In this document: in pieces, positions 1 to 64,000 of the stretch
Numbering within the stretch: the first letter of the stretch is position 1
How the letters are laid out: the number at the start of each line of letters is the position of its first letter
NCBI RefSeq assembly: GCF_000484535.1
Contig: NC_022600.1
Span: 1,488,001-1,552,000 of the forward strand
Length of the DNA: 64,000 bases
Reading direction: 5' to 3'
From: Gloeobacter kilaueensis JS1
GTDB lineage: Bacteria > Cyanobacteriota > Cyanobacteriia > Gloeobacterales > Gloeobacteraceae
Made by a program: the position numbers and the translations under genes
The notes under the pieces: model-generated
Seen by the model: the letters and a program-made list of their open reading frames with translations, nothing else
Databases searched by the model: none
Told to the model about the DNA's origin: nothing

Positions 1-256
1 GCCGGATCTGGTTGTCGAGGTCAAATCCAGCACCGACCGGGTAAAGCTGATCGAGGACAAGCTCGTGCATTATCTAGAAGTCGGGGCGCAAGTCGGAATT
101 CTCGTCGATCCGGACGAGCAGACGGTGAGTATCTATCGGCCCAACCAGGCACCGGTGGTACTGGCAGGCGAAGCTATCCTGAGCTTGCCGGAATTGTTGC
201 CGGGCTGGCAGTTGCCGATAGCCGAATTGTGGATAGTCGAATTCGGCGACGAGTAG
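1..256 (+). CDS. Uma2 family endonuclease (5' partial)
   Basis: Only the C-terminal part lies in the window. Read from base 2, the frame is open and gives PDLVVEVKSSTDRVKLIEDK followed by YLEVGAQVGILVDP, ending at TAG 254-256. The PD...EVKS...K pattern followed by Y..G and a 'VDP..Q.V.IYRP' strand is typical of Uma2 (DUF820) PD-(D/E)XK-like proteins, which are strongly expanded in cyanobacteria. Cellular function is unknown for most members. The start is outside the window. A second, complete Uma2 gene lies at 35253-35831. Confidence 0.8.
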   Translation, partial: PDLVVEVKSSTDRVKLIEDKLVHYLEVGAQVGILVDPDEQTVSIYRPNQAPVVLAGEAILSLPELLPGWQLPIAELWIVEFGDE

Positions 257-412
257 ACAGGCTCCAAGTAGCCGAAGGTAACCAGACGTCAGATCGAAGT
301 AGCCAGGCGTCCCTTGAAGCAGAAGAAAAATAATACCAATGCATATTCAATACTTGCGCAGTTTTGAGTGCGAAGTTGATCTGTAAATAGTTGGGAGTTT
401 AAGGGGACTTTT

Positions 413-468
413 CCCCACCCCTCCACACCCCCCTGCCCGCCGGGCAGGGGGGGTGTGGAGGGGTGGGG
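413..468. repeat. 56-bp near-perfect inverted repeat between convergent genes
   Basis: The left arm begins ccccacccctccacaccccc and the right arm is its reverse complement with one extra G in the G-run, giving about 27 paired bases around a tiny loop. It lies between the Uma2 stop (256) and the ClC antiporter stop (489), which converge. There is no clear T-tract on either side. It could act as a bidirectional transcription block or be a palindromic intergenic repeat. Confidence 0.7.
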
Positions 469-488
469 ACCGTTTTAGCTTTGTCTCC

Positions 489-3065
489 TTAGATGCGCAC
501 GACGATCACCGTGCAGTCGCTGTCGCGGGCGACGGTCTCGGGGATGTTGCCGCGCACGGCCTGTTGCAGCAGGCTCTCGCGGCTCGCTCCGATGATGATG
601 CCGTCGAATTTGCCGTCGGAGGCGCAGCGGACCAGGGTTTGAGCGATTGCCTTTGAAAAAAGCGGCAGCGCTTCGACCGGGCGACCGATCGCCCGGCTGA
701 GGCTGAGGCTATCGGCCTCAAGGGGGGCGGTGTCATGGGCGCTCTCAGGGGCAAAGACCTGGCAGACAGTCACCTCGCCTCTGCCGGGGATGCCGCGCAG
801 CAGGGCCGGGAGAATTTTGAGTGCCTCCTTGGCGTTCGGGCCGCCGCCGATGGGCACCAGCCAGTGGCGGGGCAGGGCGTTGTCCTTGAGTTTGATGAGC
901 AGCACCTCGCAGGGAGCCTGACGGATGATCGTATCGACGGCGCTGCCAAAGATCCGTCCCGGCGTGGCGGTGTTGCCCTTCCAGCCCAACAGGGCCAGGC
1001 TGATCCGCCGCTCCTTGATTGTCTCAAGCACGGCCTGGGAAACGTCGTGGGCGACGCGCACCTGGGTATGGACGGGCACGCCCACCGCCTGGGCGGCGCG
1101 CACGGCCTGGCGCAACAGGCGCACCGAAGGAGCGATTGCCACGGTGGTGTCGGAGGGGGCGCGGGTGCGGGGCACGACGATCACCTGCAGGCATTCCAGT
1201 TCGAGCTTGCGCTCGCGGGCGACGGCCAGGGCAAATTCGAGCAGGGCCGGGGCGGTCTCGGGATTGGCGAGGGGCAGGAGCAGGCGGCCCTGGCCGATAG
1301 CCGGTGAACGGGTCTGGTAGACGACGTAGGAGGGCGAAGGGCGCGGGCCGAGCGACTGGAGATTCTCGCCCCCCAAAAGGTCCGCCTCGGCCCGAATAAT
1401 GTCGCTGCGGGTGATGATGCCGACGAGTTTGCTGCCCTCGGTGACGGGCAGGCGGCTCAGTTCGTAGCGGTTGAGCAGGTAGAGGACTTCGTTGAGCGTG
1501 TCACCGGCAGTGACCGTCACCGGCTGGGTGGTCATGATCTCGGTGAGCGGAGCGTCGGGGGGCAGTTGGCGGGCAGCAATTTTGAGCAGGTCGGTCTGGG
1601 TGACGATGCCCACCAGCCGCTCGCCCTCGACTACCGGAAAACCGCGATGGTGGGAGCGCGAAAATGCCTGGGACACTTCGCTCAAAGCCAGGCGGCTCTC
1701 CAGCGTCTCGATGCGGGTCTGCATCACGTCGCCCGCCGCCAGTTGGCCCAATAATTTTTCGTCCGAGACGATCTGCTCGGTGAGGCGAATGCCGCTGAAG
1801 GCGAGCAACTGGTCGTAGATCGAGCCTTCGTTCAGCCGTTCGGCGACGATAGCGGCGATCACGCAGACGACCATCAGCGGCAGCACCAGCGTAAAGTCGT
1901 TGGTGATCTCGAAGATGATCACAAACGAGGTGATCGGCACGCGGGTGACCGCACAGAAAAAGGCCCCCATCCCCGCCAGGGCGTAGGGTAGGGGCGGGTT
2001 GATGTGAAGCGTGCTGTAGGAAAGGGTGCCTACCAGCGCTCCTAGAGCAGATCCCAGCACCAGCGACGGAGCGAAGATGCCGCCGGGCGCGCCGGAACCG
2101 TAGGCGATTACCGTGAGGACGAACTGCGCGACGAAGGCGAGGGCGACAAATTGCCAGGGCGTTTGCACCGCGAGGATCATCTCGCGCAGTTGTTCGCCGT
2201 CGCGAAAGACGGCGGGCAAAAATACCAGCGCCAGCCCGATCCCAAGCCCGGCCAGCCCGACGCGCAGGCTGAGTTTGAGGCGCAGTACCTGACGATTGAA
2301 GCTGAGGCTCGCCAGAATCGCCCGGTTGAAGAGCGCTCCCAGTACCCCTGCCAGTACACCGAGCAACAGGTAATAGGGGATTTCCTGAACGGTGAAACCC
2401 GTATGGAACCCCGCCAGCGGCGCTTTGAGATCAAAGCTGAAGCCGCCCAGAACCCGCGAGATCACAGAGGCGATAAACGAAGCGAGAATCGCCGAGCCGA
2501 GGGTGAGTCCGGACACGTCCTGCAGCAGTTCCTCGACCACAAAGATCACCCCGGCGATCGGAGCATTGAAGGCGGCGGCCAGACCGGCCCCGGCCCCGGC
2601 GGCCACCAGCTGGCGGCGATAGGAGGGCGAAGTGGGCACCCAGCGGCTGAGCTGGTTGGCGAGGGCCGCCCCGAGCTGTACCGTCGGTCCCTCCCGGCCC
2701 AGGGGCAGGCCGGAGCCGATGGCGGCGATGCCACTTACGAGTTTGACTATGGCCACCCGCAGATCGAGGGCCATCGGCACCCGCGCCAGCACCGCCTTGA
2801 CCTGGGGAATGCCGCTGCCAGCCGCCTCCGGGGCAAAGCGCTCCACCAACCAGCCGGCTATCAGACCACCGAGTAAGCTCAAAAGCGGCAGCGTCCACCA
2901 CCCCCCGAGGCCAATCGCTGCGATCCGCCAGTGGGTGAGCAGGGCGGCTCCCTGCTTAAGAGCGACCGCCGCCAGACCGGCAATCAGACCGATCAAGCAG
3001 GCTTCCAGCGTCGCCAGGCGCTGGGGACGCAAAAGTTGTCGGAGGTTGCGCTGCCAGGGCCACAT
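489..3065 (-). CDS. ClC-type chloride channel/antiporter with CBS pair and C-terminal USP domains
   Basis: An 858-residue membrane protein. The ClC core (about residues 20-430) carries the selectivity-filter motifs GSGIP (83-87), GREGP (123-127) and GGIFAP (328-333). The gating glutamate in GREGP (E125) and an inner Glu pair in VVEE (178-179) are present, as in H+/Cl- exchangers. Two CBS domains follow (about 440-570). The rest (about 600-858) resembles two universal-stress-protein folds, the second ending in CTVIVV. ClC-CBS is common; the USP tail makes the protein unusually long and suggests cytosolic nucleotide or stress sensing. It appears monocistronic and probably sits in the plasma membrane. 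Exchanger versus channel behaviour is inferred from the glutamates only. Confidence 0.92.
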   Translation of the reverse strand: MWPWQRNLRQLLRPQRLATLEACLIGLIAGLAAVALKQGAALLTHWRIAAIGLGGWWTLPLLSLLGGLIAGWLVERFAPEAAGSGIPQVKAVLARVPMALDLRVAIVKLVSGIAAIGSGLPLGREGPTVQLGAALANQLSRWVPTSPSYRRQLVAAGAGAGLAAAFNAPIAGVIFVVEELLQDVSGLTLGSAILASFIASVISRVLGGFSFDLKAPLAGFHTGFTVQEIPYYLLLGVLAGVLGALFNRAILASLSFNRQVLRLKLSLRVGLAGLGIGLALVFLPAVFRDGEQLREMILAVQTPWQFVALAFVAQFVLTVIAYGSGAPGGIFAPSLVLGSALGALVGTLSYSTLHINPPLPYALAGMGAFFCAVTRVPITSFVIIFEITNDFTLVLPLMVVCVIAAIVAERLNEGSIYDQLLAFSGIRLTEQIVSDEKLLGQLAAGDVMQTRIETLESRLALSEVSQAFSRSHHRGFPVVEGERLVGIVTQTDLLKIAARQLPPDAPLTEIMTTQPVTVTAGDTLNEVLYLLNRYELSRLPVTEGSKLVGIITRSDIIRAEADLLGGENLQSLGPRPSPSYVVYQTRSPAIGQGRLLLPLANPETAPALLEFALAVARERKLELECLQVIVVPRTRAPSDTTVAIAPSVRLLRQAVRAAQAVGVPVHTQVRVAHDVSQAVLETIKERRISLALLGWKGNTATPGRIFGSAVDTIIRQAPCEVLLIKLKDNALPRHWLVPIGGGPNAKEALKILPALLRGIPGRGEVTVCQVFAPESAHDTAPLEADSLSLSRAIGRPVEALPLFSKAIAQTLVRCASDGKFDGIIIGASRESLLQQAVRGNIPETVARDSDCTVIVVRI

Positions 3066-3118
3066 AAAAAAGTCAGGCAGACACTCTCTAGAGTAGACCG
3101 GAGCCGGGCAGAGCCGGT

Positions 3119-4174
3119 CTAGCTTAGATCAATCTTTTGAGCGCTGCGCTGGCGCAGCACCTCGTAGAGGACGATGCCGCCTGCCACTGAGGCGTTGAGG
3201 CTGGCGGTTTTGCCCACCAGCGGGATCGAGACGATCTGATCGCAGTGGCGCTGGGTGAGCAGCGAGATGCCCTTGCCCTCTGAGCCGACCACGATCACCA
3301 GCGCACCGCTCAAGGTCAGATCGAACACGGGCTGGCTCGCCTTTTGCTGGGTACCGACCACCTGAAAGCCCGCTTCTTTGAGCCGTTCGAGGGCCTGGTT
3401 GAGGTTGGTGACGCGGGCAATGGGCAGGTGCTCGACCGCTCCGGCTGCTACCTTGGCCACCGTCGTCGTCACGCCCACTGCCCGCCGCCGGGGCAGGATG
3501 ACGCCTTGAAAACCGAACGCCTCGGCGGAGCGGATGAGCGCTCCGAGGTTGTGGGGATCTTCGATGCCGTCGGCGGCGAGCAGCACCGGCTGCGGGTGGT
3601 CGGCAGCAGCCGTGATCAGATCCTCGAATTCGACGTAGGGGTGGGCGGCGGTCTGGGCGGCGACGCCCTGGTGGTTGGCCCCGGCGGTAAGCTGGTCGAG
3701 CCGCCGGGGTTCGACGATGTCGATGACGGTGCCGCCCGCTTTGGCGGCATCGAGCAGCCGCAAGAAGCGCGGGTCGTAGCGCAGCCTTTCGATGAGCCAG
3801 ACGCGGTTGAGGGGCCGCCTGGCCTGGAGAGCAGCGAGGACGGGCTGCTTGCCGTAGAGCAATTCCGCTTCGTCGCTCTCGCCCGTCTCACTCGCCTCCG
3901 CTGGGGCGGGTTTAGAAGGAGCGATCGTCTTTTTAGGCAGCCGCTCGGTGGCCGGGGGAGTGATGTCTTTGGCCGGACGCTTGGCCCGAGCCGCCGCATC
4001 GGCCTTGCGCACCGGTTTGGCCTGGGAGCTATCCTTGGCTACCCGGCGCTCCCCCCGCTCGCCTTCTTTGAGCTTGCGCACCCTGGCATCGGCGGAGGTT
4101 TTGCGGATCGGTTTGGCGGCGGCGGAGCGGGTGCCGCTGCGCTTAGGTTTCTGGGGGCGCGGGGTTGGGGCCAT
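3119..4174 (-). CDS. rlmB: 23S rRNA 2'-O-methyltransferase, TrmH/RlmB type
   Basis: A SpoU/TrmH methyltransferase that would methylate a ribose in 23S rRNA. Counting from an upstream start at 4189, the hallmark motifs are NLGALIRS (214-221), VGSEGKGIS (301-309) and SLNASVA (330-336), which form the SPOUT knot and SAM site. A small substrate-binding domain precedes them (YGKQPVLAAL, 112-121). The first ~100 residues form a Lys/Arg/Ala/Pro-rich disordered tail, longer than in E. coli RlmB. ATG 4174 (MAPTPRPQ) is preferred over 4189, although both overlap the end of mrnC, so the two genes are probably co-transcribed and translationally coupled. The RlmB subtype is likely but not proven. Confidence 0.88.
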   Translation of the reverse strand: MAPTPRPQKPKRSGTRSAAAKPIRKTSADARVRKLKEGERGERRVAKDSSQAKPVRKADAAARAKRPAKDITPPATERLPKKTIAPSKPAPAEASETGESDEAELLYGKQPVLAALQARRPLNRVWLIERLRYDPRFLRLLDAAKAGGTVIDIVEPRRLDQLTAGANHQGVAAQTAAHPYVEFEDLITAAADHPQPVLLAADGIEDPHNLGALIRSAEAFGFQGVILPRRRAVGVTTTVAKVAAGAVEHLPIARVTNLNQALERLKEAGFQVVGTQQKASQPVFDLTLSGALVIVVGSEGKGISLLTQRHCDQIVSIPLVGKTASLNASVAGGIVLYEVLRQRSAQKIDLS

Positions 4175-4547
4175 GGTGTTGCAGCTCATCGCAGAGGTGG
4201 AGGACGACGGCGAGGCGTTCGCGGTCGGCCAGAAACAGATATCCTAACAGGGTTTCAAAGGCGGTGGCCAGTCTATAGGTCGCCCCGTCGAGATGGCGGG
4301 GCACACCTGTGGCCGCGTTGCGCCCCCGGCGCACCCACTCGGCCTCCTCGGAAGTGAGCTGCGCTTCGAGCCTGCCCAACAAAGTTGCCTGGGCAGCGGC
4401 CCGCACCCGCTCGACGGTCCGCTCGTGCAACCGCCGCAGCCGCTGGGGCGGATAGATGAGCCCGGAGCGGACGTGCAACTCCCAGACGGCATCCCCCAGA
4501 TACGCCAGAGCTTCGAGCGGCAGCGTGCGAATCTGGGAGCTGTCCAA
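4143..4547 (-). CDS. mrnC: Mini-ribonuclease 3
   Basis: A 134-residue RNase III catalytic domain without a dsRNA-binding domain. Visible motifs are YLGDAVWE (16-23, catalytic Asp), RGRNA (74-78) and ATAFETLLGYL (95-105, second acidic site). Mini-III enzymes mature 23S rRNA ends by cutting a double-stranded stem. That fits the overlap with rlmB downstream: both genes act on 23S rRNA. Length and motif order match the family. The STAS gene ends 3 bp upstream, so all three may form one transcript. Confidence 0.93.
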   Translation of the reverse strand: MDSSQIRTLPLEALAYLGDAVWELHVRSGLIYPPQRLRRLHERTVERVRAAAQATLLGRLEAQLTSEEAEWVRRGRNAATGVPRHLDGATYRLATAFETLLGYLFLADRERLAVVLHLCDELQHHGPNPAPPET

Positions 4548-4550
4548 GTT

Positions 4551-4901
4551 CTAGCTTCCAGGCACCTGCTCGACCGCTTCTTCGAGAGTATTGCGCAGCG
4601 TCAAAAATTGATCGAGGCGCACCAGTCTCAGGCTCTGGGTCACCCGCTGGTTGGTGACGATCTGAAAGGAACCAGAAAGCCCCTGCACTTTTTTAGCCAG
4701 CTGCACGAGCGCTCCCTGCCCGGAGCTGTCTAAAAAATCGATTTGCGAGAGATCCAGGATGATGTTGGCCGGACCGTCGTCGATGTGTTTGTTGAGGATC
4801 TTTTTGAAGACCGGTTCAGAGAAGGCATCGAGCTGACCGATCAGGCGAAAGACCTGATAGTTGTCGCCTTCATCGCGGGTGCCCCTCAGGCTGACCGTCA
4901 A
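4551..4901 (-). CDS. STAS-domain protein (anti-sigma factor antagonist-like)
   Basis: A single STAS domain of 116 residues. FRLIGQLDAF opens the fold, and LDLSQIDFLDSSGQGALV carries the conserved DSSG (58-61), whose serine is the phosphorylation site in SpoIIAA-type switches. In that family the unphosphorylated protein binds an anti-sigma factor or partner kinase; no RsbW-like kinase is adjacent here. It lies directly upstream of mrnC on the same strand. The real partner is unknown. Confidence 0.85.
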   Translation of the reverse strand: MTVSLRGTRDEGDNYQVFRLIGQLDAFSEPVFKKILNKHIDDGPANIILDLSQIDFLDSSGQGALVQLAKKVQGLSGSFQIVTNQRVTQSLRLVRLDQFLTLRNTLEEAVEQVPGS

Positions 4902-5005
4902 ATTCAGTGGCTCAGGAATAGCCGTCCCTCCGACCGCGCGCTATCAGGCTAACAATATAGGACGAGTCTCCTGCCACTGTCTACAGCCGTTCAGCGCACT
5001 GAAAC

Positions 5006-6715
5006 TCAGTTGATGTCGGCGTCCACGCGCTGCAACCTGAGCAGCACCCGGCCCAGGGCAAAGGAGAGCAACCCGCAGAGGCCAAAGGCGGCGATCGCCT
5101 CCAGGATATGTTCGCTCGTATAGAGGATCACCGAGCAGATGAGCATTGCTCCCAGAAGCACGCTGTAGATGCCGCCGATGGCAGCGGCGTTGAGGCGGCG
5201 CAACAGCCGCTCCGATTCGATCGACTTGACCCGCACCCGCAACTCGCCGCGATCGGCGCGCTCGAGGGTCTGCTCGATGCGGCGGGGCAGGTTGACCGTC
5301 ATCGCACCGACCTGGCCGACCTGCTGTCCGAGTTGGTTCAACAGTTCGCGCATACCGAACTCTCCGTTGGTGGTCATGAGCTGATCGGCGAAGGGCTGGG
5401 CGACATCCATAAAATTGAAGTTGGGATCGAGCCCTTTGCCCAGACCTTCCAGGGTCGATACCGCCCGCAGCACAAAGGTAAAGGTGGCCGGAAAGCGAAA
5501 GGGCTGTTCGTAGGCCATCTCGTAGATATCTTCGGAGAGGCTGCCAAAGTCGAAGGACTGATCGCCGTAGGGCTTGTTAAAAAAATTCTCGATGAGAAAC
5601 GCGATCGAGCGGCGGATCGGAACGCGGTCGGCGTTCTTTTTAATTGCCCCCAGTTCGATGAGCGAGTCGATCACCTTGTCGGCGTCGGATTGGGCGACGC
5701 CCAAAAACGTGTCCATCAGCCGTTCCTTGGTGCCCGGCTGAATGCGGCCCATCATGCCAAAGTCATAAAAAATCAGCGCCCCGTCGTGGCGCACGGCGAT
5801 GTTGCCCGGATGGGGATCGGCGTGAAAGAAGCCGTCGTTGAGAAGCTGCTGCAGGTAGGAGCGCGCTCCGATGCGCGCCAGAAGCTTGCGGTCCAGACCC
5901 GCCGCCTCCAGCGCCTCGTAGTTGCTGATCTTGATGCCGGGCAGATATTCGAGGGTGAGGACTTTTGGGGAGGCGTAGCGCCAGTAGACCCTGGGCACGC
6001 AGATCTCAGGGTCGCCCTGGAAGTTGCGCCGGAAGGTATCGGCGTTGCGCCCCTCGTTGAGGTAGTCAATTTCTTGCATGAGGATGCGGGCGCACTCGTC
6101 GTAGATAGGCACCCACTCGCGCCCGCCGCGCCCGTAGCGCGGATGGTTCTGCAGGTACTGGGCGATGCCCCGCAAGATGCCCAGATCGACGTTAAATAGC
6201 TGTTCGAGGCCAGGACGCTGGACTTTGACGACGACTTCTTCGCCAGTGTGCAGCTGGGCGCGATGCACCTGCCCGAGGGAAGCTGCCGCCATCGGCGTCG
6301 GATCGAAGAACTGAAAAATTTCCGGCAGCCGCCTGCCGAATTCGCTCTCGATGGTCTGCACGACCTGCTCGTAGGCGAAGGCCGGTACTTCGTCCTGTAG
6401 CCTCGAAAGTTCTTCGATATATTCTTTTGGAAACAAGTCGGCGCGGGTCGAAAACAGTTGTCCGACCTTGATAAAGGTGGGACCGAGTTCGAGCATCGTC
6501 TCCCGCGTCCAGATCGCCCGCTTGCGCTGGCGGCGCGAGCGGTGCTCCTCGCTGTCGTCGCCCCTGTAGGTCCACTTTTTGCTGTCCCACCAGCGGTAGA
6601 ACAAAATCAGCAGAAAAAAGCCCCAAATATCGATGACCCGCCGGGTACGGGAGTAGTTGGCCCGGTTCCAGCGATAGGCTCTGGCAGGAACAGCAGGTGG
6701 GGCGGACACGATCAC
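5006..6715 (-). CDS. ABC1/UbiB (AarF) family atypical kinase
   Basis: A UbiB/ADCK-like protein of about 569 residues. It has the family's Ala-rich loop (AAASLGQVHRAQL), the lysine strand VVVKVQRPG, the catalytic-loop sequence ADPHPGN and the DFGM metal site. Two hydrophobic segments at the C terminus (IGGIYSVLLGAMLICSVILY and the following stretch) would anchor it in the membrane. Relatives act in ubiquinone or prenylquinone metabolism, and in cyanobacteria/plastids in plastoquinone, tocopherol or stress physiology. The frame is open back to 6814, but that region overlaps the preceding gene. GTG 6715 (or 6709), leading into SAPPAVPARAYRW, is the likely start. It is 28 bp downstream of 6744-7076 and probably in the same operon. 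Confidence 0.9.
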   Translation of the reverse strand: MIVSAPPAVPARAYRWNRANYSRTRRVIDIWGFFLLILFYRWWDSKKWTYRGDDSEEHRSRRQRKRAIWTRETMLELGPTFIKVGQLFSTRADLFPKEYIEELSRLQDEVPAFAYEQVVQTIESEFGRRLPEIFQFFDPTPMAAASLGQVHRAQLHTGEEVVVKVQRPGLEQLFNVDLGILRGIAQYLQNHPRYGRGGREWVPIYDECARILMQEIDYLNEGRNADTFRRNFQGDPEICVPRVYWRYASPKVLTLEYLPGIKISNYEALEAAGLDRKLLARIGARSYLQQLLNDGFFHADPHPGNIAVRHDGALIFYDFGMMGRIQPGTKERLMDTFLGVAQSDADKVIDSLIELGAIKKNADRVPIRRSIAFLIENFFNKPYGDQSFDFGSLSEDIYEMAYEQPFRFPATFTFVLRAVSTLEGLGKGLDPNFNFMDVAQPFADQLMTTNGEFGMRELLNQLGQQVGQVGAMTVNLPRRIEQTLERADRGELRVRVKSIESERLLRRLNAAAIGGIYSVLLGAMLICSVILYTSEHILEAIAAFGLCGLLSFALGRVLLRLQRVDADIN

Positions 6716-6743
6716 GAATGGTAGGAGGAGGGAAGCAGAGCGG

Positions 6744-7076
6744 TCATGGCGCTTCCTGGTTGCGGAAGCGCTGCAGTTCGGAGCGCAGGCGGGCGACCTC
6801 GGCCCGCAGTTCATCGACGTTGCGCTCGACTTGCTTGCTGCTCGCCGTGCCCCGGCTGGTGTAGCCCTCGGCGCTCAGATCGATGAGGGTCTCAGCCTGC
6901 TCGGCTTCGGCGCGGGTGAGCACCTCCTCGGTAAACTCGCGCAACCCGTCTCGCCAGTCCGCCTCCGCCTTGCCCACCTCACTCAACAGATCGGTGACGG
7001 CATCTTCGAGCTTTTCAAGCAAAATCTCTGCGGTTGCTCGACCGATAAAAAAAGTGCGAATCCAGGGATTGCTCAC
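6744..7076 (-). CDS. Conserved cyanobacterial coiled-coil protein (DUF6825-like)
   Basis: A 110-residue, acidic, soluble protein starting MSNPWIRTFFIGRATAEIL. The middle is amphipathic helix (LEDAVTDLLSEVGK, LREFTEEVLTRAEAEQ) and the C terminus is a coiled coil (VDELRAEVARLRSELQRF). I believe it matches the small cyanobacterial family named DUF6825, from memory only. Function is unknown. The gene lies immediately upstream of the UbiB-type kinase on the same strand, so a role near that membrane kinase is possible but inferred. Confidence 0.65.
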   Translation of the reverse strand: MSNPWIRTFFIGRATAEILLEKLEDAVTDLLSEVGKAEADWRDGLREFTEEVLTRAEAEQAETLIDLSAEGYTSRGTASSKQVERNVDELRAEVARLRSELQRFRNQEAP

Positions 7077-7225
7077 CTCGGCAGTCCTCGATGCGCCGGG
7101 TCCGCCGCCCGCAACAGCTCCTATCAGGCCGAAGGCACGGTAACCGGATTTACCTCTTGATTTTAACCCAGAAGCTTCAAGCCGGACCTGTAGACACCGA
7201 ACGATTCGAGCAGGTGAAAAACCGA

Positions 7226-8434
7226 TTAAAAGCTGACCGCCAGCGACTCAAGCCCCCGAAGGACCAGGCCGCGCCGCCAGCGCAGGGAATTTGTAGCTTG
7301 AGTGAGGCGCAGATTCGGTAGACGCCTGAGCAGCGTCTCAAGGGCGATCTTGCCTTCCAGGCGGGCCAGAGCAGCGCCCAGGCAGTAGTGTCCGCCCTGC
7401 CCAAAGGCGAGGTGCAAGTTGGGACGGCGCGCAATATCGAGGGTGTGCGCATCTGGAAACTGGCTTTCGTCGCGGTTCGCCGAGGCGATGACGCCGAGGA
7501 CAAGCTCCCCACGCGCGATCGGTGTACCGGCAATTTCGAGATCCTCGCGGGCATAGCGGTTGGTTGACATCTCGACGGGACTTTCGAAGCGCAGCAACTC
7601 CTCGATCGCCGTCTCGATCAACTCCGGTTGGGCGCGCAGGCGCTCGAACTGATCGAGGTGGCGAAGCAGCGCCAGCATTCCGTTGCCGATGAGGTTCGTC
7701 GTCGTCTCGTGTCCAGCCGTCAGCAAAAGGGCAACCATCGCGAGCAGTTCGTCTTCATCGAGCTGTCCCGTTGCCTGCACCTGCACCAGGGCGCTCACCA
7801 GATCGTCTTGTGGTTGTTTTTGCTTTTGCGCGATGAGCCGGCGCAGGTATCTGACAAAACAAACGAGGTGGGGAAAAGAAAGCAGCATACGCATCGGCGT
7901 CATCGTATTTTGGCTGAGGGTCTTTGACCAGCGCCCAAATTTTTCGCGATCCGCCTGGGGAACGCCCAACAGCTCCGAGATGACCATCACCGGCACCGGC
8001 AGGGCAAATTCACCCATCAGATCGAAACGGCGGCCTTTCAACCGGTCAAGGCGCTCGTCGCAGGCCGCCTGGGTGCGATCTACGATCACCTCGATGCGCT
8101 TTGCTGTAAAGGCTGTTTGAGCCAGCCTGCGCAAGCGGGCGTGATCCGGATCGTCGCTGTCGAGCAGATTGCGCGTCAGCGGAGCAAATAGCGCCGGTAC
8201 CTGCGGCTGACTTGCCATCTGCTTCTTCGTCAGGGCGTTCTGCCGGTCCTTGGCAAAGCGCGGATCTTTGAGCAGCGCCGCCACGTCGTCGTAGCGGGTG
8301 ACAAGCCAGGCCGGCTGTTTGTTCGGAAGAGCAACCCGATAGACAGGCGTCTCGGCGCGCAGGCGTGCATAAAACGGGTAAGGGTCCGCCTTGAAGGCCG
8401 GGCTGGCAATCTGGACGCTCTCAAGCCGACTCAT
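7226..8434 (-). CDS. Cytochrome P450
   Basis: A soluble bacterial class I-type P450 of 402 residues. It has the oxygen-binding I-helix AGHETT (240-245), the K-helix ExxR (279-282) and the haem loop FGQGGHYCLG (344-353) with Cys351 as axial ligand. The general pattern (LLDSDDPDHARLRRL, NRDESQFPDAH) resembles CYP107-like hydroxylases. No ferredoxin or reductase is adjacent, so electrons must come from elsewhere. The start chosen is ATG 8434 (MSRLESVQIAS), overlapping the TetR stop by 14 nt; the longer frame to 8506 lies entirely within the TetR gene. The substrate cannot be told from sequence. Translational coupling with the regulator suggests inducible expression. Confidence 0.92.
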   Translation of the reverse strand: MSRLESVQIASPAFKADPYPFYARLRAETPVYRVALPNKQPAWLVTRYDDVAALLKDPRFAKDRQNALTKKQMASQPQVPALFAPLTRNLLDSDDPDHARLRRLAQTAFTAKRIEVIVDRTQAACDERLDRLKGRRFDLMGEFALPVPVMVISELLGVPQADREKFGRWSKTLSQNTMTPMRMLLSFPHLVCFVRYLRRLIAQKQKQPQDDLVSALVQVQATGQLDEDELLAMVALLLTAGHETTTNLIGNGMLALLRHLDQFERLRAQPELIETAIEELLRFESPVEMSTNRYAREDLEIAGTPIARGELVLGVIASANRDESQFPDAHTLDIARRPNLHLAFGQGGHYCLGAALARLEGKIALETLLRRLPNLRLTQATNSLRWRRGLVLRGLESLAVSF

Positions 8435-9059
8435 GGCCGCCTCTTTCAGTCTTTTGTGGCAGTATTCCAGCAAGAAAGAGGGCAGCAAGCTCGTCAGGAA
8501 CCGCATCCCAGTGCGCTGTCACGTACTCGTCGCCCAACAACCGCAGGGTCACAAGACCAAGAAAGGTGGCGGTAATCGTGCGCAGGGTCAGCGAAACATC
8601 GATGGGCCTCAGTTTCCCGGCTGCCACCAGATTCTTAAATAGCGGCTCCGGCAGGGTAAGAGCCGGTGCAAGCACGCGATCGACGTAGAGCGCCCGCAAT
8701 TCTTCGTTGATCAACACTTCCGAGAAGACCGCCCGCAACACGTTCAAGATCTCGGGGGTAAAAGTCTCCCAGCGCCGCCTGAAAAGCTGCCGGACCAGTT
8801 GCTCGACATCGTCGCTGACTGCCGTCAGGGGAGCTTCTACGGCGCGACCCACCTCGTCGAGCGGATCGAGGACGGCAAGCAGCAGATCGGCCTTGTTCTT
8901 GAACGAGTTGTAGATCGTTCCGTCCGACACCCCCGCCTCGTTTGCGATCTCCCGGATCGTGGCGCGCTGAAAGCCACGATCCGCAAAAACTCTGATCGCC
9001 GCTTCGAGAATGTGCTGCCGCCGCAGGAGCGCGGTCTTTTCGCGGATGCTTGCTTTCAT
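8421..9059 (-). CDS. TetR/AcrR family transcriptional regulator
   Basis: A 212-residue regulator. The N-terminal HTH (about residues 12-58) is typical: RRQHILEAAIRVFADRGFQRATIREIANEAGVSDGTIYNSFKNK. The helical remainder is the ligand-binding/dimer domain. It overlaps and precedes the P450 gene, so it very likely regulates the operon and itself. An inverted repeat just upstream (9077-9092) is a candidate operator. The ligand is unknown. Confidence 0.92.
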   Translation of the reverse strand: MKASIREKTALLRRQHILEAAIRVFADRGFQRATIREIANEAGVSDGTIYNSFKNKADLLLAVLDPLDEVGRAVEAPLTAVSDDVEQLVRQLFRRRWETFTPEILNVLRAVFSEVLINEELRALYVDRVLAPALTLPEPLFKNLVAAGKLRPIDVSLTLRTITATFLGLVTLRLLGDEYVTAHWDAVPDELAALFLAGILPQKTERGGHESA

Positions 9060-9076
9060 AAAAAAGCTGAAGCAAT

Positions 9077-9092
9077 ATTCAAAAATCTGAAT
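9077..9092. promoter_or_regulatory. Candidate operator upstream of the TetR-P450 operon
   Basis: The sequence attcaaaaatctgaat is an inverted repeat (ATTCA / TGAAT, 6-bp spacer) lying 18 bp upstream of the TetR start codon in an AT-rich stretch. Position and symmetry suit autoregulation by a TetR dimer. The arms are short, so this is only suggestive. Confidence 0.35.
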
Positions 9093-9297
9093 GCTTACTC
9101 AATTTAAATGATTTCAGCTCCAGCGTCAATAAAGAACAGACGGAGCCAGCCTCAGTCGAAGTGATTTTCTTGCGAAATAGCAAATGAAATATTTCATCCA
9201 AAACCTGGGTTCTAACTTCAGCTATACGTTTTTGAATCTGCTAGGAGTTCCTGGATTTTTGAAATTGTTCAGGAGGAGTCTCTCCATAAAAGTAGGC

Positions 9298-9534
9298 TCA
9301 AATATTAGTGTATAGAAGAAGACCCTCAAACTTGTAGTCTGGTGGTAGTTCAAAAGCGTGTTTTGCTGCTGCATCTAAAAATCGCTGTCTTCTAACTTGG
9401 GAAGACAGTTCTCCGTTTGGTTCATCGGCTTCAAAGATCATTACTCTCAGCTTCTTTTCCTCCAGGCCAGGATGAAGCGCCTCACCGAGGATGAGCTTAC
9501 CGTTGCTGTAAGTAGCTTCTAGAATTCTGGTCAT
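9298..9534 (-). CDS. Small antitoxin-like protein (DUF104-like), orphan
   Basis: A 78-residue protein starting MTRILEATYSNGKLILGEAL. This resembles the N-terminal beta-hairpin of AF2212/DUF104-type antitoxins, and the C terminus (ELPPDYKFE) resembles the tail of cyanobacterial antitoxins whose usual ending is DxYxR. No PIN or other toxin gene follows within 240 bp. The gene is less GC-rich than its surroundings. It is either a solitary antitoxin or a remnant of a toxin-antitoxin pair. Family assignment is tentative. Confidence 0.5.
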   Translation of the reverse strand: MTRILEATYSNGKLILGEALHPGLEEKKLRVMIFEADEPNGELSSQVRRQRFLDAAAKHAFELPPDYKFEGLLLYTNI

Positions 9535-10094
9535 GGCTAACCCTTCTCTATGAGAGTGATTCTAGTATAGGTCGCGCCAGCTTAAGCAGGATGAGTAAGT
9601 CCTGGCATTTGCTAGAGAGTACTTCTCCATCTCTTTAGGGCCATTCTCGTAATCTATGCTCAACCCTCTAATACCTTTTCGTTTTTGTTTTGAGCGTATG
9701 CAAGTGCAAAAACAGCCCCTGAGGCGCTCTGAGCGTACTGAATTCGCTCATTCACATAACGAAACGGTATAAAAGGCGTCTTGGGCTACCGTTCATGCAG
9801 TAGCTAACCAACCAGTAGAGGACTCACGTTCTTGATTCAACTCTCAATTACGTGCATTGCTTGTGCAAACTTCTCAATGGCGAGAGGTGACCTCCGGGAG
9901 CACATTTATTAATTCCTTAGTTCAAACTTCTGCGCTATACCTATGGTGTACGAACGGATTCCTGATAATGATTGGTGCAAAGAGCGTTGTCGCCGTCAAT
10001 TTAGAGGAGGCACCTCGCGCGACTGACTACTCGCTTAAACCTTAATCTCAAGTGCTGCAACTTCCGCAGTGACTACGCGAAGTTGGTTCCAGCC
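9535..10094. other. Gene-poor lower-GC stretch
   Basis: About 560 bp without a convincing coding region. The 62-codon frame at 9857-10045 has no recognisable family, no good ribosome-binding site and no compositional support. The stretch could carry regulatory DNA or decayed sequence of the accessory segment. I see no tRNA, terminator or repeat in it. Confidence 0.5.
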
Positions 10095-11834
10095 TCACGA
10101 TGGATCACCTGCTGACGGGCTTGGCAAGAACAGCCCCTCGATTAATTGAAGATCGATGACGACCTTTTCACATACATGTTTGAAGTGATTCGCGAACGTC
10201 TCATGCTCCATCAGAGCTTCTTGTGCCAATTCCTGTGCCTCGTTCCCACTAGCATGACCCTTGGCCTTTGAACGCAGATTTTGCACAGTTCGCAGTCCAA
10301 CTAATTTCTTCACATCACCGGACGTATTGTTTTCATTCAGCAATTTTTCGAGCAAGACTATAGTCCGATCTCTCTCCCTATCGTATGGAATCTTGGCCAT
10401 GTCCAGCTTCTGCCGGATCGGTGGTGTCTCGAAGCCTTCGATAACGAGCTTTGCCAGGTCCATAAAGGCTTCTGCCCATTCGTCACGGCTGGCAGTCAAA
10501 GGGGTATTTACGCGATCAGGCAGTTTTTCATCGCGAAGCTTCCACCACGCTACTTTCTCGTGATTCCAGCGCCTCGCGATCGAGAGAACTTCCCCAAGTG
10601 GAGTATGAAAATTCGTGAACTTGCCCTCAAAATCTGTAGTGATCGCACGTACTGAAATACCCGTCTTCGGGTCTTCGTTGTGGGCTTGCCAATGCAGCTG
10701 CTCGGAATATGGCAGGTGACGAAGATAGACGATATATGCATGAACCTGTCCGGCTTCATTTACATCGATACCCTTTAGGTGCCAAGCGGCCCGACAGGAG
10801 ACCTCACGCTCGCTCACTGTGTACTTATCACGATCCGTTTTGTACTTTGACAGAACCTCGGGTCTGAAGAATGCTGGTGATAACTCATAGGGCAGTGAGT
10901 TGTCCTTCGCGACGAAGTAGTTAGTTGTCGCACTAGGGTCCGTGGAAATCTTCGTGACGCACTTGTTCCGCCAGTCGTAGGCGATGAATTCTACGTACTG
11001 TTTGTTTTTCTGGCTCATCCAGCCGTTCATGATGTCGGATTGAACTGCCTGCGTCGGGCGGCGCGGCCCGATAATCTGCACACCGCGCGTATAAGCTCCA
11101 GTGCCACTGTTAATCTTCCTGCGGTAAAAGAAATCTTCCGCTTCTGGAAAGTCTTGTGCAGGTTCACTCGACCAATCAGCAAATCCCGACCCCTTGTAAA
11201 GCGTGAAATCGAACATCCGGACTAACGAAGAATTGGAAGCTACTAGATATTCCTCCAATGGTTCCCATTTGAATGTGACAAGGGCCGCGCTGCTTCCTCT
11301 GTCACCCCGATTCGTGACGGATACAACGGGTTCGATATCGCCATTTCCATTGAACCGGCAGAATGCCCGTTTCTCAGGACGCCAGTGGATCTCGGCGAGA
11401 TGGGCATACTCTTGATTTAGCTCTAGATAGTCCCTGCCCGGCTCACTCCAGCCTTCAAACGTTCGCGCAAACACTAATTGAACGGCCCCTTCGAGCGTAT
11501 TCGTTCCAGTACCCGTTAGGCCACGCTCTAGCCACACGCCTTTGCGTTCACCACCTGAGACATAGCTGGCAATCGAGCTGTAGGCGTTGAAACTCCAGCC
11601 CATTAAGTCTTCACGGTTAATAGGGAACAGGCGTTCATTTGAGACCACCGCAGAATGAATAAGGCTGTATTTGCCCAATGCATAAATCACGACCTCGTCA
11701 TCGACCGCATTCTCACGCAGAAAGGTGAGATGTGCGTCTGCCTTAATCCACTCCGCAAATCTCCCGGAGTCTGATGGAGCCTCGTCAAGGTTAGTGATCT
11801 TCTCGATAATCTTTTTGTGTGTATAGTTGTTCAA
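10095..11834 (-). CDS. Large accessory protein of unknown function (579 aa)
   Basis: A soluble-looking 579-residue protein with no signal peptide, membrane segment or enzyme motif that I recognise. It is rich in Trp and Tyr. A stretch around residues 330-420 (ALSPAFFRPEVL-like, CRAAWHLKGIDVNEAGQV, YIVYLRHLPYSEQLHW) looks like a conserved core that I associate only with other large bacterial hypothetical proteins. The C-terminal ~100 residues are helical and charged (IRQKLDMAKIPYDRERDRT, LRSKAKGHASG). The gene has clearly lower GC and different codon use from its neighbours, stands alone, and lies beside tRNA-Ser and a recombinase-like scrap, which suggests lateral transfer. A defence or mobile-element cargo role is possible but unproven. 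Confidence 0.8.
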   Translation of the reverse strand: MNNYTHKKIIEKITNLDEAPSDSGRFAEWIKADAHLTFLRENAVDDEVVIYALGKYSLIHSAVVSNERLFPINREDLMGWSFNAYSSIASYVSGGERKGVWLERGLTGTGTNTLEGAVQLVFARTFEGWSEPGRDYLELNQEYAHLAEIHWRPEKRAFCRFNGNGDIEPVVSVTNRGDRGSSAALVTFKWEPLEEYLVASNSSLVRMFDFTLYKGSGFADWSSEPAQDFPEAEDFFYRRKINSGTGAYTRGVQIIGPRRPTQAVQSDIMNGWMSQKNKQYVEFIAYDWRNKCVTKISTDPSATTNYFVAKDNSLPYELSPAFFRPEVLSKYKTDRDKYTVSEREVSCRAAWHLKGIDVNEAGQVHAYIVYLRHLPYSEQLHWQAHNEDPKTGISVRAITTDFEGKFTNFHTPLGEVLSIARRWNHEKVAWWKLRDEKLPDRVNTPLTASRDEWAEAFMDLAKLVIEGFETPPIRQKLDMAKIPYDRERDRTIVLLEKLLNENNTSGDVKKLVGLRTVQNLRSKAKGHASGNEAQELAQEALMEHETFANHFKHVCEKVVIDLQLIEGLFLPSPSAGDPS

Positions 11835-11917
11835 CTACTCTCCCTCACATAAGCTGGCTAACCCTATCAGTCTAGTCGCTACTGACTGAGTAACAAGCTA
11901 CACACGCGTAAGCACAG

Positions 11918-11995
11918 GCTGTTAGCTACGATAACAAAATCCACCAGCTCGAAGAGGAGAAGATCGCGAAGCATGAGCAGTTAAAGTATTGCTGA
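11918..11995 (+). pseudogene. Possible remnant of a serine recombinase C terminus
   Basis: This short frame reads ...YDNKIHQLEEEKIAKHEQ... and ends at TGA 11993-11995. It resembles the coiled coil after the zinc ribbon of large serine recombinases (typically Y...I..LE.EK..L.EK). There is no start codon or catalytic domain nearby, so it would be a 3' scrap of a lost integrase. The match is short and could be chance. Confidence 0.35.
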
Positions 11996-12188
11996 CGGCC
12001 TATGCAAGTTCTCACTCTTCACTTGGAAAAGCCCTGAGCGTGCCCGCAAGCTCTTGTAAAATTTGGGAAGGAAGCATCCAGAATGTTGCCGTGTGGTCCT
12101 CCGCCTTATCTTTACGGGCAGGTTGTACTACCCCCGGTCTGGCTCCCTTTTGAACTTTATGATCGAGCGTCTGAGCAGAGTAACGCTG

Positions 12189-12278
12189 TGGCGGAGAGAG
12201 AGGGATTCGAACCCTCGATAGAGTTGCCCCTATACAGCATTTCCAGTGCTGCGCCTTCGACCACTCGGCCATCTCTCC
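12189..12278 (-). tRNA. tRNA-Ser (anticodon GGA)
   Basis: Read on the minus strand, the gene starts GGAGAGAUGGCCGAGU. It has an anticodon stem CAGCA/UGCUG with loop CUGGAAA (anticodon GGA), a long variable arm (UAUAGGGG..CUCUAUC) as expected for class II tRNA-Ser, and the T-loop GGGUUCGAAUCCC. The acceptor stem GGAGAGA/UCUCUCC closes it, with discriminator G and an encoded CCA (12189-12191). The 3' end points toward the accessory segment at 9.3-12.0 kb, the usual geometry for integration at a tRNA. Confidence 0.96.
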
Positions 12279-12304
12279 TTAAGCCGAAGGCCATTATAGG
12301 CTTT

Positions 12305-12859
12305 CTAGCGAAGCGTCACCACGATCGAACGCTGCAGCGCGCTGCTAGTTTGTTGCAGCCAGCTTTGCTGGGCACCGCGCAGTTGCCTGCCATAAAAATA
12401 CGGACGGCTGGGGCCGGCAGCAAGGCCCACCAGCGCGTTCGTCGTCGTGCCTGTCACTTCGATGCGGTTGGTGCCGGGCCGCAACTGGCTATCGAGGGGC
12501 AGAATCAACCGGGACGTGCTCAAATTTGCAAGCAACCGGCCATTGAGAAAGATCTGGCCCCGCAACGAGCGCCCGGACGGTGCCTGAAGAACCAGGTAAT
12601 AGTTGGAGGCGGACAGATCGCCTCGATCGATGTCGATTGTGCTCAGATCGGTGCCGCTGTTGTCCTGATACTGGTAGCTGCGCTGGGTCGCGGTGCTCGT
12701 AGAACGCGAGTCGCCACCCACAGTGACGCTGCTGGTATTCGTCTGCACCTGCACATCCCCGTCTGGACTCACCTGGACTGCCACCTGGGCACCGGCCACG
12801 GAGGCGCTCACCAGCCAGCTGGTGGTGAGCGCAGTGCCTATCCATCGGTTGAAGCGCAT
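12305..12859 (-). CDS. Secreted protein of unknown function
   Basis: A 184-residue protein with a Sec signal peptide (basic start MRFNRW, hydrophobic core, AGA-QV cleavage near residue 24). The mature part begins with Val/Gln/Ser/Thr-rich beta-prone sequence. It continues with a domain containing GQIFLNGRLLANL and LRPGTNRIEVTGTT, which resembles a small beta-sandwich of the kind used in adhesion or carbohydrate binding. It is the last gene of a run of four secreted proteins on this strand (14088 down to 12305) and ends just before tRNA-Ser. It lacks a clear copy of the 13-residue Q motif of its neighbours. Confidence 0.75.
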   Translation of the reverse strand: MRFNRWIGTALTTSWLVSASVAGAQVAVQVSPDGDVQVQTNTSSVTVGGDSRSTSTATQRSYQYQDNSGTDLSTIDIDRGDLSASNYYLVLQAPSGRSLRGQIFLNGRLLANLSTSRLILPLDSQLRPGTNRIEVTGTTTNALVGLAAGPSRPYFYGRQLRGAQQSWLQQTSSALQRSIVVTLR

Positions 12860-12877
12860 AACTTCACCTCAAAAAAA

Positions 12878-13291
12878 CTACCACCGTCCCTGGGGCCAGC
12901 CACGGTTGTCGCGGCGGTCCTCGCGCCGGTCCTGACGCACATCGCGCCGATCTTGACGCGCATCGCGCCAGTCTTGAATCCGGTCGCGCCGCTCACCGGG
13001 GTTGAAGTTCGGATTGTTGCCAATCGGACGATTGACGTAGGTGGTGCGCACCGAACCATGAAAGTCGTCCGGCACGTAGACATTCACCGCCTGGGACTGC
13101 TGGTTGGACTGGTTGAGGACGCCGGTCTGGCTGGTATTGCCGTAGCCGCCGCCGGCGTACTGGCCCTGGGAACCGTTGTTGATCGCGGTCTGATTTTGAA
13201 AGACCGGAATGACGATCCGATCGGCGTAGGCGGCTGGGGCCAGACTGAGTGCGCCGCCGGTGAGAATGGCTGCAAAGAGGGCTCTGGACAT
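12878..13291 (-). CDS. Secreted Q/N-rich protein with basic Arg/Asp tail
   Basis: The start is ATG 13291 (MSRALFAAIL) with AGGAG about 8 nt upstream; the longer frame to 13348 runs through a hairpin and is unlikely. It has a signal peptide of about 23 residues (APAAYA-D). The mature N-terminal part is Gly/Asn/Gln-rich and holds one copy of a Q-spaced motif, QTGVLNQSNQQSQ, shared with the next two upstream genes. The C terminus is a string of RRD-type repeats (DWRDARQDRRDVRQDRRED). Charged tails like this often bind surface polymers. Function is unknown; co-localisation suggests a shared extracellular structure. Confidence 0.75.
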   Translation of the reverse strand: MSRALFAAILTGGALSLAPAAYADRIVIPVFQNQTAINNGSQGQYAGGGYGNTSQTGVLNQSNQQSQAVNVYVPDDFHGSVRTTYVNRPIGNNPNFNPGERRDRIQDWRDARQDRRDVRQDRREDRRDNRGWPQGRW

Positions 13292-13314
13292 GGCTGAACT
13301 CCTGAAAGTGGAGC

Positions 13315-13350
13315 GGGTGCCGGGCTGCCGGGTCTGGCAGCCCGGCACCC
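13315..13350 (-). promoter_or_regulatory. Perfect 15-bp-arm hairpin between two secreted-protein genes
   Basis: The arms gggtgccgggctgcc and ggcagcccggcaccc are exact reverse complements around a 6-base loop. It lies between the stop of the 13385-13729 gene and the RBS of the 12878-13291 gene. No T-tract follows on the minus strand, so an mRNA processing or stabilising element, or an attenuator, is as likely as a terminator. Confidence 0.7.
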
Positions 13351-13384
13351 ACTTTAGAGGGAAAACAGGACAGAACTCAGGTGA

Positions 13385-13729
13385 CTAATAGCGGGGGCGT
13401 CCAATGTCCGGCAGGCCAAGCTGGATCTGCTGGGCGTTCTGGACGCCGATGCCGGTCTGCACCGCCGGGCTAACCCGGATGTCGTCCCGGCCAGGGTAGC
13501 TGTAGCTGCGCTCAGGGCGGCTGGGCCGACCGATGTACTGAAATTGCGGCTGCTGCTGGACGATCGTGCCGGCCTGGTTGCGCACGCCGAAGCCCAACTG
13601 GATCTGCTGGGCGTTCTGGACGCCGATGCCGGTCTGCACCGCCGGGCTGACATCGATCGTGCCGGCCTGAGCGACAGATGCCAGCAGGCCCACCAGGGCC
13701 ATTGCGCTAAATACGGGCAGCGTTTTCAT
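13385..13729 (-). CDS. Secreted Q-rich repeat protein
   Basis: A 114-residue protein with a clear signal peptide (MKTLPVFSAMALVGLLASVAQA-G). The mature protein holds two identical copies of SPAVQTGIGVQNAQQIQLG, encoded by two exact 51-bp direct repeats 177 bp apart, separated by a Tyr/Arg/Pro-rich linker (QYIGRPSRPERSYSY). The Q-spaced pattern (Q-T-G-x3-Q-x3-Q-x-Q) resembles, without matching, curlin-type amyloid repeats. A GGAG site precedes the ATG. It is the second gene of a four-gene minus-strand run. No CsgG/CsgE homologue is present in the window, so 'curli-like' is a structural analogy only. Confidence 0.78.
   Translation of the reverse strand: MKTLPVFSAMALVGLLASVAQAGTIDVSPAVQTGIGVQNAQQIQLGFGVRNQAGTIVQQQPQFQYIGRPSRPERSYSYPGRDDIRVSPAVQTGIGVQNAQQIQLGLPDIGRPRY
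13421..13471. repeat. 51-bp exact direct repeat, copy 1
   Basis: It begins ctggatctgctgggcg and is identical over 51 bp to 13598-13648. It lies in frame inside the Q-rich gene at 13385-13729 and encodes the second copy of the repeated peptide. Identity at all codon positions suggests recent duplication or ongoing gene conversion. Confidence 0.95.
13598..13648. repeat. 51-bp exact direct repeat, copy 2
   Basis: Identical to 13421-13471 over 51 bp. It encodes the first copy of the repeated Q-rich peptide, just after the signal peptide. The period is 177 bp (59 codons). Confidence 0.95.
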
Positions 13730-13746
13730 GGCAGTGTGCTCCGCAA

Positions 13747-14088
13747 TTAGTAACGGAAGCCGCCGCTGAACTGGCGCTGGCGCAGGTTGCGCAGATCGAC
13801 CAGGCTCTGGTTGACCCGGCCATAGCCTTCCTGGGCCTGCTGGACCGACTGCACACCGGCAGCCGTCTGCTGGATGTTCTCACCGTAGAAGCTGGGGCGG
13901 GCGCGCTGGAACTGGCCCATGTTCTGGACACTGATGCCGCTCTGGTAGCCACGGCCCTGCAGGTACTGCGACTGCGCACCTTCCTGGATACCGACGGCGG
14001 TTTGGGTGACATCGGCCATCGCCGCAGCGGCGGTAAGCGTGCTCAAAGCGAGGGCCAGACCAAAAGCGCGATAAACTTTCGTACTCAT
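13747..14088 (-). CDS. Secreted Q-rich repeat protein
   Basis: The start is ATG 14088 (MSTKVYRAFGLAL) with AGGAGA about 9 nt upstream, in preference to 14121. After a signal peptide (ending AAAAMA-D) there are three diverged copies of a 13-residue Q-spaced motif: QTAVGIQEGAQSQ, QSGISVQNMGQFQ and QTAAGVQSVQQAQ. A short Arg/Gln-rich tail follows (NLRQRQFSGGFRY). The same spacing recurs in the next two genes downstream. It is the first gene of the run, so the promoter should lie at 14090-14250. Function is unknown; an extracellular fibre or surface-matrix protein is the best guess. Confidence 0.78.
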   Translation of the reverse strand: MSTKVYRAFGLALALSTLTAAAAMADVTQTAVGIQEGAQSQYLQGRGYQSGISVQNMGQFQRARPSFYGENIQQTAAGVQSVQQAQEGYGRVNQSLVDLRNLRQRQFSGGFRY

Positions 14089-14271
14089 CTGCCTATCTCC
14101 TGCGAGAGGGAAACTTGACACTTTCTACTTTGCGGATTGGCGCGCCTTTGCTGAACGGGTGCAGCCGTAACCCTGAGCGCGATCGGCGGTAACAAAGATT
14201 GCGCTTTGCCGTAGCCGGTTTTGCCCGCAACAGCGAAGCGGTTTATTTTCGGACAGGTAGGCTATTTTCTA

Positions 14272-14303
14272 TAAGAAAACCGGCGAGGGAAGCCCCCGCC
14301 GGC
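14272..14303 (-). terminator. Rho-independent terminator after the secreted phosphodiesterase
   Basis: On the minus strand a GC hairpin (CCGGCGGGGG / CCCTCGCCGG with one mismatch, short loop) is followed by TTTTCTTAT. It sits about 50 bp after the phosphodiesterase stop at 14351, so it ends that transcript before the Q-repeat run. Confidence 0.8.
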
Positions 14304-14350
14304 TGTGTCACCGCTTGTGGGTCTCGAATTTGAGACCGATTGCAAAACTC

Positions 14351-16453
14351 CTATTTCAAAATTCCTTGAAGGGCCCGGCCATCGACGGTGGCCGCCGGAG
14401 CAACCCCCAATAGCTTCAAGATCGTGGGTGCCACATCGATGTTGCGCGTCAGCGGCAGCTGGGCCTTGCGGATATTTGGGCCGGCGGCAAAGAAGATGGC
14501 GCTCATCTCCGGCAGCTTGGAGTCGTAGCCGTGGGCACCGTAGAAGTTGGGCTGGGAGAGGACCGGCGTGGTGGAGGCCACATCTCCCTTGCGCTGGACG
14601 ACCGGCGACTGGGTGCCGTCGAAGTTGTAGCCCAGGTTGAGGATGGCAAAGACATCGCCTGTGTCCTGGCCGATGATTTGATTGGTGGCAAAACCAACTG
14701 GAACGTTCGCAGGGGTGGGCCGGGGGATGACGGTGCGGAAGAGTTTGCCGTTCGGCAGTGAATAGTTAAAAGTCGGGTTCGGATCGCCTGCTGCGGAGAG
14801 CGCCTGGAAAATTTGTTTCTGCAGCGCCGGGTAGTCGCTCGGGCTCACCGTGCCGTCCGCCTCCCTGCCCTGCAATTTGATGTAGACGTTGACGTCGGGG
14901 CCGGTGGTCACCGCCCGCACCTTGGTCGTGTCGATGCCGACGGAAGTGAGCAGGTTGTTGATGTTCACCGCCGTATGAAAGGGGGCCATGCCGTGGTCGG
15001 AGACGACGAAAACGTTGCTCCTGGGAGTACCGTCGCTGTTCTGGCCGACCGCAGCGATGATCTGCTGAACGGCGCTGTTGGCGGCTGTATACGAATTCTG
15101 GCGGTAGGTAGCGTAGCGCGACACCTTGGCTGGATCCTGGCCGGTGCCGATCGTGTTGGGGTCTTTGAAGTTGGTCGCCTGGCGCGGGTCGGTGAGGGTG
15201 AACTGGTGGCCGGAGCCGTCCGGCTGCTCGATGTAGACCATCACCAGGTCGGCGTCCGGGTTCTGGGAGATGGCGCGCAGGGCGATATTGGTCTGGTACT
15301 GCACGAAGCTGCTCACCTGATCTTCGTACATGCCCTCCAGTTCGGTGTCCGGAAAGCTATCGAAGCCGGAGCTGATGCGCTCGGGAATGCGAAAGTCCGG
15401 CTGGTTGCCCCAGAAGCCGACGTTGTTGTTGATGTCATCGACGCTGGCAAGGACCGGCGTGTTACGGGGAATGTAGTTGACCGAGTAGCGCGCTATGCGC
15501 ACCGTCGAGAGATCCGGAGCAAGAAAGCTTGCGTAGTAGGCAGATCCAGCTTTGTTGCTGTTGCCCTCGAAGTAAAAGCGCCGGGAGTGGCCGTCGGCGC
15601 GCACGTAGGCGGGGCCGGTGGAAGGCAGGGTGAAAGGCCCCGGCTGCACGCCCAGGTTCGCGTCGTAGAACACCAGCGTGTCGTAGTTGGTCACTCCGTC
15701 GTTGGTACTGTCGATCGCTGCCAGGTTGATCGTGTAGTTGGTGCCGCTGACATTAATCGTCTCAAGGGCCGTCGCCTTGGCCTTGACGGGGCTGTAGGAG
15801 GGATAACCGGCGGCCACCAGCTGGCTTGTGAGGGTGTCGCCGGCATTGGTGAAATCGACGGCCCCCAGAGCAAAGCCCTGGGCACCGACGCCGCCGAAGG
15901 TGCCGAAGGGCACCGTGTAATCGACCGTCCGCAGCGAACTGGGCTGCAGGAGGTTGCCGCTGGTCGGATCTTTGACATCGACGCCGTCGCCCCCCGGCCA
16001 GGTGGCGGTCACGACTTTTTTACCGGCGGCGCGCAGCGTCACCCAGATCGGGGTGGCAGTGGGTTCGGGACTCACCGCCGGACCAGAAATCGCGTAGCCG
16101 CCGATCGGCGCGCCGAAGCCGCTGATGTTGGCGCTGAAGTTGCTTGCCACCAGATGAAAGGTGTTGGCGTTGATGTCGTTGTGGGCCGCCCGCGAGCCGG
16201 TGGCAATCGCGATGTGTCCGGGAGCGGTGATCGACGGGGTGATCGTCAGATTCTGGATGGAACTGGTCCCCAACCGCTGCAAAAGCCCCAGACCGCTGCT
16301 GGTGTCAAAGACACCGGATTGGATGTAGCCGGCAAAAGTAGTCGGATTGGCGCTATCAAGCGAGATAAGTACAACTTTGGGCTGGGCCCAAACAGAAGGG
16401 ATGGCTACCAGCGACGCAAGGGCCGCAACGGCCACAGACGGCAGATGTTTCAT
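14351..16453 (-). CDS. Secreted type I phosphodiesterase / alkaline-phosphatase-superfamily hydrolase
   Basis: A 700-residue protein with a signal peptide (VAVAALASLVAIPSVWA-Q). The fold is of the nucleotide pyrophosphatase/phosphodiesterase class: metal-site strand VVLISLDSA near residue 30, nucleophile region ITAPGHIAIATGS (about 73-85), a later QPDGSGHQFT metal site and VVSDHGMAPFH near residue 480. Such enzymes release phosphate or nucleotides from phosphodiesters outside the cytoplasm, often under phosphate limitation. The protein is longer than bacterial Npp enzymes of about 450 residues because of inserts between residues 170 and 330. It is monocistronic with its own terminator. The exact substrate is unknown. 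Confidence 0.88.
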   Translation of the reverse strand: MKHLPSVAVAALASLVAIPSVWAQPKVVLISLDSANPTTFAGYIQSGVFDTSSGLGLLQRLGTSSIQNLTITPSITAPGHIAIATGSRAAHNDINANTFHLVASNFSANISGFGAPIGGYAISGPAVSPEPTATPIWVTLRAAGKKVVTATWPGGDGVDVKDPTSGNLLQPSSLRTVDYTVPFGTFGGVGAQGFALGAVDFTNAGDTLTSQLVAAGYPSYSPVKAKATALETINVSGTNYTINLAAIDSTNDGVTNYDTLVFYDANLGVQPGPFTLPSTGPAYVRADGHSRRFYFEGNSNKAGSAYYASFLAPDLSTVRIARYSVNYIPRNTPVLASVDDINNNVGFWGNQPDFRIPERISSGFDSFPDTELEGMYEDQVSSFVQYQTNIALRAISQNPDADLVMVYIEQPDGSGHQFTLTDPRQATNFKDPNTIGTGQDPAKVSRYATYRQNSYTAANSAVQQIIAAVGQNSDGTPRSNVFVVSDHGMAPFHTAVNINNLLTSVGIDTTKVRAVTTGPDVNVYIKLQGREADGTVSPSDYPALQKQIFQALSAAGDPNPTFNYSLPNGKLFRTVIPRPTPANVPVGFATNQIIGQDTGDVFAILNLGYNFDGTQSPVVQRKGDVASTTPVLSQPNFYGAHGYDSKLPEMSAIFFAAGPNIRKAQLPLTRNIDVAPTILKLLGVAPAATVDGRALQGILK

Positions 16454-16523
16454 CGGTACACTCCGAGACAGGCTGACCGGGAGTTATTGTTGCAGCCGAG
16501 CTTTAAGAGAAGGTAATCCCCGA

Positions 16524-17189
16524 TCAATTTGTTGGTCGGCTGGTCGAGACGAGGCCCTGCTCAATGGCGTAGCGCACCAGCTCGGTGCGGCTGCTGGTGC
16601 CGGTTTTAACGAGCAGGCGGCTTACGTACTTCTCGACGTTGCGGGTGCTGCGCTCCAGGCGGGCGGCAATCTCTTTGTTCATCAGACCCTCGCAAACCAG
16701 TTGCAGAATCTGCTGCTCGCGGGGCGTCAAGTCCAGTTCGACGCTGCTCTGGCGGGGAAGCGGGGCGGGCCGCTGCTGCAGTTCGGCCAACAGCCCGACG
16801 ATCTCAGACTGTATCTGGCGCGAGCGCTCCAGCAGATTGTGGATGATCGCCACCAGCTCCTCGGGATCGCCCGGTTTGGCCATGTAGGCGTCGCAGCCGT
16901 GGCGGTAGCCCTGGATCCGGTCAGCAGTCTGGCCTTTGGCCGTTAAAAAGATCACCGGTGTCTGGCGAAAGCGGGGCAGGGCGCGCAATTTTTGCAAGAA
17001 GCGGTAGCCATCGACCTGGGGCATCATGATGTCGGTGATCACCAGATCCGGCTGGTGCTTTTTGAGCAATTCCTCCCCTTCGATCGCGTTGCGGGCGACA
17101 GTGACGCTAAAGCCGGCGTCTTCGAGGTACGCCTGGAGGGCAAGGCGGATGCCCGGATCGTCATCGACCAGCAGCAGATGGGCAGACAT
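16524..17189 (-). CDS. NarL/LuxR-type response regulator
   Basis: A 221-residue two-domain regulator. The receiver domain (1-120) has the acidic pair DDDPG and phospho-acceptor Asp in LVITDIMMPQVDGY. The C terminus has a LuxR HTH (LTPREQQILQLVCEGLMNKEIAARLERSTRNVEKYVSRLL). The kinase gene 17193-17831 lies 3 bp upstream and a second kinase precedes that, so the three form one operon and probably one signalling pathway. The signal is unknown. Confidence 0.93.
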   Translation of the reverse strand: MSAHLLLVDDDPGIRLALQAYLEDAGFSVTVARNAIEGEELLKKHQPDLVITDIMMPQVDGYRFLQKLRALPRFRQTPVIFLTAKGQTADRIQGYRHGCDAYMAKPGDPEELVAIIHNLLERSRQIQSEIVGLLAELQQRPAPLPRQSSVELDLTPREQQILQLVCEGLMNKEIAARLERSTRNVEKYVSRLLVKTGTSSRTELVRYAIEQGLVSTSRPTN

Positions 17190-17192
17190 AGG

Positions 17193-17831
17193 TCAAGATT
17201 CCTCGGCGGCGGGTAGGGTGACACGAAAATAACTGCCGCGACCGGCAGCCGGGTAGACGTTGATCGCACCGTTCATCCGGCTTACGAGATCGCGGGCGAC
17301 AGCCAGCCCCAGCCCCTGGCCATTGAGCACACCCGTTCTGGTACCCCGGTAATACGGCTCAAAGATGTGCTCAACTTCGCCGGGGGCGATGCCCTCACCG
17401 GTGTCGGCCACCTCGATTGTCCAGCGCTCCGCCTCGGGGCGGACCCGAATTGTCACTGTGCCGCCGGTGGGCGTGTACTTGAAGGCGTTGTCGAGCAGGT
17501 TCATCAGCACCTCCCGCAGGGCGCTCGGGCTGGCAAGCACGGTGGCTTCGATTTGCCCGTGCACCTCAAAGGCAATCTGGCGCTCCTGGGCGATGGGCTG
17601 GGTCGTCCGGGCAATTTCTTGCAACAGCGGCGCGAGGGGCACCGGCTCGATCGTCAGGACACTGAGGGGATCGTCGAGCAAACTGTCCAGGCGGCGGCAT
17701 TCTGCCACGATCGCATCGAGCAGCGCCCGGTTGGGATCGTCCGCCGCCAGGCGCTTTTTGACGAGGCTCGCCAGGGTGCGGATCGCCATCACCGGATTGC
17801 GCAACTGGTGGGCAAGCTGATCAAAATCCAC
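17193..17831 (-). CDS. Sensor-less histidine kinase
   Basis: A 212-residue kinase core only. A short HisKA with QLAHQLRNPVMAIRTL (phospho-acceptor His9) is followed by a complete HATPase: N-box LMNLLDNAFKYTP, G1 box VADTGEGIAPGE, and GQGLGLAVA. There is no sensory domain or membrane segment. The kinase gene 17835-19070 immediately upstream carries a sensory N terminus but a degraded ATPase, so the two products may work as a pair. Starts are adjacent to the previous stop (about 3 bp), indicating coupling. The downstream NarL regulator is the expected partner. Confidence 0.9.
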   Translation of the reverse strand: MDFDQLAHQLRNPVMAIRTLASLVKKRLAADDPNRALLDAIVAECRRLDSLLDDPLSVLTIEPVPLAPLLQEIARTTQPIAQERQIAFEVHGQIEATVLASPSALREVLMNLLDNAFKYTPTGGTVTIRVRPEAERWTIEVADTGEGIAPGEVEHIFEPYYRGTRTGVLNGQGLGLAVARDLVSRMNGAINVYPAAGRGSYFRVTLPAAEES

Positions 17832-17834
17832 GGC

Positions 17835-19070
17835 TCAGCTTTGAATCGGAAGATACAGTGTCAGCGTACTGCTTTCGCCGTCCGGGTGCAGGCGCAGCGT
17901 GAGCTTGCCGCCCATCGCCGCCACGAGCCCCTGGGCCGCAGGGAGCTTGAGGGTGACCGCCCCGGCCTGGGAATCGACCCGATAGGGCGCACCGCTGGCC
18001 GGTTCCTCGACGCTGCCGCCGGTGATGCCGATGCGCAGCCGCAGCCACAGACCCGCCCGCTCGGCCTTGAGCTGGATGTGGCTGCCAAAAGGCAGGCTGC
18101 GCACCAGCCGGTCTACCAGTCCGCCCAATACCCGCTCCAAAAGCACCTGGTCGGCCTGAACTTTGGGCAATTCGGTGGGCGGATTATCGACTTCGAGGGC
18201 CAGACCGCGCGAGTCGGCCTCCTCGCGCCAGCGCTCCAGATAACTCAATAGCAGCTGGTCCATCGCGACGGCCTGGGGTCTGAGGGACAGCTCGCCCTGC
18301 TCGTGGTCCATCGCCAGCGCCAACAGCTCGAAGCGCTCGATCTGCAGGGCGCACTCGCGGTCGATCGTCTCCAGGTACTGCCGGGTCTGGCCAGAAAGCT
18401 CGTTGCGCCGCAAGATCAGCCGCGTCAGCGTCCGGATCGTCGTCAGCGGCGTGCGCACCTCGTGGGAGAGCAACTCCAGAAAATCAAGCTCAGTGCCGTC
18501 GATCGATTCTTGAGCGCGCGCCCCTTCGATGAGCAGGCGGCGGCTGAAGCGCGCGAGGAGCCTGGCACTGGCGGCAGGCAGCTTCTCCAGTAGCCCGTCA
18601 AAATCACCCAGCAAATCGGGCCGGGTGATCACCAGGCGCTGGCGCAGCACGGCACTGGCCCGCAGAACCACCAGCGGCTCAAAAGAAAATTGCAGCGACG
18701 GGCTGCGGTGGCAGAGCACCAGGCAAAAGTCGGAGGCCAGGGCGATGACAAAATTTTCTTCGACCAGCGGATCGCCCGCGCCCAGGGCAATGGCCACCGC
18801 CCCGGCAAGCTTCGCTTCGGCGCTTTGAAACTGCCAGAGGCGCGGCGCGAGCGGACAGGCCGCAACCAGCTCCTGCAGCGCCAGTTTGCCCCCGACAAAA
18901 AGGGTTGCCCGGCCAGGATACTCACCTAAAAAACCAGCGAGCGCCGCCAGCGCCATCGTCCAGGTGCGGCGGCCAGCTGCCCCCAGTTGCTCGGCGAAGG
19001 GCGGCCCCGCCGCCAGCGCCTGGCTGAGCGAGCGCAATCTCGGAGCAAGTCCAAGGGTTTCCATCGCCAA
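17835..19070 (-). CDS. Sensor histidine kinase with degenerate ATPase domain
   Basis: A 411-residue soluble protein. The first ~200 residues form a sensory region that may be DICT- or GAF-like (GDPLVEENFVIALASDFCLVLCHR). A good HisKA follows (LLSHEVRTPLTTIRTLTRL, His near residue 209). The C-terminal ATPase-like domain lacks a recognisable N-box Asn and the DxGxG box: where these should be, the sequence reads LLERVLGGLVDRLVRSLP and LRLRIGITGGSVEE. It probably cannot bind ATP normally and may be phosphorylated in trans by the adjacent kinase. First gene of a three-gene operon with 17193-17831 and the NarL regulator. Confidence 0.85.
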   Translation of the reverse strand: MAMETLGLAPRLRSLSQALAAGPPFAEQLGAAGRRTWTMALAALAGFLGEYPGRATLFVGGKLALQELVAACPLAPRLWQFQSAEAKLAGAVAIALGAGDPLVEENFVIALASDFCLVLCHRSPSLQFSFEPLVVLRASAVLRQRLVITRPDLLGDFDGLLEKLPAASARLLARFSRRLLIEGARAQESIDGTELDFLELLSHEVRTPLTTIRTLTRLILRRNELSGQTRQYLETIDRECALQIERFELLALAMDHEQGELSLRPQAVAMDQLLLSYLERWREEADSRGLALEVDNPPTELPKVQADQVLLERVLGGLVDRLVRSLPFGSHIQLKAERAGLWLRLRIGITGGSVEEPASGAPYRVDSQAGAVTLKLPAAQGLVAAMGGKLTLRLHPDGESSTLTLYLPIQS

Positions 19071-19217
19071 AATGCACCGTCGGCAATCAACGCTACTGTA
19101 GCGCCGGATGATCGGGTCGAGCGAACGGTTTTCCGCCCTTTGGCAGTGAGGATCTCCTCACCGAAATAGGGCTATGTTACAAATAGAAATGACTTTTCAC
19201 CCAGCCTGAAACGTCCA

Positions 19218-19670
19218 ATGAAAACTGCACTGCCTGTTCTTACTCTTGGTCTCTTTCTAAGCGTCCTGGGTGGTTTCTCCGTCTCCGCCCAGTCAGCCAC
19301 TCCGCCCGCCGCGTCCACCACCGCCGGCGGCAGCGACGCCATCGCCGCCAACATCCGGGCCAAAGCCCCCTTCGTTGCAAGTGGTCCCGTCTACAACGGC
19401 ATTCCGATGGAGTACCGTCTGGCAGCGATCCGGGGACCAAAGGCCGCAAAGATTCTCGACGATTTTATTGCCTACGGCTTTAGCGATTACGGCTCGCTGA
19501 TTCTGACCAAAAAAGAACAGCTACCGGCCAAATTGCGCGAGCCCGGAGCAAGCTGCAGCACCTGCAACGTCGAGAACACCTCCGGCAGGCGCAACCTCGA
19601 ATATTATGTTGCCTGGATCCGCAACCTCAGCGACAGGCAGCGCCAGCAACTCGTCGCCGTTCTTAAGTAG
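19218..19670 (+). CDS. Secreted protein of unknown function
   Basis: A 150-residue protein with a signal peptide (TLGLFLSVLGGFSVSA-Q). The mature part has an Ala/Thr-rich linker, then a compact helical domain with PVYNGIPMEYRLAAIRGPKAAKIL. A single CxxC (CSTCN) near residue 114 could bind metal or form a disulphide; it lacks the following His, so it is not a c-type haem site. It lies 18 bp before ndhA on the same strand, but a link to NDH-1 is not shown by the sequence. No family recognised. Confidence 0.65.
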   Translation: MKTALPVLTLGLFLSVLGGFSVSAQSATPPAASTTAGGSDAIAANIRAKAPFVASGPVYNGIPMEYRLAAIRGPKAAKILDDFIAYGFSDYGSLILTKKEQLPAKLREPGASCSTCNVENTSGRRNLEYYVAWIRNLSDRQRQQLVAVLK

Positions 19671-19688
19671 CAACAGTAGGCACATTTC

Positions 19689-20912
19689 ATGGAAACAATC
19701 GACCTGGGCAGAGCATTCGCCCAGAGCTTGAGTGGACTGGGAGTTCCGGCAGAGCTTGCTCGCGCCCTCTGGCTGCCCCTGCCGATGCTGGTCATCCTGG
19801 CGACGGTCGCCGTCGGTGTCATCCTCGTCGTCTGGGGCGAGCGCAAGTGGGCCGGTTACATGCAGCAGCGCTTTGGCCCTACTATCGTCGGCCTCGGCGG
19901 TTCGATTCAGGGGGCGGCGGACGGCCTGAAGCTGCTCATCAAAGAAGACATCATTCCCAACAAGGCGGACCCGTGGCTGTTTACGGTGGGCCCGGCGATC
20001 GTGATCATCCCGGTCTTCTTCTCGTATCTGGTCATCCCCTTCGGTCAGGGACTGGTGCTCTCGGACATCGCGATCGGCATCTTCTTTATCATCGCCGTCT
20101 CGAGCATCTCGCCCATCGGTGCGCTGATGGCGGGCTACGCCTCCAACAACAAGTACGCCCTGTTAGGCGGCCTGCGGGCTGCTGCCCAGTCGCTCTCCTA
20201 TGAGATTCCGCTGGCGCTCTCGGTGCTGGCGCTGGTGATGATGTCCAACTCCCTTTCGACCGTAGACATCGTCAAGCAGCAGGAGACGCTGGGGCTGTTT
20301 TCGTTTTTTTCGTGGAACGTCTGGCGGCAGCCCCTGGGCTTTGTGATCTTTTTGATTTCGGCTCTGGCGGAGACCGAGCGCGCCCCGTTCGATCTGCCGG
20401 AGGCGGAGTCGGAGCTGGTGGCTGGTCACCATACCGAGTACAGCGGCATGAAGTTTGCCCTTTTTTATCTTTCTGAGTACGCCAACTTGATCCTCGCCTC
20501 GCTGATGGCCTCGGTGCTGTTTTTAGGGGGCTGGAGCTTTATCGTGCCCCTCGAACCGCTGGCAGGACTTTTTGGCATCCAGACTGCCAGTCCCGTCTTT
20601 CAGGTGGTGGCGGCCCTGGTGGGCATCAGCGTCACGATCTTGAAGGCGACATTCTTTATCTTTCTGGCGGTGCTGGCGCGCTGGACGCTGCCCCGCGTGC
20701 GCATCGACCAGCTTCTGGATCTGGGCTGGAAGTTCTTGCTGCCGGTGTCGCTTTTTAATTTGCTCTTGACAGCGGCGCTGATGCTGCTCTCCAACACGAT
20801 CAAGACCACCCTGCCCTTGTACGTGCCGCTTCTTATCATGGCGGGTCTGGTCTTTGTCGCCCTCACCCTCCAGAAAAAGCCGGTGGCCAAGCCAAAGACG
20901 GCTGGGGCATGA
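19689..20912 (+). CDS. ndhA: NAD(P)H-quinone oxidoreductase subunit 1 (NdhA/NuoH)
   Basis: A 407-residue membrane subunit of cyanobacterial NDH-1 complex I, contributing to the quinone chamber. Motifs include [16 protein letters not shown] near residue 48, [14 protein letters not shown], the conserved [20 protein letters not shown] and [17 protein letters not shown]. Eight or more hydrophobic helices are visible, plus extra C-terminal hydrophobic sequence; the protein is somewhat longer than typical cyanobacterial NdhA (about 370). In most cyanobacteria ndhA heads an ndhAIGE operon. Here the next gene overlaps by ATGA but encodes a lipoprotein, so ndhI, ndhG and ndhE must lie elsewhere. Confidence 0.96.
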
Positions 20913-21334
20913 TGGGCAAATTCGCCGGTCGCTGTGGGCTGATTTTGGCCGTAGCCCTGCTCTTGGCAAGTTGTCAGGGCCGCCCCAGTTCAAAGACTGC
21001 TGCCGAAGCGGCTGCCCCCGGCAGCTTAAATGGTGACCGGCCCGGCTCCGCATTTCTGGCCGCTTCCGTCGGCGACCAGCTCACCTACTGCACCCGTTCG
21101 GTCAAAGCCTACAAGACCTCGGCGGTCCAGAGTTTTGCTGTCAGCCCGAGTATCGGCAACATCACGCCCCAGAGCTTCTGCGACCAGCTCAAAGCCTACT
21201 TCAACGAGGAACCGGCCCACCGCGAGGAGCGGCTTTCCCAGGCTTCGGCCACGACGATCCTGCTCTACGCCAAACCCAAGACCCGGAGCAAGGACGCCGA
21301 GCTTGAACGGATGGAGCGCCGCGACAGCAAGTAG
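20909..21334 (+). CDS. Predicted lipoprotein of unknown function
   Basis: A 141-residue protein with a lipobox LLASC around residue 22 and a hydrophobic core before it, so it is probably lipid-anchored. The mature part has two further cysteines (YCTRS, SFCDQ) that could form a disulphide, then a basic/acidic C terminus ([18 protein letters not shown]). Its ATG overlaps the ndhA stop (ATGA), so it is translationally coupled to ndhA. No family recognised. Confidence 0.7.
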
Positions 21335-21371
21335 TATCGTACAAGGTGCGCCCGTCACAAGAGGTGAGGCC

Positions 21372-21914
21372 ATGCTGCGAGCCCAGCAATATCTATTCGA
21401 TCTCGGTCCTGGCTCCTTTCTCTCGGTGAGCCTGGCCGGGGAGCAGACGATCGTCTCTGCGCACAGCGACGCCACAGGACAGCAACAGAGCCAGCAATCG
21501 AGTTTTCCGACCGGCAGCTGGCTGAGTGAACCCCAGGGCTGGGAGGCGCACGGCGTCGTCTACCTGCGCATCCAGGCCCAGCAGGGCACGATCTGGCTGA
21601 GAGCAGGCCACGGGCAGATCGGTTCCGGTTCCCCGCCGCCCCAGGACGCGATGCCCATGCCCAGCCGGGCGATGACTGGCCCCCCGCGCAGCAAATCGGC
21701 AACGACGATGCCTCCCATGCAACCGCTGCAGCCGCTGCAACCGATGGAGATGCGCATGGGCAACATGGCGATGCGCATGGGAGACGAGCCTGCGGTGGAC
21801 CTGCAGGCTGAAAATCTCAAGCTGCGCGAAGAAAACCTCAAGCTGCGCGAGGAGGTGCTTGCCCTGCGCGAACAGCTCTGGAGCCAGCGGCGCGGCGGAT
21901 CGGCCTCCTCGTAG
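21372..21914 (+). CDS. Unknown protein with beta-rich N terminus and C-terminal coiled coil
   Basis: The frame is open from 21030, but the sequence before MLRAQQYLFD (ATG 21372, preceded by gaggtgagg) overlaps the lipoprotein gene and is Arg/Ser/Pro-rich shadow. The real 180-residue product starts with a small beta-rich domain (LGPGSFLSVSLAGEQTIVSA), followed by a Met/Pro/Gln linker (MQPLQPLQPMEMRMG). It ends in a coiled coil of near-identical heptads (ENLKLREENLKLREEVLALR). Likely a cytoplasmic scaffold or surface protein; no family recognised. Confidence 0.65.
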   Translation: MLRAQQYLFDLGPGSFLSVSLAGEQTIVSAHSDATGQQQSQQSSFPTGSWLSEPQGWEAHGVVYLRIQAQQGTIWLRAGHGQIGSGSPPPQDAMPMPSRAMTGPPRSKSATTMPPMQPLQPLQPMEMRMGNMAMRMGDEPAVDLQAENLKLREENLKLREEVLALREQLWSQRRGGSASS

Positions 21915-21932
21915 CAATGTAACAATGCGTTC

Positions 21933-21938
21933 TATAAT
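21933..21938 (+). promoter_or_regulatory. Candidate -10 element upstream of the SDR-folE genes
   Basis: A perfect TATAAT lies about 50 bp before the SDR start at 21987. No convincing -35 box is seen at the expected spacing, so the promoter may be of a weaker or activator-dependent type. Confidence 0.4.
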
Positions 21939-21986
21939 GAGAAACGGTGTAGCAAACACTACGCTTCTCTCTGCACGGGAGCCGTC

Positions 21987-22718
21987 TTGCAATTAGATTC
22001 CGATAGCAACAGGCTGCCAGTTGCTCTGGTGAGCGGTGCCAGTAGCGGCATCGGCCAGGCAACGGCGAGACGACTGGCCCAGGCGGGCTTTGCCGTCGCC
22101 CTGGTCGCCCGCAACCGCGAGCGCCTTGCCGGGCTGCAGGCCGAGTTGCCGACAGCGACAAGCCTCACCATCGCCCAGGATCTCACCGATTTTGCCGCCC
22201 TGGGTGCCCTGGTGGAGGCGGTCGAGGCCAAACTCGGTCCGATTGCCGTGCTGGTCAACAACGCCGGGATGGCCTACACCGGTCCACTGGAGACCATGCC
22301 GGTTGCCGACTGGGAACAGGTACTGAAGCTGAATCTCACCGCTCCTTTTGCCCTCACCCGCGCCGTCCTCCCGACGATGCGCCAGCGGCGAACCGGCACG
22401 ATCATCAACATGGTCTCGATCGCCGGTAAGCAGACTTTTGCTGACTGGGGGGCTTACTGTGCAAGCAAGTTCGGGCTACTGGCCTTCTCGCGGACCCTCG
22501 CCCAGGAAGTCCGGCAAGATGGCATCCGGGTAACGGCGCTCTGTCCGGGGGCGGTCGATACGGCGCTGTGGGACAGCGAAGCGGTCACCGCAGATTTTGA
22601 CCGCCAGGCGATGCTCGCCGCCGAAACCGTCGCGGATCTGGTGCTGTATGCCGCCAGCCTGCCCGAGCGCGCCGTGCTCGAAGAAGTGGTCCTGATGCCC
22701 TCCGGGGGCGTCCTCTGA
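21987..22718 (+). CDS. Short-chain dehydrogenase/reductase
   Basis: A classical SDR of 243 residues. The cofactor motif is SGASSGIGQ (residues 12-20), an Arg in ARNRERL suggests NADP(H), NNAG follows near residue 90, and the catalytic Ser and YxxxK appear in [22 protein letters not shown]. The substrate cannot be inferred. It starts TTG/ATG-ambiguously at 21987 (TTG), close to a TATAAT box. folE begins 23 bp after its stop, so the two are likely co-transcribed; a link to pterin metabolism (SDRs act as sepiapterin or dihydropteridine reductases) is possible but unproven. Confidence 0.88.
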
Positions 22719-22741
22719 TTTTTATACAAGGAACCTCAATC

Positions 22742-23374
22742 ATGACGATTGCTCACAAGGATCTTCTGCCTTCCGACTGGCACGGGAGTGATCTAGAAAG
22801 TCAGAACGGCCAGGATCCGATGCGCGAGGCGGTGCGCACCTTGCTTGTCGGGGTGGGCGAGGATCCGGAGCGCGACGGTCTGGAGCGCACGCCGAAGCGG
22901 GTGGCCGAGGCGCTCAAGTTTTTGACCCAGGGCTACAGCCAGTCGCTCGAAGAACTGCTCAACGGGGCGATCTTCGATGTTGGGCACGACGAGCTGGTTC
23001 TGGTGCGCGACATCGACCTGTTCAGCATGTGCGAGCACCACATGCTGCCCTTTATCGGGCGCGCCCACGTCGGCTATATCCCCAATCAGAAGGTCGTCGG
23101 CCTCTCCAAGATTGCCCGGATCGTCGAGATGTACGCCCGGCGGCTGCAGGTGCAGGAGCGGCTCACCCGCCAGGTGGCCGAGGCGATTCAAGCGGTGCTC
23201 CAGCCGCGCGGCGTGGCGGTGGTGATCGAGGCGTCGCACATGTGCATGGTGATGCGCGGCGTCCAAAAGCCCAATTCCTGGACGGTGACCAGTTCGATGG
23301 TCGGTGTCTTCAAGGAGAGCCAATCGACCCGCCAGGAATTTCTGGATCTGATTCATCACAAGGCGAGCTTTTAG
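22742..23374 (+). CDS. folE: GTP cyclohydrolase I
   Basis: A 210-residue enzyme of folate/pterin synthesis that converts GTP to 7,8-dihydroneopterin triphosphate. Diagnostic sequence includes [13 protein letters not shown], the zinc ligands in [19 protein letters not shown] (Cys and His) and [12 protein letters not shown] (second Cys), and a C-terminal TRQEFLDLI. Length and motifs are standard for homodecameric FolE. An AAGGAACC-type site precedes the ATG. The DciA-like gene begins 50 bp downstream. Confidence 0.97.
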
Positions 23375-23424
23375 CGGCAGCTTTTAGGCGATACTGGCGG
23401 ACGAAAACCCGGACAATCGCCCCT

Positions 23425-23964
23425 GTGAAACCCGCCTCCCTCGCCAGCCTGCTTGCGGAGCTGACGCGCAGTCCCCAGATGGCGCGCAACGCCCGGCTGG
23501 TGCAGCTTCAAAAGCAGTGGCCCGACATTGCCGGTGCGGCAGTTTCAGCCCACAGCCGGCCCCTGAGGCTGCAGGAAGGGACGCTCACCGTCGCCGTCTC
23601 CAGTGCGGTCTGGGCCCAGAATCTGGGCTACCAGCGCCGGTTGCTGATAAATCGCATCGCGGCGGTCTGGGGCAGCGCTGAGGCGATCCACGACATCCGC
23701 TTCGAGACGACCGGCTGGTATGCCCGGACCCGATCGACCGCCCTCCCGCTCCTGCCGGAGCATCCGCTCATCGTTCCTCTGGCGGGCCAGCCCCCTGTTC
23801 TCCGTGACCCCAGCACGACCCTGTCTGAGCGGCTGGAACGCTTGCAGCAACTGGCCCAGTGGCGGATCGGGCAACTACCTGCCTGCCCGCGCTGCCGGCT
23901 GGGAGCGCCGCCCAGGGAACTGGAGCGCTGGGGAATGTGCGGTAGCTGTATCGTGCGCTCCTGA
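23425..23964 (+). CDS. DUF721/DciA-like protein with C-terminal zinc ribbon
   Basis: The frame is open from 23029, but that part overlaps folE; GTG 23425 (VKPASLASLLAEL) is the sensible start, giving 179 residues. The core (LVQLQKQWPDIAGAAVSAHS...LQEGTLTVAVSSAVWAQNLGYQRRLLINRI) is the DUF721 fold found in DciA, the ancestral bacterial loader of the replicative helicase DnaB. The C terminus adds CPRC...CGSC, a probable zinc ribbon seen in cyanobacterial relatives. A replication role is inferred from the family. Confidence 0.8.
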   Translation: MKPASLASLLAELTRSPQMARNARLVQLQKQWPDIAGAAVSAHSRPLRLQEGTLTVAVSSAVWAQNLGYQRRLLINRIAAVWGSAEAIHDIRFETTGWYARTRSTALPLLPEHPLIVPLAGQPPVLRDPSTTLSERLERLQQLAQWRIGQLPACPRCRLGAPPRELERWGMCGSCIVRS

Positions 23965-23966
23965 AG

Positions 23967-26906
23967 TTACGAGCGCCGCGTGGGAGCAACCAGTACGCGG
24001 TTGCGGCCCCCGCGTTTGGCGGCATAGAGCGCTTCGTCGGCGGCCTGGATGATCGTCTGGGAGGTGGGACCGTGCTCGTCGAGGCTCGCTGCTCCGATCG
24101 AGATCGTCACTGGTCCCAGCGGCTCGCCCCGATAGAGCAGGTGCAACTGCTCGACTTGCAGGCGCAGCAATTCGGCGCGCTCGACGGTTGTCTGCAAGGT
24201 AGCGTCGGGCAGCACGATAAGAAATTCTTCGCCGCCGAAGCGGCAGGCAATATCGGAGTTGCGCACCTGTTTGAGCAGCAGGTTGCCGATCGCCTGCAGG
24301 ACCACGTCGCCCGCGTCGTGGCCGAAGCGGTCGTTGAACGATTTGAAGTGATCGACATCGAGCATCAGGACGCTGAGGACCGAGCCCGAGCGCTGCACCC
24401 GGTACAACTCGCGCTCGATCGTCTCTTCGAGGTAGCGCCGGTTGAATAGACCCGTGAGCGGATCGCGCAGGCTCTGGTCGCGCAGCTTTTCGCGCAGTTT
24501 CAAGTTGGCGACGGCCAGGGCAATCTGCTCGGCGACAACGAGTGCCAGTTTTTGCTCGTCCTCCTCCAGAGAGCCCGGCTGCAGTTCTCGCAAAGTAAGC
24601 ACCCCGAGCGTCTCGCCCTGGGCAGTTAGCGGAACGCACAGGGCAGCGGCTGGCAGGCAGTTCTGCAGGTGCTGACAGCGTAGGGGACTGTTGCCCTCTT
24701 CGACAAAGTGCATCTGACCCCGGCGCAAGGCCCAACAGGTGCGTGGCTCGAAGGCAATGACAGATTCTGCTGGTTCTCCCCAGTGAACCACAGGTTCGAC
24801 CAGGTTGCCCGATTCGCGCACCAGCGCCACTTCGCCGGCCAGACCGGTAAATAGCGCCGCCAGCGAATGGCCCATCACCCCGGTCGCTTCATCGAGTTTC
24901 AGACATGCCTGCAAAAGCTGGCTCATCTGCCCGGTCAGGGCCATTTCCTTTGTGCGCCGCTCCAGTTTTTTTACTGTGACGCTCATACGGTCATTGGTTT
25001 GCTGCAGTTGCGCTTCGGCCTGTTTGCGGTCACTGACGTCGCGCACGAGAGCCAGGATGAACGCTTCCTCTGCAAGCTCCAGCAGGCTGATACGGTTCTC
25101 GACCGGAAAAGTCGAACCGTCCTTGCGCCGATGGACGCTCTCGACCGTGAGCGGTAGCTGGTCGATCTGGCTGCTCCAGGGCTGCTCATCTGCCGTCTTC
25201 TGCACGATCGAGTCGATATCGGCCACTCTCAGGGCCAGCAGCTCCTCGCGGCTGTAGCCCAGGCTGCGGCAGGCGTGTTGATTGACATCGATGAGCCGAC
25301 CTTCGAGGTCGTAGACCAGAATCGTGTCCGTCGCCTGCTCCACCAGGGTCCGAAAGCGCTGCTCACTCGCCTGCAGAGCCTGCTGGACGCGCTGGCGCTC
25401 GACAAACTGCCCGAGCTGGTTGCCGACGGAGCTGGCCGTCGCCATCATCTCCTCATCCGGGGTCTGGATCTGGCGGCTGAAGAGCGTCATCACTCCCCAG
25501 ACTGTGCCGCCCTCGGTAATCGGAAAACCGAACGCGCCGTGCAGACCGTCGAATCTGGCACTGATTGCGCGCACAAAGCTTTTGTCTTCGGTGACATCGC
25601 TCATCCAGACCGGTCGCCCAGCAGCCCAGACCTGTCCGGGCAGCCCCTGTCCCCACTCAAAGGTGAGACCGTCGGTGACAGAATCGAAGTGGGCGAGCGG
25701 CACGTTAAACTTGTGCCAGCTGTCGAGCAGGTACAGAGCTTCTGCCTGGCCGTTTACCAGCCACAGCTCGGCTAGATCCCACTCCAGCCCTTCGACTAAA
25801 AAGCGCAGCAGTGCCGGGGCAACCGTTTCCAGCGAAGTCGCCCCCACGAGGATCTCGCTCAGTTGGTGCTGGACCGCCAGTCGCCTCTCGGTGCGCCGCT
25901 GCTCGGTCACATCGATGGCGATGCCGCCCAGCAATTGCTGCCCGCCGCTGGTCTTGAACGGAAATTTGAAGACCAGCCACTCGTGATTCTTGCTGCCGGC
26001 TGGAACCATCTCAAGCAGTTCCCGCGAATTGCCACTGGCAATGATCGCTTCATCGTTGGTGCGTACCTGGCGGGCCACCTCCTCCGGCAGCCACTCAAAG
26101 TCTGTCCGGCCCAGCAGTTCAGCCTGGGTCGTGTTGAAGGTGCGCTCCAGCGTCCGGTTGATGTAGATGTAGCGGCCCTGCTCGTCTTTGATGAACGCCT
26201 GGGCCGGACCGTTGTTCATGAACGACTCGAACTGCAACTGGCTGTCGCGCAGGGCCGTCTCCACCTGCGAACGCTGTTTGATGTCCCAGCGCACGAAGGC
26301 ATAGATCAGGCCAAACAACAGCAAAGTAAGGACGCCGCCTGTGGCCCACAGGATGCTCGTGAGCCGTCCCTCCGCAGCGAGAGCCTCCGAGCGCTCGGTC
26401 AGTAGAGTCTCCTCCGTCTCCACCATTTGAGCGACGATGCGGCTCATCTCGTCGGTCATCCGCTTGCCGACGCCAGTCTTGGTGATCGCGGCGGCAGCAG
26501 CAAACCCCTCACGATCGAACGTCCGTACAAAACCGTCGAGCCGCCTGCTTTTGGCTGTAACCAGTTCCTGCAGCCGCCGGACCCGATCTTGCTGGATCGG
26601 GTTGTCCTCGGTGAGAACGGCAACTTGATTGGCGGAGTTACGGGCGAGCAATTTGCCCGCTTCAAAACCGTCGAGAAAGCGTCTTTGTCCGCCGGTCAGC
26701 GCGTAACCACGGGCACCGGATTCTGTCTGAAAGACGCCTACCAGCGTGTTTTCGAGGGCACGCAGCACCTGATAAGTGTGGGCGACGCGCTCGCTACTAC
26801 GCAGCGACAGCTGATTGGTGCGGTAAGAAAAAGCGGCGACGACGGCACCGATCACCAGGGCACAGGCGAAGCCGACAGCTACCTTGTTCTCGATCGACCA
26901 CTTCAT
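23967..26906 (-). CDS. Multi-sensor diguanylate cyclase (CHASE3-PAS-GAF-PAS-GAF-GGDEF)
   Basis: A 979-residue membrane protein. An N-terminal TM (10-28), a CHASE3-type extracytoplasmic region (ENTLVGVFQTESGARGYALTG) and a second TM near 190-210 come first. Then follow a PAS (about 220-335), a GAF (345-490), a PAS with VNQHACRSLGYS (505-625), a GAF with a Cys/His-rich stretch (660-790) and a GGDEF domain. The active site is GGEEF, and RNSD five residues before it is an intact inhibitory I-site, so a functional cyclase with product inhibition is expected. The EAL gene lies 21 bp upstream on the same strand, giving a make-and-break c-di-GMP pair. Ligands of the sensors are unknown. Confidence 0.92.
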   Translation of the reverse strand: MKWSIENKVAVGFACALVIGAVVAAFSYRTNQLSLRSSERVAHTYQVLRALENTLVGVFQTESGARGYALTGGQRRFLDGFEAGKLLARNSANQVAVLTEDNPIQQDRVRRLQELVTAKSRRLDGFVRTFDREGFAAAAAITKTGVGKRMTDEMSRIVAQMVETEETLLTERSEALAAEGRLTSILWATGGVLTLLLFGLIYAFVRWDIKQRSQVETALRDSQLQFESFMNNGPAQAFIKDEQGRYIYINRTLERTFNTTQAELLGRTDFEWLPEEVARQVRTNDEAIIASGNSRELLEMVPAGSKNHEWLVFKFPFKTSGGQQLLGGIAIDVTEQRRTERRLAVQHQLSEILVGATSLETVAPALLRFLVEGLEWDLAELWLVNGQAEALYLLDSWHKFNVPLAHFDSVTDGLTFEWGQGLPGQVWAAGRPVWMSDVTEDKSFVRAISARFDGLHGAFGFPITEGGTVWGVMTLFSRQIQTPDEEMMATASSVGNQLGQFVERQRVQQALQASEQRFRTLVEQATDTILVYDLEGRLIDVNQHACRSLGYSREELLALRVADIDSIVQKTADEQPWSSQIDQLPLTVESVHRRKDGSTFPVENRISLLELAEEAFILALVRDVSDRKQAEAQLQQTNDRMSVTVKKLERRTKEMALTGQMSQLLQACLKLDEATGVMGHSLAALFTGLAGEVALVRESGNLVEPVVHWGEPAESVIAFEPRTCWALRRGQMHFVEEGNSPLRCQHLQNCLPAAALCVPLTAQGETLGVLTLRELQPGSLEEDEQKLALVVAEQIALAVANLKLREKLRDQSLRDPLTGLFNRRYLEETIERELYRVQRSGSVLSVLMLDVDHFKSFNDRFGHDAGDVVLQAIGNLLLKQVRNSDIACRFGGEEFLIVLPDATLQTTVERAELLRLQVEQLHLLYRGEPLGPVTISIGAASLDEHGPTSQTIIQAADEALYAAKRGGRNRVLVAPTRRS

Positions 26907-26927
26907 CGAACGATCTCGCCCGTTGCC

Positions 26928-27647
26928 TTAACCAACACCCTGGCGCTGGGGGTACTCACTCGGACGCCCCAATAAATAGCCCTGACCGTACTCAATGCCG
27001 AGGTTGCGGCAGCAGGCCGCCTCCTCCTCGCGCTCGATCCCCTCGGCGATCACAGCGATTGCGCGACTGTGAGCCTGTTCTGTCCACTGCCGGGCCTGCT
27101 GCTGTTGGACAGGTTGCCTGTCTATCTGATCGATGAGTGAGCGGTCGAGCTTGATGTAGGCGGGTTCGAGATTTTCAAGCAGCGAAGCAGGCATCGCCCA
27201 GGTGCCCAGATCGTCGAGGGCAAAGCAAAATCCGGCCCGCCCATACGCATCCAGTACCGCCTGTAATTGCTCAAAGGCCAGATGCTGGCTGCAGGTAACC
27301 TCCAGCACGACCCGATCGGCGCGGTAGCCGAGCCGATCAATTGCCCGTAGCAACTGCTCGATATCTTGCTCGGTTTTTGGAAACAGCCCCGGAATCAAGT
27401 TCAAAAAAAGTGTGCCGGGCAGCGCCTGACGCACGGCATTCTCAAGGTGAACGATGCGGGCTTTTTGATCGAACTCATAAGGGCCGTCGCCGGCACTCTC
27501 CGCCGCCTCCAGTACGGCGGGTGCGCCCAACACAGAACCGTTCGCATCGCGGCCCCGGATCAGCGCTTCGTGGCCCAGAAGACTGCTGTCTACCAGCGAG
27601 ACAATCGGCTGAAAAACCGAAAAAAGACTCAGGTGTTGCATAGGCAT
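26928..27647 (-). CDS. EAL-domain c-di-GMP phosphodiesterase
   Basis: A stand-alone EAL domain of 239 residues. The motif GHEALIRG (25-32) carries EAL. Downstream catalytic positions appear intact: the Asn in FLNLIPG, Glu in VVLEVT, Asp pair in LDDLG, Lys in YIKLDRSLI and Glu in IAEGIE, closing with GQGYLLGRP. It should hydrolyse c-di-GMP to pGpG. Loop 6 reads DDLGTWAM rather than the common DDFGTGYS, which may alter dimerisation. It is transcribed just ahead of the large cyclase. Confidence 0.88.
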   Translation of the reverse strand: MPMQHLSLFSVFQPIVSLVDSSLLGHEALIRGRDANGSVLGAPAVLEAAESAGDGPYEFDQKARIVHLENAVRQALPGTLFLNLIPGLFPKTEQDIEQLLRAIDRLGYRADRVVLEVTCSQHLAFEQLQAVLDAYGRAGFCFALDDLGTWAMPASLLENLEPAYIKLDRSLIDQIDRQPVQQQQARQWTEQAHSRAIAVIAEGIEREEEAACCRNLGIEYGQGYLLGRPSEYPQRQGVG

Positions 27648-27833
27648 TTTAATCCCCCTTCCCAGGATAGCTCCAGTATCTAGAGGCTACAAAACCTGCA
27701 TAGTGGAGCTATCGTCGCTCACAGAAAATCCTGCTGGCACAGATATGTCTATCTCGATAGCGAAAAAAGACAAAAGAACCTAACAAGATGCTGTCAATAT
27801 ATCAAAGCACAGGAACGGGCGCGATCAAGCGCT

Positions 27834-29246
27834 TTATTTGGTGACGCCCGTGGCGCGGGCAGCCTGCTGGACAGCGGCGGAGACTGCTTCGACCACGCGC
27901 CGGTCGAAGACACTCGGGATCACCGATTCGGCAGTCAGATCAGCAGCGCTCGTCAGCCCGGCGATGGCGCGGGCGGCGGCCATCTTCATCTCGAGGTTGA
28001 CAACGCGGGCGCGGCAGTCGAGGGCACCCCTGAAGATGCCCGGAAAGGCGAGGACGTTGTTGATCTGGTTGGGATAGTCGCTGCGACCGGTGGCCATCAC
28101 CGCCACCAGACCCGCCGCCTCCTCGGGCAGAATCTCGGGGATCGGATTGGCCATCGCAAAGACAATCGGATCTCTGGCCATGCCGCTGAGCATCTGGCGG
28201 CTGACGACGTTGCCCCTGCTCACCCCCAAAAACACATCCGCCCTGTCCATCGCCGCCGTCAGATCGCCCGCCTCGGCGACGGCGACGGAGCGCTTTTCGT
28301 CGCTCAGATCGCTGCGGCCAGCACTCACGATGCCGTGGGTATCGCAGACGACGATCGAGCGGGCTCCGGCGGCGGTGAGCAACTGGTGGATGGCGATCCC
28401 CGCTGCCCCGGCTCCGTTGATGACGATCCGAACAGTGTCCAGGGACTTATGCACAAGTTTGAGGGCGTTTTCGAGGGCGGCGAGCACGACGATCGCCGTG
28501 CCGTGCTGGTCGTCGTGAAAAACCGGAATATCGAGGCGCTCCTGGAGCTTGCGCTCGACCTCAAAACAGCGCGGCGCACTGATATCTTCGAGGTTGATGC
28601 CGCCAAAGACGGTGGCGATCCGCTCGACCGTCTCGACGATCGCATCGACATCTTGAGTACCCAGGCAGACCGGAAAGGCGTCGAGGTTCGCAAATTCTTT
28701 GAATAAAAGCGCCTTGCCCTCCATTACCGGCAGGGCACCGGCAGGCCCGATGTTGCCCAAGCCCAAGACGGCGGAGCCGTCGGTGACGACCGCTACGGTG
28801 TTGCGCTTGATGGTGAGTTCGTATACCCGCTCAGGCTCGTCGGCAATCGCCAGGCAGATCCGGCCCACCCCCGGCGTATAAGCCATCGCCAGGTCCGACT
28901 TGCTCTTGAGGGGCGTCTTGCCCACGATCGCAATCTTGCCGCCCTGGTGCAGGTGAAAGGTGCGGTCCTCCGCCAGCAACAGCTTGAGTTCCGGAACGGC
29001 GCGCACCTGCTCGACGATTGCGTGGGCGTGCTCTTCACTCGCCGCATCGACGACGATATCGCGCACCAGAAAAGCCCGCTCCTGAGCCACCATCTCGATC
29101 GCACCGATATTGCCACCGGCCAGGGCAATCGCATCGATCGCCCTGGCGAGCATCCCTGGCTCGTTGGGCAAATGGATGCGCAGAATCAGACTGTAGCTCG
29201 AATTGGGCGTAAGACGAGTCATAGGCTGTCGGATCGAACCGTCCAA
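27834..29246 (-). CDS. NAD-dependent malic enzyme with N-terminal ACT domain
   Basis: A 470-residue enzyme that decarboxylates malate to pyruvate. The N-terminal ~75 residues form an ACT domain ([20 protein letters not shown]) likely to bind an amino-acid effector. The catalytic part has [10 protein letters not shown], the lysine region [12 protein letters not shown], the metal site [10 protein letters not shown], and a Rossmann loop [11 protein letters not shown]. MaeB-type phosphotransacetylase sequence is absent. ACT-malic fusions are known in bacteria and this one is standard in length. Cofactor preference (NAD versus NADP) is not certain from sequence. Monocistronic. Confidence 0.92.
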
Positions 29247-29374
29247 GTATAGCTTTCGGAGGTTTTAACAGCGGCCCTCAGACGCGCTGGGCAGATGCAA
29301 AACTTTCATAAATGGATCGCCAGTGCTTTTTCTGCTACATAATTATTTACGTAGAGTGACGCACAAGGTATTAG

Positions 29375-29905
29375 ATGCTTCGCAAATCTCTGCTCAGCGC
29401 CGGCCTCAGTCTGGCTGTTCTGTTCGGTGCCATTGCTCCTGCCGTGCAGGCTGCCGACATCGTGGACACGGCGGTCAAGGCCGGTGATTTCAAGACGCTC
29501 GCCAAGGCTCTCAAGGAGACTGGCCTCGACAAGACCCTCAAGGGCAAAGGCCCTTTCACAGTCTTTGCTCCGACCGACGAGGCTTTTAGCAAGTTGCCGC
29601 CGGGCACCCTCGAAGCCCTGCTCAAGGACAAGGCCAAGCTGTCCAAAATTCTCACCTACCACGTCGTCGCCGGCAAAGTGCTCTCCACCGATCTCAAGTC
29701 GGGCGAGGTAAAGACCGTCGAGGGCTCGCCCGTCGAAGTCAAGCTCGAAGGTAGCAAGGTCGAAGTCAACGAATCCTACGTGACCAAGGCCGATATCGTT
29801 GCCGACAACGGTGTTATCCACGTCATCGACAAGGTGCTGCTGCCGCCGACGGGCAGTGCCATGAAAGGCGAGATGAAGGGCGAAAAGGGCGAGATGAAGA
29901 AGTAG
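29375..29905 (+). CDS. Secreted fasciclin-domain protein
   Basis: A 176-residue protein with a signal peptide ([21 protein letters not shown]) and one FAS1 domain: [15 protein letters not shown] (H1 motif), then [12 protein letters not shown] and [14 protein letters not shown] (H2 motif). FAS1 domains mediate weak cell-surface adhesion. The C terminus is a short Lys/Glu/Gly-rich tail ([14 protein letters not shown]). A strong terminator follows at 29933. A paralogue lies at 40565-41149. Confidence 0.93.
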
Positions 29906-29932
29906 TCTTCTTTCGCTCTGTCAGGATCTGGA

Positions 29933-29956
29933 GGCGCGGGTTACCCGCGCCTTTTT
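29933..29956 (+). terminator. Rho-independent terminator of the fasciclin gene
   Basis: ggcgcggg-tta-cccgcgcc followed by ttttt: a perfect 8-bp GC stem, 3-base loop and U-tract, 28 bp after the fasciclin stop. It also separates the gene from the convergent SDR ending at 29961. Confidence 0.95.
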
Positions 29957-29960
29957 GGTG

Positions 29961-30707
29961 TCAACCGGTCTTTTCGCGGTGGACGAGGATCGCCCGCGCC
30001 TGGGCGAGGGGCTTGATCACCAGCTGATCGATATTGACGTGGGGAGGGAGGGTGACCACCCAGCGGACCGCCTCGGCAATATCTGCAGCTGTGAGCGGTT
30101 GCAGACCGGCGTAGACGGCCCTGGCGCGCTCGGCATCGCCCGCAAAGCGCACCAGGCTAAACTCGGTCTCCACCAGGCCCGGATCGATTTCACTCACCCG
30201 GATGGGCTTTCCCAGCCATTCGAGGCGCATCGTCTCGCTCACCGCCCGCACCCCATGTTTGACCGCCGTGTACCCGGCTCCCCCTGGGTAGGCTTCGAGC
30301 CCGGCGATGCTGCCCAGGTTGACGACGTGCCCCGCCCCGGAAGCTTCCAGGCGGCCAAACAACGCCCGGCTCACCCGCACCAGGCCGAGGACGTTGGTCT
30401 GGTACATGTCAAGCCAGTGCTTTTCGTCGAATTCGACGATGGGCTCCAGGCCAAGCGCTCCCCCGGCGTTGTTGACCAGCACCTGCACCTGCTCGGGCAA
30501 AGCGGCGGCAAATGCCTCGACGCTGGCCGTATCGGTGACATCGAGGGGCAGGGCAGTGCCGCCAATTTCGGCGGCCAGTGCCTCCAGCCGCGAGAGGCGG
30601 CGGGCACCGACGAACACCGTAAAACCCGCCTTTGCCAGAACCCTCGCCGTCGCCTCGCCGATGCCCGCCGAGGCACCGGTCACAACCGCTACTTTGAGAC
30701 TATCCAT
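29961..30707 (-). CDS. SDR oxidoreductase, YdfG-like
   Basis: A 248-residue classical SDR with TGASAGIGE (cofactor loop), ARR (NADP preference), NNAG, catalytic Ser in LGSIAGLEAYPGGAGYTAVKHG with YxxxK, and the YdfG-like tail DIAEAVRWVVTLPPHVNIDQLVIKP. The family reduces 3-hydroxy acids or malonic semialdehyde in E. coli. Divergent from the peroxiredoxin gene, with a 107-bp shared upstream region. The true substrate is unknown. Confidence 0.88.
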   Translation of the reverse strand: MDSLKVAVVTGASAGIGEATARVLAKAGFTVFVGARRLSRLEALAAEIGGTALPLDVTDTASVEAFAAALPEQVQVLVNNAGGALGLEPIVEFDEKHWLDMYQTNVLGLVRVSRALFGRLEASGAGHVVNLGSIAGLEAYPGGAGYTAVKHGVRAVSETMRLEWLGKPIRVSEIDPGLVETEFSLVRFAGDAERARAVYAGLQPLTAADIAEAVRWVVTLPPHVNIDQLVIKPLAQARAILVHREKTG

Positions 30708-30814
30708 GCTTTCTCTCCCCCATTCGTCCCGAAAACGATGGCCTGTAACCCGCCTGACATATCGGTGATTTATGCTACAGTGTAGGCCGTTTATCGAACA
30801 GAGGAACCGTAGAC

Positions 30815-31453
30815 ATGGCCCTCCGACTAGGTGATACCGTACCGGACTTTACCCAGGAGTCCACAGAAGGCCCAATCCGCTTTTACGATTGGGCGGGGGA
30901 CAGCTGGGTGGTTCTTTTCTCGCACCCCAAAGATTTTACGCCGGTTTGCACGACCGAACTGGGCGAGGTAGCGCGCCTCAAGCCCGAGTTCGCAAAGCGC
31001 AACGTCAAGGTGATTGCCCTGAGCGTCGATGATGCCACCTCCCACGCGGGCTGGTCAAAGGACATCGAGGAGACACAGGGGCTGGCTCCCAACTATCCGA
31101 TCCTCGCCGACGCCGATCGCAAGGTGAGCGATCTCTACGACATGATCCATCCCAACGCCAACGACACCCTCACCGTGCGTTCGGTGTTCATCATCGACGG
31201 CAAAAAGAAACTCAGGCTCACCCTCACCTACCCGGCGAGCACGGGCCGCAACTTCGACGAATTGCTCAGGGTGATCGATTCGCTGCAGCTCACCGACAAT
31301 TACTCCGTCGCCACCCCGGCCAACTGGAAGGACGGCGACGACGTGGTGATCGTCCCGTCCCTCAAGGACGAAGCGGTGCTCAAAGAAAAGTTCCCCAAAG
31401 GCTATACCGCCGTCAAGCCCTACCTGCGCCTGACGCCCCAGCCCAACAAATAA
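30815..31453 (+). CDS. 1-Cys peroxiredoxin (Prx6 type)
   Basis: A 212-residue thiol peroxidase. The peroxidatic Cys is Cys45 in PVCTTE (43-48); no other cysteine is present, so it is a true 1-Cys enzyme that needs an external reductant. The long C-terminal extension after about residue 150 (NWKDGDDVVIVPSL, FPKGYTAVKPYLRLTPQP) is diagnostic of the Prx6/AhpC-2 subgroup. It would reduce H2O2 and lipid peroxides in the cytoplasm. Confidence 0.95.
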   Translation: MALRLGDTVPDFTQESTEGPIRFYDWAGDSWVVLFSHPKDFTPVCTTELGEVARLKPEFAKRNVKVIALSVDDATSHAGWSKDIEETQGLAPNYPILADADRKVSDLYDMIHPNANDTLTVRSVFIIDGKKKLRLTLTYPASTGRNFDELLRVIDSLQLTDNYSVATPANWKDGDDVVIVPSLKDEAVLKEKFPKGYTAVKPYLRLTPQPNK

Positions 31454-31525
31454 AAAGCGCGGGGGCGGTCGGGTTGCCTCCGGCCCCCCCTTACCCGCAG
31501 CGGATCGCCGCGCGGCCAGACACCT

Positions 31526-32725
31526 ATGAGTGCCCCATCCGTGCGCTGGCTACCTGTATTTGGCCTTGGCATCCTGCACAGTGCCATCACCCTCTGCTGG
31601 GTCTTCTACAACCTCTACCTGCCGCAGTTGCTGGGCGCATTTGGCTTTGCCGCCAGTGCGGTGGCGATGTTGCTGGTGGTCGAAGGGTTGCTGGGTGCCG
31701 TGCTCGAACCGGTGATGGGAGCGCTTTCTGACCGCACCCGACGCAACATCCTCACGCGCTTTTCGCTCATTGCCGCCGGAGTAATCGGGGCGAGCCTGCT
31801 TTTTGTCGGCATTCCGCTTTTCAGTTTGTCCGGCAGTACCGCCCTGCGATGGGTGCTGCCGGTGCTCCTGGTGGCTTGGGCACTGGCGATGACCGTTTTT
31901 CGCAGCCCCGCCCTCGCCCTTCTGGGCCAGTACGCGGCTCCCGCCTCCCTGCCCCTGGCCGCCGGAGTGCTTGGCACCCTGGGTAGCCTCGCCGCCGCCT
32001 CAGGACCGGCAACGCGCGCCTACTGGCTCAGCCTTGGTCCCCTTGCCACTTTCACTGTCGGCTCGCTTGCCCTTCTGGCCGGACTTTTGGTGCTGCGCTG
32101 GCTCGATAATCGCCTGCCCCTTGAGATGTTGCCCACGACTGGTCCTTCCCAATCTTCGATGCCGCTCTGGCTGCTTTTTGTCACCGGCCTGGGCGTCACC
32201 TTCGGCTTTCGCCTGCTGCTGGACGGCCTGTCAAGGCACCTGACGCTCACAGGAGCCGAACCGCCCGGCGGCCTGATTCCCGTTCTCTTCGCAGCGACCG
32301 CCCTTGCCAGCCTGCCCTGCGGTGCCCTGGCGATGCGCCTGAGCGGCAACTGGCTGATGATCCTGGGCCTGTTGGCGATGGCCACCTTTTCCGGGCTCTC
32401 AGCCTCGATCACCAGCCCCACCGCCAGCCTGGGCGTCGCCCTCGCCCTTGGCCTCGCCTTCAGCTTTGTCAACAACGGCCTTTTTCCTTTTGCCCTCGAC
32501 CATGTAGCACCGGAGCGGGCCGGGTTGGCCCTCGGGCTCTACTTCGGTGGCACTGCTCTCGCTATCTGCCTGTTCAACGCTGCCGGACCTTTCTGGAAAA
32601 CCGTCGCCCCTGCCAGTTGCCTGCTATTTGCCCTGCTGAGCTTTCTTTTTGCCGCCGCCTGCGTCGCCGCCGCCAGCCTTTTGTCATTTCTTACCGAGCG
32701 CTCCTTTGCTTCCCAGCGCACCTGA
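31526..32725 (+). CDS. MFS transporter
   Basis: A 399-residue protein with about twelve hydrophobic helices. The loop after helix 2 reads EPVMGALSDRTRRN, a good MFS signature (G-x-L-S-D-R-x-R-R). Other helices are Leu/Ala/Gly-rich without family-specific motifs, so the substrate is unknown. It starts 72 bp after the peroxiredoxin gene and may share its transcript. Confidence 0.85.
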   Translation: MSAPSVRWLPVFGLGILHSAITLCWVFYNLYLPQLLGAFGFAASAVAMLLVVEGLLGAVLEPVMGALSDRTRRNILTRFSLIAAGVIGASLLFVGIPLFSLSGSTALRWVLPVLLVAWALAMTVFRSPALALLGQYAAPASLPLAAGVLGTLGSLAAASGPATRAYWLSLGPLATFTVGSLALLAGLLVLRWLDNRLPLEMLPTTGPSQSSMPLWLLFVTGLGVTFGFRLLLDGLSRHLTLTGAEPPGGLIPVLFAATALASLPCGALAMRLSGNWLMILGLLAMATFSGLSASITSPTASLGVALALGLAFSFVNNGLFPFALDHVAPERAGLALGLYFGGTALAICLFNAAGPFWKTVAPASCLLFALLSFLFAAACVAAASLLSFLTERSFASQRT

Positions 32726-32952
32726 ACTCTGTATTTCGGCCTGAAGGGCATCGGGTACATAAATGCTTCTCTGGCTTATCTGCGTCATTAACTATCGCCT
32801 TCCTCTTTCGCCCCGTTGGCCTTCTTTTTTAGGCATAGTGGCGTTGGGAGACATGTGCAGCCCAAATCGTCGTCTGGTCTGTTACCCTTGAGCTATTATC
32901 GAGAGTCATTCACCCGTCTTGATGGGGAAACCGAAAGTTTAAGAGTCTCTTC

Positions 32953-34416
32953 ATGTCTGAGCCGCGAACGTTATCTCTGATTGATGATCTACGACGCAAA
33001 CCTACTGAAGTTTCTTGGTTGGAATTCAAGGAAAACCTTTCAGACCCAGAGAGAATTGGTAAACTAATTTCTGCTCTGTCTAATGTTGCACGATTAGATG
33101 ACCAACAGTTTGCTTATGTAGTCTGGGGGGTGAAGGATGACGACCACACCGTCGTTGGAACTGATTTTGATTCTAACTCTTGTATACAGCAACAGCCTTT
33201 AGAATTTTGGTTGGCCAATCGACTACGCCCCAGTATTAATTTTTCTTTTCGAGAGGTTGTGCATCCGCAGGGTCGCTTAGTTTTGCTAGAGATTCCCGCT
33301 GCAACCTCAGCTCCTGTCGAGTTTTCTCGGACAGCTTACATACGGATTGGTAGCGCTACTCCTTGTTTATCTGACTATCCAGGAAGGCTTCAAGCTTTGT
33401 GGACTAAGATTCGACCCTACGTCTGGGAATCAGGTATTGCTACCCAGTTCATTACTTCAGACGAAGTGCTGGAGCGCCTGGACTATGTTAGCTATTTTGA
33501 TTTGATCGGACAACCTCTACCAGACAATCGAGCTAGTATTTTTGAGCGCATGAGAGCCGAGCAACTAATCCAAGTTGATGTAGGTGGGCAATGGAGTATC
33601 ACTAACTTAGGTGCAATTCTTTTTGCTAAAAATTTGGAAGCATTCAACTCACAAATAGCCCGCAAAGCAATTCGTTTCGTATCCTATGACGGAACGAGTA
33701 GAGCCGACACAGTTATCAGGCGACAAGATTTTCTTCAAGGCTATGCCTGTGGTTTTGAGAGATTAGTAACTTTTATCAAAGCTACTTTGCCCAGCAACGA
33801 GCATGTAGGCTTAGCATTTCGCGAAGAGCAACCTTTATTTCCAGATATCGCTTTGCGCGAGTTGATAGCCAATGCCTTGATTCATCAGGACATGACCATT
33901 ACTGGCTCAGGACCACAGATTGAGTTATTCAAGGATCGTATAGAAATTACTAATCCCGGAATACCCTTGGTCACTCCTGAGCGATTCATTGATTCACCCC
34001 CCCGCTCGCGCAATGAAGCTTTGGCTGCGCTAATGCGTCGTATGCGACTATGTGAGGAGCAGGGAACAGGCATCGATAAGGTTATTACTGCTGTTGAACT
34101 ATATCAGTTGCCACCACCCGCTTTTCTTGTGGAAGATCAGGTGCAAGATGGTGCATTTAGAGCAATACTTTACGCGCCTCGGAAATTTGGGCAAATGACG
34201 CGCGATGAACGCATTCGTGCCTGCTACCAGCACGCTGTACTCAAGTATATCAGCAACGATAAAATGCAAAACAACTCTCTTAGAAAGCGTTTTGGTATTG
34301 AGGAGGGTAACGCCTCTCAAGTTTCACAGGTTATTACTCAAGCGTTGGCTCAAGGGTTAATTCGCCCAGCTGACCCAAGTAGGCCCAGAGCTGCATACAT
34401 ACCTTACTGGGCTTAA
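32953..34416 (+). CDS. AlbA_2/Schlafen-type ATP-binding regulator (accessory gene)
   Basis: A 487-residue protein. The N-terminal AlbA_2 domain (about 15-150) has SWLEFKENL, IGKLISALSNVA, and YVVWGVKDDDHTVVGTDFD. The middle has an HATPase-like part (about 300-390): LRELIANALIHQDM and IELFKDRIEITNPG, as in 'ATP-binding putative transcriptional regulators'. The C terminus ends with a winged-helix-like section (ALAQGLIRPADP). GC content and codon use are clearly lower than the genes around it, and the following sequence is full of decay, so lateral acquisition is likely. Such proteins occur as regulators and in some anti-phage systems; no companion nuclease is adjacent. Confidence 0.85.
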   Translation: MSEPRTLSLIDDLRRKPTEVSWLEFKENLSDPERIGKLISALSNVARLDDQQFAYVVWGVKDDDHTVVGTDFDSNSCIQQQPLEFWLANRLRPSINFSFREVVHPQGRLVLLEIPAATSAPVEFSRTAYIRIGSATPCLSDYPGRLQALWTKIRPYVWESGIATQFITSDEVLERLDYVSYFDLIGQPLPDNRASIFERMRAEQLIQVDVGGQWSITNLGAILFAKNLEAFNSQIARKAIRFVSYDGTSRADTVIRRQDFLQGYACGFERLVTFIKATLPSNEHVGLAFREEQPLFPDIALRELIANALIHQDMTITGSGPQIELFKDRIEITNPGIPLVTPERFIDSPPRSRNEALAALMRRMRLCEEQGTGIDKVITAVELYQLPPPAFLVEDQVQDGAFRAILYAPRKFGQMTRDERIRACYQHAVLKYISNDKMQNNSLRKRFGIEEGNASQVSQVITQALAQGLIRPADPSRPRAAYIPYWA

Positions 34417-34441
34417 TAAGGCACCACTGTCTACAGCAAGG

Positions 34442-34460
34442 TTTTGATCAGGTTTTGATT
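34442..34460. repeat. 19-bp direct repeat, copy 1
   Basis: ttttgatcaggttttgatt, repeated exactly at 34518-34536 (76-bp period). The copies flank the CRISPR-like sequence at 34464-34495. Confidence 0.9.
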
Positions 34461-34463
34461 AAG

Positions 34464-34495
34464 TACGCTTATTTCAAGCCCTAAGGGATTGAAAC
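34464..34495. repeat. Solitary CRISPR-repeat-like sequence
   Basis: The stretch ends in ccctaagggattgaaac, the typical 3' end of many cyanobacterial CRISPR repeats (..AAGGGATTGAAAC), preceded by an inverted-repeat-like tttcaagccct. There is only one copy, and no cas gene in the window, so it is at best a remnant of an array or a repeat-derived sequence. Confidence 0.4.
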
Positions 34496-34517
34496 GTAGT
34501 CGTGTCAAGGATCCAAC

Positions 34518-34536
34518 TTTTGATCAGGTTTTGATT
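34518..34536. repeat. 19-bp direct repeat, copy 2
   Basis: Identical to 34442-34460. The 76-bp spacing is close to one CRISPR repeat-spacer unit, and the copies could equally be a target-site-like or recombination footprint. Confidence 0.9.
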
Positions 34537-34642
34537 GGATGGCAATCGGCGTTCTAGGTCGAGTGGGTTCTCTTTTCTGAAACGAGCAACATCCTGCAAG
34601 CCTCGGGCGATCTAGAGTGATGGGTATGCATGGGCAGAGACC

Positions 34643-35245
34643 ATGACAAGACGACAGAATTTTTTGCTTTACGGCGCGGCAACCTGATTGCCCGGACAGC
34701 ACACGAGCGCGGGTTGAGGCCCATTCTGGCGGGCTGCTCCCAGGCGGTGGCGAGGCTTGGGGCGGAACTGGGGCTGGAGTACCGGATTTTTAATCTCGAG
34801 GACCGCGCTGCCCTCGATCGGGCTCTAGAAGAAGTGGTCGCTGTGCTGCACTGCGCCGGTCCTTTTGTGCGCACCAGTGGGCTGATGGTGGCGGCCTGCC
34901 TGCGCACCGGCACCCACTACCTCGACATCACGGGTGAGGTGGCGGTCTTCGAGGCGGCGATGGCCCGCACGAGCAGGCGCAGCGGGCGGAGTCATGCTCA
35001 TGCCGGGGGTGGCTGCGACGTGGTGCCCACCGACTGTCTGGCGGCTTATCTGGCAGCGCAACTGCCGAGGCGGATAGCCTCGTTCTGGCGCTGCAGATTT
35101 TGAATGTTGTCTCGCGGGGAACGGCGCTCACCATCGTCGAGGGCCCCTACGAGGGCGGGCTGGTGCGCCGCGACGGCATCCTCACCCCAGTTCCTGCCAG
35201 CTATAAGACATGGACGTTCGACTTCGGGGCCGGCTCTCCGCATCG
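34643..35245 (+). pseudogene. Decayed saccharopine dehydrogenase-like (enoyl reductase family) gene
   Basis: The start reads MTRRQNFLLYGA, then a short deletion removes the glycine-rich loop and causes a stop; the next frame continues LIARTAHERGLRPILAG and VLHCAGPFVRTSGLMVAA. Two or more further frameshifts occur around 34970-35090, after which NVVSRGTALTIVEGPYEGG resumes in another frame. All pieces in order match one NADP-binding saccharopine-dehydrogenase-family protein. The C terminus is missing, cut off where the Uma2 gene ends. High GC shows it is a native gene that decayed, unlike the low-GC gene upstream. Confidence 0.82.
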
Positions 35246-35252
35246 CAGCAGG

Positions 35253-35831
35253 CTACTTCCACAGCCATTCGAGGCTGAGGGTGAATCCCGGTAACGTTGA
35301 CTCGCCTGACAGCGCAGCCGGCGATTGTAAAATTTCAACCGGCTGCCCCGACCGATAAATTTCGACTTGCTGGTTCTGCGGATTGATCAGCCAGCCGAGG
35401 CAAATACCACAGCTCAAGTACTCCTGCATCTTCAATCGCGTTGTGTGTAGATTATCGGAGGGCGACAACAGCTCCAGGACAAAATCCGGACACAGGGGCA
35501 GAAATTTCTGCTGCTGTTCGCGGCTTAGAGCCTCCCAGCGAGATTTCTCGACCCAGGCAATATCAGGCGAGCGATCTCCGCCACCGGGAAGCCTGAAACA
35601 AGTCGAGGAGTCGAAGACTACTCCAAGTAAGACCTTGCGGTTCCAAACGACAAAATCAGCAGCAAGTTCGACATTTTCTCTGCCGGTCTCCCCGCCCGCC
35701 GGTGCCATAACTACCAGTTCTCCGGCTCGGGTGCGCTCAAATTTAATATCTGGATTAGCCGCGCAGAGGCGATCAAACTGCTCAGCTGTGAGGGTAACGA
35801 TAGGGCTGAGGTCGATGGTAAAAGCTGTCAT
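35253..35831 (-). CDS. Uma2 family endonuclease
   Basis: A complete 192-residue Uma2 (DUF820) protein. Visible features are FERTRAGELVVMAPAGGETG at the start of the core, SPDIAWVEKSRW and CPDFVLELLSPSDNLHTTRLKMQEYL (Asp, Glu and Lys/Tyr of the PD-(D/E)XK-like site), then GWLINPQNQQVEIYR. The Glu-Leu-Leu in place of the usual EV.S tolerates the motif. The biological role of this very abundant cyanobacterial family is unresolved. It converges on the pseudogene 34643-35245. Confidence 0.9.
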   Translation of the reverse strand: MTAFTIDLSPIVTLTAEQFDRLCAANPDIKFERTRAGELVVMAPAGGETGRENVELAADFVVWNRKVLLGVVFDSSTCFRLPGGGDRSPDIAWVEKSRWEALSREQQQKFLPLCPDFVLELLSPSDNLHTTRLKMQEYLSCGICLGWLINPQNQQVEIYRSGQPVEILQSPAALSGESTLPGFTLSLEWLWK

Positions 35832-36048
35832 CGCTGCAGACCGTCTTTGAACTTCGATTGCCAGATTTGCAAATCGCCGTTTAAATCTAACCTGTCGGAA
35901 GTGGTTGGCGCTGAATCTTGCTTCTCAAAACAAAGAGCCGGTAGTTACAGGACTGGCATTCAGTACGCTGTAATTTTCAAGATCCGGAGCCAGTCCAAAC
36001 TTGTACAGAAAACCGGGTCAGGACTACCTCGCAGTTACACGGGTATAC

Positions 36049-39000
36049 TCACTCCTGCTGGGTGGGGGCAGAGACGGCTGGCCGGGTTGGTTGCAGGCGG
36101 GCGAACAGGCGAGCCAGAACCAATTGCAAATCGTCTACCAGGGTAAAGACCACCGGCACGACGATCAAGGTGAGCAGGGTCGAGGTCATCAGGCCGCCGA
36201 TCACGGCCACAGCCATCGGAGAACGCACCTCGGCTCCGGCTCCCCAGCCCAGGGCAATCGGCAGCATCCCGGCAATCATAGCGACGGTGGTCATCAAGAT
36301 CGGTCGCAACCGGGAGCGACCGGCGTTCGTGAGGGCATCGCGGCGGGACATACCCTCCCGGCGGGCGAGCAGGGCGTACTCGACGAGCAAGATCGCGTTT
36401 TTGGTGACGAGGCCCATGAGCATGAGGATGCCAATCAGGGCGTAGAGGCCCAGAGCTTTGCCGAAGGCGAGCAATCCGAGCACGACGCCCCCCAGCGACA
36501 GGGGCAGCGACATCATGATCGTGAGCGGCTGCAAAAAGCCGCCAAAAAGCAGCACCAGCACCGCGTAGATGAGTAGCACCGCCGCCGCCATCGCTCCGCC
36601 GAAGTTCTCGAAGACATCCTTCTGGTTTTCGGCGTCGCCTTTGAGCTGGGCGCGCACCCCCGGAGGCAGGTTGCGCAGTGCCGGCAAGGCCAGTACCCGC
36701 GCCACCGCCGGTCCCAGTTCTGTTCCAGGCAAAAGATTCGCACCGACCGTCACCTGCCGGGAGCGGTCGTAGCGGTCGATCTGGGCGGTGCCACTGGTCA
36801 TCTCGATGTCGGCGACGGCCTTGAGCGGAATCAGACTGCCGCTGGCTGTCGCCACCTGCAGGTTGCGGATCGTCTCAAGGTTGGAGCGGAAGGCCGGGTC
36901 GAGCTGGACGCGGATGTAGATCTGGCGGCCTGGCAGATTGAAGCGGGCCAGGTTGGCGTCGCTGTCGCCCAGGGTGGCGACCAGGGCGGTGCGGGCGATC
37001 GACTGCACCGAGACGCCCAGTTCGGCGGCCCGGTCAAAGCGCGGGCGCACCTGGATCTCGGGGCGGCGGATGGCGGCGCTGGAGCTGATGTCGGTGAGGC
37101 CAGAAAGCGAGCGCATCTGGTCTGTGAGCAGGGCCGCTTCGCGCTCGAGGGCAGCGGAATCGTCGCCTTTTAGCACAACCTGCAATGCCTTGCTGGTGTC
37201 CCAGCCGGTTCCGGCGAAGGCAAACCGGATGCCGGGAATCTCGATGAGCGCCTTTCTGATGTCGGCCTCGAACTGCTGCTTGGATTTGCGCTCACTGCGC
37301 GGTTTGAAGGTGACATAAAAATTGGCCTGGTTCACCCGGTTGTCGTTCTCCCAACTGCCCATATCCGATTCGAGCTTTTCTACTTCCGGCTGGGCCAGCA
37401 GAATGTGGTTGACCGCTTCGACGGCCCGGCGGGTGCTCTTGAAGGTCGTACCGGGGGGCAGTTCGATGTTGAGGGTGCTCTGGCCATCGTCGAACGACCC
37501 GATCAAGGCGGTCGGAATCGCCTGAAACAGCACCAGGCTCCCGGCAAAAAAAATCGCCGCGAGCAAGACGGCAACCAGCCGCCGATCGAGGGCCCAGCCC
37601 AGACAGCGCTCGTAGAAGCGCATGAGCCACGAGCGCTCTGTCCTGTCCGGCAGTGGCACCAGCAGATAGGCGGCCATCAGGGGCGTCGCCATGCGCGCCA
37701 CCAGGAGCGAGAAGAGCACCGCCGCTGCGACGGTGATCCCGAACTGGCGGTAGAACTGGCCCTGGATGCCGCCCATAAACGCCACCGGCACAAAGACGGC
37801 CACGATCGTCATCGTGGTTGCCACGACTGCGAGGCCAATCTCATCGGCAGCGTCGAGGGCGGCCTGGAAAGGCGGCTTGCCCATGCCGATGTGGCGGACG
37901 ATATTTTCGATCTCGACGATCGCATCGTCTACGAGAATCCCCACCACCAGCGCCAGCGCCAGCAGCGTCATGCTGTTGAGCGTAAAGTTGAGGCTCCTCA
38001 TCACCGCAAAGGCAGGAATCGCCGATAGCGGCATCGCTAGAGCAGCGATAAAAGTCGATCGCCAGTCGCGCAGGAATACCCAGATCACCACCACCGCCAG
38101 CGCCGCCCCGAGGAGCAGTGCCTCGATCGACGCGCTGTAGGATTCGCGCACGTAGTCTCCGAGCGTCCAGGTCAGGTCGATGTGAATGTCGGAGGGCAGC
38201 GTGCGGCGCAACTGCTCGACTTTTTTGGCGATTGCTGTCTCAACACCTACCAGGTTGCTTCCCACCGAGCGGGCGACCTCGAAGGCGACGCCCGGTTTGC
38301 CGTCGAGGTAGGCGAGCTGGCGCTGTTCACCGGTGCCATCGATCACCCGGCCCAGGGTATCGAGCCGGGCGTAGCGCCTGTCCGGCAAGGCGATCATCGC
38401 ACTGGCCAATTTTTCGACCGTGGGAGCGCTGCCCAGGGTGCGGATCACCTGCTCGCTTGTGCCCAGTTCCCCCCGGCCCCCCGGCAGATCGATATTGAGC
38501 GCACGGATCTGAGCATGGACCTGATCTGCGCCGATCCCAAGCGCCTGGAGTCTCTGGGGATCGAGCAGAACCCGCACCTCGCGGCTCACCCCACCAAAGC
38601 GCGACACCCGCGAGACGCCGGGAATCGAGAGCACGGCGCGGGAGATCTGGTTATCGACCAGCCAGCTCAATTGAGCAGCGGTGCGCTGCTTCGAGGAAAC
38701 CGTGTAACCGAGAATCGGTCCGCCCACTTCGTCGATGCGCCGCACCACCGGCTGGTCGATCGCCTGGGGCAGCGAGGCGCGGATCTTGGTCACCGCATCG
38801 CGCACGTCGTTTACGGCCCGGTCGGTGCTGGTGCCCAGGATAAATTCGATGCGCGTCGTCGAAGAGCCATCGACCACCGTCGAGCTGATGTGCTTGATGT
38901 TGCCCAGGCTTGCCACCGCATCTTCTACCTTGCGCGTCACCTGGGTCTCCAGTTCTTTGGGAGCGGCCCCAAGCTGGGTAACCGTCACCGAGACGGCGGG

Positions 39001-39132
39001 TACATCGATGTCCGGATCCGCCGCGATGCCAAGGGTCAAAAAGGCTGCGACACCGCTCACGGTGAGCAGCAAAAACAGCACAAACGTCGGTACCGGGTTG
39101 CGAATCGACCAGGCGGAAATATTCCAGCGCAT
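36049..39132 (-). CDS. RND efflux transporter (HAE1/AcrB family)
   Basis: An inner-membrane pump subunit of about 1027 residues. Twelve helices and two large periplasmic loops are arranged as in AcrB. TM4 carries the proton-relay Asp pair (GILVDDAIVEIEN) and the C-terminal half has the repeated TM pattern ending in TLLTLIVVPVVFTLVDDL. The frame opens at TTG 39159 but ATG 39132 (MRWNISAWSIRNPVP) looks like the true start. No membrane-fusion protein or TolC-like gene is adjacent, so partners must be elsewhere. Substrate (drug versus metal) is not clear; the sequence is closer to HAE1 than to CusA. Confidence 0.92.
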   Translation of the reverse strand: MRWNISAWSIRNPVPTFVLFLLLTVSGVAAFLTLGIAADPDIDVPAVSVTVTQLGAAPKELETQVTRKVEDAVASLGNIKHISSTVVDGSSTTRIEFILGTSTDRAVNDVRDAVTKIRASLPQAIDQPVVRRIDEVGGPILGYTVSSKQRTAAQLSWLVDNQISRAVLSIPGVSRVSRFGGVSREVRVLLDPQRLQALGIGADQVHAQIRALNIDLPGGRGELGTSEQVIRTLGSAPTVEKLASAMIALPDRRYARLDTLGRVIDGTGEQRQLAYLDGKPGVAFEVARSVGSNLVGVETAIAKKVEQLRRTLPSDIHIDLTWTLGDYVRESYSASIEALLLGAALAVVVIWVFLRDWRSTFIAALAMPLSAIPAFAVMRSLNFTLNSMTLLALALVVGILVDDAIVEIENIVRHIGMGKPPFQAALDAADEIGLAVVATTMTIVAVFVPVAFMGGIQGQFYRQFGITVAAAVLFSLLVARMATPLMAAYLLVPLPDRTERSWLMRFYERCLGWALDRRLVAVLLAAIFFAGSLVLFQAIPTALIGSFDDGQSTLNIELPPGTTFKSTRRAVEAVNHILLAQPEVEKLESDMGSWENDNRVNQANFYVTFKPRSERKSKQQFEADIRKALIEIPGIRFAFAGTGWDTSKALQVVLKGDDSAALEREAALLTDQMRSLSGLTDISSSAAIRRPEIQVRPRFDRAAELGVSVQSIARTALVATLGDSDANLARFNLPGRQIYIRVQLDPAFRSNLETIRNLQVATASGSLIPLKAVADIEMTSGTAQIDRYDRSRQVTVGANLLPGTELGPAVARVLALPALRNLPPGVRAQLKGDAENQKDVFENFGGAMAAAVLLIYAVLVLLFGGFLQPLTIMMSLPLSLGGVVLGLLAFGKALGLYALIGILMLMGLVTKNAILLVEYALLARREGMSRRDALTNAGRSRLRPILMTTVAMIAGMLPIALGWGAGAEVRSPMAVAVIGGLMTSTLLTLIVVPVVFTLVDDLQLVLARLFARLQPTRPAVSAPTQQE

Positions 39133-39223
39133 GGCAAAGAGCGAACGTTCGTAAGACAACCGTAGCTGTCAGGTTCTCTATCCTACCTGGAAAACTGCAA
39201 TGCCGGGCTGCAAGCGCCCACCT

Positions 39224-40078
39224 TCAGTTCTTCAATCCGGTCGTCGCGATGCCGCGCACCAGTTGGCGCTGGCCCAATAAAAACAGGGCAACGACAGGCA
39301 GGGAGCTGATCACTGTCGCCGCCATCAGTACCGAAAAATCGGTGGCAAAGCGCTCTTGAAAGCGGCTGAGGGCCAGTTGCACGGTGAGCAGATTGCCCGC
39401 CGGGGCAAAGACCAGCGGCTTGAATAGATCGTTCCACTCGGCGATAAACGTAAAGAGCCCGAGGGTGACGAGGGCCGGGCGAGAAAGGGGCAACAGCACC
39501 TCCCAGAGCACCTGCAAGCGATTCGCCCCATCGATGAAGGCCGCTTCTTCGAGGGCGCGGGGCACACCCAAAAAAAACTGGCGCAACAGATAAATGCCGT
39601 AGCCGTTGGCCGCCGTCGGCAACACCAGCGCCCAGAAACTGTTGACCAGCCCGCCGGTTCTCAGCACCAGAAAGATCGGCACCACCAGCACCTGATAGGG
39701 AATGACGATCGTGGCGAGCACCAACAGCAGCACCCCCTGCCGCCCGCGAAAGTCGAGGCGGGCGAGGGCGTAACCGGCCAGGGCAGAGGTGACGATCTGC
39801 AGGGCCGTCACCGCAAGCGCTACCAGTGTCGTGAGGGCAAAGGCGAGGGGAAAATTTGCCCCGGCCCAGGCGGCCCGGTAGTTGGCCAGATTCCAGCGGC
39901 CCGGCGCAAGCCCGGTCACCAGTCCCCCCGGCTGCAGCGAGCCCACGACCACCAGCCCCAGGGGCAAAACGATCGTGACGGCTCCCAGAAGGACCACCAG
40001 CCAGCTCAGCGTCCGCCAGTTCAACCGGATTTTCCTCAAGACAAACAGGATTCTGACAGTCTGACGGCCAGAATGCAA
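39224..40078 (-). CDS. Carbohydrate-type ABC transporter permease (MalG family), orphan
   Basis: A permease of about 284 residues with six hydrophobic helices and the cytoplasmic EAA loop EEAAFIDGANRLQVLWEVLLPLSRPAL, which docks the ATPase. The YGIYLLRQFFLGVP stretch just before is typical of MalG/UgpE-type sugar or glycerol-phosphate importers. There is no ATG near the N terminus; TTG 40078 or TTG 40036 (LRKIRLNW) must be used. The companion MalF-type permease, binding protein and ATPase are not present. The gene lies between the RND pump and a divergent MAPEG gene. Confidence 0.88.
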   Translation of the reverse strand: MHSGRQTVRILFVLRKIRLNWRTLSWLVVLLGAVTIVLPLGLVVVGSLQPGGLVTGLAPGRWNLANYRAAWAGANFPLAFALTTLVALAVTALQIVTSALAGYALARLDFRGRQGVLLLVLATIVIPYQVLVVPIFLVLRTGGLVNSFWALVLPTAANGYGIYLLRQFFLGVPRALEEAAFIDGANRLQVLWEVLLPLSRPALVTLGLFTFIAEWNDLFKPLVFAPAGNLLTVQLALSRFQERFATDFSVLMAATVISSLPVVALFLLGQRQLVRGIATTGLKN

Positions 40079-40126
40079 CCGGCTGCTGTGCGACAGCTAC
40101 ACTGTGGGGGCGCGTGCAGGATTGTG

Positions 40127-40528
40127 ATGTCTGTCTCCCTGATTCCGCTTTATTGTCTGGCGGCAGCCGCTGCCCTCATCTATCTGCCGTTTGTGGTCGT
40201 CGCTTTTGCCCGCCTGCAGATTGGCCTCGACTACAGCGCTCCGCGTGCGATGTTCGACAAGTTGCCCCCCTACGCCCAGCGCGCCACTTGGGCGCACCAG
40301 AACGCCTTTGAATCGTTCCCGCTTTTTGCCGCTGCCGTGCTCATGGTCTACCTCACCCACCGCGAGGGTACTCTGGTCAATACCCTGGCTATCGCCTACC
40401 TGCCGGTGCGCCTTGCCTACAGCTTCTTTTACATCGCCGATATCCCGCCGCTGCGCTCTGCGATGTGGGCTCTCGGCATGGTCTGTATCGGTGGGCTGAT
40501 GGCGATTGCGCTGCGGCTGGTGGGCTGA
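40127..40528 (+). CDS. MAPEG-family membrane protein
   Basis: The ATG at 40127 (MSVSLIPLYC), preceded by gcagga, is preferred over 40073, giving 133 residues with four hydrophobic helices. The conserved core RATWAHQNAFESFPLFAAAVL is diagnostic of the MAPEG superfamily (microsomal glutathione transferase-like). Bacterial relatives are small integral membrane proteins of uncertain function, some with glutathione-dependent peroxidase activity. Confidence 0.85.
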   Translation: MSVSLIPLYCLAAAAALIYLPFVVVAFARLQIGLDYSAPRAMFDKLPPYAQRATWAHQNAFESFPLFAAAVLMVYLTHREGTLVNTLAIAYLPVRLAYSFFYIADIPPLRSAMWALGMVCIGGLMAIALRLVG

Positions 40529-40564
40529 GCACAATAGGGCTTATTCACACTTGCGAGGACGGGT

Positions 40565-41149
40565 ATGAAAGTGATCTTCCGCTTGGCTGTGCTTGTCAGT
40601 CTGGGGCTGGCTGCCCAACCCGCTTTCTGTCATGTCGCTCCCGCGCCCTCTAGGGGGACCGGCACGGTGGGGCGAGAAAACCGGGTGCTCATCGCCCAGT
40701 ACCGCGACATCGTGGATACAGCCGCCGCGAACGGTTCCTTCAAGACCCTCGTCCAACTGCTGAAGCAGGCTGGGATCACCGAAGATCTCAAGGGCTTTGG
40801 CCGCTTCACCGTCTTTGCTCCCGACGACACCGCCTTCGCCGCCGTCCCTCCCGACATCTTGAAAATTCTCTCCGCCAACAGCGATCTGTTGGCCAAAGTG
40901 CTCACCTACCACGTCGTCGCCAACACCGAGCCTTACCTGGCCACCGACCTCAAGGGATCGCTGCGCACCCTCGAACGCAGCAAGGTGACGATCTCCTCGC
41001 GCAACGGCAGCCTCTACGTCAACGACGCCCGGATTACAAAGGCGGACGTGCCCGCCTCCAACGGCGTCATCCACGTCATCGACAAGGTGCTCATCCCCGA
41101 CGATGTGCTGGTCGAAATCCGCAAGCTCCAGTCTGCCAGCACACCCTGA
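40565..41149 (+). CDS. Secreted fasciclin-domain protein
   Basis: A 194-residue protein with a signal peptide (AVLVSLGLAAQPAFC-H) and a single FAS1 domain: FTVFAPDDTAFAAVPPD, VLTYHVVANTEPYL and [13 protein letters not shown]. It is a clear paralogue of 29375-29905, with a longer N-terminal linker. It likely contributes to surface adhesion. It starts 36 bp after the MAPEG gene. Confidence 0.92.
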   Translation: MKVIFRLAVLVSLGLAAQPAFCHVAPAPSRGTGTVGRENRVLIAQYRDIVDTAAANGSFKTLVQLLKQAGITEDLKGFGRFTVFAPDDTAFAAVPPDILKILSANSDLLAKVLTYHVVANTEPYLATDLKGSLRTLERSKVTISSRNGSLYVNDARITKADVPASNGVIHVIDKVLIPDDVLVEIRKLQSASTP

Positions 41150-41257
41150 AACGTTCTCAATCTGACCACGGGGCGGAGCTGTACTCCGCAGAAAAGGGAA
41201 ACCGTAAAAGAAATCAACCGCTCACCCCGGTTTGACAGTTCAAGGATATACCCGCGC

Positions 41258-43099
41258 TCAAACCGCCCGCGTCGCAAGACGAGTAAGCACGTCGTTGGAG
41301 CGCTGGATGAACTGGCCCATCGCCGCCGCGTCGAAGCTCTTTTGCGAGAGCAGGGCCAGATCGTAGACGTGCTGACAGATGAGCGATACGAGCTTTTCGT
41401 CGCCGCCGGTATCTTCCAGTCGCTGCAGATTCTGAATGAGCGGGTTGCTGGTGTTGACGACCAGAGTGTGGTCGTCTAAAAACTCCATCGGTTTTTGGTT
41501 GACCAGGGCGCTCATCTCCTTGATGCGCCGCAGCGACTCGGGCAACAGCAGCACCGCCGGGGTCGCCTCGGACTTGAGCGCTTCGGCGCGCACCTTCAGC
41601 CGGGCCTGGCCGAGTTTTTGCTGGAACAGCTCGATGAGTTGCTCGCTGCGGGTCTTGTTGGTATGGGGATCGACGATCTCGGCGGCCTTGTCCTTGTGGA
41701 GCACGCTCTCATCGAGGTCCGAATCGACGCGGGCAAAGCGCACGTCGCTATTTTGCCGCTCCAGAAACGAGACGAAGTGGCTGTCGATGTAGGCGTCGAG
41801 GACGAGCACCTCGATGTCTTGGGATTTCAACAGATCGATGTAGGGTGCCTGGGCACCGGTGTCGCTCGTGTAGTAGAGCTTACCGGCGGTGCGCTCCTTG
41901 TTGCGCTCGATGTAGTCGGAGAGCGTTGTGAAGCGGTCCTCGCCTGCGATCTCAAAGATCAAGATGTCCTTGACCTGTTCGTAGAACTTGTCGGAGTTCA
42001 TCACGCCGTACTTGATGAACATGTTGATGTCCTTCCAGCACTGGACGTAGCGCTCGTAGTCCTCCTTGTAGAGTTCTTTGAGGCGGTCGCCGACTTTGCG
42101 GGTGATGTAATCGGCGATCCGCCGCACGGTGCGGTCGTTTTGCAAGAACGAGCGCGAGACGTTGAGGGGAATGTCGGGGCTATCGACCGCCCCCTGCAGG
42201 GGAGCAAGAAACTGGGGGATGATTTCTTCGACGTTGTTGCTCACGAAGACCTGATTGCAGAACAGGCGGGTCTGCCCCTTCGTCCAGTCGAGGTCCGCCC
42301 TGAGCCTGGGAAAGTAGAGAATACCCTGGAGGTTGAACGGGTAGTCGGTGTTGAGGTGAATCCAGAACAGGGGCTCCTCGCCCAGCGGGTAGAGGTAGTT
42401 GTAGAACTCCTTGTAGTCCTCGTCTTTGAGGCTACCTGGAGACTGGGTCCAGAGCGGTTTCTGGCGGTTGGCCCCCTCGCCGTTGAATAAAATCGGCACC
42501 GGCAGAAAGTCGCAGTAGTTGCGGATCAGGTCGCGGATTTTTGCCTCGTCGAGAAATTCGGCGCTCTCGTCGTCGATAAACAGTTTGACCGACGTGCCGC
42601 GCTCGGCGCGATTGGAGGAGGTGAGCTCAAAGGCGGTCGTGCCGTCACAGCTCCAGAGCACCGCCTCCGAACCGCTCTTGTAAGAAAGCGTGTCCAGCTC
42701 GACGCGGCGCGCCACCATAAAAGCCGAGTAAAAGCCCAGGCCAAAGTGGCCGATGATCTGCTGCTTGACATCGCCGCCCTGGTACTTTTGCAAAAACTCT
42801 TCGGCGCTGGAGAAAGCCACCTGATTGATGTACTTTTTGACTTCCTCGGCGGTCATGCCGATGCCGTTGTCGCTCACCGTCAGGGTTCTGGCGTCCTTGT
42901 CGAGATCGACGCGAATCTCGTACTCCTCGCCGCTCGTCTGAAATTCGCCCGAGTAGCCGATCAGGCGCAGTTTGCTGATCGCATCGGCGGCGTTTGAAAT
43001 CAATTCGCGCAGGAAGATGTCCTTGTCGGAGTACAGCCAGCGCTTGATAATCGGAAAGATATTCTCGGTATGGACAGAGATACTGCCGGTTTCCTTCAT
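41258..43099 (-). CDS. htpG: Chaperone HtpG (Hsp90)
   Basis: A 613-residue Hsp90. The N-terminal ATPase shows ELISNAADAISKLR, VSDNGIGM and GHFGLGFYSAFMVA (the three GHKL boxes). The middle domain has NVSRSFLQNDRTVRRI and the arginine of the ATP-binding loop region, and the C terminus is a normal dimerisation domain. In cyanobacteria HtpG supports heat and oxidative tolerance and phycobilisome assembly. No CIRCE element is visible upstream. Monocistronic. Confidence 0.97.
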   Translation of the reverse strand: MKETGSISVHTENIFPIIKRWLYSDKDIFLRELISNAADAISKLRLIGYSGEFQTSGEEYEIRVDLDKDARTLTVSDNGIGMTAEEVKKYINQVAFSSAEEFLQKYQGGDVKQQIIGHFGLGFYSAFMVARRVELDTLSYKSGSEAVLWSCDGTTAFELTSSNRAERGTSVKLFIDDESAEFLDEAKIRDLIRNYCDFLPVPILFNGEGANRQKPLWTQSPGSLKDEDYKEFYNYLYPLGEEPLFWIHLNTDYPFNLQGILYFPRLRADLDWTKGQTRLFCNQVFVSNNVEEIIPQFLAPLQGAVDSPDIPLNVSRSFLQNDRTVRRIADYITRKVGDRLKELYKEDYERYVQCWKDINMFIKYGVMNSDKFYEQVKDILIFEIAGEDRFTTLSDYIERNKERTAGKLYYTSDTGAQAPYIDLLKSQDIEVLVLDAYIDSHFVSFLERQNSDVRFARVDSDLDESVLHKDKAAEIVDPHTNKTRSEQLIELFQQKLGQARLKVRAEALKSEATPAVLLLPESLRRIKEMSALVNQKPMEFLDDHTLVVNTSNPLIQNLQRLEDTGGDEKLVSLICQHVYDLALLSQKSFDAAAMGQFIQRSNDVLTRLATRAV

Positions 43100-43228
43100 C
43101 GGGCCCGCTTAGAACGCTCAGATCTCAAGATAGCAAGCGGACAGCCGCCTTTTTTTATCCGTCCCAGGGCAGTTGCTAGGATAAGCGGTAAATAGAAGCG
43201 CTGCGTCGTCTTTCTGGCGATTATCTCG

Positions 43229-44248
43229 ATGGCCGATCTCGATACAGAAGCCTCCCAGGATTCTCCCCCCTTAACCCGCGCTGAGCAAAAAGCGAAGTTG
43301 CGCCCAGGCCGGCGCTCGCCCATCTGCCTCAACTGTGGCGAGCTGACGCCGAGCAATTTCTGTGCAGGCTGCGGCCAGGCCAACAGCACCTACCGCGTCT
43401 CGACCCGCCAGATCGTGGGCGACTTTATCAACGACTACTTCACCGTCGATCTGAAGTTTCCTAAAAGCGTCCTGCCGCTGCTTTTTAAGCCTGGATTTTT
43501 AACCAGCGAGTACATCGCCGGACGGCGGGCCCGCTATATTGCTCCGCTGCGCATGTACCTGTTTGTGAGCGTCGCCTACTTTTTTATCCTGAGCCTCGAC
43601 GCCAACAACCTTAAATTCAGCGACCAGCCCCCCAAGCCACCCGTAGCGGCAAAGGCCGCCAAAGCGGGCGCTCCCCCAGCAAAAGGGCCGCCCGACAAAG
43701 GGGTTCTGGTCTTTCCCCAAAGCAAAGAACAGCAGCGAAGCGCAAAAGCGGAAGTCGATACTCTGGACTTTGAGAGCGGCAACCCTACCTTCGACGCTTT
43801 TATGAAAAATCGGGTGCGCGACAAGGTCTCCAGCTATACGGTGCCCAACGGCGGACAGCGGCTGGTTCAGGACGCCCTCGACAACGTTCCGATCGCGATG
43901 TTCGTGCTGTTGCCTGTATTCGCGCTGTTGCTCAAGTTACTTTACTGGCGCGGCCATCACTTCTACGCCGAGCACCTGATCTTTTCTTTGCATTACCACT
44001 CTTTTGTCTTTACGCTTTTGCTGCTCGTCGCTTTTGTTCACAATAGCCTCGTCTCCCTGCTCAACGAGGCGGTGCTCTGGTCGGTGGTGCCGCTGGCAAT
44101 CCTGGTATATCTGGTCTGGGCGATGAAGACGGTCTACCGGCAGGGTCTGGGCAAGACCCTGGTCAAATTTGTCCTGTTGCTGTCCGGCTACAGCACCGCC
44201 ATCGTTTTTTCGATCGTCCTGGTGGCGCTGCTGCTGTTCCTGCGCTGA
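43229..44248 (+). CDS. DUF3667 membrane protein with zinc ribbon
   Basis: A 339-residue protein. The N-terminal zinc ribbon reads CLNCGELTPSNFCAGCGQ (two CxxC knuckles), followed by the DUF3667 signature YRVSTRQIVGDFINDYFTVDL and LPLLFKPGFLTSEYIAGRRARYIAPLRMYLF. At least four C-terminal hydrophobic helices follow, with a low-complexity Lys/Ala/Pro section (about 135-160) between the parts. Function is unknown in all bacteria. Divergent from htpG. Confidence 0.88.
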   Translation: MADLDTEASQDSPPLTRAEQKAKLRPGRRSPICLNCGELTPSNFCAGCGQANSTYRVSTRQIVGDFINDYFTVDLKFPKSVLPLLFKPGFLTSEYIAGRRARYIAPLRMYLFVSVAYFFILSLDANNLKFSDQPPKPPVAAKAAKAGAPPAKGPPDKGVLVFPQSKEQQRSAKAEVDTLDFESGNPTFDAFMKNRVRDKVSSYTVPNGGQRLVQDALDNVPIAMFVLLPVFALLLKLLYWRGHHFYAEHLIFSLHYHSFVFTLLLLVAFVHNSLVSLLNEAVLWSVVPLAILVYLVWAMKTVYRQGLGKTLVKFVLLLSGYSTAIVFSIVLVALLLFLR

Positions 44249-44349
44249 TCTTTCATCGCTTCTTCATAATGTCGTATTTGCTTGGGGCGATGATGAATGA
44301 AGAGACCCACCTGCCAGATCAAACCCCCGAGCGAACGCGCCCCTCCTAT

Positions 44350-44510
44350 GCCCCGTTCCCACTGAGTCAGTCTTCTCTTTGCGCTTCGGACCCATCGGTT
44401 TCCAAGCACAGGGGGCCTTGCCCCCAGAGGCGCAAAGCGTGAACGTCGCCATTCGTCCCGCGTTGTCAATCGATAGCTGTAACTTCGCCGGTTTAGCCGG
44501 CGATTTTTTT
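44350..44510 (+). ncRNA. Candidate structured RNA / small RNA with terminator
   Basis: This 160-bp stretch lies after the DUF3667 gene. It contains ctttgcgc...gcgcaaag as an outer stem around a perfect hairpin gggggc-ctt-gccccc (about 44411-44425). It ends in a second stem tcgccgg/ccggcga followed by a T-run (44484-44510). I recognise no Rfam family in it. It could be the 3' UTR of the DUF3667 mRNA instead of an independent RNA. Confidence 0.35.
44484..44510 (+). terminator. Rho-independent terminator
   Basis: tcgccgg-tttag-ccggcga followed by a run of six or more T. It ends plus-strand transcription from the DUF3667 gene or the candidate RNA, and abuts the stop of the minus-strand regulator at 44509. 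Confidence 0.85.
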
Positions 44511-45177
44511 ATGGCCCGAAGCGGTAGCCCTGGCCATAGACGGTGTGGATCAAGGCCGTGGCGCTTTGTTTGTCGATCTTGCGGCGCAGAAGTTTGATCT
44601 GGGCGGCGACGACATTGCTGTTGGGTTCTGCACTCGCCTCCCAGACGTGTTCGAGGATCTGGTCGTGGGTGAGCAGCTGGCCTGGGTGGCGCATGAAGTA
44701 CTCCAGAAGCTGGTACTCTTTGGCAGAAAGATCGATAGGCCGCTCGCCCCGGTGGGCGAGCTTGTTGCGCAGATCGAGCACCAGATCGCCCACGCGCAAC
44801 TCCTCGCGCTGCAGTTGCGGTGGTCGGCGCAACAGCGCCCGCACCCGCGCCAGCAGTTCGCGCAGCTCGAAGGGTTTGACCAGATAATCGTCCGCCCCGG
44901 CGTCGAAGCCCTCGATCTTGTTGTCGATCGTGTCGCGGGCGGTGAGCATCAAAACTGGCGTCGAGCGGTCTGCGGCGCGCAGGCGGCGGCACAGTTCGAG
45001 GCCAGAAAGGCCCGGCAGCATCCAATCGAGGATAAGCAGGTCGTAGTTTTGAGTGGAGAGCAGCTCCCAGGCTCCTTCGCCGTCGTAGCTGAGATCGACG
45101 ATATGGCCCTCGCGGCCCAGTAGAGCGCCGAGCGGATTGGCCAGTTCCACCTCGTCTTCGACCAGCAGCAGCCGCAT
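44509..45177 (-). CDS. OmpR/PhoB-type response regulator
   Basis: A 222-residue regulator. The receiver has VEDE, the phosphorylatable Asp in LLILDWMLPGLSG, and TARDT...DYLVKPF. The C-terminal winged helix ends HTVYGQGYRFGP, as in RpaA/RpaB-like and QseB-like regulators. No histidine kinase is adjacent. It is the last gene of a tight minus-strand run chlG - mlaE-type permease - regulator (gaps of 6 and 3 bp), so it may sense something tied to pigment or lipid supply, though this is inferred only from co-transcription. Confidence 0.93.
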   Translation of the reverse strand: MRLLLVEDEVELANPLGALLGREGHIVDLSYDGEGAWELLSTQNYDLLILDWMLPGLSGLELCRRLRAADRSTPVLMLTARDTIDNKIEGFDAGADDYLVKPFELRELLARVRALLRRPPQLQREELRVGDLVLDLRNKLAHRGERPIDLSAKEYQLLEYFMRHPGQLLTHDQILEHVWEASAEPNSNVVAAQIKLLRRKIDKQSATALIHTVYGQGYRFGP

Positions 45178-45180
45178 CGC

Positions 45181-45948
45181 CTAGAATCCCCGCTGGAGCG
45201 CCTGACCGGACCCCTGGAACAGCAGGGCGGAGAGCAAAAAGTTGACGATAAAAATAGCGAGCAGCGCCGTCACCACCGCCTGGGTCGTCGAGCGGCCCAC
45301 CCCACGGGCACCGCCGGTGGTGGTGAGCCCCCAGTTGGAGCCGATGAGCGCAATCATCACGCCAAATACCGCTGCCTTGATGAGCCCCGCGATTAGATCC
45401 CAGCTGTCGAGCAGGCGTTGGGCCGACTCGAGGTAGAGCGAGGCGGAGAGCTGGTAGAAGTTGGTGGTGATAAACAGTCCCCCCGCCAGCCCGGTGACAT
45501 CGGCCACCACCGTCAATACCGGCACCATCACCGCGCAGGCGATTACCCTGGGCACCACCAGATAGTCGATCGGGTCGGTGCGCAGCACCTCCAGCGCATC
45601 GATCTGCTCGGTGACGCGCATGGTGCCCACCTCGGCGGCAAAGGCAGAACCGACCCGGCCTGCAATGATGACGGCGGTGAGCACCGGGGCCAGTTCGCGG
45701 GTGAGGGCGAGGGCGAGCACCCCGCCGATCGCCGAGGAGGCACCGAAGGTAATAAATTCGCGCGCCACCTGAATCGTGAAGACCATGCCGATCGTGATCG
45801 CAGTGATCACCGCCACCAGCACCGACTCGGTGCCGACCACCGCCAGTTGATCGACGGTGTTGCGCCAGTGGATGCGCCCGCGCACCAGATGCACGAAGAC
45901 CTGGCCGGTCAGCAGGGCCGCCGAGAGCAATTTTTCGATCCATTCCAT
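45181..45948 (-). CDS. MlaE/TGD1-family ABC transporter permease
   Basis: A 255-residue permease with five or six helices. The family core is visible: IGMVFTIQVAREFITFGASSAIGGVLALALTRELAPVLTAVIIAGRVGSAFAAEVGTMRVTEQIDALEVL. MlaE proteins, including plastid TGD1, move phospholipids between membranes. The ATPase (MlaF/TGD3) and substrate-binding (MlaD/TGD2) partners are not adjacent. It follows chlG by 6 bp, so lipid transport and chlorophyll synthesis may be co-regulated. Confidence 0.92.
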   Translation of the reverse strand: MEWIEKLLSAALLTGQVFVHLVRGRIHWRNTVDQLAVVGTESVLVAVITAITIGMVFTIQVAREFITFGASSAIGGVLALALTRELAPVLTAVIIAGRVGSAFAAEVGTMRVTEQIDALEVLRTDPIDYLVVPRVIACAVMVPVLTVVADVTGLAGGLFITTNFYQLSASLYLESAQRLLDSWDLIAGLIKAAVFGVMIALIGSNWGLTTTGGARGVGRSTTQAVVTALLAIFIVNFLLSALLFQGSGQALQRGF

Positions 45949-45954
45949 AGGGCT

Positions 45955-46956
45955 TCAGACGCCTCCCAGGCCGAGAGCCAGACCTGTCACCAGCATGCCA
46001 AAGACTAAAAAAGGCTGTGAGCTTGCCTGGTAGCGCACATCCCCCGCCACCGGATCGGCAAGAAACCGCTTTTGAAAGACAATCTGCGGCAGGACGAGGG
46101 CTGTGAGGATGGCGGCGTAGAGCCAGCTGTGCAGCACGAGCAGGTAGGCGAGCACCCCGATCTGAAAGACATCGATCATCGATACACAGATCCAGGCGGC
46201 CTTTTGGGTACCGAAGATCACCGGCAGCGACTTCAGCCCGAGGCGGCGATCGCCTTCGATACTCTTGAAGTCGTTGACGATTGCGATCCCCAGCCCGGCG
46301 AACGAATAAAACAGTGTCAAAGCGATGAGCGTCGGACTCAAGGTGCCGAACAGGGCGTGGCCGGCCCACCACGGTAGCGCGATATAGCTCGCCCCGAGGG
46401 CGTAGCTGCCGAGCCAGCCGTTTTGCTTGAGCTTGAGGGGCGGAGCCGAGTAGATATAGGCCACAAGAGCACCAAAGACCGTGAGGCCACAGAGCACAAA
46501 GGGCGTATGGCGCGCTCCGAAGGCCGCCCCGGCCCAGAGATCGAGGCCCAGCGCCACCGCGAGACCGAGAATGAGCAGCACCCAGATCTGAACGACGACC
46601 TGGCCCAGAGCGATTGCCCCAGAAGGAATGGGCCGGTAGGGTTCGTTGATCGCGTCGAGGTCGCGGTCGTAGTATTCGTTGAGCGTCTGGGTATAGCCCG
46701 CCAGCAGCGGTCCAGCCAGGATCATGCAGAAAAAGGCGGCCAGACAATGCTCCCCGTTCCACTGAAAGCGGCCCAGCCAGTTAAATTGACCGGCGGAAGC
46801 GGTGCCGCACAGTACTCCCCAGATAAGCGGAATCCAGGTGACAGGCTTCATCAGTTGCAGGCGAATCTGCCAGGGGGCGCGCTCGCGGCTGGCCTCCGCT
46901 CCCCGGATACCCAGCAGGCGACGGAGGCGGCGGGTATCCTTTTCGGTGTTCTCCAT
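45955..46956 (-). CDS. chlG: Chlorophyll synthase (UbiA family)
   Basis: A 333-residue integral membrane prenyltransferase that attaches the phytyl/geranylgeranyl tail to chlorophyllide a. The N terminus reads RLQLMKPVTWIPLIWGVLCG. The first Asp motif is NEYYDRDLDAINEP and the second is NDFKSIEGDRRLGLKSLPV, with NGWLGSYALGASYIALPWW between, all diagnostic of ChlG rather than of other UbiA enzymes. First gene of the minus-strand run; divergent from the HTH gene at 47073 with about 115 bp between. Confidence 0.97.
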   Translation of the reverse strand: MENTEKDTRRLRRLLGIRGAEASRERAPWQIRLQLMKPVTWIPLIWGVLCGTASAGQFNWLGRFQWNGEHCLAAFFCMILAGPLLAGYTQTLNEYYDRDLDAINEPYRPIPSGAIALGQVVVQIWVLLILGLAVALGLDLWAGAAFGARHTPFVLCGLTVFGALVAYIYSAPPLKLKQNGWLGSYALGASYIALPWWAGHALFGTLSPTLIALTLFYSFAGLGIAIVNDFKSIEGDRRLGLKSLPVIFGTQKAAWICVSMIDVFQIGVLAYLLVLHSWLYAAILTALVLPQIVFQKRFLADPVAGDVRYQASSQPFLVFGMLVTGLALGLGGV

Positions 46957-47072
46957 TGCTTCGCTGTGTGACGATTCAGTTCATCTTACGCCAGGCAGGC
47001 TCGGGCCCAGGCTCTCTGCTTGTGGCTATCATGGGGAGGTTCCGCCAGCAAACACGGCAGCAATCATCCGCT

Positions 47073-48347
47073 ATGGCCCGAGCGAAACTTACCGAGCAAG
47101 AAAAGCAAGAGATTCTTCGGCTTTATCGCGAGACTTCGATCACGACCACCAGACTTGCAGACCAGTTCGGCGTGAGCACCAGCACCGTCAGCCGCCTGCT
47201 TAGAAGCGAACTTTCAGAAGAAGAGTACGCCAGCTTGAGCGCCAATCGCCGCACGGCCCGCAGCGAGGAGGCAGCACCGGCAGCGGCGATCGAAAGGACC
47301 GATGGCACCTCCCAGCCCGAGCTAGAAATTGAAGCCACAGACCCCACGCCTGAACCTGAGCCGGAAGCCGCTTCTCCTGCTCTTGCTGCCATAGAAGCGC
47401 CGCCCCCCAGTGCCCCACCCGACGAGGTGCCCGTCGCCGAGATAGCGCCGGAGGTGCGCAGCGAAGAGCTGGTGGCCACGACTTTACCTGAACCGGAGGC
47501 TGCGCTGTCGCCGGAGCCGGATGGTGAGGCGAGCCGCCGCCGCCGCCGCCGCAGTGCGCCGCCGCCACCGCCAGTGCCCGAGCCCGAGCCCGAGCCAGTG
47601 GCAGTCGAGCCGGTGGAGGAGCCTGCTATTGCTATTGTCGAAGCGCCGCCCCTGCTGGCTATGGAGCTACCGCTTGTTCCAGCCGAGCCGGAGGTGGCAG
47701 AGGCCGTTGTGCTGCCGCCCCCTGTCGAGGAGAGCCAGCCGCAGCCGGTGCGCAGCCGCATCCTCAAAAAATCTGACCTCGCCCGGATGAATCCGCCCCC
47801 GGCGGCACCGGTGCCTTCGCAGTACGCCGAGCTGGAGGCCGAATTTGCCCAGTCCGCCAACCGCATCGCCGGTGAAGAGTTCGACGACGAGGACGATTTT
47901 GAGGAGGAGGAGGAGGACGACGGCATTCCCCTCGAACCGGAGCCGGTTGCTGCCGGGCCTGCGGTGCCGATCGAAGTCCTGCCCTTCGTGGAGGCGGCTT
48001 TTCCCCGTATCTGCTGGGTGGTAGTCGATCGGGCCTCCGAGTTGATGACCCGGCCCCTGCGCGACTTCAACAACATCGGCACGATTCCGGATACTGAGCG
48101 CGAGGCGATCACCCTGCCCATCTTTGAAAATCAGCGGGTGGCGCGGCGCTTCTCCAGCCACTACCACCGGCCCCTGCGCCTGCCGGTGCATCTTCTCAGT
48201 TCGACCCGCCAGTACCTGCTGCGCAAGGGCATCACCCGACTTCTGGTCGGCAAGCAGGTTTACTCGCTCGATCAAAATGCCGGGCTCGACATCGATGCCG
48301 AAAGCGCCGCCTTCAACGGCAGCGAGCCCGAGCAGGAGGAATTTTGA
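47073..48347 (+). CDS. HTH protein with long Pro/Glu-rich linker and conserved cyanobacterial C-terminal domain
   Basis: ATG 47073 (MARAKLTEQEK) is the natural start; the frame is open from 46956 but the earlier part overlaps the chlG promoter. Residues 1-50 form a transposase/Hin-like HTH (EILRLYRETSITTTRLADQFGVSTSTVSRLL). About 200 residues of Glu/Pro/Ala-rich disordered linker follow, including RRRRRRSAPPPPP and an acidic patch EDDFEEEEEDD. The C-terminal ~130 residues form a compact domain (FPRICWVVVDRASELMTRPL and the FENQRVARRFSSHYHRPLRL region). It is probably a DNA-binding regulatory or nucleoid protein. Its stop overlaps the thiG ATG. Confidence 0.7.
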   Translation: MARAKLTEQEKQEILRLYRETSITTTRLADQFGVSTSTVSRLLRSELSEEEYASLSANRRTARSEEAAPAAAIERTDGTSQPELEIEATDPTPEPEPEAASPALAAIEAPPPSAPPDEVPVAEIAPEVRSEELVATTLPEPEAALSPEPDGEASRRRRRRSAPPPPPVPEPEPEPVAVEPVEEPAIAIVEAPPLLAMELPLVPAEPEVAEAVVLPPPVEESQPQPVRSRILKKSDLARMNPPPAAPVPSQYAELEAEFAQSANRIAGEEFDDEDDFEEEEEDDGIPLEPEPVAAGPAVPIEVLPFVEAAFPRICWVVVDRASELMTRPLRDFNNIGTIPDTEREAITLPIFENQRVARRFSSHYHRPLRLPVHLLSSTRQYLLRKGITRLLVGKQVYSLDQNAGLDIDAESAAFNGSEPEQEEF

Positions 48348-49156
48348 TGGTCCAGCTGCAGTCCCCTCCCGAGACCCTCGAAATTGCGGGCCGCCGCTTT
48401 CGCTCCCGATTGATGACCGGTACCGGCAAGTACCGCTCCTTTGAGCAGATGCGCGCGGCGATCGAAGCTTCTGGCTCCGAGATCGTCACCGTCGCCATCC
48501 GCCGCGTCCAGGAGGGTGTGCCTGGCCACGGCGGCCTGGGCCAGCAGCTCGACTGGAGCCGCTACTGGCTTTTGCCCAATACCGCTGGGAGCAGCACCGC
48601 CGAGGAAGCGGTGCGCTACGCCCAGTTGGGCCGCGAGATGGCAAAAGTGCTTGGCCAGGAGGACAACAACTGGGTCAAACTCGAGGTCATCCCCGAGAGC
48701 AAGTACCTGTTGCCCGATCCCCTCGGCACCCTCCAGGCCGCCGAGCGGCTGATCAAACTGGGATTTGTTGTTCTGCCCTACATCAACGCCGATTTTCACC
48801 TCGCCCGCCGTCTCTGGGAGATGGGTTGCGCCACGGTCATGCCCCTCGGTTCACCGATTGGCTCCGGCCAGGGGCTGCAGAACGCTGCCGCGATTGCGCT
48901 CATCATCGCCGAATCGCCCGTACCGGTGGTGGTCGATGCCGGTATCCGCACCCCTGCCGACGCCTGCCGGGCGATGGAGATGGGAGCCCAGGCGCTGCTG
49001 GTCAACACCGCCATCGCCCAGGCAGAGGATCCTCAAGCCATGGGCCGGGCGATGGGCCTCGCCTGCGAGGCGGGACGGCTCGCCTTTGGGGCTGGAGCGA
49101 TCCCGATCAAGCAGTACGCCAGTGCCAGCTCGCCCCTTGCCGGTCGGCTCGGCTGA
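48347..49156 (+). CDS. thiG: Thiazole synthase
   Basis: A 269-residue TIM-barrel enzyme that builds the thiazole phosphate of thiamine from deoxyxylulose phosphate, glycine-derived imine and the ThiS thiocarboxylate. It has FRSRLMTGTGKYRSFEQM, the lysine strand WVKLEVIPESKYLLPD, GCATVMPLGSPIGSGQGLQN and VVVDAGIRTPADAC. The start is ATG 48347, overlapping the preceding stop (TGATG). Only thiG of the thiamine genes lies here; no TPP riboswitch is seen upstream, so expression follows the HTH gene. Confidence 0.96.
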   Translation: MVQLQSPPETLEIAGRRFRSRLMTGTGKYRSFEQMRAAIEASGSEIVTVAIRRVQEGVPGHGGLGQQLDWSRYWLLPNTAGSSTAEEAVRYAQLGREMAKVLGQEDNNWVKLEVIPESKYLLPDPLGTLQAAERLIKLGFVVLPYINADFHLARRLWEMGCATVMPLGSPIGSGQGLQNAAAIALIIAESPVPVVVDAGIRTPADACRAMEMGAQALLVNTAIAQAEDPQAMGRAMGLACEAGRLAFGAGAIPIKQYASASSPLAGRLG

Positions 49157-49189
49157 AATATTTCTCGCTCGTCGCTTATCACGATTGCC

Positions 49190-50740
49190 ATGAAGATCAT
49201 CCGGACTGTGGCAGGACTCGAAGCGTACCGGCGCGTCCGCTCCGCCGTCGCGGGCCTCGACATTGGCCTGGTGATGACGATGGGAGCCCTGCACGCCGGG
49301 CATCGCAGCTTGATCGCCCGCGCCCGCCGCGAGAACGCGGCGCTGGTGGTGAGCATCTTCGTCAACCCCCGTCAGTTTGGCCCCAACGAGGATCTGGCGC
49401 GCTACCCGCGCCCGATCGATAGCGACCTTGCCCTCTGCCGCGATGAAGGTGTGGATGTGGTCTTCGTTCCTGAAGCGCAGGAGCTGTACCCGCCCGGTTT
49501 CGGCACCCAGGTGCTTCCAGACCCGGCCCTCACCAGTACGCTGTGCGGCCTCTCGCGGCCCGGCCATTTTCAGGGGGTGGCGACGGTGGTGGCCAAGGTG
49601 ATCAACATCGTGCAGCCCGCCCGCACCTACTTTGGCCAGAAGGACGCCCAGCAGGTGGCGGTGATCCGCTCTGTCTGCCGCGATCTCAACTTGAGCAGCC
49701 GGATCGTCGCCTGTCCTATCGTGCGCGACAGCGATGGCCTCGCCCTCAGCTCCCGCAATATCTACTTGAGCCCTGCCGAGCGCACTACGGCCCTGGCGCT
49801 ACCGGCTGCCCTGCACCGGTCGCTGGCGCTGTGGTCCACTGGAGAACGCCAGGCTACTGTCCTCGAAGCCGCCGTGCGCGAGCGTCTGGCAAGCGAAGCC
49901 AACTTGAGCGTCGAGTACGTGGCGATCGTCGATCCTGATGGGCTTTATCCCCTCGAACAGGTGCAGGGGCGGGCCCTGGTCGCAGCGGCGGTGCGGGTCG
50001 GCACCACCCGGCTCATCGACAACGTTCTACTGGGCCAGAGCGAGCAGCGCTCTTCGATCATCGCGATCGACGGCCCGGCGGGGGCCGGTAAATCTACCGT
50101 CGCCCGCCGCCTCGCCCTGCGCCTGGGCTTTCTTTATATCGACACCGGGGCGATGTACCGCGCCGTCACCTGGAAGGCGCTGACCCTCGGCATCGACCCC
50201 CAGGACGGTGAGCGGTTGAGTGACCTGACCCGCCGGATGACCATCCGCCTCGCTCCCGGCTACCAGAGTGCTTTTCCGACCCGCGTCTGGGTGGACGGCG
50301 AGGAGGTGACCCGGCAGGTGCGCGAGGAGGCGGTCTCGCTGGCGGTGAGCGCTGTCTCCTCCCACCCCGGCGTGCGCAGCGAACTGGTGGACCAGCAGCG
50401 CCGATTGGGCAAGCTGGGCGGCGTCATCCTCGATGGCCGCGACATCGGCACCCACGTCTTCCCAGAAGCCGACTTGAAGATCTTTCTCACCGCCGCCGTC
50501 GCCGTGCGCGCCCAGCGCCGGGCGGAGGATCTGCGCGCCAAGGGCCTGCCCGTTCCCGATCGCGATCTGCTTGAAGAACAGATCCGATCCCGCGACGAGC
50601 AAGATTCCAGCCGCGCCTATGCCCCCCTGCGCAAGGCGACCGACGCCATCGAAGTCGTCACCGATCACTTCAGCATCCAGCAGACCGTCGAGCGGTTGCT
50701 CGCCCTCTACCGCGAAAAAGTCGAGGGCGACCACCCATGA
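49190..50740 (+). CDS. panC-cmk: Bifunctional pantothenate synthetase / cytidylate kinase
   Basis: A 516-residue fusion typical of cyanobacteria. Residues 1-280 are PanC (pantoate + beta-alanine + ATP): GLVMTMGALHAGHRSL carries the HxGH motif, and the RPGHFQGVATVVAKVINIVQP and FGQKDAQQ loops follow. From about residue 285 comes cytidylate kinase: P-loop GPAGAGKST, DTGAMYRAVTWKA, GRDIGTHVFPEADLKIFLTA. It makes CoA precursor and CDP. The stop overlaps the start of the dipeptidase gene (ATGA). Confidence 0.97.
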   Translation: MKIIRTVAGLEAYRRVRSAVAGLDIGLVMTMGALHAGHRSLIARARRENAALVVSIFVNPRQFGPNEDLARYPRPIDSDLALCRDEGVDVVFVPEAQELYPPGFGTQVLPDPALTSTLCGLSRPGHFQGVATVVAKVINIVQPARTYFGQKDAQQVAVIRSVCRDLNLSSRIVACPIVRDSDGLALSSRNIYLSPAERTTALALPAALHRSLALWSTGERQATVLEAAVRERLASEANLSVEYVAIVDPDGLYPLEQVQGRALVAAAVRVGTTRLIDNVLLGQSEQRSSIIAIDGPAGAGKSTVARRLALRLGFLYIDTGAMYRAVTWKALTLGIDPQDGERLSDLTRRMTIRLAPGYQSAFPTRVWVDGEEVTRQVREEAVSLAVSAVSSHPGVRSELVDQQRRLGKLGGVILDGRDIGTHVFPEADLKIFLTAAVAVRAQRRAEDLRAKGLPVPDRDLLEEQIRSRDEQDSSRAYAPLRKATDAIEVVTDHFSIQQTVERLLALYREKVEGDHP

Positions 50741-51441
50741 GTCCCGGACCGCAGTCCTACCAGCAGGTACCGATCGTCGAGTGCGGCGAAGCCCTGGTTG
50801 AGTTGCCGGTCGAATTCGCCCGCCAGACGCCTCATCCTTACGCGGTTCTCGGAGCCCCCTACGGCCAGGGCACACCCTTTGCCCTGCGCACGGGCGTCGT
50901 CCAGAAGCTCATCGCCGCCCAAAATTTCTTGCAGGCCCGGCACCCCGAACTGCGGCTCCTGATCTTCGATGCCTACCGGCCCGTCGCCGTCCAGCAGTTT
51001 ATGGTCGATTGGACGTTCGCGGATCTGGTGGCTCGCGCCAATCAGCAGCCAGAAGAACTGTCTGTCGAACAAAAACAAGCTTTCTACCAGCAGGTCTACC
51101 AGTTCTGGGCCAGACCCAGCCTCGATCCGGCTACCCCGCCGCCCCACAGCACCGGGGCCGCCGTCGATCTCACCTTGCTCACCGAAGCTGGCACTCCCGT
51201 AGCGATGGGGGGAGATATCGATGAAATCGCACCCCACTCCTACCCGGATCACTACGCTGCAGCCGATTTGCCTGCCGAACGCCAGTTTCACCACCTTCGC
51301 ACCCTGCTGCGCTCGGCGATGACGGCTGCAGGTTTTAGCCAGCACCCGCGCGAGTGGTGGCATTTTTCCTGCGGCGACCAGATGTGGGCCTTTCATTCCG
51401 GGCAGCCTGTCGCCCACTACGGTGGATTGGTAGATTTTTAG
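50737..51441 (+). CDS. D-Ala-D-Ala dipeptidase, VanX/DdpX-like (M15D)
   Basis: A 234-residue metallopeptidase. The zinc and catalytic residues are visible: HSTGAAVDL (SxHxxGxAxD motif) and EWWHFS (Glu base and His ligand), plus FDAYRPVAVQQF with the catalytic Arg. VanX hydrolyses D-Ala-D-Ala, for vancomycin resistance or peptidoglycan recycling. No VanH/VanA-type genes are adjacent, so recycling is the more likely role. It overlaps panC-cmk by four bases and should be in its transcript. Confidence 0.92.
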   Translation: MSPGPQSYQQVPIVECGEALVELPVEFARQTPHPYAVLGAPYGQGTPFALRTGVVQKLIAAQNFLQARHPELRLLIFDAYRPVAVQQFMVDWTFADLVARANQQPEELSVEQKQAFYQQVYQFWARPSLDPATPPPHSTGAAVDLTLLTEAGTPVAMGGDIDEIAPHSYPDHYAAADLPAERQFHHLRTLLRSAMTAAGFSQHPREWWHFSCGDQMWAFHSGQPVAHYGGLVDF

Positions 51442-51556
51442 AGGAGCATCACCACCAGGCCAAGCAATCACCCCTGCCACCTGCGCCTCTCAAAGGCCAC
51501 TTTCAGCAGCACCGATTGCAGCTCGTCTGGCAGCAAAGAAGTCAGAGCGGTTCAGC

Positions 51557-51655
51557 TCAGAGGCGTCCCTGATAGCCTTGAGCGCGTTTGAGGTTATTTT
51601 GACCGAGCATCAGCCGTAAGAAAACATAGGTATCCAGCAGATACGCCTCAGTCAT
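51557..51655 (-). pseudogene. Truncated PIN-type toxin
   Basis: ATG 51655 overlaps the antitoxin stop, the normal arrangement for a toxin-antitoxin pair. The product starts MTEAYLLDTYVFLRLML, matching the N-terminal strand of a PIN ribonuclease with its first Asp, but ends after 32 codons at TGA 51557. The remaining catalytic acidic residues are missing, so it is inactive. Confidence 0.7.
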
Positions 51656-51896
51656 GTTCGGCGTTCCATGACTCTTCGATCGGTGTCTCGATGTCACCCT
51701 GGATAATGCCGGTACCAGCCATAAACCCGAAGACGGATGGTGCTTGTACCATGAAGGGAACCAGCTTCGCTACCGGCTTGCCTCGTTTGGTGATAATCAC
51801 CTCTGTGCGCTGCTGCTCGACTTGATCCATTAATTTCAGGCATTGTGCCTTGAAATCTGCAGCAGAAATTTCTCTAGGCAAGTGTGTCATCCGCAA
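51648..51896 (-). CDS. Phd/YefM-type antitoxin
   Basis: An 82-residue antitoxin: ISAADFKAQCLKLMDQVEQQ, then EVIITKRGKPVAKLVP, the classic Phd/YefM DNA-binding beta-hairpin. The C-terminal part that would neutralise the toxin is intact. The first Met (MRMTH) or the third (MTHLPREIS) may be used. The toxin downstream is broken, leaving a solitary antitoxin that could still repress its own promoter. Confidence 0.88.
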   Translation of the reverse strand: MRMTHLPREISAADFKAQCLKLMDQVEQQRTEVIITKRGKPVAKLVPFMVQAPSVFGFMAGTGIIQGDIETPIEESWNAEHD

Positions 51897-51930
51897 CTCT
51901 CTATACAGTCACGCGCCTACAGTTATATTG

Positions 51931-53460
51931 CTACTTTGAGTGCTTTATGAAAAGGGCGATCCGGTTCTTTGCATACACCTGCTTGAAGTGCGGCTCGGTG
52001 CGGAGCTTGTTCTGCAGGGCGATAAGATAGGGCGCGTCGCATTCGGTGCCGGGATTGAGCAGATCTAGAAGCACGTAGCGGTACGCGGGCAGCAAGGCCA
52101 GATCGAGGGGCGTGGTTTTGCGGAACATCTCGATCGTGCGCCGCTCGCTCAAGTGAGGAGCGATGTCCGAAGTCGTGAGCACGCCTCCGGTCGCATCTAC
52201 CAGGGCAATCGCCTCGCGGATCTGAGCGAGGTTGGCCAGGTGGCTCATCTGGGGACTGAAAAATGAGGTGAAGCGCGCCTGGGTACAAAAGCCAATCACC
52301 AGCCAGCCCATCAGGATCTTCGGTGTGATCCGACGGCCCTGCCGGAGCACGAACCCGAGCCAGACCGCGAGGGCCAGCACTGCGAGCACTCGAAATTGGG
52401 AGGGCACGACCAGGAGCGCACCTGCGATCGCAAGGGCAATCTGAAGCGGTCGTCCGGTAAGAAATTCGTTGTTCTTCTCGGCTTTGAGGGAGACGACGAA
52501 CCAGAACAGTAAAAAAGGAAAGATCGGCAACTGGTACTGAAAGCGCAGATCCCGCTGTAGAGGCAGCGAAGAGAGCAGGTTGAGGCCGAGCATCGGCAGG
52601 GCGGGTAGAGCGCTCAAGATGAGCCGCCAGCGCAGGGCAACCGCCACGGGCACCAGTAGCGCCACCAGGTACAGCAGGCTCTCCGGCTGCACCAGCCGTA
52701 CGAGGACGAGAGTGGGTTCGCGCACCAGCCGCAGGACGATCTCCGTTGCCGAGTTGCCCAGATAGCTGTAGCGGCCCAGCGCCTGCATCTGATCGCCGCT
52801 GAAGGTGGGTATGACCCACTGACTGGCGAAAACAAACCAGGCAAGTCCGACAGCTGTGAGTGCCACGCCGTAGCGCCGCCGGTTTTTCAGCAGCAGCCAG
52901 AGGCCCATCGCCGCCACGGTCAACCCCAGCACTTCCTTGCAGCTGAGTACGAGGAGAGTGGCGATTGTAAGTTGCACAGGCCGCCGGGCCAGGGCCGCCC
53001 AGAGCGCCCAGAGAATTGCCGGGAGGGCGATCACCTCCGGATGAAAGTCGAATATAGCGATGTTGAAGAGCGCCGGATAGAGCAGATAGGCGACGGCTGC
53101 CACCCGCCGCCAGTGCTCTTCTAACCCGGCCTGGGCCGCCAGCCCATACATCGGCATCGCCCCGAGCGAGAGCGAGAGCGCCTGCACAAAAAAGAGCCAG
53201 TAAACGCCCGGCACCAGCCTGTAGAGCAGAGCGAGCGGGTAGAGAACAACTGCTGCGTGGTCGCCCAGGATGTGAAAGCCCATCGTCGTGCTGAAGGGAA
53301 ACTCGCCCCGGCTGATGAGATACACGCCCTGATCAAAGATGCCCAGATCAAAAAGCCGCGATTGAAAAAGCTCGTGGTGCAGCGCCGCTGAGCCGAAGAG
53401 CACGACAAAGCCCAGCGAAACGGCAACAAGTAGAAAGATACCGGGACGGCTCGCGATCAC
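51931..53460 (-). CDS. DUF2079 membrane protein
   Basis: A 509-residue polytopic membrane protein with ten or more helices. The N terminus shows the DUF2079 core: FDLGIFDQGVYLISRGEFPF, FHILGDHAAVVLYPLALLY, FNIAIFDFHPEVIALPAILWA (conserved DFHPE). The family resembles GT-C-type glycosyltransferases but has no assigned substrate. It lies just downstream of the antitoxin gene on the same strand and follows the GHL10 gene. Confidence 0.88.
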   Translation of the reverse strand: MIASRPGIFLLVAVSLGFVVLFGSAALHHELFQSRLFDLGIFDQGVYLISRGEFPFSTTMGFHILGDHAAVVLYPLALLYRLVPGVYWLFFVQALSLSLGAMPMYGLAAQAGLEEHWRRVAAVAYLLYPALFNIAIFDFHPEVIALPAILWALWAALARRPVQLTIATLLVLSCKEVLGLTVAAMGLWLLLKNRRRYGVALTAVGLAWFVFASQWVIPTFSGDQMQALGRYSYLGNSATEIVLRLVREPTLVLVRLVQPESLLYLVALLVPVAVALRWRLILSALPALPMLGLNLLSSLPLQRDLRFQYQLPIFPFLLFWFVVSLKAEKNNEFLTGRPLQIALAIAGALLVVPSQFRVLAVLALAVWLGFVLRQGRRITPKILMGWLVIGFCTQARFTSFFSPQMSHLANLAQIREAIALVDATGGVLTTSDIAPHLSERRTIEMFRKTTPLDLALLPAYRYVLLDLLNPGTECDAPYLIALQNKLRTEPHFKQVYAKNRIALFIKHSK

Positions 53461-53487
53461 ATCCAGTAAGTCGGAGGCAGAGACAGT

Positions 53488-54540
53488 TCAACTGGGGGCG
53501 TAGGGACCGTTTCCCAGCCAGTGGGCCTTGCTGCCCCCGTCGGCGCGCAGACCCTCGTAGAAGAAAAATACCTCCCCCAGGAGTTTTCGGTCGCGGTTGA
53601 GGGCGACGCAGCGCAATAGATCCTCCCGGCTCAACTCGGTGCCGTTCGCCTTCAGGGCAATGCCGGGGGCGGTCCGCTCCAGTGCTGCCGAAGAAAGATA
53701 ACGGCCAAATTTGTCGATCTCTACTTTGTAGGCGCGAAAATTTTCGCGGTACACCTGCGGATGCAACAGATCGAACAACTCCTGCTCGCTCCAGGCTTTG
53801 ACGTCCTGTAACAGGTGGGTGAGGCTAAAAGGGTACACCGCCGGAGCCAGCGACAGGAGCAGATCCGAGCGCACCGCCTTGATGCACATTCGTAGACGCT
53901 CAAGAAAGGCTGTAAGCTCGTCGGCCCGCCACTGCAGCCAGCGGCGCTCCTGGGGATCAAAGGGAACTTCCCGGCCCGTCGCTGCCGCGTATCGCCGGAG
54001 CGTGAGCGGGTCGTAGCCGCCTTCTACCGGCAGGCCCGGCAACCGGTCGCAGCCCTGCACGCCCTGCACCGGGTAATTTTCTGCCACTTCCACGATCAGA
54101 TCGATCAAAAACGCCTGCACCTGTGGGTCAAAAGCGTTCATCCAGGCGAGGCCATTTTTGACCAGCAGTGCCCCACCCCGCTCGCAGGCCCGCCACTCGG
54201 GCCGGGCTGCCAGAATATGGCCGCCATCTGCCCTGGCTGCACAGGCAAAACCGTACTCGAACCAGGGAATGACGGTTCGGATACCAGCCCGGCCCGCTTC
54301 TTCGATGACTTCCGCCAAAGGATCGCGGCCCTGTTCAGCGTAGAGCGGATCGATCTCGACGCCGAAGTGCTCGCCCATCACCCGGCTTGGATAAAGGGTG
54401 AAACCTTTGTTCCAGACCACCGGAAAAACAGCGTTGAAGCCAGCATCCGCCAGCAGCTGCATCGCCTCGACGATCGCCTGCCGTGAGTGTAGAACGGCGC
54501 TGCCGACGTTCGTGAGCCAGACCCCGCGCAGAGCGCTCAC
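53488..54540 (-). CDS. Glycoside-hydrolase-like GHL10 (DUF187) protein
   Basis: The frame is open to 54720, but the first 60 codons run antisense through an EF-Ts fragment. GTG 54540 ([16 protein letters not shown]) is the likely start, with AAGGCGGG upstream, giving about 350 residues. Diagnostic features are RGVWLTNV at the N terminus, [32 protein letters not shown], and [19 protein letters not shown]. The family is a TIM-barrel with glycosidase-like acidic residues but an unknown sugar substrate. No signal peptide is seen with this start. Confidence 0.82.
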
Positions 54541-54591
54541 CGGAGCAAACCCGCCTTGAAATCTTTTTGTAGTATTTTTGAAATATATTTT

Positions 54592-54771
54592 CGCACGGGA
54601 CAGATCGGCGTGGTGGCAGGGACGGTGGGCGCTTACATCCATACCCATGGTCGCATCGGCGTGCTGGTGGAGGTCAACTGTCAGACCGACTTTGTTGCCA
54701 AGGGCGAAGAGTTCCAGCAACTGGTCAAAGACATCGCCATGCAGATTGCCGCCAGCCCCAACGTCGAGTAG
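54592..54771 (+). pseudogene. Elongation factor Ts (tsf) gene fragment
   Basis: In the + frame the sequence reads [20 protein letters not shown], then [16 protein letters not shown] and [15 protein letters not shown] followed by TAG. This is the conserved middle of EF-Ts (from the EG.V.SYIH motif through NCETDFVA to IAMQIAA.P.). The rest of the gene is absent on both sides, so it is a fragment left by duplication or rearrangement. A functional tsf must exist elsewhere. Confidence 0.85.
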
Positions 54772-54887
54772 GCCGAATTGGCCTGATCGGACTATTCCCC
54801 GTCGGAGGAGAGAAGATTCTCCAATTTTGTCTGTTACAATTGATACAGATCAGTCGAATGGTCCTGGATGGACCCGAAGGGATAGCG

Positions 54888-55064
54888 ATGACCGTGCATA
54901 CGGTATCTCATAACGTGCAGGGATTCTGGCAGCGGCTCGAGCAGTGGTGGGAGACTTCGCGACAAAAAAGTGAGCGCGAGCGTCTACGCATCGAGCAGGA
55001 GACCAAAGATTTGCCTTATCTGGTGCGGCGTTGCGTTGAGCGCGAGTACTACGGCAAGCACTAA
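54888..55064 (+). CDS. Small conserved protein of unknown function
   Basis: A 58-residue protein starting at ATG 54888 (MTVHTVSHNVQ), with gaaggga upstream; the frame is open from 54840. It has an aromatic-rich helix (FWQRLEQWWETSRQKSERERLRIEQETKD) and ends LPYLVRRCVEREYYGKH. The composition and invariant-looking C terminus suggest a real small protein, possibly nucleic-acid or membrane associated. I do not recognise a family with confidence. Confidence 0.55.
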   Translation: MTVHTVSHNVQGFWQRLEQWWETSRQKSERERLRIEQETKDLPYLVRRCVEREYYGKH

Positions 55065-55179
55065 CAGCCATTTCAAGAGCAATAACAACAGCTTGTAAGC
55101 GAGGCTGGTTACCAGGCTCTCTGGGGCGAGCCGCACCGGGTCAAAATAGATAGAAGGACCCTGTTGCGAAGGAGCCGTC

Positions 55180-56172
55180 ATGGATGAGCGCTCGGAGCTG
55201 CCGGTAATCGATATCGCTGCGCTCGTGGGCGGCCAGGGCAATCGAAGGCAGGTAGCGGCCCAGATCGACCGGGCCTGCCGGCAGTGGGGATTTTTTTACA
55301 TTACGAATCACGGTGTCAGTGCGGCCCTGGAGCGACAGCTGGAGGAGCAAAGCAGGCTATTTTTCAGCCGTGCTTCGGCGGATAAGCTCAAGATCGCGAT
55401 GGTCCGGGGCGGTCGGGCCTGGCGGGGTTACTTCGATGTGGGCGGTGAGCTGACCTCCGGCGTGCCGGACTGCAAGGAGGGACTGTACTTTGGCCAGGAA
55501 CTGCCAGAAGATCATCCGCTGGTGCACTCGGGCACACCCTTGCATGGAGCGAATCTTTTTCCTGACGGGATGCCGCTTTTTCGCTCAGCCGTGCTCGAAT
55601 ACATAACCGCTCTGAGCGAACTGGGCCACGCGCTGATGGCCGGTATCGCCCTTGGGCTGGGCCTCGATGAAACCTACTTTGCCCGGCACTGTACAGGGGA
55701 ACCGCTGGTGCTCTTTCGCATCTTCAACTATCCGCCTGCCCCGCCGGACGATCATAGTTGGGGCGTAGGCGAACATACGGACTACGGGCTGCTCACCATC
55801 CTCAAGCAGGACGATACCGGTGGCCTGCAGGTAAAGTCAGAGGCAGGCGGCTGGCAGCCGGTCGCGCCGATTCCCGGCACCTTCGTGTGCAACATCGGAG
55901 ACATGCTGGAGTGCATGAGCGGCGGCCTCTATCGCTCGACTCCCCATCGCGTCCTCAATCGCAGTGGTCAGGCCCGGCTCTCGTTTCCGTTTTTCTTCGA
56001 TCCTGGCTTTTATGCCCGCGTCGGACCGATTGCCGGACTCGCTGCCACCCCCTCAGACGGCCACGAGCGGTGGGATGGTGCGAGCGTACACGACTGGCAG
56101 GGCATCTACGGCGATTATGTACTCGCTAAAGTTGGTCGGGTCTTCCCGCAGTTGCAGCAGGCCGTCCTGTAG
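55180..56172 (+). CDS. Isopenicillin N synthase-like 2OG-Fe(II) oxygenase
   Basis: A 330-residue dioxygenase. The N-terminal DIOX_N part has WGFFYITNHGVS. The double-stranded beta helix has the iron site HTDYGLLTIL (HxD) and the distal His in STPHRVLNRSG, followed by the 2OG-binding RLSFPFFFDP (RxS). In bacteria such proteins oxidise small metabolites; plant relatives make ethylene or gibberellins. No biosynthetic neighbours point to a substrate. Confidence 0.92.
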   Translation: MDERSELPVIDIAALVGGQGNRRQVAAQIDRACRQWGFFYITNHGVSAALERQLEEQSRLFFSRASADKLKIAMVRGGRAWRGYFDVGGELTSGVPDCKEGLYFGQELPEDHPLVHSGTPLHGANLFPDGMPLFRSAVLEYITALSELGHALMAGIALGLGLDETYFARHCTGEPLVLFRIFNYPPAPPDDHSWGVGEHTDYGLLTILKQDDTGGLQVKSEAGGWQPVAPIPGTFVCNIGDMLECMSGGLYRSTPHRVLNRSGQARLSFPFFFDPGFYARVGPIAGLAATPSDGHERWDGASVHDWQGIYGDYVLAKVGRVFPQLQQAVL

Positions 56173-56234
56173 GAGCGACAGGGCGGCTGCTGAAGATTGA
56201 TCGGGTAACCCTGTGCGTTGCTCGAAGAAAAAGT

Positions 56235-56798
56235 TTAGCTGCGCAACTGCACGTCGCGGACTGAAAAGCCCTTTTGTACCAGCTGGGGAGCGAGGGCAAT
56301 CTGATTTTCGACCCGGTCCACGAACATGATGCCGTCGAGGTGGTCGATCTCGTGCTGGATGCAGCGGGCCAGCAGTCCCGAAGCTTCAAGGCTCATCGGC
56401 CTGCCGTTCAAGTCGCGGTAGGTGGCGACGATGCGGGCCGGACGGCGCACATCGGCCCAGACGCTCGGTACGCTCAGGCAGCCTTCTTGATCGACTTCGA
56501 GGTCACCGCTGGCCTGTTTGATAGCCGGGTTGACGAGCACCAGCGGTGGCCTGGCAGCGTTTTCGGGGTCGATATCGACGACGATGAGCCGCTTGTTGAC
56601 GCCCACCTGGGGAGCAGCGAGGCCAATACCGTCGGAGCTGTACATGGTCTGGAGCATCTGGGCCGCCAGTTTGCGCACCTCGTCGTTGATGCCTGAGATC
56701 TGTTTGCTGCCCTGGCGCAGCACCCGGTCCCCGAGCGTGTGAATGGTCAGGGGCGGCTTTGCCAGTTTTTGCTTGGGGATCTGCAGTTGGTTTGCCAT
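56235..56798 (-). CDS. def: Peptide deformylase
   Basis: A 187-residue Fe/Zn enzyme removing N-formyl groups from new proteins. The three signature motifs are complete: GIGLAAPQVG, EGCLSVP and QHEIDHLDG (HExxH-like metal site). The sequence is of the type common in cyanobacteria, with the C-terminal extension EDRV..LAPQLVQKGFSV. Monocistronic and divergent from nothing nearby. Confidence 0.97.
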   Translation of the reverse strand: MANQLQIPKQKLAKPPLTIHTLGDRVLRQGSKQISGINDEVRKLAAQMLQTMYSSDGIGLAAPQVGVNKRLIVVDIDPENAARPPLVLVNPAIKQASGDLEVDQEGCLSVPSVWADVRRPARIVATYRDLNGRPMSLEASGLLARCIQHEIDHLDGIMFVDRVENQIALAPQLVQKGFSVRDVQLRS

Positions 56799-56852
56799 GT
56801 AAAGAAATCGCTCTGTTTCTTTATTATGGCATCGCCAGGATCGCCAGGAACT

Positions 56853-57884
56853 CTAGACGGCGACGGCCTGGACACTCAAGGCCCGGTTCCACTGGCGCGG
56901 GTGTTCGAGAATCTGACCGGTGCCCAGAGCCAGACTTGCCAGGGGCGACTCGGCGATATGCACACAGATGCGCGTCTCGCTTGCGATCAGCTCATCGAGG
57001 CCCCGCAGGAGCGCTCCGCCGCCACAGAGCACGATGCCGCGCCGGTAGATGTCGGCGATAAGTTGGGCCGGAGTGTGCTCCAGGGTGCGCCGCACCGCCT
57101 GCACGATCGTCTTAATCGGCTCGCGGATGCACTCGCGCACCTCGGCTTCGTGGACGACGAGGGTACGCGGCAGCCCCGAGAGTAGATCCTGACCGCATAC
57201 CTCGAAGGTTCCGTCCTGCTCGCTGTCGATGGCCGAGGCCAATTCGAGCTTGAGCTGCTCGGCAATGTGCTCGCCTACGATCAGGTCGTAGGTCTTGCGC
57301 AGGTACTGGGCAATCACCTCGTTCATCACGTCGCCCGCCACCGGTACCGACTGGGAGACGACGCAGCCCTGGGCACAGAGTACTGCCACCTCGGTGCTGC
57401 CGCCGCCGATATCGACGATCATGCTGCCCACGGGTGAGTTGACCGGCAGACCGGCACCAATTGCCGCTGCAAGCGGTTCTTCGATGAGCAGCACCGAGCG
57501 CGCTCCTGCCTGGGCCGCCGTCTCAAGCACCGCCCGCCGCTGGACCTCGGTAACGCCACTCGGAATACCGATCACCATGCGGGCCACCGAAGCGGAAGGA
57601 CCGATTGCCTGACGCACGAAGTGCTTGAGCATGATCGCCGCTGAATCAAAGTCGGTGATCACTCCCTCGCGCAGCGGGCGGGAGAGCACCAGATTTGCCG
57701 GGCAGCGGCCCAGCAACTGACAGGCTTCTTCCCCGGCCATCACCAGCTCACCGCCGTCGCGGGCCAGCGCAACAACCGAGGGTTCGGTCAATACGATTCC
57801 CTGGCCACTGCGATAAATCAACGTGTTCGCCGAACCGAGGTCTATCCCGACTTCACAGGCCGAGCGGCTAAAGAATCTAAACAC
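56853..57884 (-). CDS. MreB/Mbl-type bacterial actin
   Basis: A 343-residue MreB-like filament protein with VGIDLGSANTLIY (phosphate 1), SMIVDIGGGSTEVAVL (phosphate 2) and GIVLCGGGALLRGLDEL (adenosine). The N-terminal amphipathic segment MFRFFSRS could contact the membrane. mreC and mreD are not adjacent, so this may be a paralogue rather than the main rod-shape gene; several substitutions in the last third are unusual for MreB. Confidence 0.88.
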   Translation of the reverse strand: MFRFFSRSACEVGIDLGSANTLIYRSGQGIVLTEPSVVALARDGGELVMAGEEACQLLGRCPANLVLSRPLREGVITDFDSAAIMLKHFVRQAIGPSASVARMVIGIPSGVTEVQRRAVLETAAQAGARSVLLIEEPLAAAIGAGLPVNSPVGSMIVDIGGGSTEVAVLCAQGCVVSQSVPVAGDVMNEVIAQYLRKTYDLIVGEHIAEQLKLELASAIDSEQDGTFEVCGQDLLSGLPRTLVVHEAEVRECIREPIKTIVQAVRRTLEHTPAQLIADIYRRGIVLCGGGALLRGLDELIASETRICVHIAESPLASLALGTGQILEHPRQWNRALSVQAVAV

Positions 57885-58185
57885 AATATTCGTGCCCCTG
57901 CGCGCGTTCAGTGGACTGAAGGAATAGTTATGACCTCATTTATTTGAGGGAGAGCAGGATCTAGACGACAGGACAATGCTTACAGACAGCTTATTCTTCC
58001 CTCGTCTTTTTGGGTACTCCCTGTTTGGGTTCTCGGGTGGGGATATGTCTTTAGACATAGGCCAAAAGTACCGGTGTTCGCCTTTGGCGGCTGGAGCTGA
58101 TGCGATGGATTCTGTCAACCAGCCGGTGGAGGACAGTAGAATTGAGGCAGTGTCGCAACACTGCTTCACCATTTTGGGAGCCTGA
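57885..58185. other. Leader region upstream of yidC
   Basis: About 300 bp separate the divergent mreB-like gene from yidC. I see two small inverted repeats in it, tatgtctttagacata near 58043 and cagtgtcgcaacactg near 58148, which would form hairpins in a yidC leader RNA. The frame at 57976-58185 in this region has no recognisable protein. rpmH and rnpA, which usually precede yidC, are not here. Confidence 0.5.
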
Positions 58186-59292
58186 ATGGACTTCGGAGTC
58201 GGTTTTCTTACGAACAACGTCATGTTGCCCATCCTGGACTTTCTGTACCGGATAGTCCCCAACTATGGCGTCGGCATCGTGCTGTTGACACTGATCGTCA
58301 AGGGACTGCTCTGGCCGCTGGGAGCAGGCTCCATTCGCAACATGCGCAAGATGCAGGTGGTGCAGCCGGAGATGCAGCGCCGCACCAAAGAAATTCAAGA
58401 AAAGTACAAAAACGACCCCGAGCGGTTGCGCCAGGAGATGTCGGGCATCTACAAGGAGTACGGCAACCCCTTCGCCGGTTGCCTGCCGCTGGTCGTCCAG
58501 ATGCCGATTTTGTTTGCGCTCTTTGCCACCCTGCGCGGTTCGCCCTTCGGCGATACAGTGCAGATGACGAACGTGCAGATCAAGCCGACGACCGAGTTGA
58601 GTCAGGTGCAGGCCGAGGGCAAGAGCGGTTCCCACACGATCTACCTCAACGAGCAGCGCGAGCGCGCCCAGGTCGTCTTTGAACCGACCTCCGCCAAAGT
58701 TCCAGTCGGCCAGTCGCTGCAGTTCAAAGTCGAGAGCAGTGGTGGTCAGCCTTTTACTGCTCTGCCGGTGCGCTACGAAATTGCCTCCGGTGCTGATAAA
58801 GCCCGGATCTCAGCCGATGGTCTGTTGACGGCGAGTGCTGTGGGTGATGTCAACGTTCACACCACCGTGCCCGGCATCGCCGCCGAAAAAGGCTTTTTGT
58901 TCATCGAGCAGCTCGGTCGCACCGGCATCTCCGGCAAGGACGGCATCCACTGGGACGTGATGATTATGATCGTCCTTTTTGGCATCTCGCTCTATTTTTC
59001 CCAGAACTACACCGCCAGCAAAAACCCGAACATGACCGATCAGCAAAAGCAGATCAACAAGATCACCCCTTTTGTCTTCTCGGGGATGTTCGTCTTCTTC
59101 CCGCTGCCGGCGGGCGTGCTACTGTACATTTTGTTGTCGAACCTCTTCCAGATTTTGCAGACCTACATTCTCTACCGCGAGCCGCTGCCCGAAAATATTC
59201 AGCGCATCGTCGATCAATCCAGGCGCAAAGAAGAGGGCGACAAACCCCTGCCTTTTGAGAACAACAAGACCCGCCGCAAGAAAAAAGCATGA
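58186..59292 (+). CDS. yidC: Membrane protein insertase YidC
   Basis: A 368-residue insertase. TM1 is followed by VLLTLIVKGLLWPLG and the cytoplasmic loop IRNMRKMQVVQPEMQRRTKEIQEKY. NPFAGCLPLVVQMPILFALF and FSGMFVFFPLPAGVLLYILLSNLFQI form the later helices. Between them lies an inserted Ig-like (BIG2-type) domain (about residues 160-250: PVGQSLQFKVESSGG, KARISADGLLTASAVGDVNV), which cyanobacterial YidC proteins characteristically carry. The C terminus is basic. The R3H and DUF177 genes follow immediately, overlapping or closely spaced. Confidence 0.95.
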   Translation: MDFGVGFLTNNVMLPILDFLYRIVPNYGVGIVLLTLIVKGLLWPLGAGSIRNMRKMQVVQPEMQRRTKEIQEKYKNDPERLRQEMSGIYKEYGNPFAGCLPLVVQMPILFALFATLRGSPFGDTVQMTNVQIKPTTELSQVQAEGKSGSHTIYLNEQRERAQVVFEPTSAKVPVGQSLQFKVESSGGQPFTALPVRYEIASGADKARISADGLLTASAVGDVNVHTTVPGIAAEKGFLFIEQLGRTGISGKDGIHWDVMIMIVLFGISLYFSQNYTASKNPNMTDQQKQINKITPFVFSGMFVFFPLPAGVLLYILLSNLFQILQTYILYREPLPENIQRIVDQSRRKEEGDKPLPFENNKTRRKKKA

Positions 59293-59807
59293 TCGAACCT
59301 GAGACTGAGACCGAGGAAGCCCGCCGCTGGCTGCAGTCCGTCTTGCAGCTGATGGGTTTGCCCGACGGTATCCAGCTCACCCCAGCCCCCAACGACCCGG
59401 CCAGTCTGCCGTGGCTTGAGATCCGCGAGGACGGACTGACCAGCGCCCACAAGGAGCTGTTGCTGGCCCGCGAGGGCGAGGCGCTCGATGCGCTGCAATT
59501 TTTGCTCAACACGACGATGCACCTGCAGAGCGACCACAAGCAGGCGTACACGGTCGAGCTGGCCGGTTACCGCCACAAGCGCCACCAGCAACTGAGCGAG
59601 ATGGCCTGGGAGGCAGCGGCGGCAGTGCGCTCCAGCGGCCAAGAATTTGTCTTTGGGGCGCTCTCAGCGGCGGAGCGCCGTCAGATTCACATGCTGCTGC
59701 AGGAGGAGCCGGATCTGGCCACCTACAGCCGGGGCAAGGAACCGGAGCGCCGTCTGGTGGTCCGGCCCCGCACCGACGAGGACGATACGCCTGGAGCGGA
59801 CGAATAG
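59289..59807 (+). CDS. R3H-domain protein (Jag/KhpB-like)
   Basis: A 172-residue RNA-binding protein. The N-terminal KH-like part includes LLAREGEALDALQFLLNTTMHL, and the R3H signature is ALSAAERRQIHMLLQEEPDLATYSRG. Relatives bind RNA and affect cell elongation. It overlaps the yidC stop by 4 bases (ATGA), the conserved yidC-jag arrangement, and ends with an acidic tail. Confidence 0.9.
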   Translation: MIEPETETEEARRWLQSVLQLMGLPDGIQLTPAPNDPASLPWLEIREDGLTSAHKELLLAREGEALDALQFLLNTTMHLQSDHKQAYTVELAGYRHKRHQQLSEMAWEAAAAVRSSGQEFVFGALSAAERRQIHMLLQEEPDLATYSRGKEPERRLVVRPRTDEDDTPGADE

Positions 59808-59827
59808 CCTCTATCTGGGAGGAACAC

Positions 59828-60343
59828 ATGATGCTGCGCCCGATCGATCTGCGCGCTTTGGCCACCAGCCCCACCCGCAAAGTCGAGCTGGTAATCGACC
59901 AGCCCCTTGCCGGGTTCGAGAGTCTTACACCTGTGCAGGGAGAACTGCAGGTCATCCACCGGGGCGACTTTTTAGAAGTGCGCGGCACGGCCCGCACGAT
60001 CGTCACCCTCAGCTGCGACCGCTGCTTGAAGCGCTTTAACCACCGGCTGCAGACCGATTTTGAAGAGGTGATCTGGTTGAGCGACGGCGAGGAAGAGTTG
60101 CCGCTGGAGCTGGAGGTGACGGCGGCCAACCTCGACGAGTCGATCCCCCGCGACGGCAAACTCGATCCGCTCGATCTCGTCTATCAGCACCTCTGTCTTG
60201 AATTGCCGACGCGCAATCTCTGCGACGCCGATTGCCAGGGAGTGGCGCTCAAGGACGCAGACGCCCAGAGCACCGACCAGCGCTGGTCAGCGCTCACCCA
60301 GCTTTTGACCCAGTTGGAGTTGAGCGATCCTGAGCGGGGCTAA
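59828..60343 (+). CDS. DUF177/YceD family protein
   Basis: A 171-residue protein with the DUF177 signature VTLSCDRCLKRFNHRLQTDFEEVIWL and LDPLDLVYQHLCLELPTRNLC. Four cysteines (CDRC, and C..DC near residue 135) suggest metal binding. In other bacteria YceD is linked to rRNA and ribosome metabolism. It is the last gene of the yidC run; its stop overlaps by 4 bp with that of the convergent permease. Confidence 0.9.
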   Translation: MMLRPIDLRALATSPTRKVELVIDQPLAGFESLTPVQGELQVIHRGDFLEVRGTARTIVTLSCDRCLKRFNHRLQTDFEEVIWLSDGEEELPLELEVTAANLDESIPRDGKLDPLDLVYQHLCLELPTRNLCDADCQGVALKDADAQSTDQRWSALTQLLTQLELSDPERG

Positions 60344-61839
60344 CCGGCTTTGCCGGTGAGCTTGCTGTGCTTGCGCCCGTAGCCGAAGTAGATGGCCAGG
60401 CCCAACAACAGCCAGACGAACAGGCGAATCCAGGTATCGCCCGGTAGCCCAATCATCAAAGCAAGGCAGGCGAGGATGCTCGCTATCGGCACAAAGGGCA
60501 ATCCCGGACAGCGGAAGGGCCGCTCCAGCGTCGGCTGGTTGTAGCGCAAAAAGAGCACCCCGGCGCTGACGACGATAAAGGCGAACAGCGTGCCGATGCT
60601 CACCAGTTCGCCCAACAGATCGAGCGGGGCCAGACCGGCGACGATGCCCACAAACACGCCCAATAGCAGTGTCGCCACTGCCGGGGTCTTAAAGCGCGGG
60701 TGCAGGTTGCTGAAGAGCGGTGGAATCAGCCCGTCGAGGGACATCGTATAAAAGATGCGCGTCTGGCCGTAGAGCGAGACAAGCATCACCGAAGTGAGTC
60801 CGGCGATCGCCCCGATTTTGACCAGGCTCGAAAACCACTGCAGGCCGATGTGATCGACCCCCAGGGCGATCGGATCCGGGACGTTGAGCTTCGTGTAGGG
60901 AATGATACCGGTGAGGATGCCCGAGACGAGAATATAGAGGATCGTGCAGATAAATAGCGATCCGAGAATGCCTAACGGCATGTCGCGCTGGGGGTTCTTG
61001 GCCTCCTGGGCAGCGGTGGAGACGGCATCGAAGCCGATGTAGGCAAAAAAGAGCACCCCTGCTCCCCGCAGGATGCCAAAAAGTCCGTAGTGCGGCTCTC
61101 CCTTGGCATCGACGACCGGGGCCGGGATAAAAGGTGTCCAGTTGGCCGGGTCGATGTGGCCGACGCCGATGGCGATAAAGGCGACGATCACCGTGAGCTT
61201 GATAATCACGATTACACCGTTGAAGGCCGCCGACTCGCTCACCCCCACTACCAGCAACAGCGACAGGGCAAGTACGACCAGAAAAGCGGGCAAATTGAAC
61301 ACGCCGTGGCTGAGCACGGCACCGCCCGCGCCTTTGATCTCAGAGCCGAGGGAACTGGTCAGTTGGGGCGGCAGGACAATGCCAAAGTCTTTTAAGAAGC
61401 TCACCACGTAGCCCGACCAGCCCACCGCTACCGTCGAGGCGCTGATCGCGTACTCGATAATCAGATCCCAGCCGATGATCCAGGCGACCAGCTCGCCCAA
61501 AGTGGCGTAGGCGTAGGTGTAGGCGCTGCCCGCCACCGGGATGAGGGCGGCAAATTCGGTGTAGCAAAGACCGGCAAAGGCGCAGGCGATGCCCCCCAGG
61601 ACAAAAGAAAGCACGATCGCCGGCCCGGCGTGCTCCGCCGCCGCGTGTCCGGTGAGCACGAAGATGCCAGTGCCGATGATGGCACCGATCCCCAGGCTGA
61701 TCAGGCTGACGGGGCCGAGGCTGCGCTTGAGGCAATCTTCCTCCGGTCTTTTTTCGACCTGCAGGTCGCTCACGGATTTTTTGAGCAAATATCGACTGAG
61801 GGTCAACGCCTTGTCTCCTGGCAGAATGTTAAAACCCAT
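60340..61839 (-). CDS. APC-family amino-acid permease (CAT-like)
   Basis: A 499-residue permease with about twelve helices. The start of TM1 is GIGAIIGTGIFVLTGHAA (the substrate-binding GTG loop). The conserved GIACAFAGLCYTEFAALIPVAGSAYTYAYATLGE and FFAYIGFDAVSTAAQEAKNPQRDMP follow, as in bacterial cationic-type (YfnA-like) permeases. Substrate is unknown. Monocistronic. Confidence 0.9.
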   Translation of the reverse strand: MGFNILPGDKALTLSRYLLKKSVSDLQVEKRPEEDCLKRSLGPVSLISLGIGAIIGTGIFVLTGHAAAEHAGPAIVLSFVLGGIACAFAGLCYTEFAALIPVAGSAYTYAYATLGELVAWIIGWDLIIEYAISASTVAVGWSGYVVSFLKDFGIVLPPQLTSSLGSEIKGAGGAVLSHGVFNLPAFLVVLALSLLLVVGVSESAAFNGVIVIIKLTVIVAFIAIGVGHIDPANWTPFIPAPVVDAKGEPHYGLFGILRGAGVLFFAYIGFDAVSTAAQEAKNPQRDMPLGILGSLFICTILYILVSGILTGIIPYTKLNVPDPIALGVDHIGLQWFSSLVKIGAIAGLTSVMLVSLYGQTRIFYTMSLDGLIPPLFSNLHPRFKTPAVATLLLGVFVGIVAGLAPLDLLGELVSIGTLFAFIVVSAGVLFLRYNQPTLERPFRCPGLPFVPIASILACLALMIGLPGDTWIRLFVWLLLGLAIYFGYGRKHSKLTGKAG

Positions 61840-61917
61840 TTAAACATTGCACCCTCCGCGCTGGGGGGCAGCAGCAAAACGTACATTTAGGGCGGCTTGA
61901 GCTGCAGGTTTCGATGA

Positions 61918-61949
61918 GAAAAAACAGGGCAGCCAAACTGGATGCCCTG
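61918..61949 (-). terminator. Rho-independent terminator of the small secreted-protein gene
   Basis: On the minus strand CAGGGCA...TGCCCTG (7-bp stem, 11-base loop) is followed by six T. It starts 18 bp after the stop of the gene at 61968. Confidence 0.88.
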
Positions 61950-61967
61950 AAAGCGGTCCAGCAGGGT

Positions 61968-62255
61968 CTACTGCTGATTCTGGCGGTCGTAGGGGGAGGG
62001 CAGATTGAAGGGCCGCCGGAGAATGGGCTGGGCCCGCCAGTCGCGCCGGGGCCCCTCGAAGCGCCAGTCGGGCCGCTGGGGCCCCTCACCGATTGGTCGG
62101 CAGAGCATCGTATCGGTGGTCACCAGTTGCCCGCCCCCTGTCACGTGGGGAGGGCGCGGCGTGCAGCGCAGGGGCTGGTCCGGCGAAGTTTGGGCAAGGA
62201 CGGGAGCGCCGATCAGTAGCGGGGTGACAAGAGCGAGCAGTACGGGGGTTTTCAT
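61968..62255 (-). CDS. Small secreted Pro/Arg-rich protein
   Basis: A 95-residue protein with a signal peptide (LLALVTPLLIGAPVLA-Q). The mature part is Pro/Arg-rich with two cysteines (RCTPRPPHV, MLCRPIG) and a run of Arg/Trp/Asp (RPDWRFEGPRRDWRAQP) reminiscent of the basic tail of the secreted protein at 12878-13291. Monocistronic with its own terminator. Function unknown. Confidence 0.7.
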   Translation of the reverse strand: MKTPVLLALVTPLLIGAPVLAQTSPDQPLRCTPRPPHVTGGGQLVTTDTMLCRPIGEGPQRPDWRFEGPRRDWRAQPILRRPFNLPSPYDRQNQQ

Positions 62256-62412
62256 CCTGTGGTCTCCTGGTGCAAAGCGAAACGGGCAGGCTTGTTGGGC
62301 TTTCTTCTTTGTAAAAGCCAGTGTTGAGCAGCGCCTCTATCTGGCGCGCAAACCTGCCTGCGTCAAAGCGCATCGATGCGGCCTGCAGCGACGGCGGGCG
62401 AGAATTAAGAGT

Positions 62413-64000
62413 TCAAGGGCGCTCGGCGGCAGGATAGCGATCGAAGACTTTCTTGAGCGTCTCTACATCCCTCAACGAAGGACCGCTTACCCCAGAGACC
62501 GTTGGGTACATAATGTCATCGTCGCTATCACTGTGTCCCCAAAGACCCAGGGCATGGCCCAGTTCGTGGCTGAGGACTTTGCCTGCCAGTCTTGCTTGAT
62601 CTGCGGTTCTATAGCGCAACGGGTAAGCCAGATTCAGCAGAATTGTTGCCGCCTGATCCGGCATGGCAAGAGTCTCGGAACGGGTCGGACCTTGATTTCC
62701 GTCTTGCAAGACAAATACGACCAAAACATCCGCCTCAGTTGGCTGATTCACCTCAACAAACTGGACACGCTTATCCGTCGCATCCTGCCAGCTTCTGGCA
62801 GCATCCAGGACAGCCTGATAGAAACGGGGTTCCGGGGCTGGACCAATATAGAGGCGGACAGGGGAACGCGAAAAAGGGGTGATCGCTCGATAGCGCATCC
62901 TGGCTGGCCGTTGTTCGTCCATAAACGCCAGGTAGTCTCCTGCTACAACCGGCGGATTCCGAAAAGGAAGTACACCAGGCTTTAGCGGACAATCCTGCAA
63001 ATGAATCCCCAAGCTGGTAATCCGGTAGCGGTAGTAATTTAGATTATCCCCAGGCAGGGAATCGGAATCCTTTTGAATTGCGAGTGCGTAGGCACAACTG
63101 AGCAGGCCCGAACTCCCGGATACCTGCATCTGTGCTGCTTGCTCAATATCAGCCATCGCTACTTCCAATGCCCCTCCTCCCTTCAACAAAGCCTGCCCCA
63201 TCTGCAGATACACCCAGCCGAGGGCAGCGTGAGCCTGTTGCGAAGGCAAATCAGCCAGCGATGCGCGCAGGTGAGTGGCAGCAACAGACCACTCTTGTCG
63301 CCCAATTGCAGCAACAGCCTGGTTGTACAGGCTGAGAGCCTTGGCAGTTCTGATCGCCGCCGATTTTGTGACTGGAGTAAAAGTGGCATCTGTCAAACGA
63401 AGACCATCTTCATTGGCTGATTTTCGAAGTGGATTGGGCAGCGCCAACGGTTGCGAAAGGCGGACTCCGACGACTTGATGAGCAAACACTCTAGAGGTAT
63501 AGGCACGCCGCTGATTGCCGAGATATTTGACAATCACTTCTCTGGTAGGAAGAATTTCCGATTGTGCAACTACCGGCCATTTTTGCTCTCCAATCGTATC
63601 GAGGATCAAGCGATGCCCAAAAGGTATAGCAGGCACGAGTCGCCCCTGTACTGGTGTGGCGCGCAACAACAAAGGTACACCATTTTGATCCTCTATATTG
63701 CTCAACAACTTGCCGCTAACTGCGCGGGTCTCACTCTGAGGCAACTCAATGTCCGCATTGAGATCGAGAAGAATAGGCAAGAAAGTTTCCGCTGCTATCT
63801 GAGTGGGTGCTGTCTGCCAGTCAGGTGTATAGGCTGACAGGTGAACATCACCCTTGACATCCACTCTCAAAGATTGGATAGCCTCAGTGCCTTCTACCAA
63901 TACTGTCAGCCGCTGGATCCGAGGAGAGCGAACCTCGGCAAAGAGTGCCTGCGCTGTCCTTTGCAGAAATTTTGTGCTAGCGACTGGATCTATCCGTACC
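62413..64000 (-). CDS. Matrixin-like zinc metalloprotease with TPR-like region (5' partial)
   Basis: The frame remains open past the window edge (VRIDPVASTKFLQRTAQALF before the first possible TTG at 63900), so the start is outside. The middle contains a TPR-like helical section (ALSLYNQAVAAIGRQEWSVAATHLRASLA, AALGWVYLQMGQALL). The C terminus is a matrixin domain: VLSHELGHALGLWGHSDSDDDIMYP, with HExxHxxGxxH and the downstream Met-turn. It is likely exported, but no signal peptide can be judged here. Substrates unknown. Confidence 0.85.
   Translation of the reverse strand, partial: VRIDPVASTKFLQRTAQALFAEVRSPRIQRLTVLVEGTEAIQSLRVDVKGDVHLSAYTPDWQTAPTQIAAETFLPILLDLNADIELPQSETRAVSGKLLSNIEDQNGVPLLLRATPVQGRLVPAIPFGHRLILDTIGEQKWPVVAQSEILPTREVIVKYLGNQRRAYTSRVFAHQVVGVRLSQPLALPNPLRKSANEDGLRLTDATFTPVTKSAAIRTAKALSLYNQAVAAIGRQEWSVAATHLRASLADLPSQQAHAALGWVYLQMGQALLKGGGALEVAMADIEQAAQMQVSGSSGLLSCAYALAIQKDSDSLPGDNLNYYRYRITSLGIHLQDCPLKPGVLPFRNPPVVAGDYLAFMDEQRPARMRYRAITPFSRSPVRLYIGPAPEPRFYQAVLDAARSWQDATDKRVQFVEVNQPTEADVLVVFVLQDGNQGPTRSETLAMPDQAATILLNLAYPLRYRTADQARLAGKVLSHELGHALGLWGHSDSDDDIMYPTVSGVSGPSLRDVETLKKVFDRYPAAERP

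What the first reader, a model, noticed from the sequence alone, without database searches (positions are those of the whole stretch)
12305..14088. Cluster of small secreted proteins sharing a 13-residue Q-spaced motif
Three adjacent exported proteins (13747-14088, 13385-13729, 12878-13291) carry six copies in total of Q-[TS]-[GA]-x3-Q-x3-Q-x-Q or close variants: QTAVGIQEGAQSQ, QSGISVQNMGQFQ, QTAAGVQSVQQAQ, two of QTGIGVQNAQQIQ, and QTGVLNQSNQQSQ. A fourth secreted protein follows. The regular Gln spacing resembles, but does not match, curlin amyloid repeats, and no curli secretion genes are in the window. This could be an undescribed extracellular fibre or matrix system.
Basis: partly seen in the sequence, partly recalled or inferred. 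Interest (0 to 1): 0.72.

Follow-up and report, generated by a model that had tools for sequence, protein, structure and literature searches.

The report
Cyanobacterial secreted glutamine-repeat matrix operon
Four neighbouring genes in a cave-biofilm cyanobacterium encode small exported proteins, three of them built from evenly spaced glutamine repeats; the set is conserved in the oldest cyanobacterial lineage, looks like a distant version of an unnamed gene cluster common in other cyanobacteria, and probably makes part of the cell's outer fibre or slime layer.

Summary
They form a compact unit with a fourth exported gene, D (12305-12859). The genome matches Gloeobacter kilaueensis JS1 by size. 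ABCD is conserved in order in five other Gloeobacterales and two remote cyanobacteria; Q residues are the most conserved positions. A, B and C are mutually related beyond composition. None has a Pfam or NCBIfam match; CsgG, CsgF and curlin repeats are absent from these genomes. D's C-terminal beta-sandwich occurs in 53 of 390 relatives' genomes, and in every assessable neighbourhood read, small secreted Q-repeat proteins lie beside it, mostly just upstream on the same strand. One such family is detectably related to A, and another fits the minimal curli repeat QxGxxN. Fibre formation, amyloid nature and the outer-membrane route are inferred, not shown.

The parts
13747..14088 (-). Gene A: 113 aa exported protein, four motif copies (three exact, one degenerate) spaced 20, 25 and 20 residues
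   Evidence: low-confidence model puts four strands on the four copies
13385..13729 (-). Gene B: 114 aa exported protein, three motif copies (two identical)
   Evidence: profile finds only 9 of 390 genomes
12878..13291 (-). Gene C: 137 aa exported protein, one exact and one degenerate copy, then a conserved VNVYVPDDFxG-like stretch and an Arg/Asp-rich tail
12305..12859 (-). Gene D: 184 aa exported protein; N-terminal VSVQV-x-G-DVQVQT strand motif, linker, C-terminal ~110 aa beta-sandwich
13292..13384 (-). B-C spacer with a strong hairpin (possible expression attenuator or mRNA stabiliser)
   Evidence: -49 kcal/mol, z -6.8; hairpins of unrelated sequence also predicted in the same spacer of 5 relatives, z -0.7 to -1.7 (individually not significant)
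14278..14304 (-). Terminator-like hairpin between the upstream phosphodiesterase gene and A
   Evidence: consensus match only

Best explanation
A-B-C-D is a co-transcribed set for a cell-surface or extracellular matrix structure. A, B and C are exported by Sec and then assemble through their Q-spaced strands into stacked beta-sheets (Gln ladders on one face, V/I at motif positions 3 and 5 on the other), i.e. beta-solenoid or functional-amyloid-like subunits. D, a beta-sandwich protein, is the non-repeat partner: an anchor, cap, chaperone or polysaccharide-binding component. The hairpin between B and C may let A and B be made in excess. It is the Gloeobacterales version of a wider cyanobacterial cluster (secreted Q-repeat proteins beside a D-type sandwich). 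Shown: motif, operon-like order, conservation, mutual relatedness of A/B/C, wider association with D. Inferred: co-transcription, strand stacking, polymerisation, crossing the outer membrane, and the role of each subunit.
For: Motif far above chance. Same order in G001-G005, A-B-C in G006 (contig ends after C), and in distant G062 and G027. Spacers A-B 17 and C-D 18 bases. A/B/C profiles without signal peptides: hhalign scores 43, 31 and 31 against column-shuffled maxima of 12-13. Q positions preferentially invariant. D-type sandwich in 53 of 390 genomes; Q-repeat secreted ORFs on the same strand within 4 kb, nearly always upstream, in 18 of 20 neighbourhoods; of the other two, one (L111) is rescued by profile hits at G192 and one (L112) lacks upstream sequence. 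In 17 of 26 genomes not used to build the A9 profile, the A9 hit lies within 3 kb of a D hit (hand count). A relates to A9: 25.3 against a shuffled maximum of 14.4, 0 of 100. D N-terminus relates to a separate small gene beside D elsewhere: 28.2 against 11.9. Organism comes from a cave-wall biofilm, cells often in mucilaginous sheaths (PMC3806779).
Against: No fibre, amyloid or localisation data. A model mean pLDDT is 42. No outer-membrane exporter is linked. The alternating-hydropathy test over all non-Q motif positions was negative. B and C do not reach A9 above the null individually.
Confidence: 0.55

Rival explanations
1. A-C are periplasmic or peptidoglycan-associated structural or stress proteins that never leave the cell; the Q-repeats bind wall or glycan rather than polymerise.
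For: Only Sec-type signals seen; no linked exporter; CsgG and CsgF absent; D resembles sugar-binding jelly rolls weakly.
Against: Gram-negative outer-membrane exporters are often unlinked; the repeat architecture with GxxN-like turns in the wider relatives resembles extracellular subunits.
Confidence: 0.25
2. True curli homologues that diverged beyond Pfam detection.
For: Cyanobacterial subfamily A8 has QxGxxN repeats and scores 23 against CsgA/B, shuffled maximum 19.4, 0 of 100; C contains QTGVLN.
Against: A, B, C against CsgA/B at or near null; Curlin_rpt not hit; CsgG and CsgF absent; hhalign probability of A8 with CsgA/B only 8%.
Confidence: 0.1
3. Low-complexity Q-rich proteins whose similarity is due only to composition and signal peptides.
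For: Q-rich, low-information sequences; hhalign E-values on such proteins are unreliable.
Against: Column shuffles keep composition and never reach the observed scores; positional conservation of Q; fixed gene neighbourhood.
Confidence: 0.05

Closest known systems
Curli (CsgA/CsgB, minimal repeat X6QXGX2NX10, PMC3521004)
   Same: Small Sec-exported repeat subunits with regularly spaced Gln and Gly/Asn, repeat period 20-25, adjacent paralogous subunit genes, a small curlin chaperone gene next door (csgC in E. coli; that it is a beta-sandwich is from memory).
   Different: Motif is Qx5Qx3QxQ, not QxGx2N; no CsgG/CsgF/curlin hit; no profile similarity of A-C to CsgA/B above null.
EbfG1-4 of Synechococcus elongatus PCC 7942 (PMC9981879)
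   Same: Four-gene operon of small secreted proteins in a cyanobacterium; EbfG1-3 form amyloid and the operon is required for biofilm.
   Different: EbfG carry double-glycine secretion motifs and depend on PteB/EbfE; A-D carry Sec-type signals. Sequence similarity was not computed here.
CccS/CccP chaperone-usher-like surface proteins of Synechocystis (PMC4390875)
   Same: Cyanobacterial surface structural protein plus a beta-sandwich partner.
   Different: SCPU and PapD domains; neither is hit here; an usher was found in only one of 9 genomes.
Unnamed cluster on Rippkaea orientalis PCC 8801 plasmid pP880101 (NC_011721.1)
   Same: Small exported proteins followed by a D-type domain and a Q/N-repeat protein; these genes are annotated hypothetical.
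   Different: D N-terminal motif is a separate gene; the repeat protein lies downstream and ends in a PEP-CTERM-like tail.

Membership tests
Curli (csg) system | Curlin repeat (PF07012) in subunits | tested here: not met
   No hit in A-C at E<=1; none over cut-off in 11 genomes, E. coli control positive
Curli (csg) system | CsgG outer-membrane exporter (PF03783) | tested here: not met
   0 of 11 genomes; controls positive
Curli (csg) system | CsgF (PF10614) | tested here: not met
   0 of 9 genomes; E. coli control positive
Curli (csg) system | CsgE | not tested
Curli (csg) system | Profile similarity of subunits to CsgA/B | tested here: not met
   A 9.7, B 14.2, C 9.1 against null maxima 11.9, 14.4, 12.4
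Curli (csg) system | Extracellular cross-beta fibres | not testable with these tools
   needs expression and dye/EM/diffraction
Chaperone-usher pilus | Usher (PF00577) | tested here: not met
   absent from own genome and 7 of 8 relatives
EbfG matrix proteins | Double-glycine leader | tested here: not met
   N-termini read directly are Sec-type; judged by eye
Cyanobacterial Q-repeat plus D-sandwich cluster (proposed here) | Exported Q-repeat genes directly upstream of a D-type sandwich gene, same strand | tested here: met
Cyanobacterial Q-repeat plus D-sandwich cluster (proposed here) | Repeat proteins homologous between Gloeobacter and other cyanobacteria | tested here: inconclusive
   A against A9 above 100 shuffles but hhalign probability 34%; B and C not above null

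The most novel reading that the evidence does not exclude
A previously unrecognised, phylum-wide cyanobacterial surface-fibre system, present in the earliest-branching lineage: Q-ladder beta-solenoid subunits with a dedicated beta-sandwich partner, evolved separately from curli and exported by an unknown route.
Probability: 0.3. Interest if true: 0.8.

Novelty: new variant of a known kind. Interest (0 to 1): 0.6.

Why it matters
Cyanobacterial mats and sheaths shaped early ecosystems, yet few of their matrix proteins are known. This gives a specific, unannotated gene set in the thylakoid-less Gloeobacterales and related sets across the phylum that can be tested by deletion and fibre assays, and it asks how curli-like subunits could be exported without CsgG.

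Tried and rejected
Pfam and NCBIfam scans of A-D and of the wider relatives: no credible hit. PDB sequence searches with A, B and D profiles: nothing. Fold search with D: best Z about 6, mixed (RSC subunit, MmpS5, GH2 sugar-binding domains, NAD kinase); read only as a generic beta-sandwich. AlphaFold of A: pLDDT 42, used only as a hint. Profile of C over 386 phylum genomes found only the window genome; that sample was drawn evenly and apparently left out the known carriers. Curli membership, chaperone-usher membership and composition artefact considered and rejected as above. C against the AQC family (the small exported gene before D elsewhere) was too weak to use: 14.7 against a null maximum of 14.3. 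Motif hydropathy alternation over all non-Q positions: negative. One plasmid query was mistyped at its first residues and is not used. Literature searches found no description of these families in the open-access library; most subscription papers are not held.

Full report
Where it is. The window lies in a complete single-contig genome of 4,724,791 bases. That size, and a window G+C of 60.4% beside a published 60.54% (PMC3806779), fit Gloeobacter kilaueensis JS1; the size match is from memory. JS1 was cultivated from a cave-wall biofilm and its cells are often in mucilaginous sheaths.

The observation. A (13747-14088), B (13385-13729) and C (12878-13291) are exported proteins on the minus strand with 6 strict and 7 relaxed motif copies; shuffled sequences give 0.004 and 0.16. 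A fourth exported protein, D (12305-12859), follows. Spacers are 17 (A-B), 93 (B-C) and 18 (C-D) bases. A terminator-like hairpin separates A from the upstream phosphodiesterase gene; a tRNA-like gene follows D (read from the sequence; not run through ARAGORN).

Conservation. Single-sequence and profile searches find A and B in all five other Gloeobacteraceae genomes held, in G006, and in two remote cyanobacteria, G062 and G027. Reading the regions shows the same order A-B-C-D in G001-G005, A-B-C in G006 where the contig ends, A-B-(C-like paralogue)-C-D in G062, and A-B-C-D plus a second partial set (LuxR-type regulator, Q protein, B-like, D-like, TolC-like) in G027. Upstream, a phosphodiesterase is shared with G001-G004, and a response regulator and two sensor-kinase-like ORFs with G001-G003. 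Gln positions are invariant far more often than others.

Relatedness. With signal peptides removed, A-B, A-C and B-C profile comparisons score 43, 31 and 31 against column-shuffled maxima of 13, 12 and 13 (12 shuffles each). They are therefore related beyond composition.

Wider system. A profile of D hits 53 of 390 genomes, mostly through its C-terminal ~110 residues. Twenty of these neighbourhoods were read: 18 carry one to five small exported Q-repeat proteins on the same strand within 4 kb, nearly always just upstream; in one of the other two (L111) a profile finds them (G192), the other (L112) lacks upstream sequence. A profile of one such family (A9: Qx3Qx5Gx2Nx3Qx3Q, twice per protein) finds 37 genomes; in 17 of 26 genomes not used as seeds the hit lies within 3 kb of a D hit (hand count). 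A is related to A9 (25.3 against a maximum of 14.4 in 100 shuffles), though hhalign's own probability is only 34%; B and C are not above null. The N-terminal motif of D (VSVQVGxDGDVQVQT) matches a small separate gene that sits beside D elsewhere (28.2 against 11.9), so D of Gloeobacter appears fused where others are split. On a Rippkaea orientalis PCC 8801 plasmid a named example has the corresponding genes annotated only as hypothetical.

Curli question. No Curlin_rpt, CsgG or CsgF in these genomes, with E. coli controls positive. A, B and C are not detectably related to CsgA/B. One non-Gloeobacter subfamily (A8) has Q-x-G-x-x-N repeats as in the minimal curli repeat (PMC3521004) and reaches 23 against 19.4 in 100 shuffles, a marginal signal. 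Common ancestry with curli is thus open for that subfamily and unsupported for the window's proteins.

Structure. AlphaFold of A has pLDDT 42, yet its four strands (3-19, 24-36, 48-64, 69-81) coincide with the four motif copies; I treat this as a hint. In the motif all four Gln are at even positions, so on one face of a beta strand, and V/I prefer positions 3 and 5; a hydropathy test over all other positions was negative. D's C-terminal domain is confident (blocks mostly above 90) and a beta-sandwich; fold matches are weak and mixed. The sequence LxGxIxxNG...PYLxxGxNxIxIxG recalls the sugar-binding domain of GH2 enzymes, from memory plus rows.

Expression. The B-C spacer of the window folds into a strong hairpin (z -6.8); spacers of five relatives also contain hairpins of unrelated sequence, individually not significant. 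If real, it could raise A and B over C and D.

Verdict. The proteins are a real, conserved and unannotated family set. The best reading is a secreted matrix or fibre system that works like functional-amyloid subunits, with D as partner. Fibre formation, outer-membrane crossing and the roles of each subunit remain to be tested.

Noticed in passing
16524-19070 (-): Two sensor-kinase-like ORFs and a REC-LuxR response regulator upstream of the phosphodiesterase, syntenic in three other Gloeobacter genomes; possible regulators of the operon (CsgD of curli is also LuxR-type, from memory).
   Followed up: partly
14351-16453 (-): Exported type I phosphodiesterase/nucleotide pyrophosphatase (PF01663) directly upstream of the operon, conserved there in G001-G004.
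   Followed up: partly
L035:2687-7835: Second partial set in G027 flanked by a LuxR-type regulator and a TolC-like outer-membrane protein gene, a candidate exporter.
   Followed up: no
L093:6516-7013, L095:5076-5579, L099:5225-5779, L107:4493-5005: Conserved exported protein downstream of D in several cyanobacteria: N/Q-rich start, then QPGRxxxH..RM and a coiled-coil-like C-terminus; possible anchor.
   Followed up: no
L114:1660-2736: Q/N-repeat protein of Rippkaea orientalis with a PEP-CTERM-like C-terminus beside the D-type gene.
   Followed up: no
L098:3224-4429: Three near-identical tandem copies of a Q-repeat gene upstream of D, as in subunit amplification.
   Followed up: no
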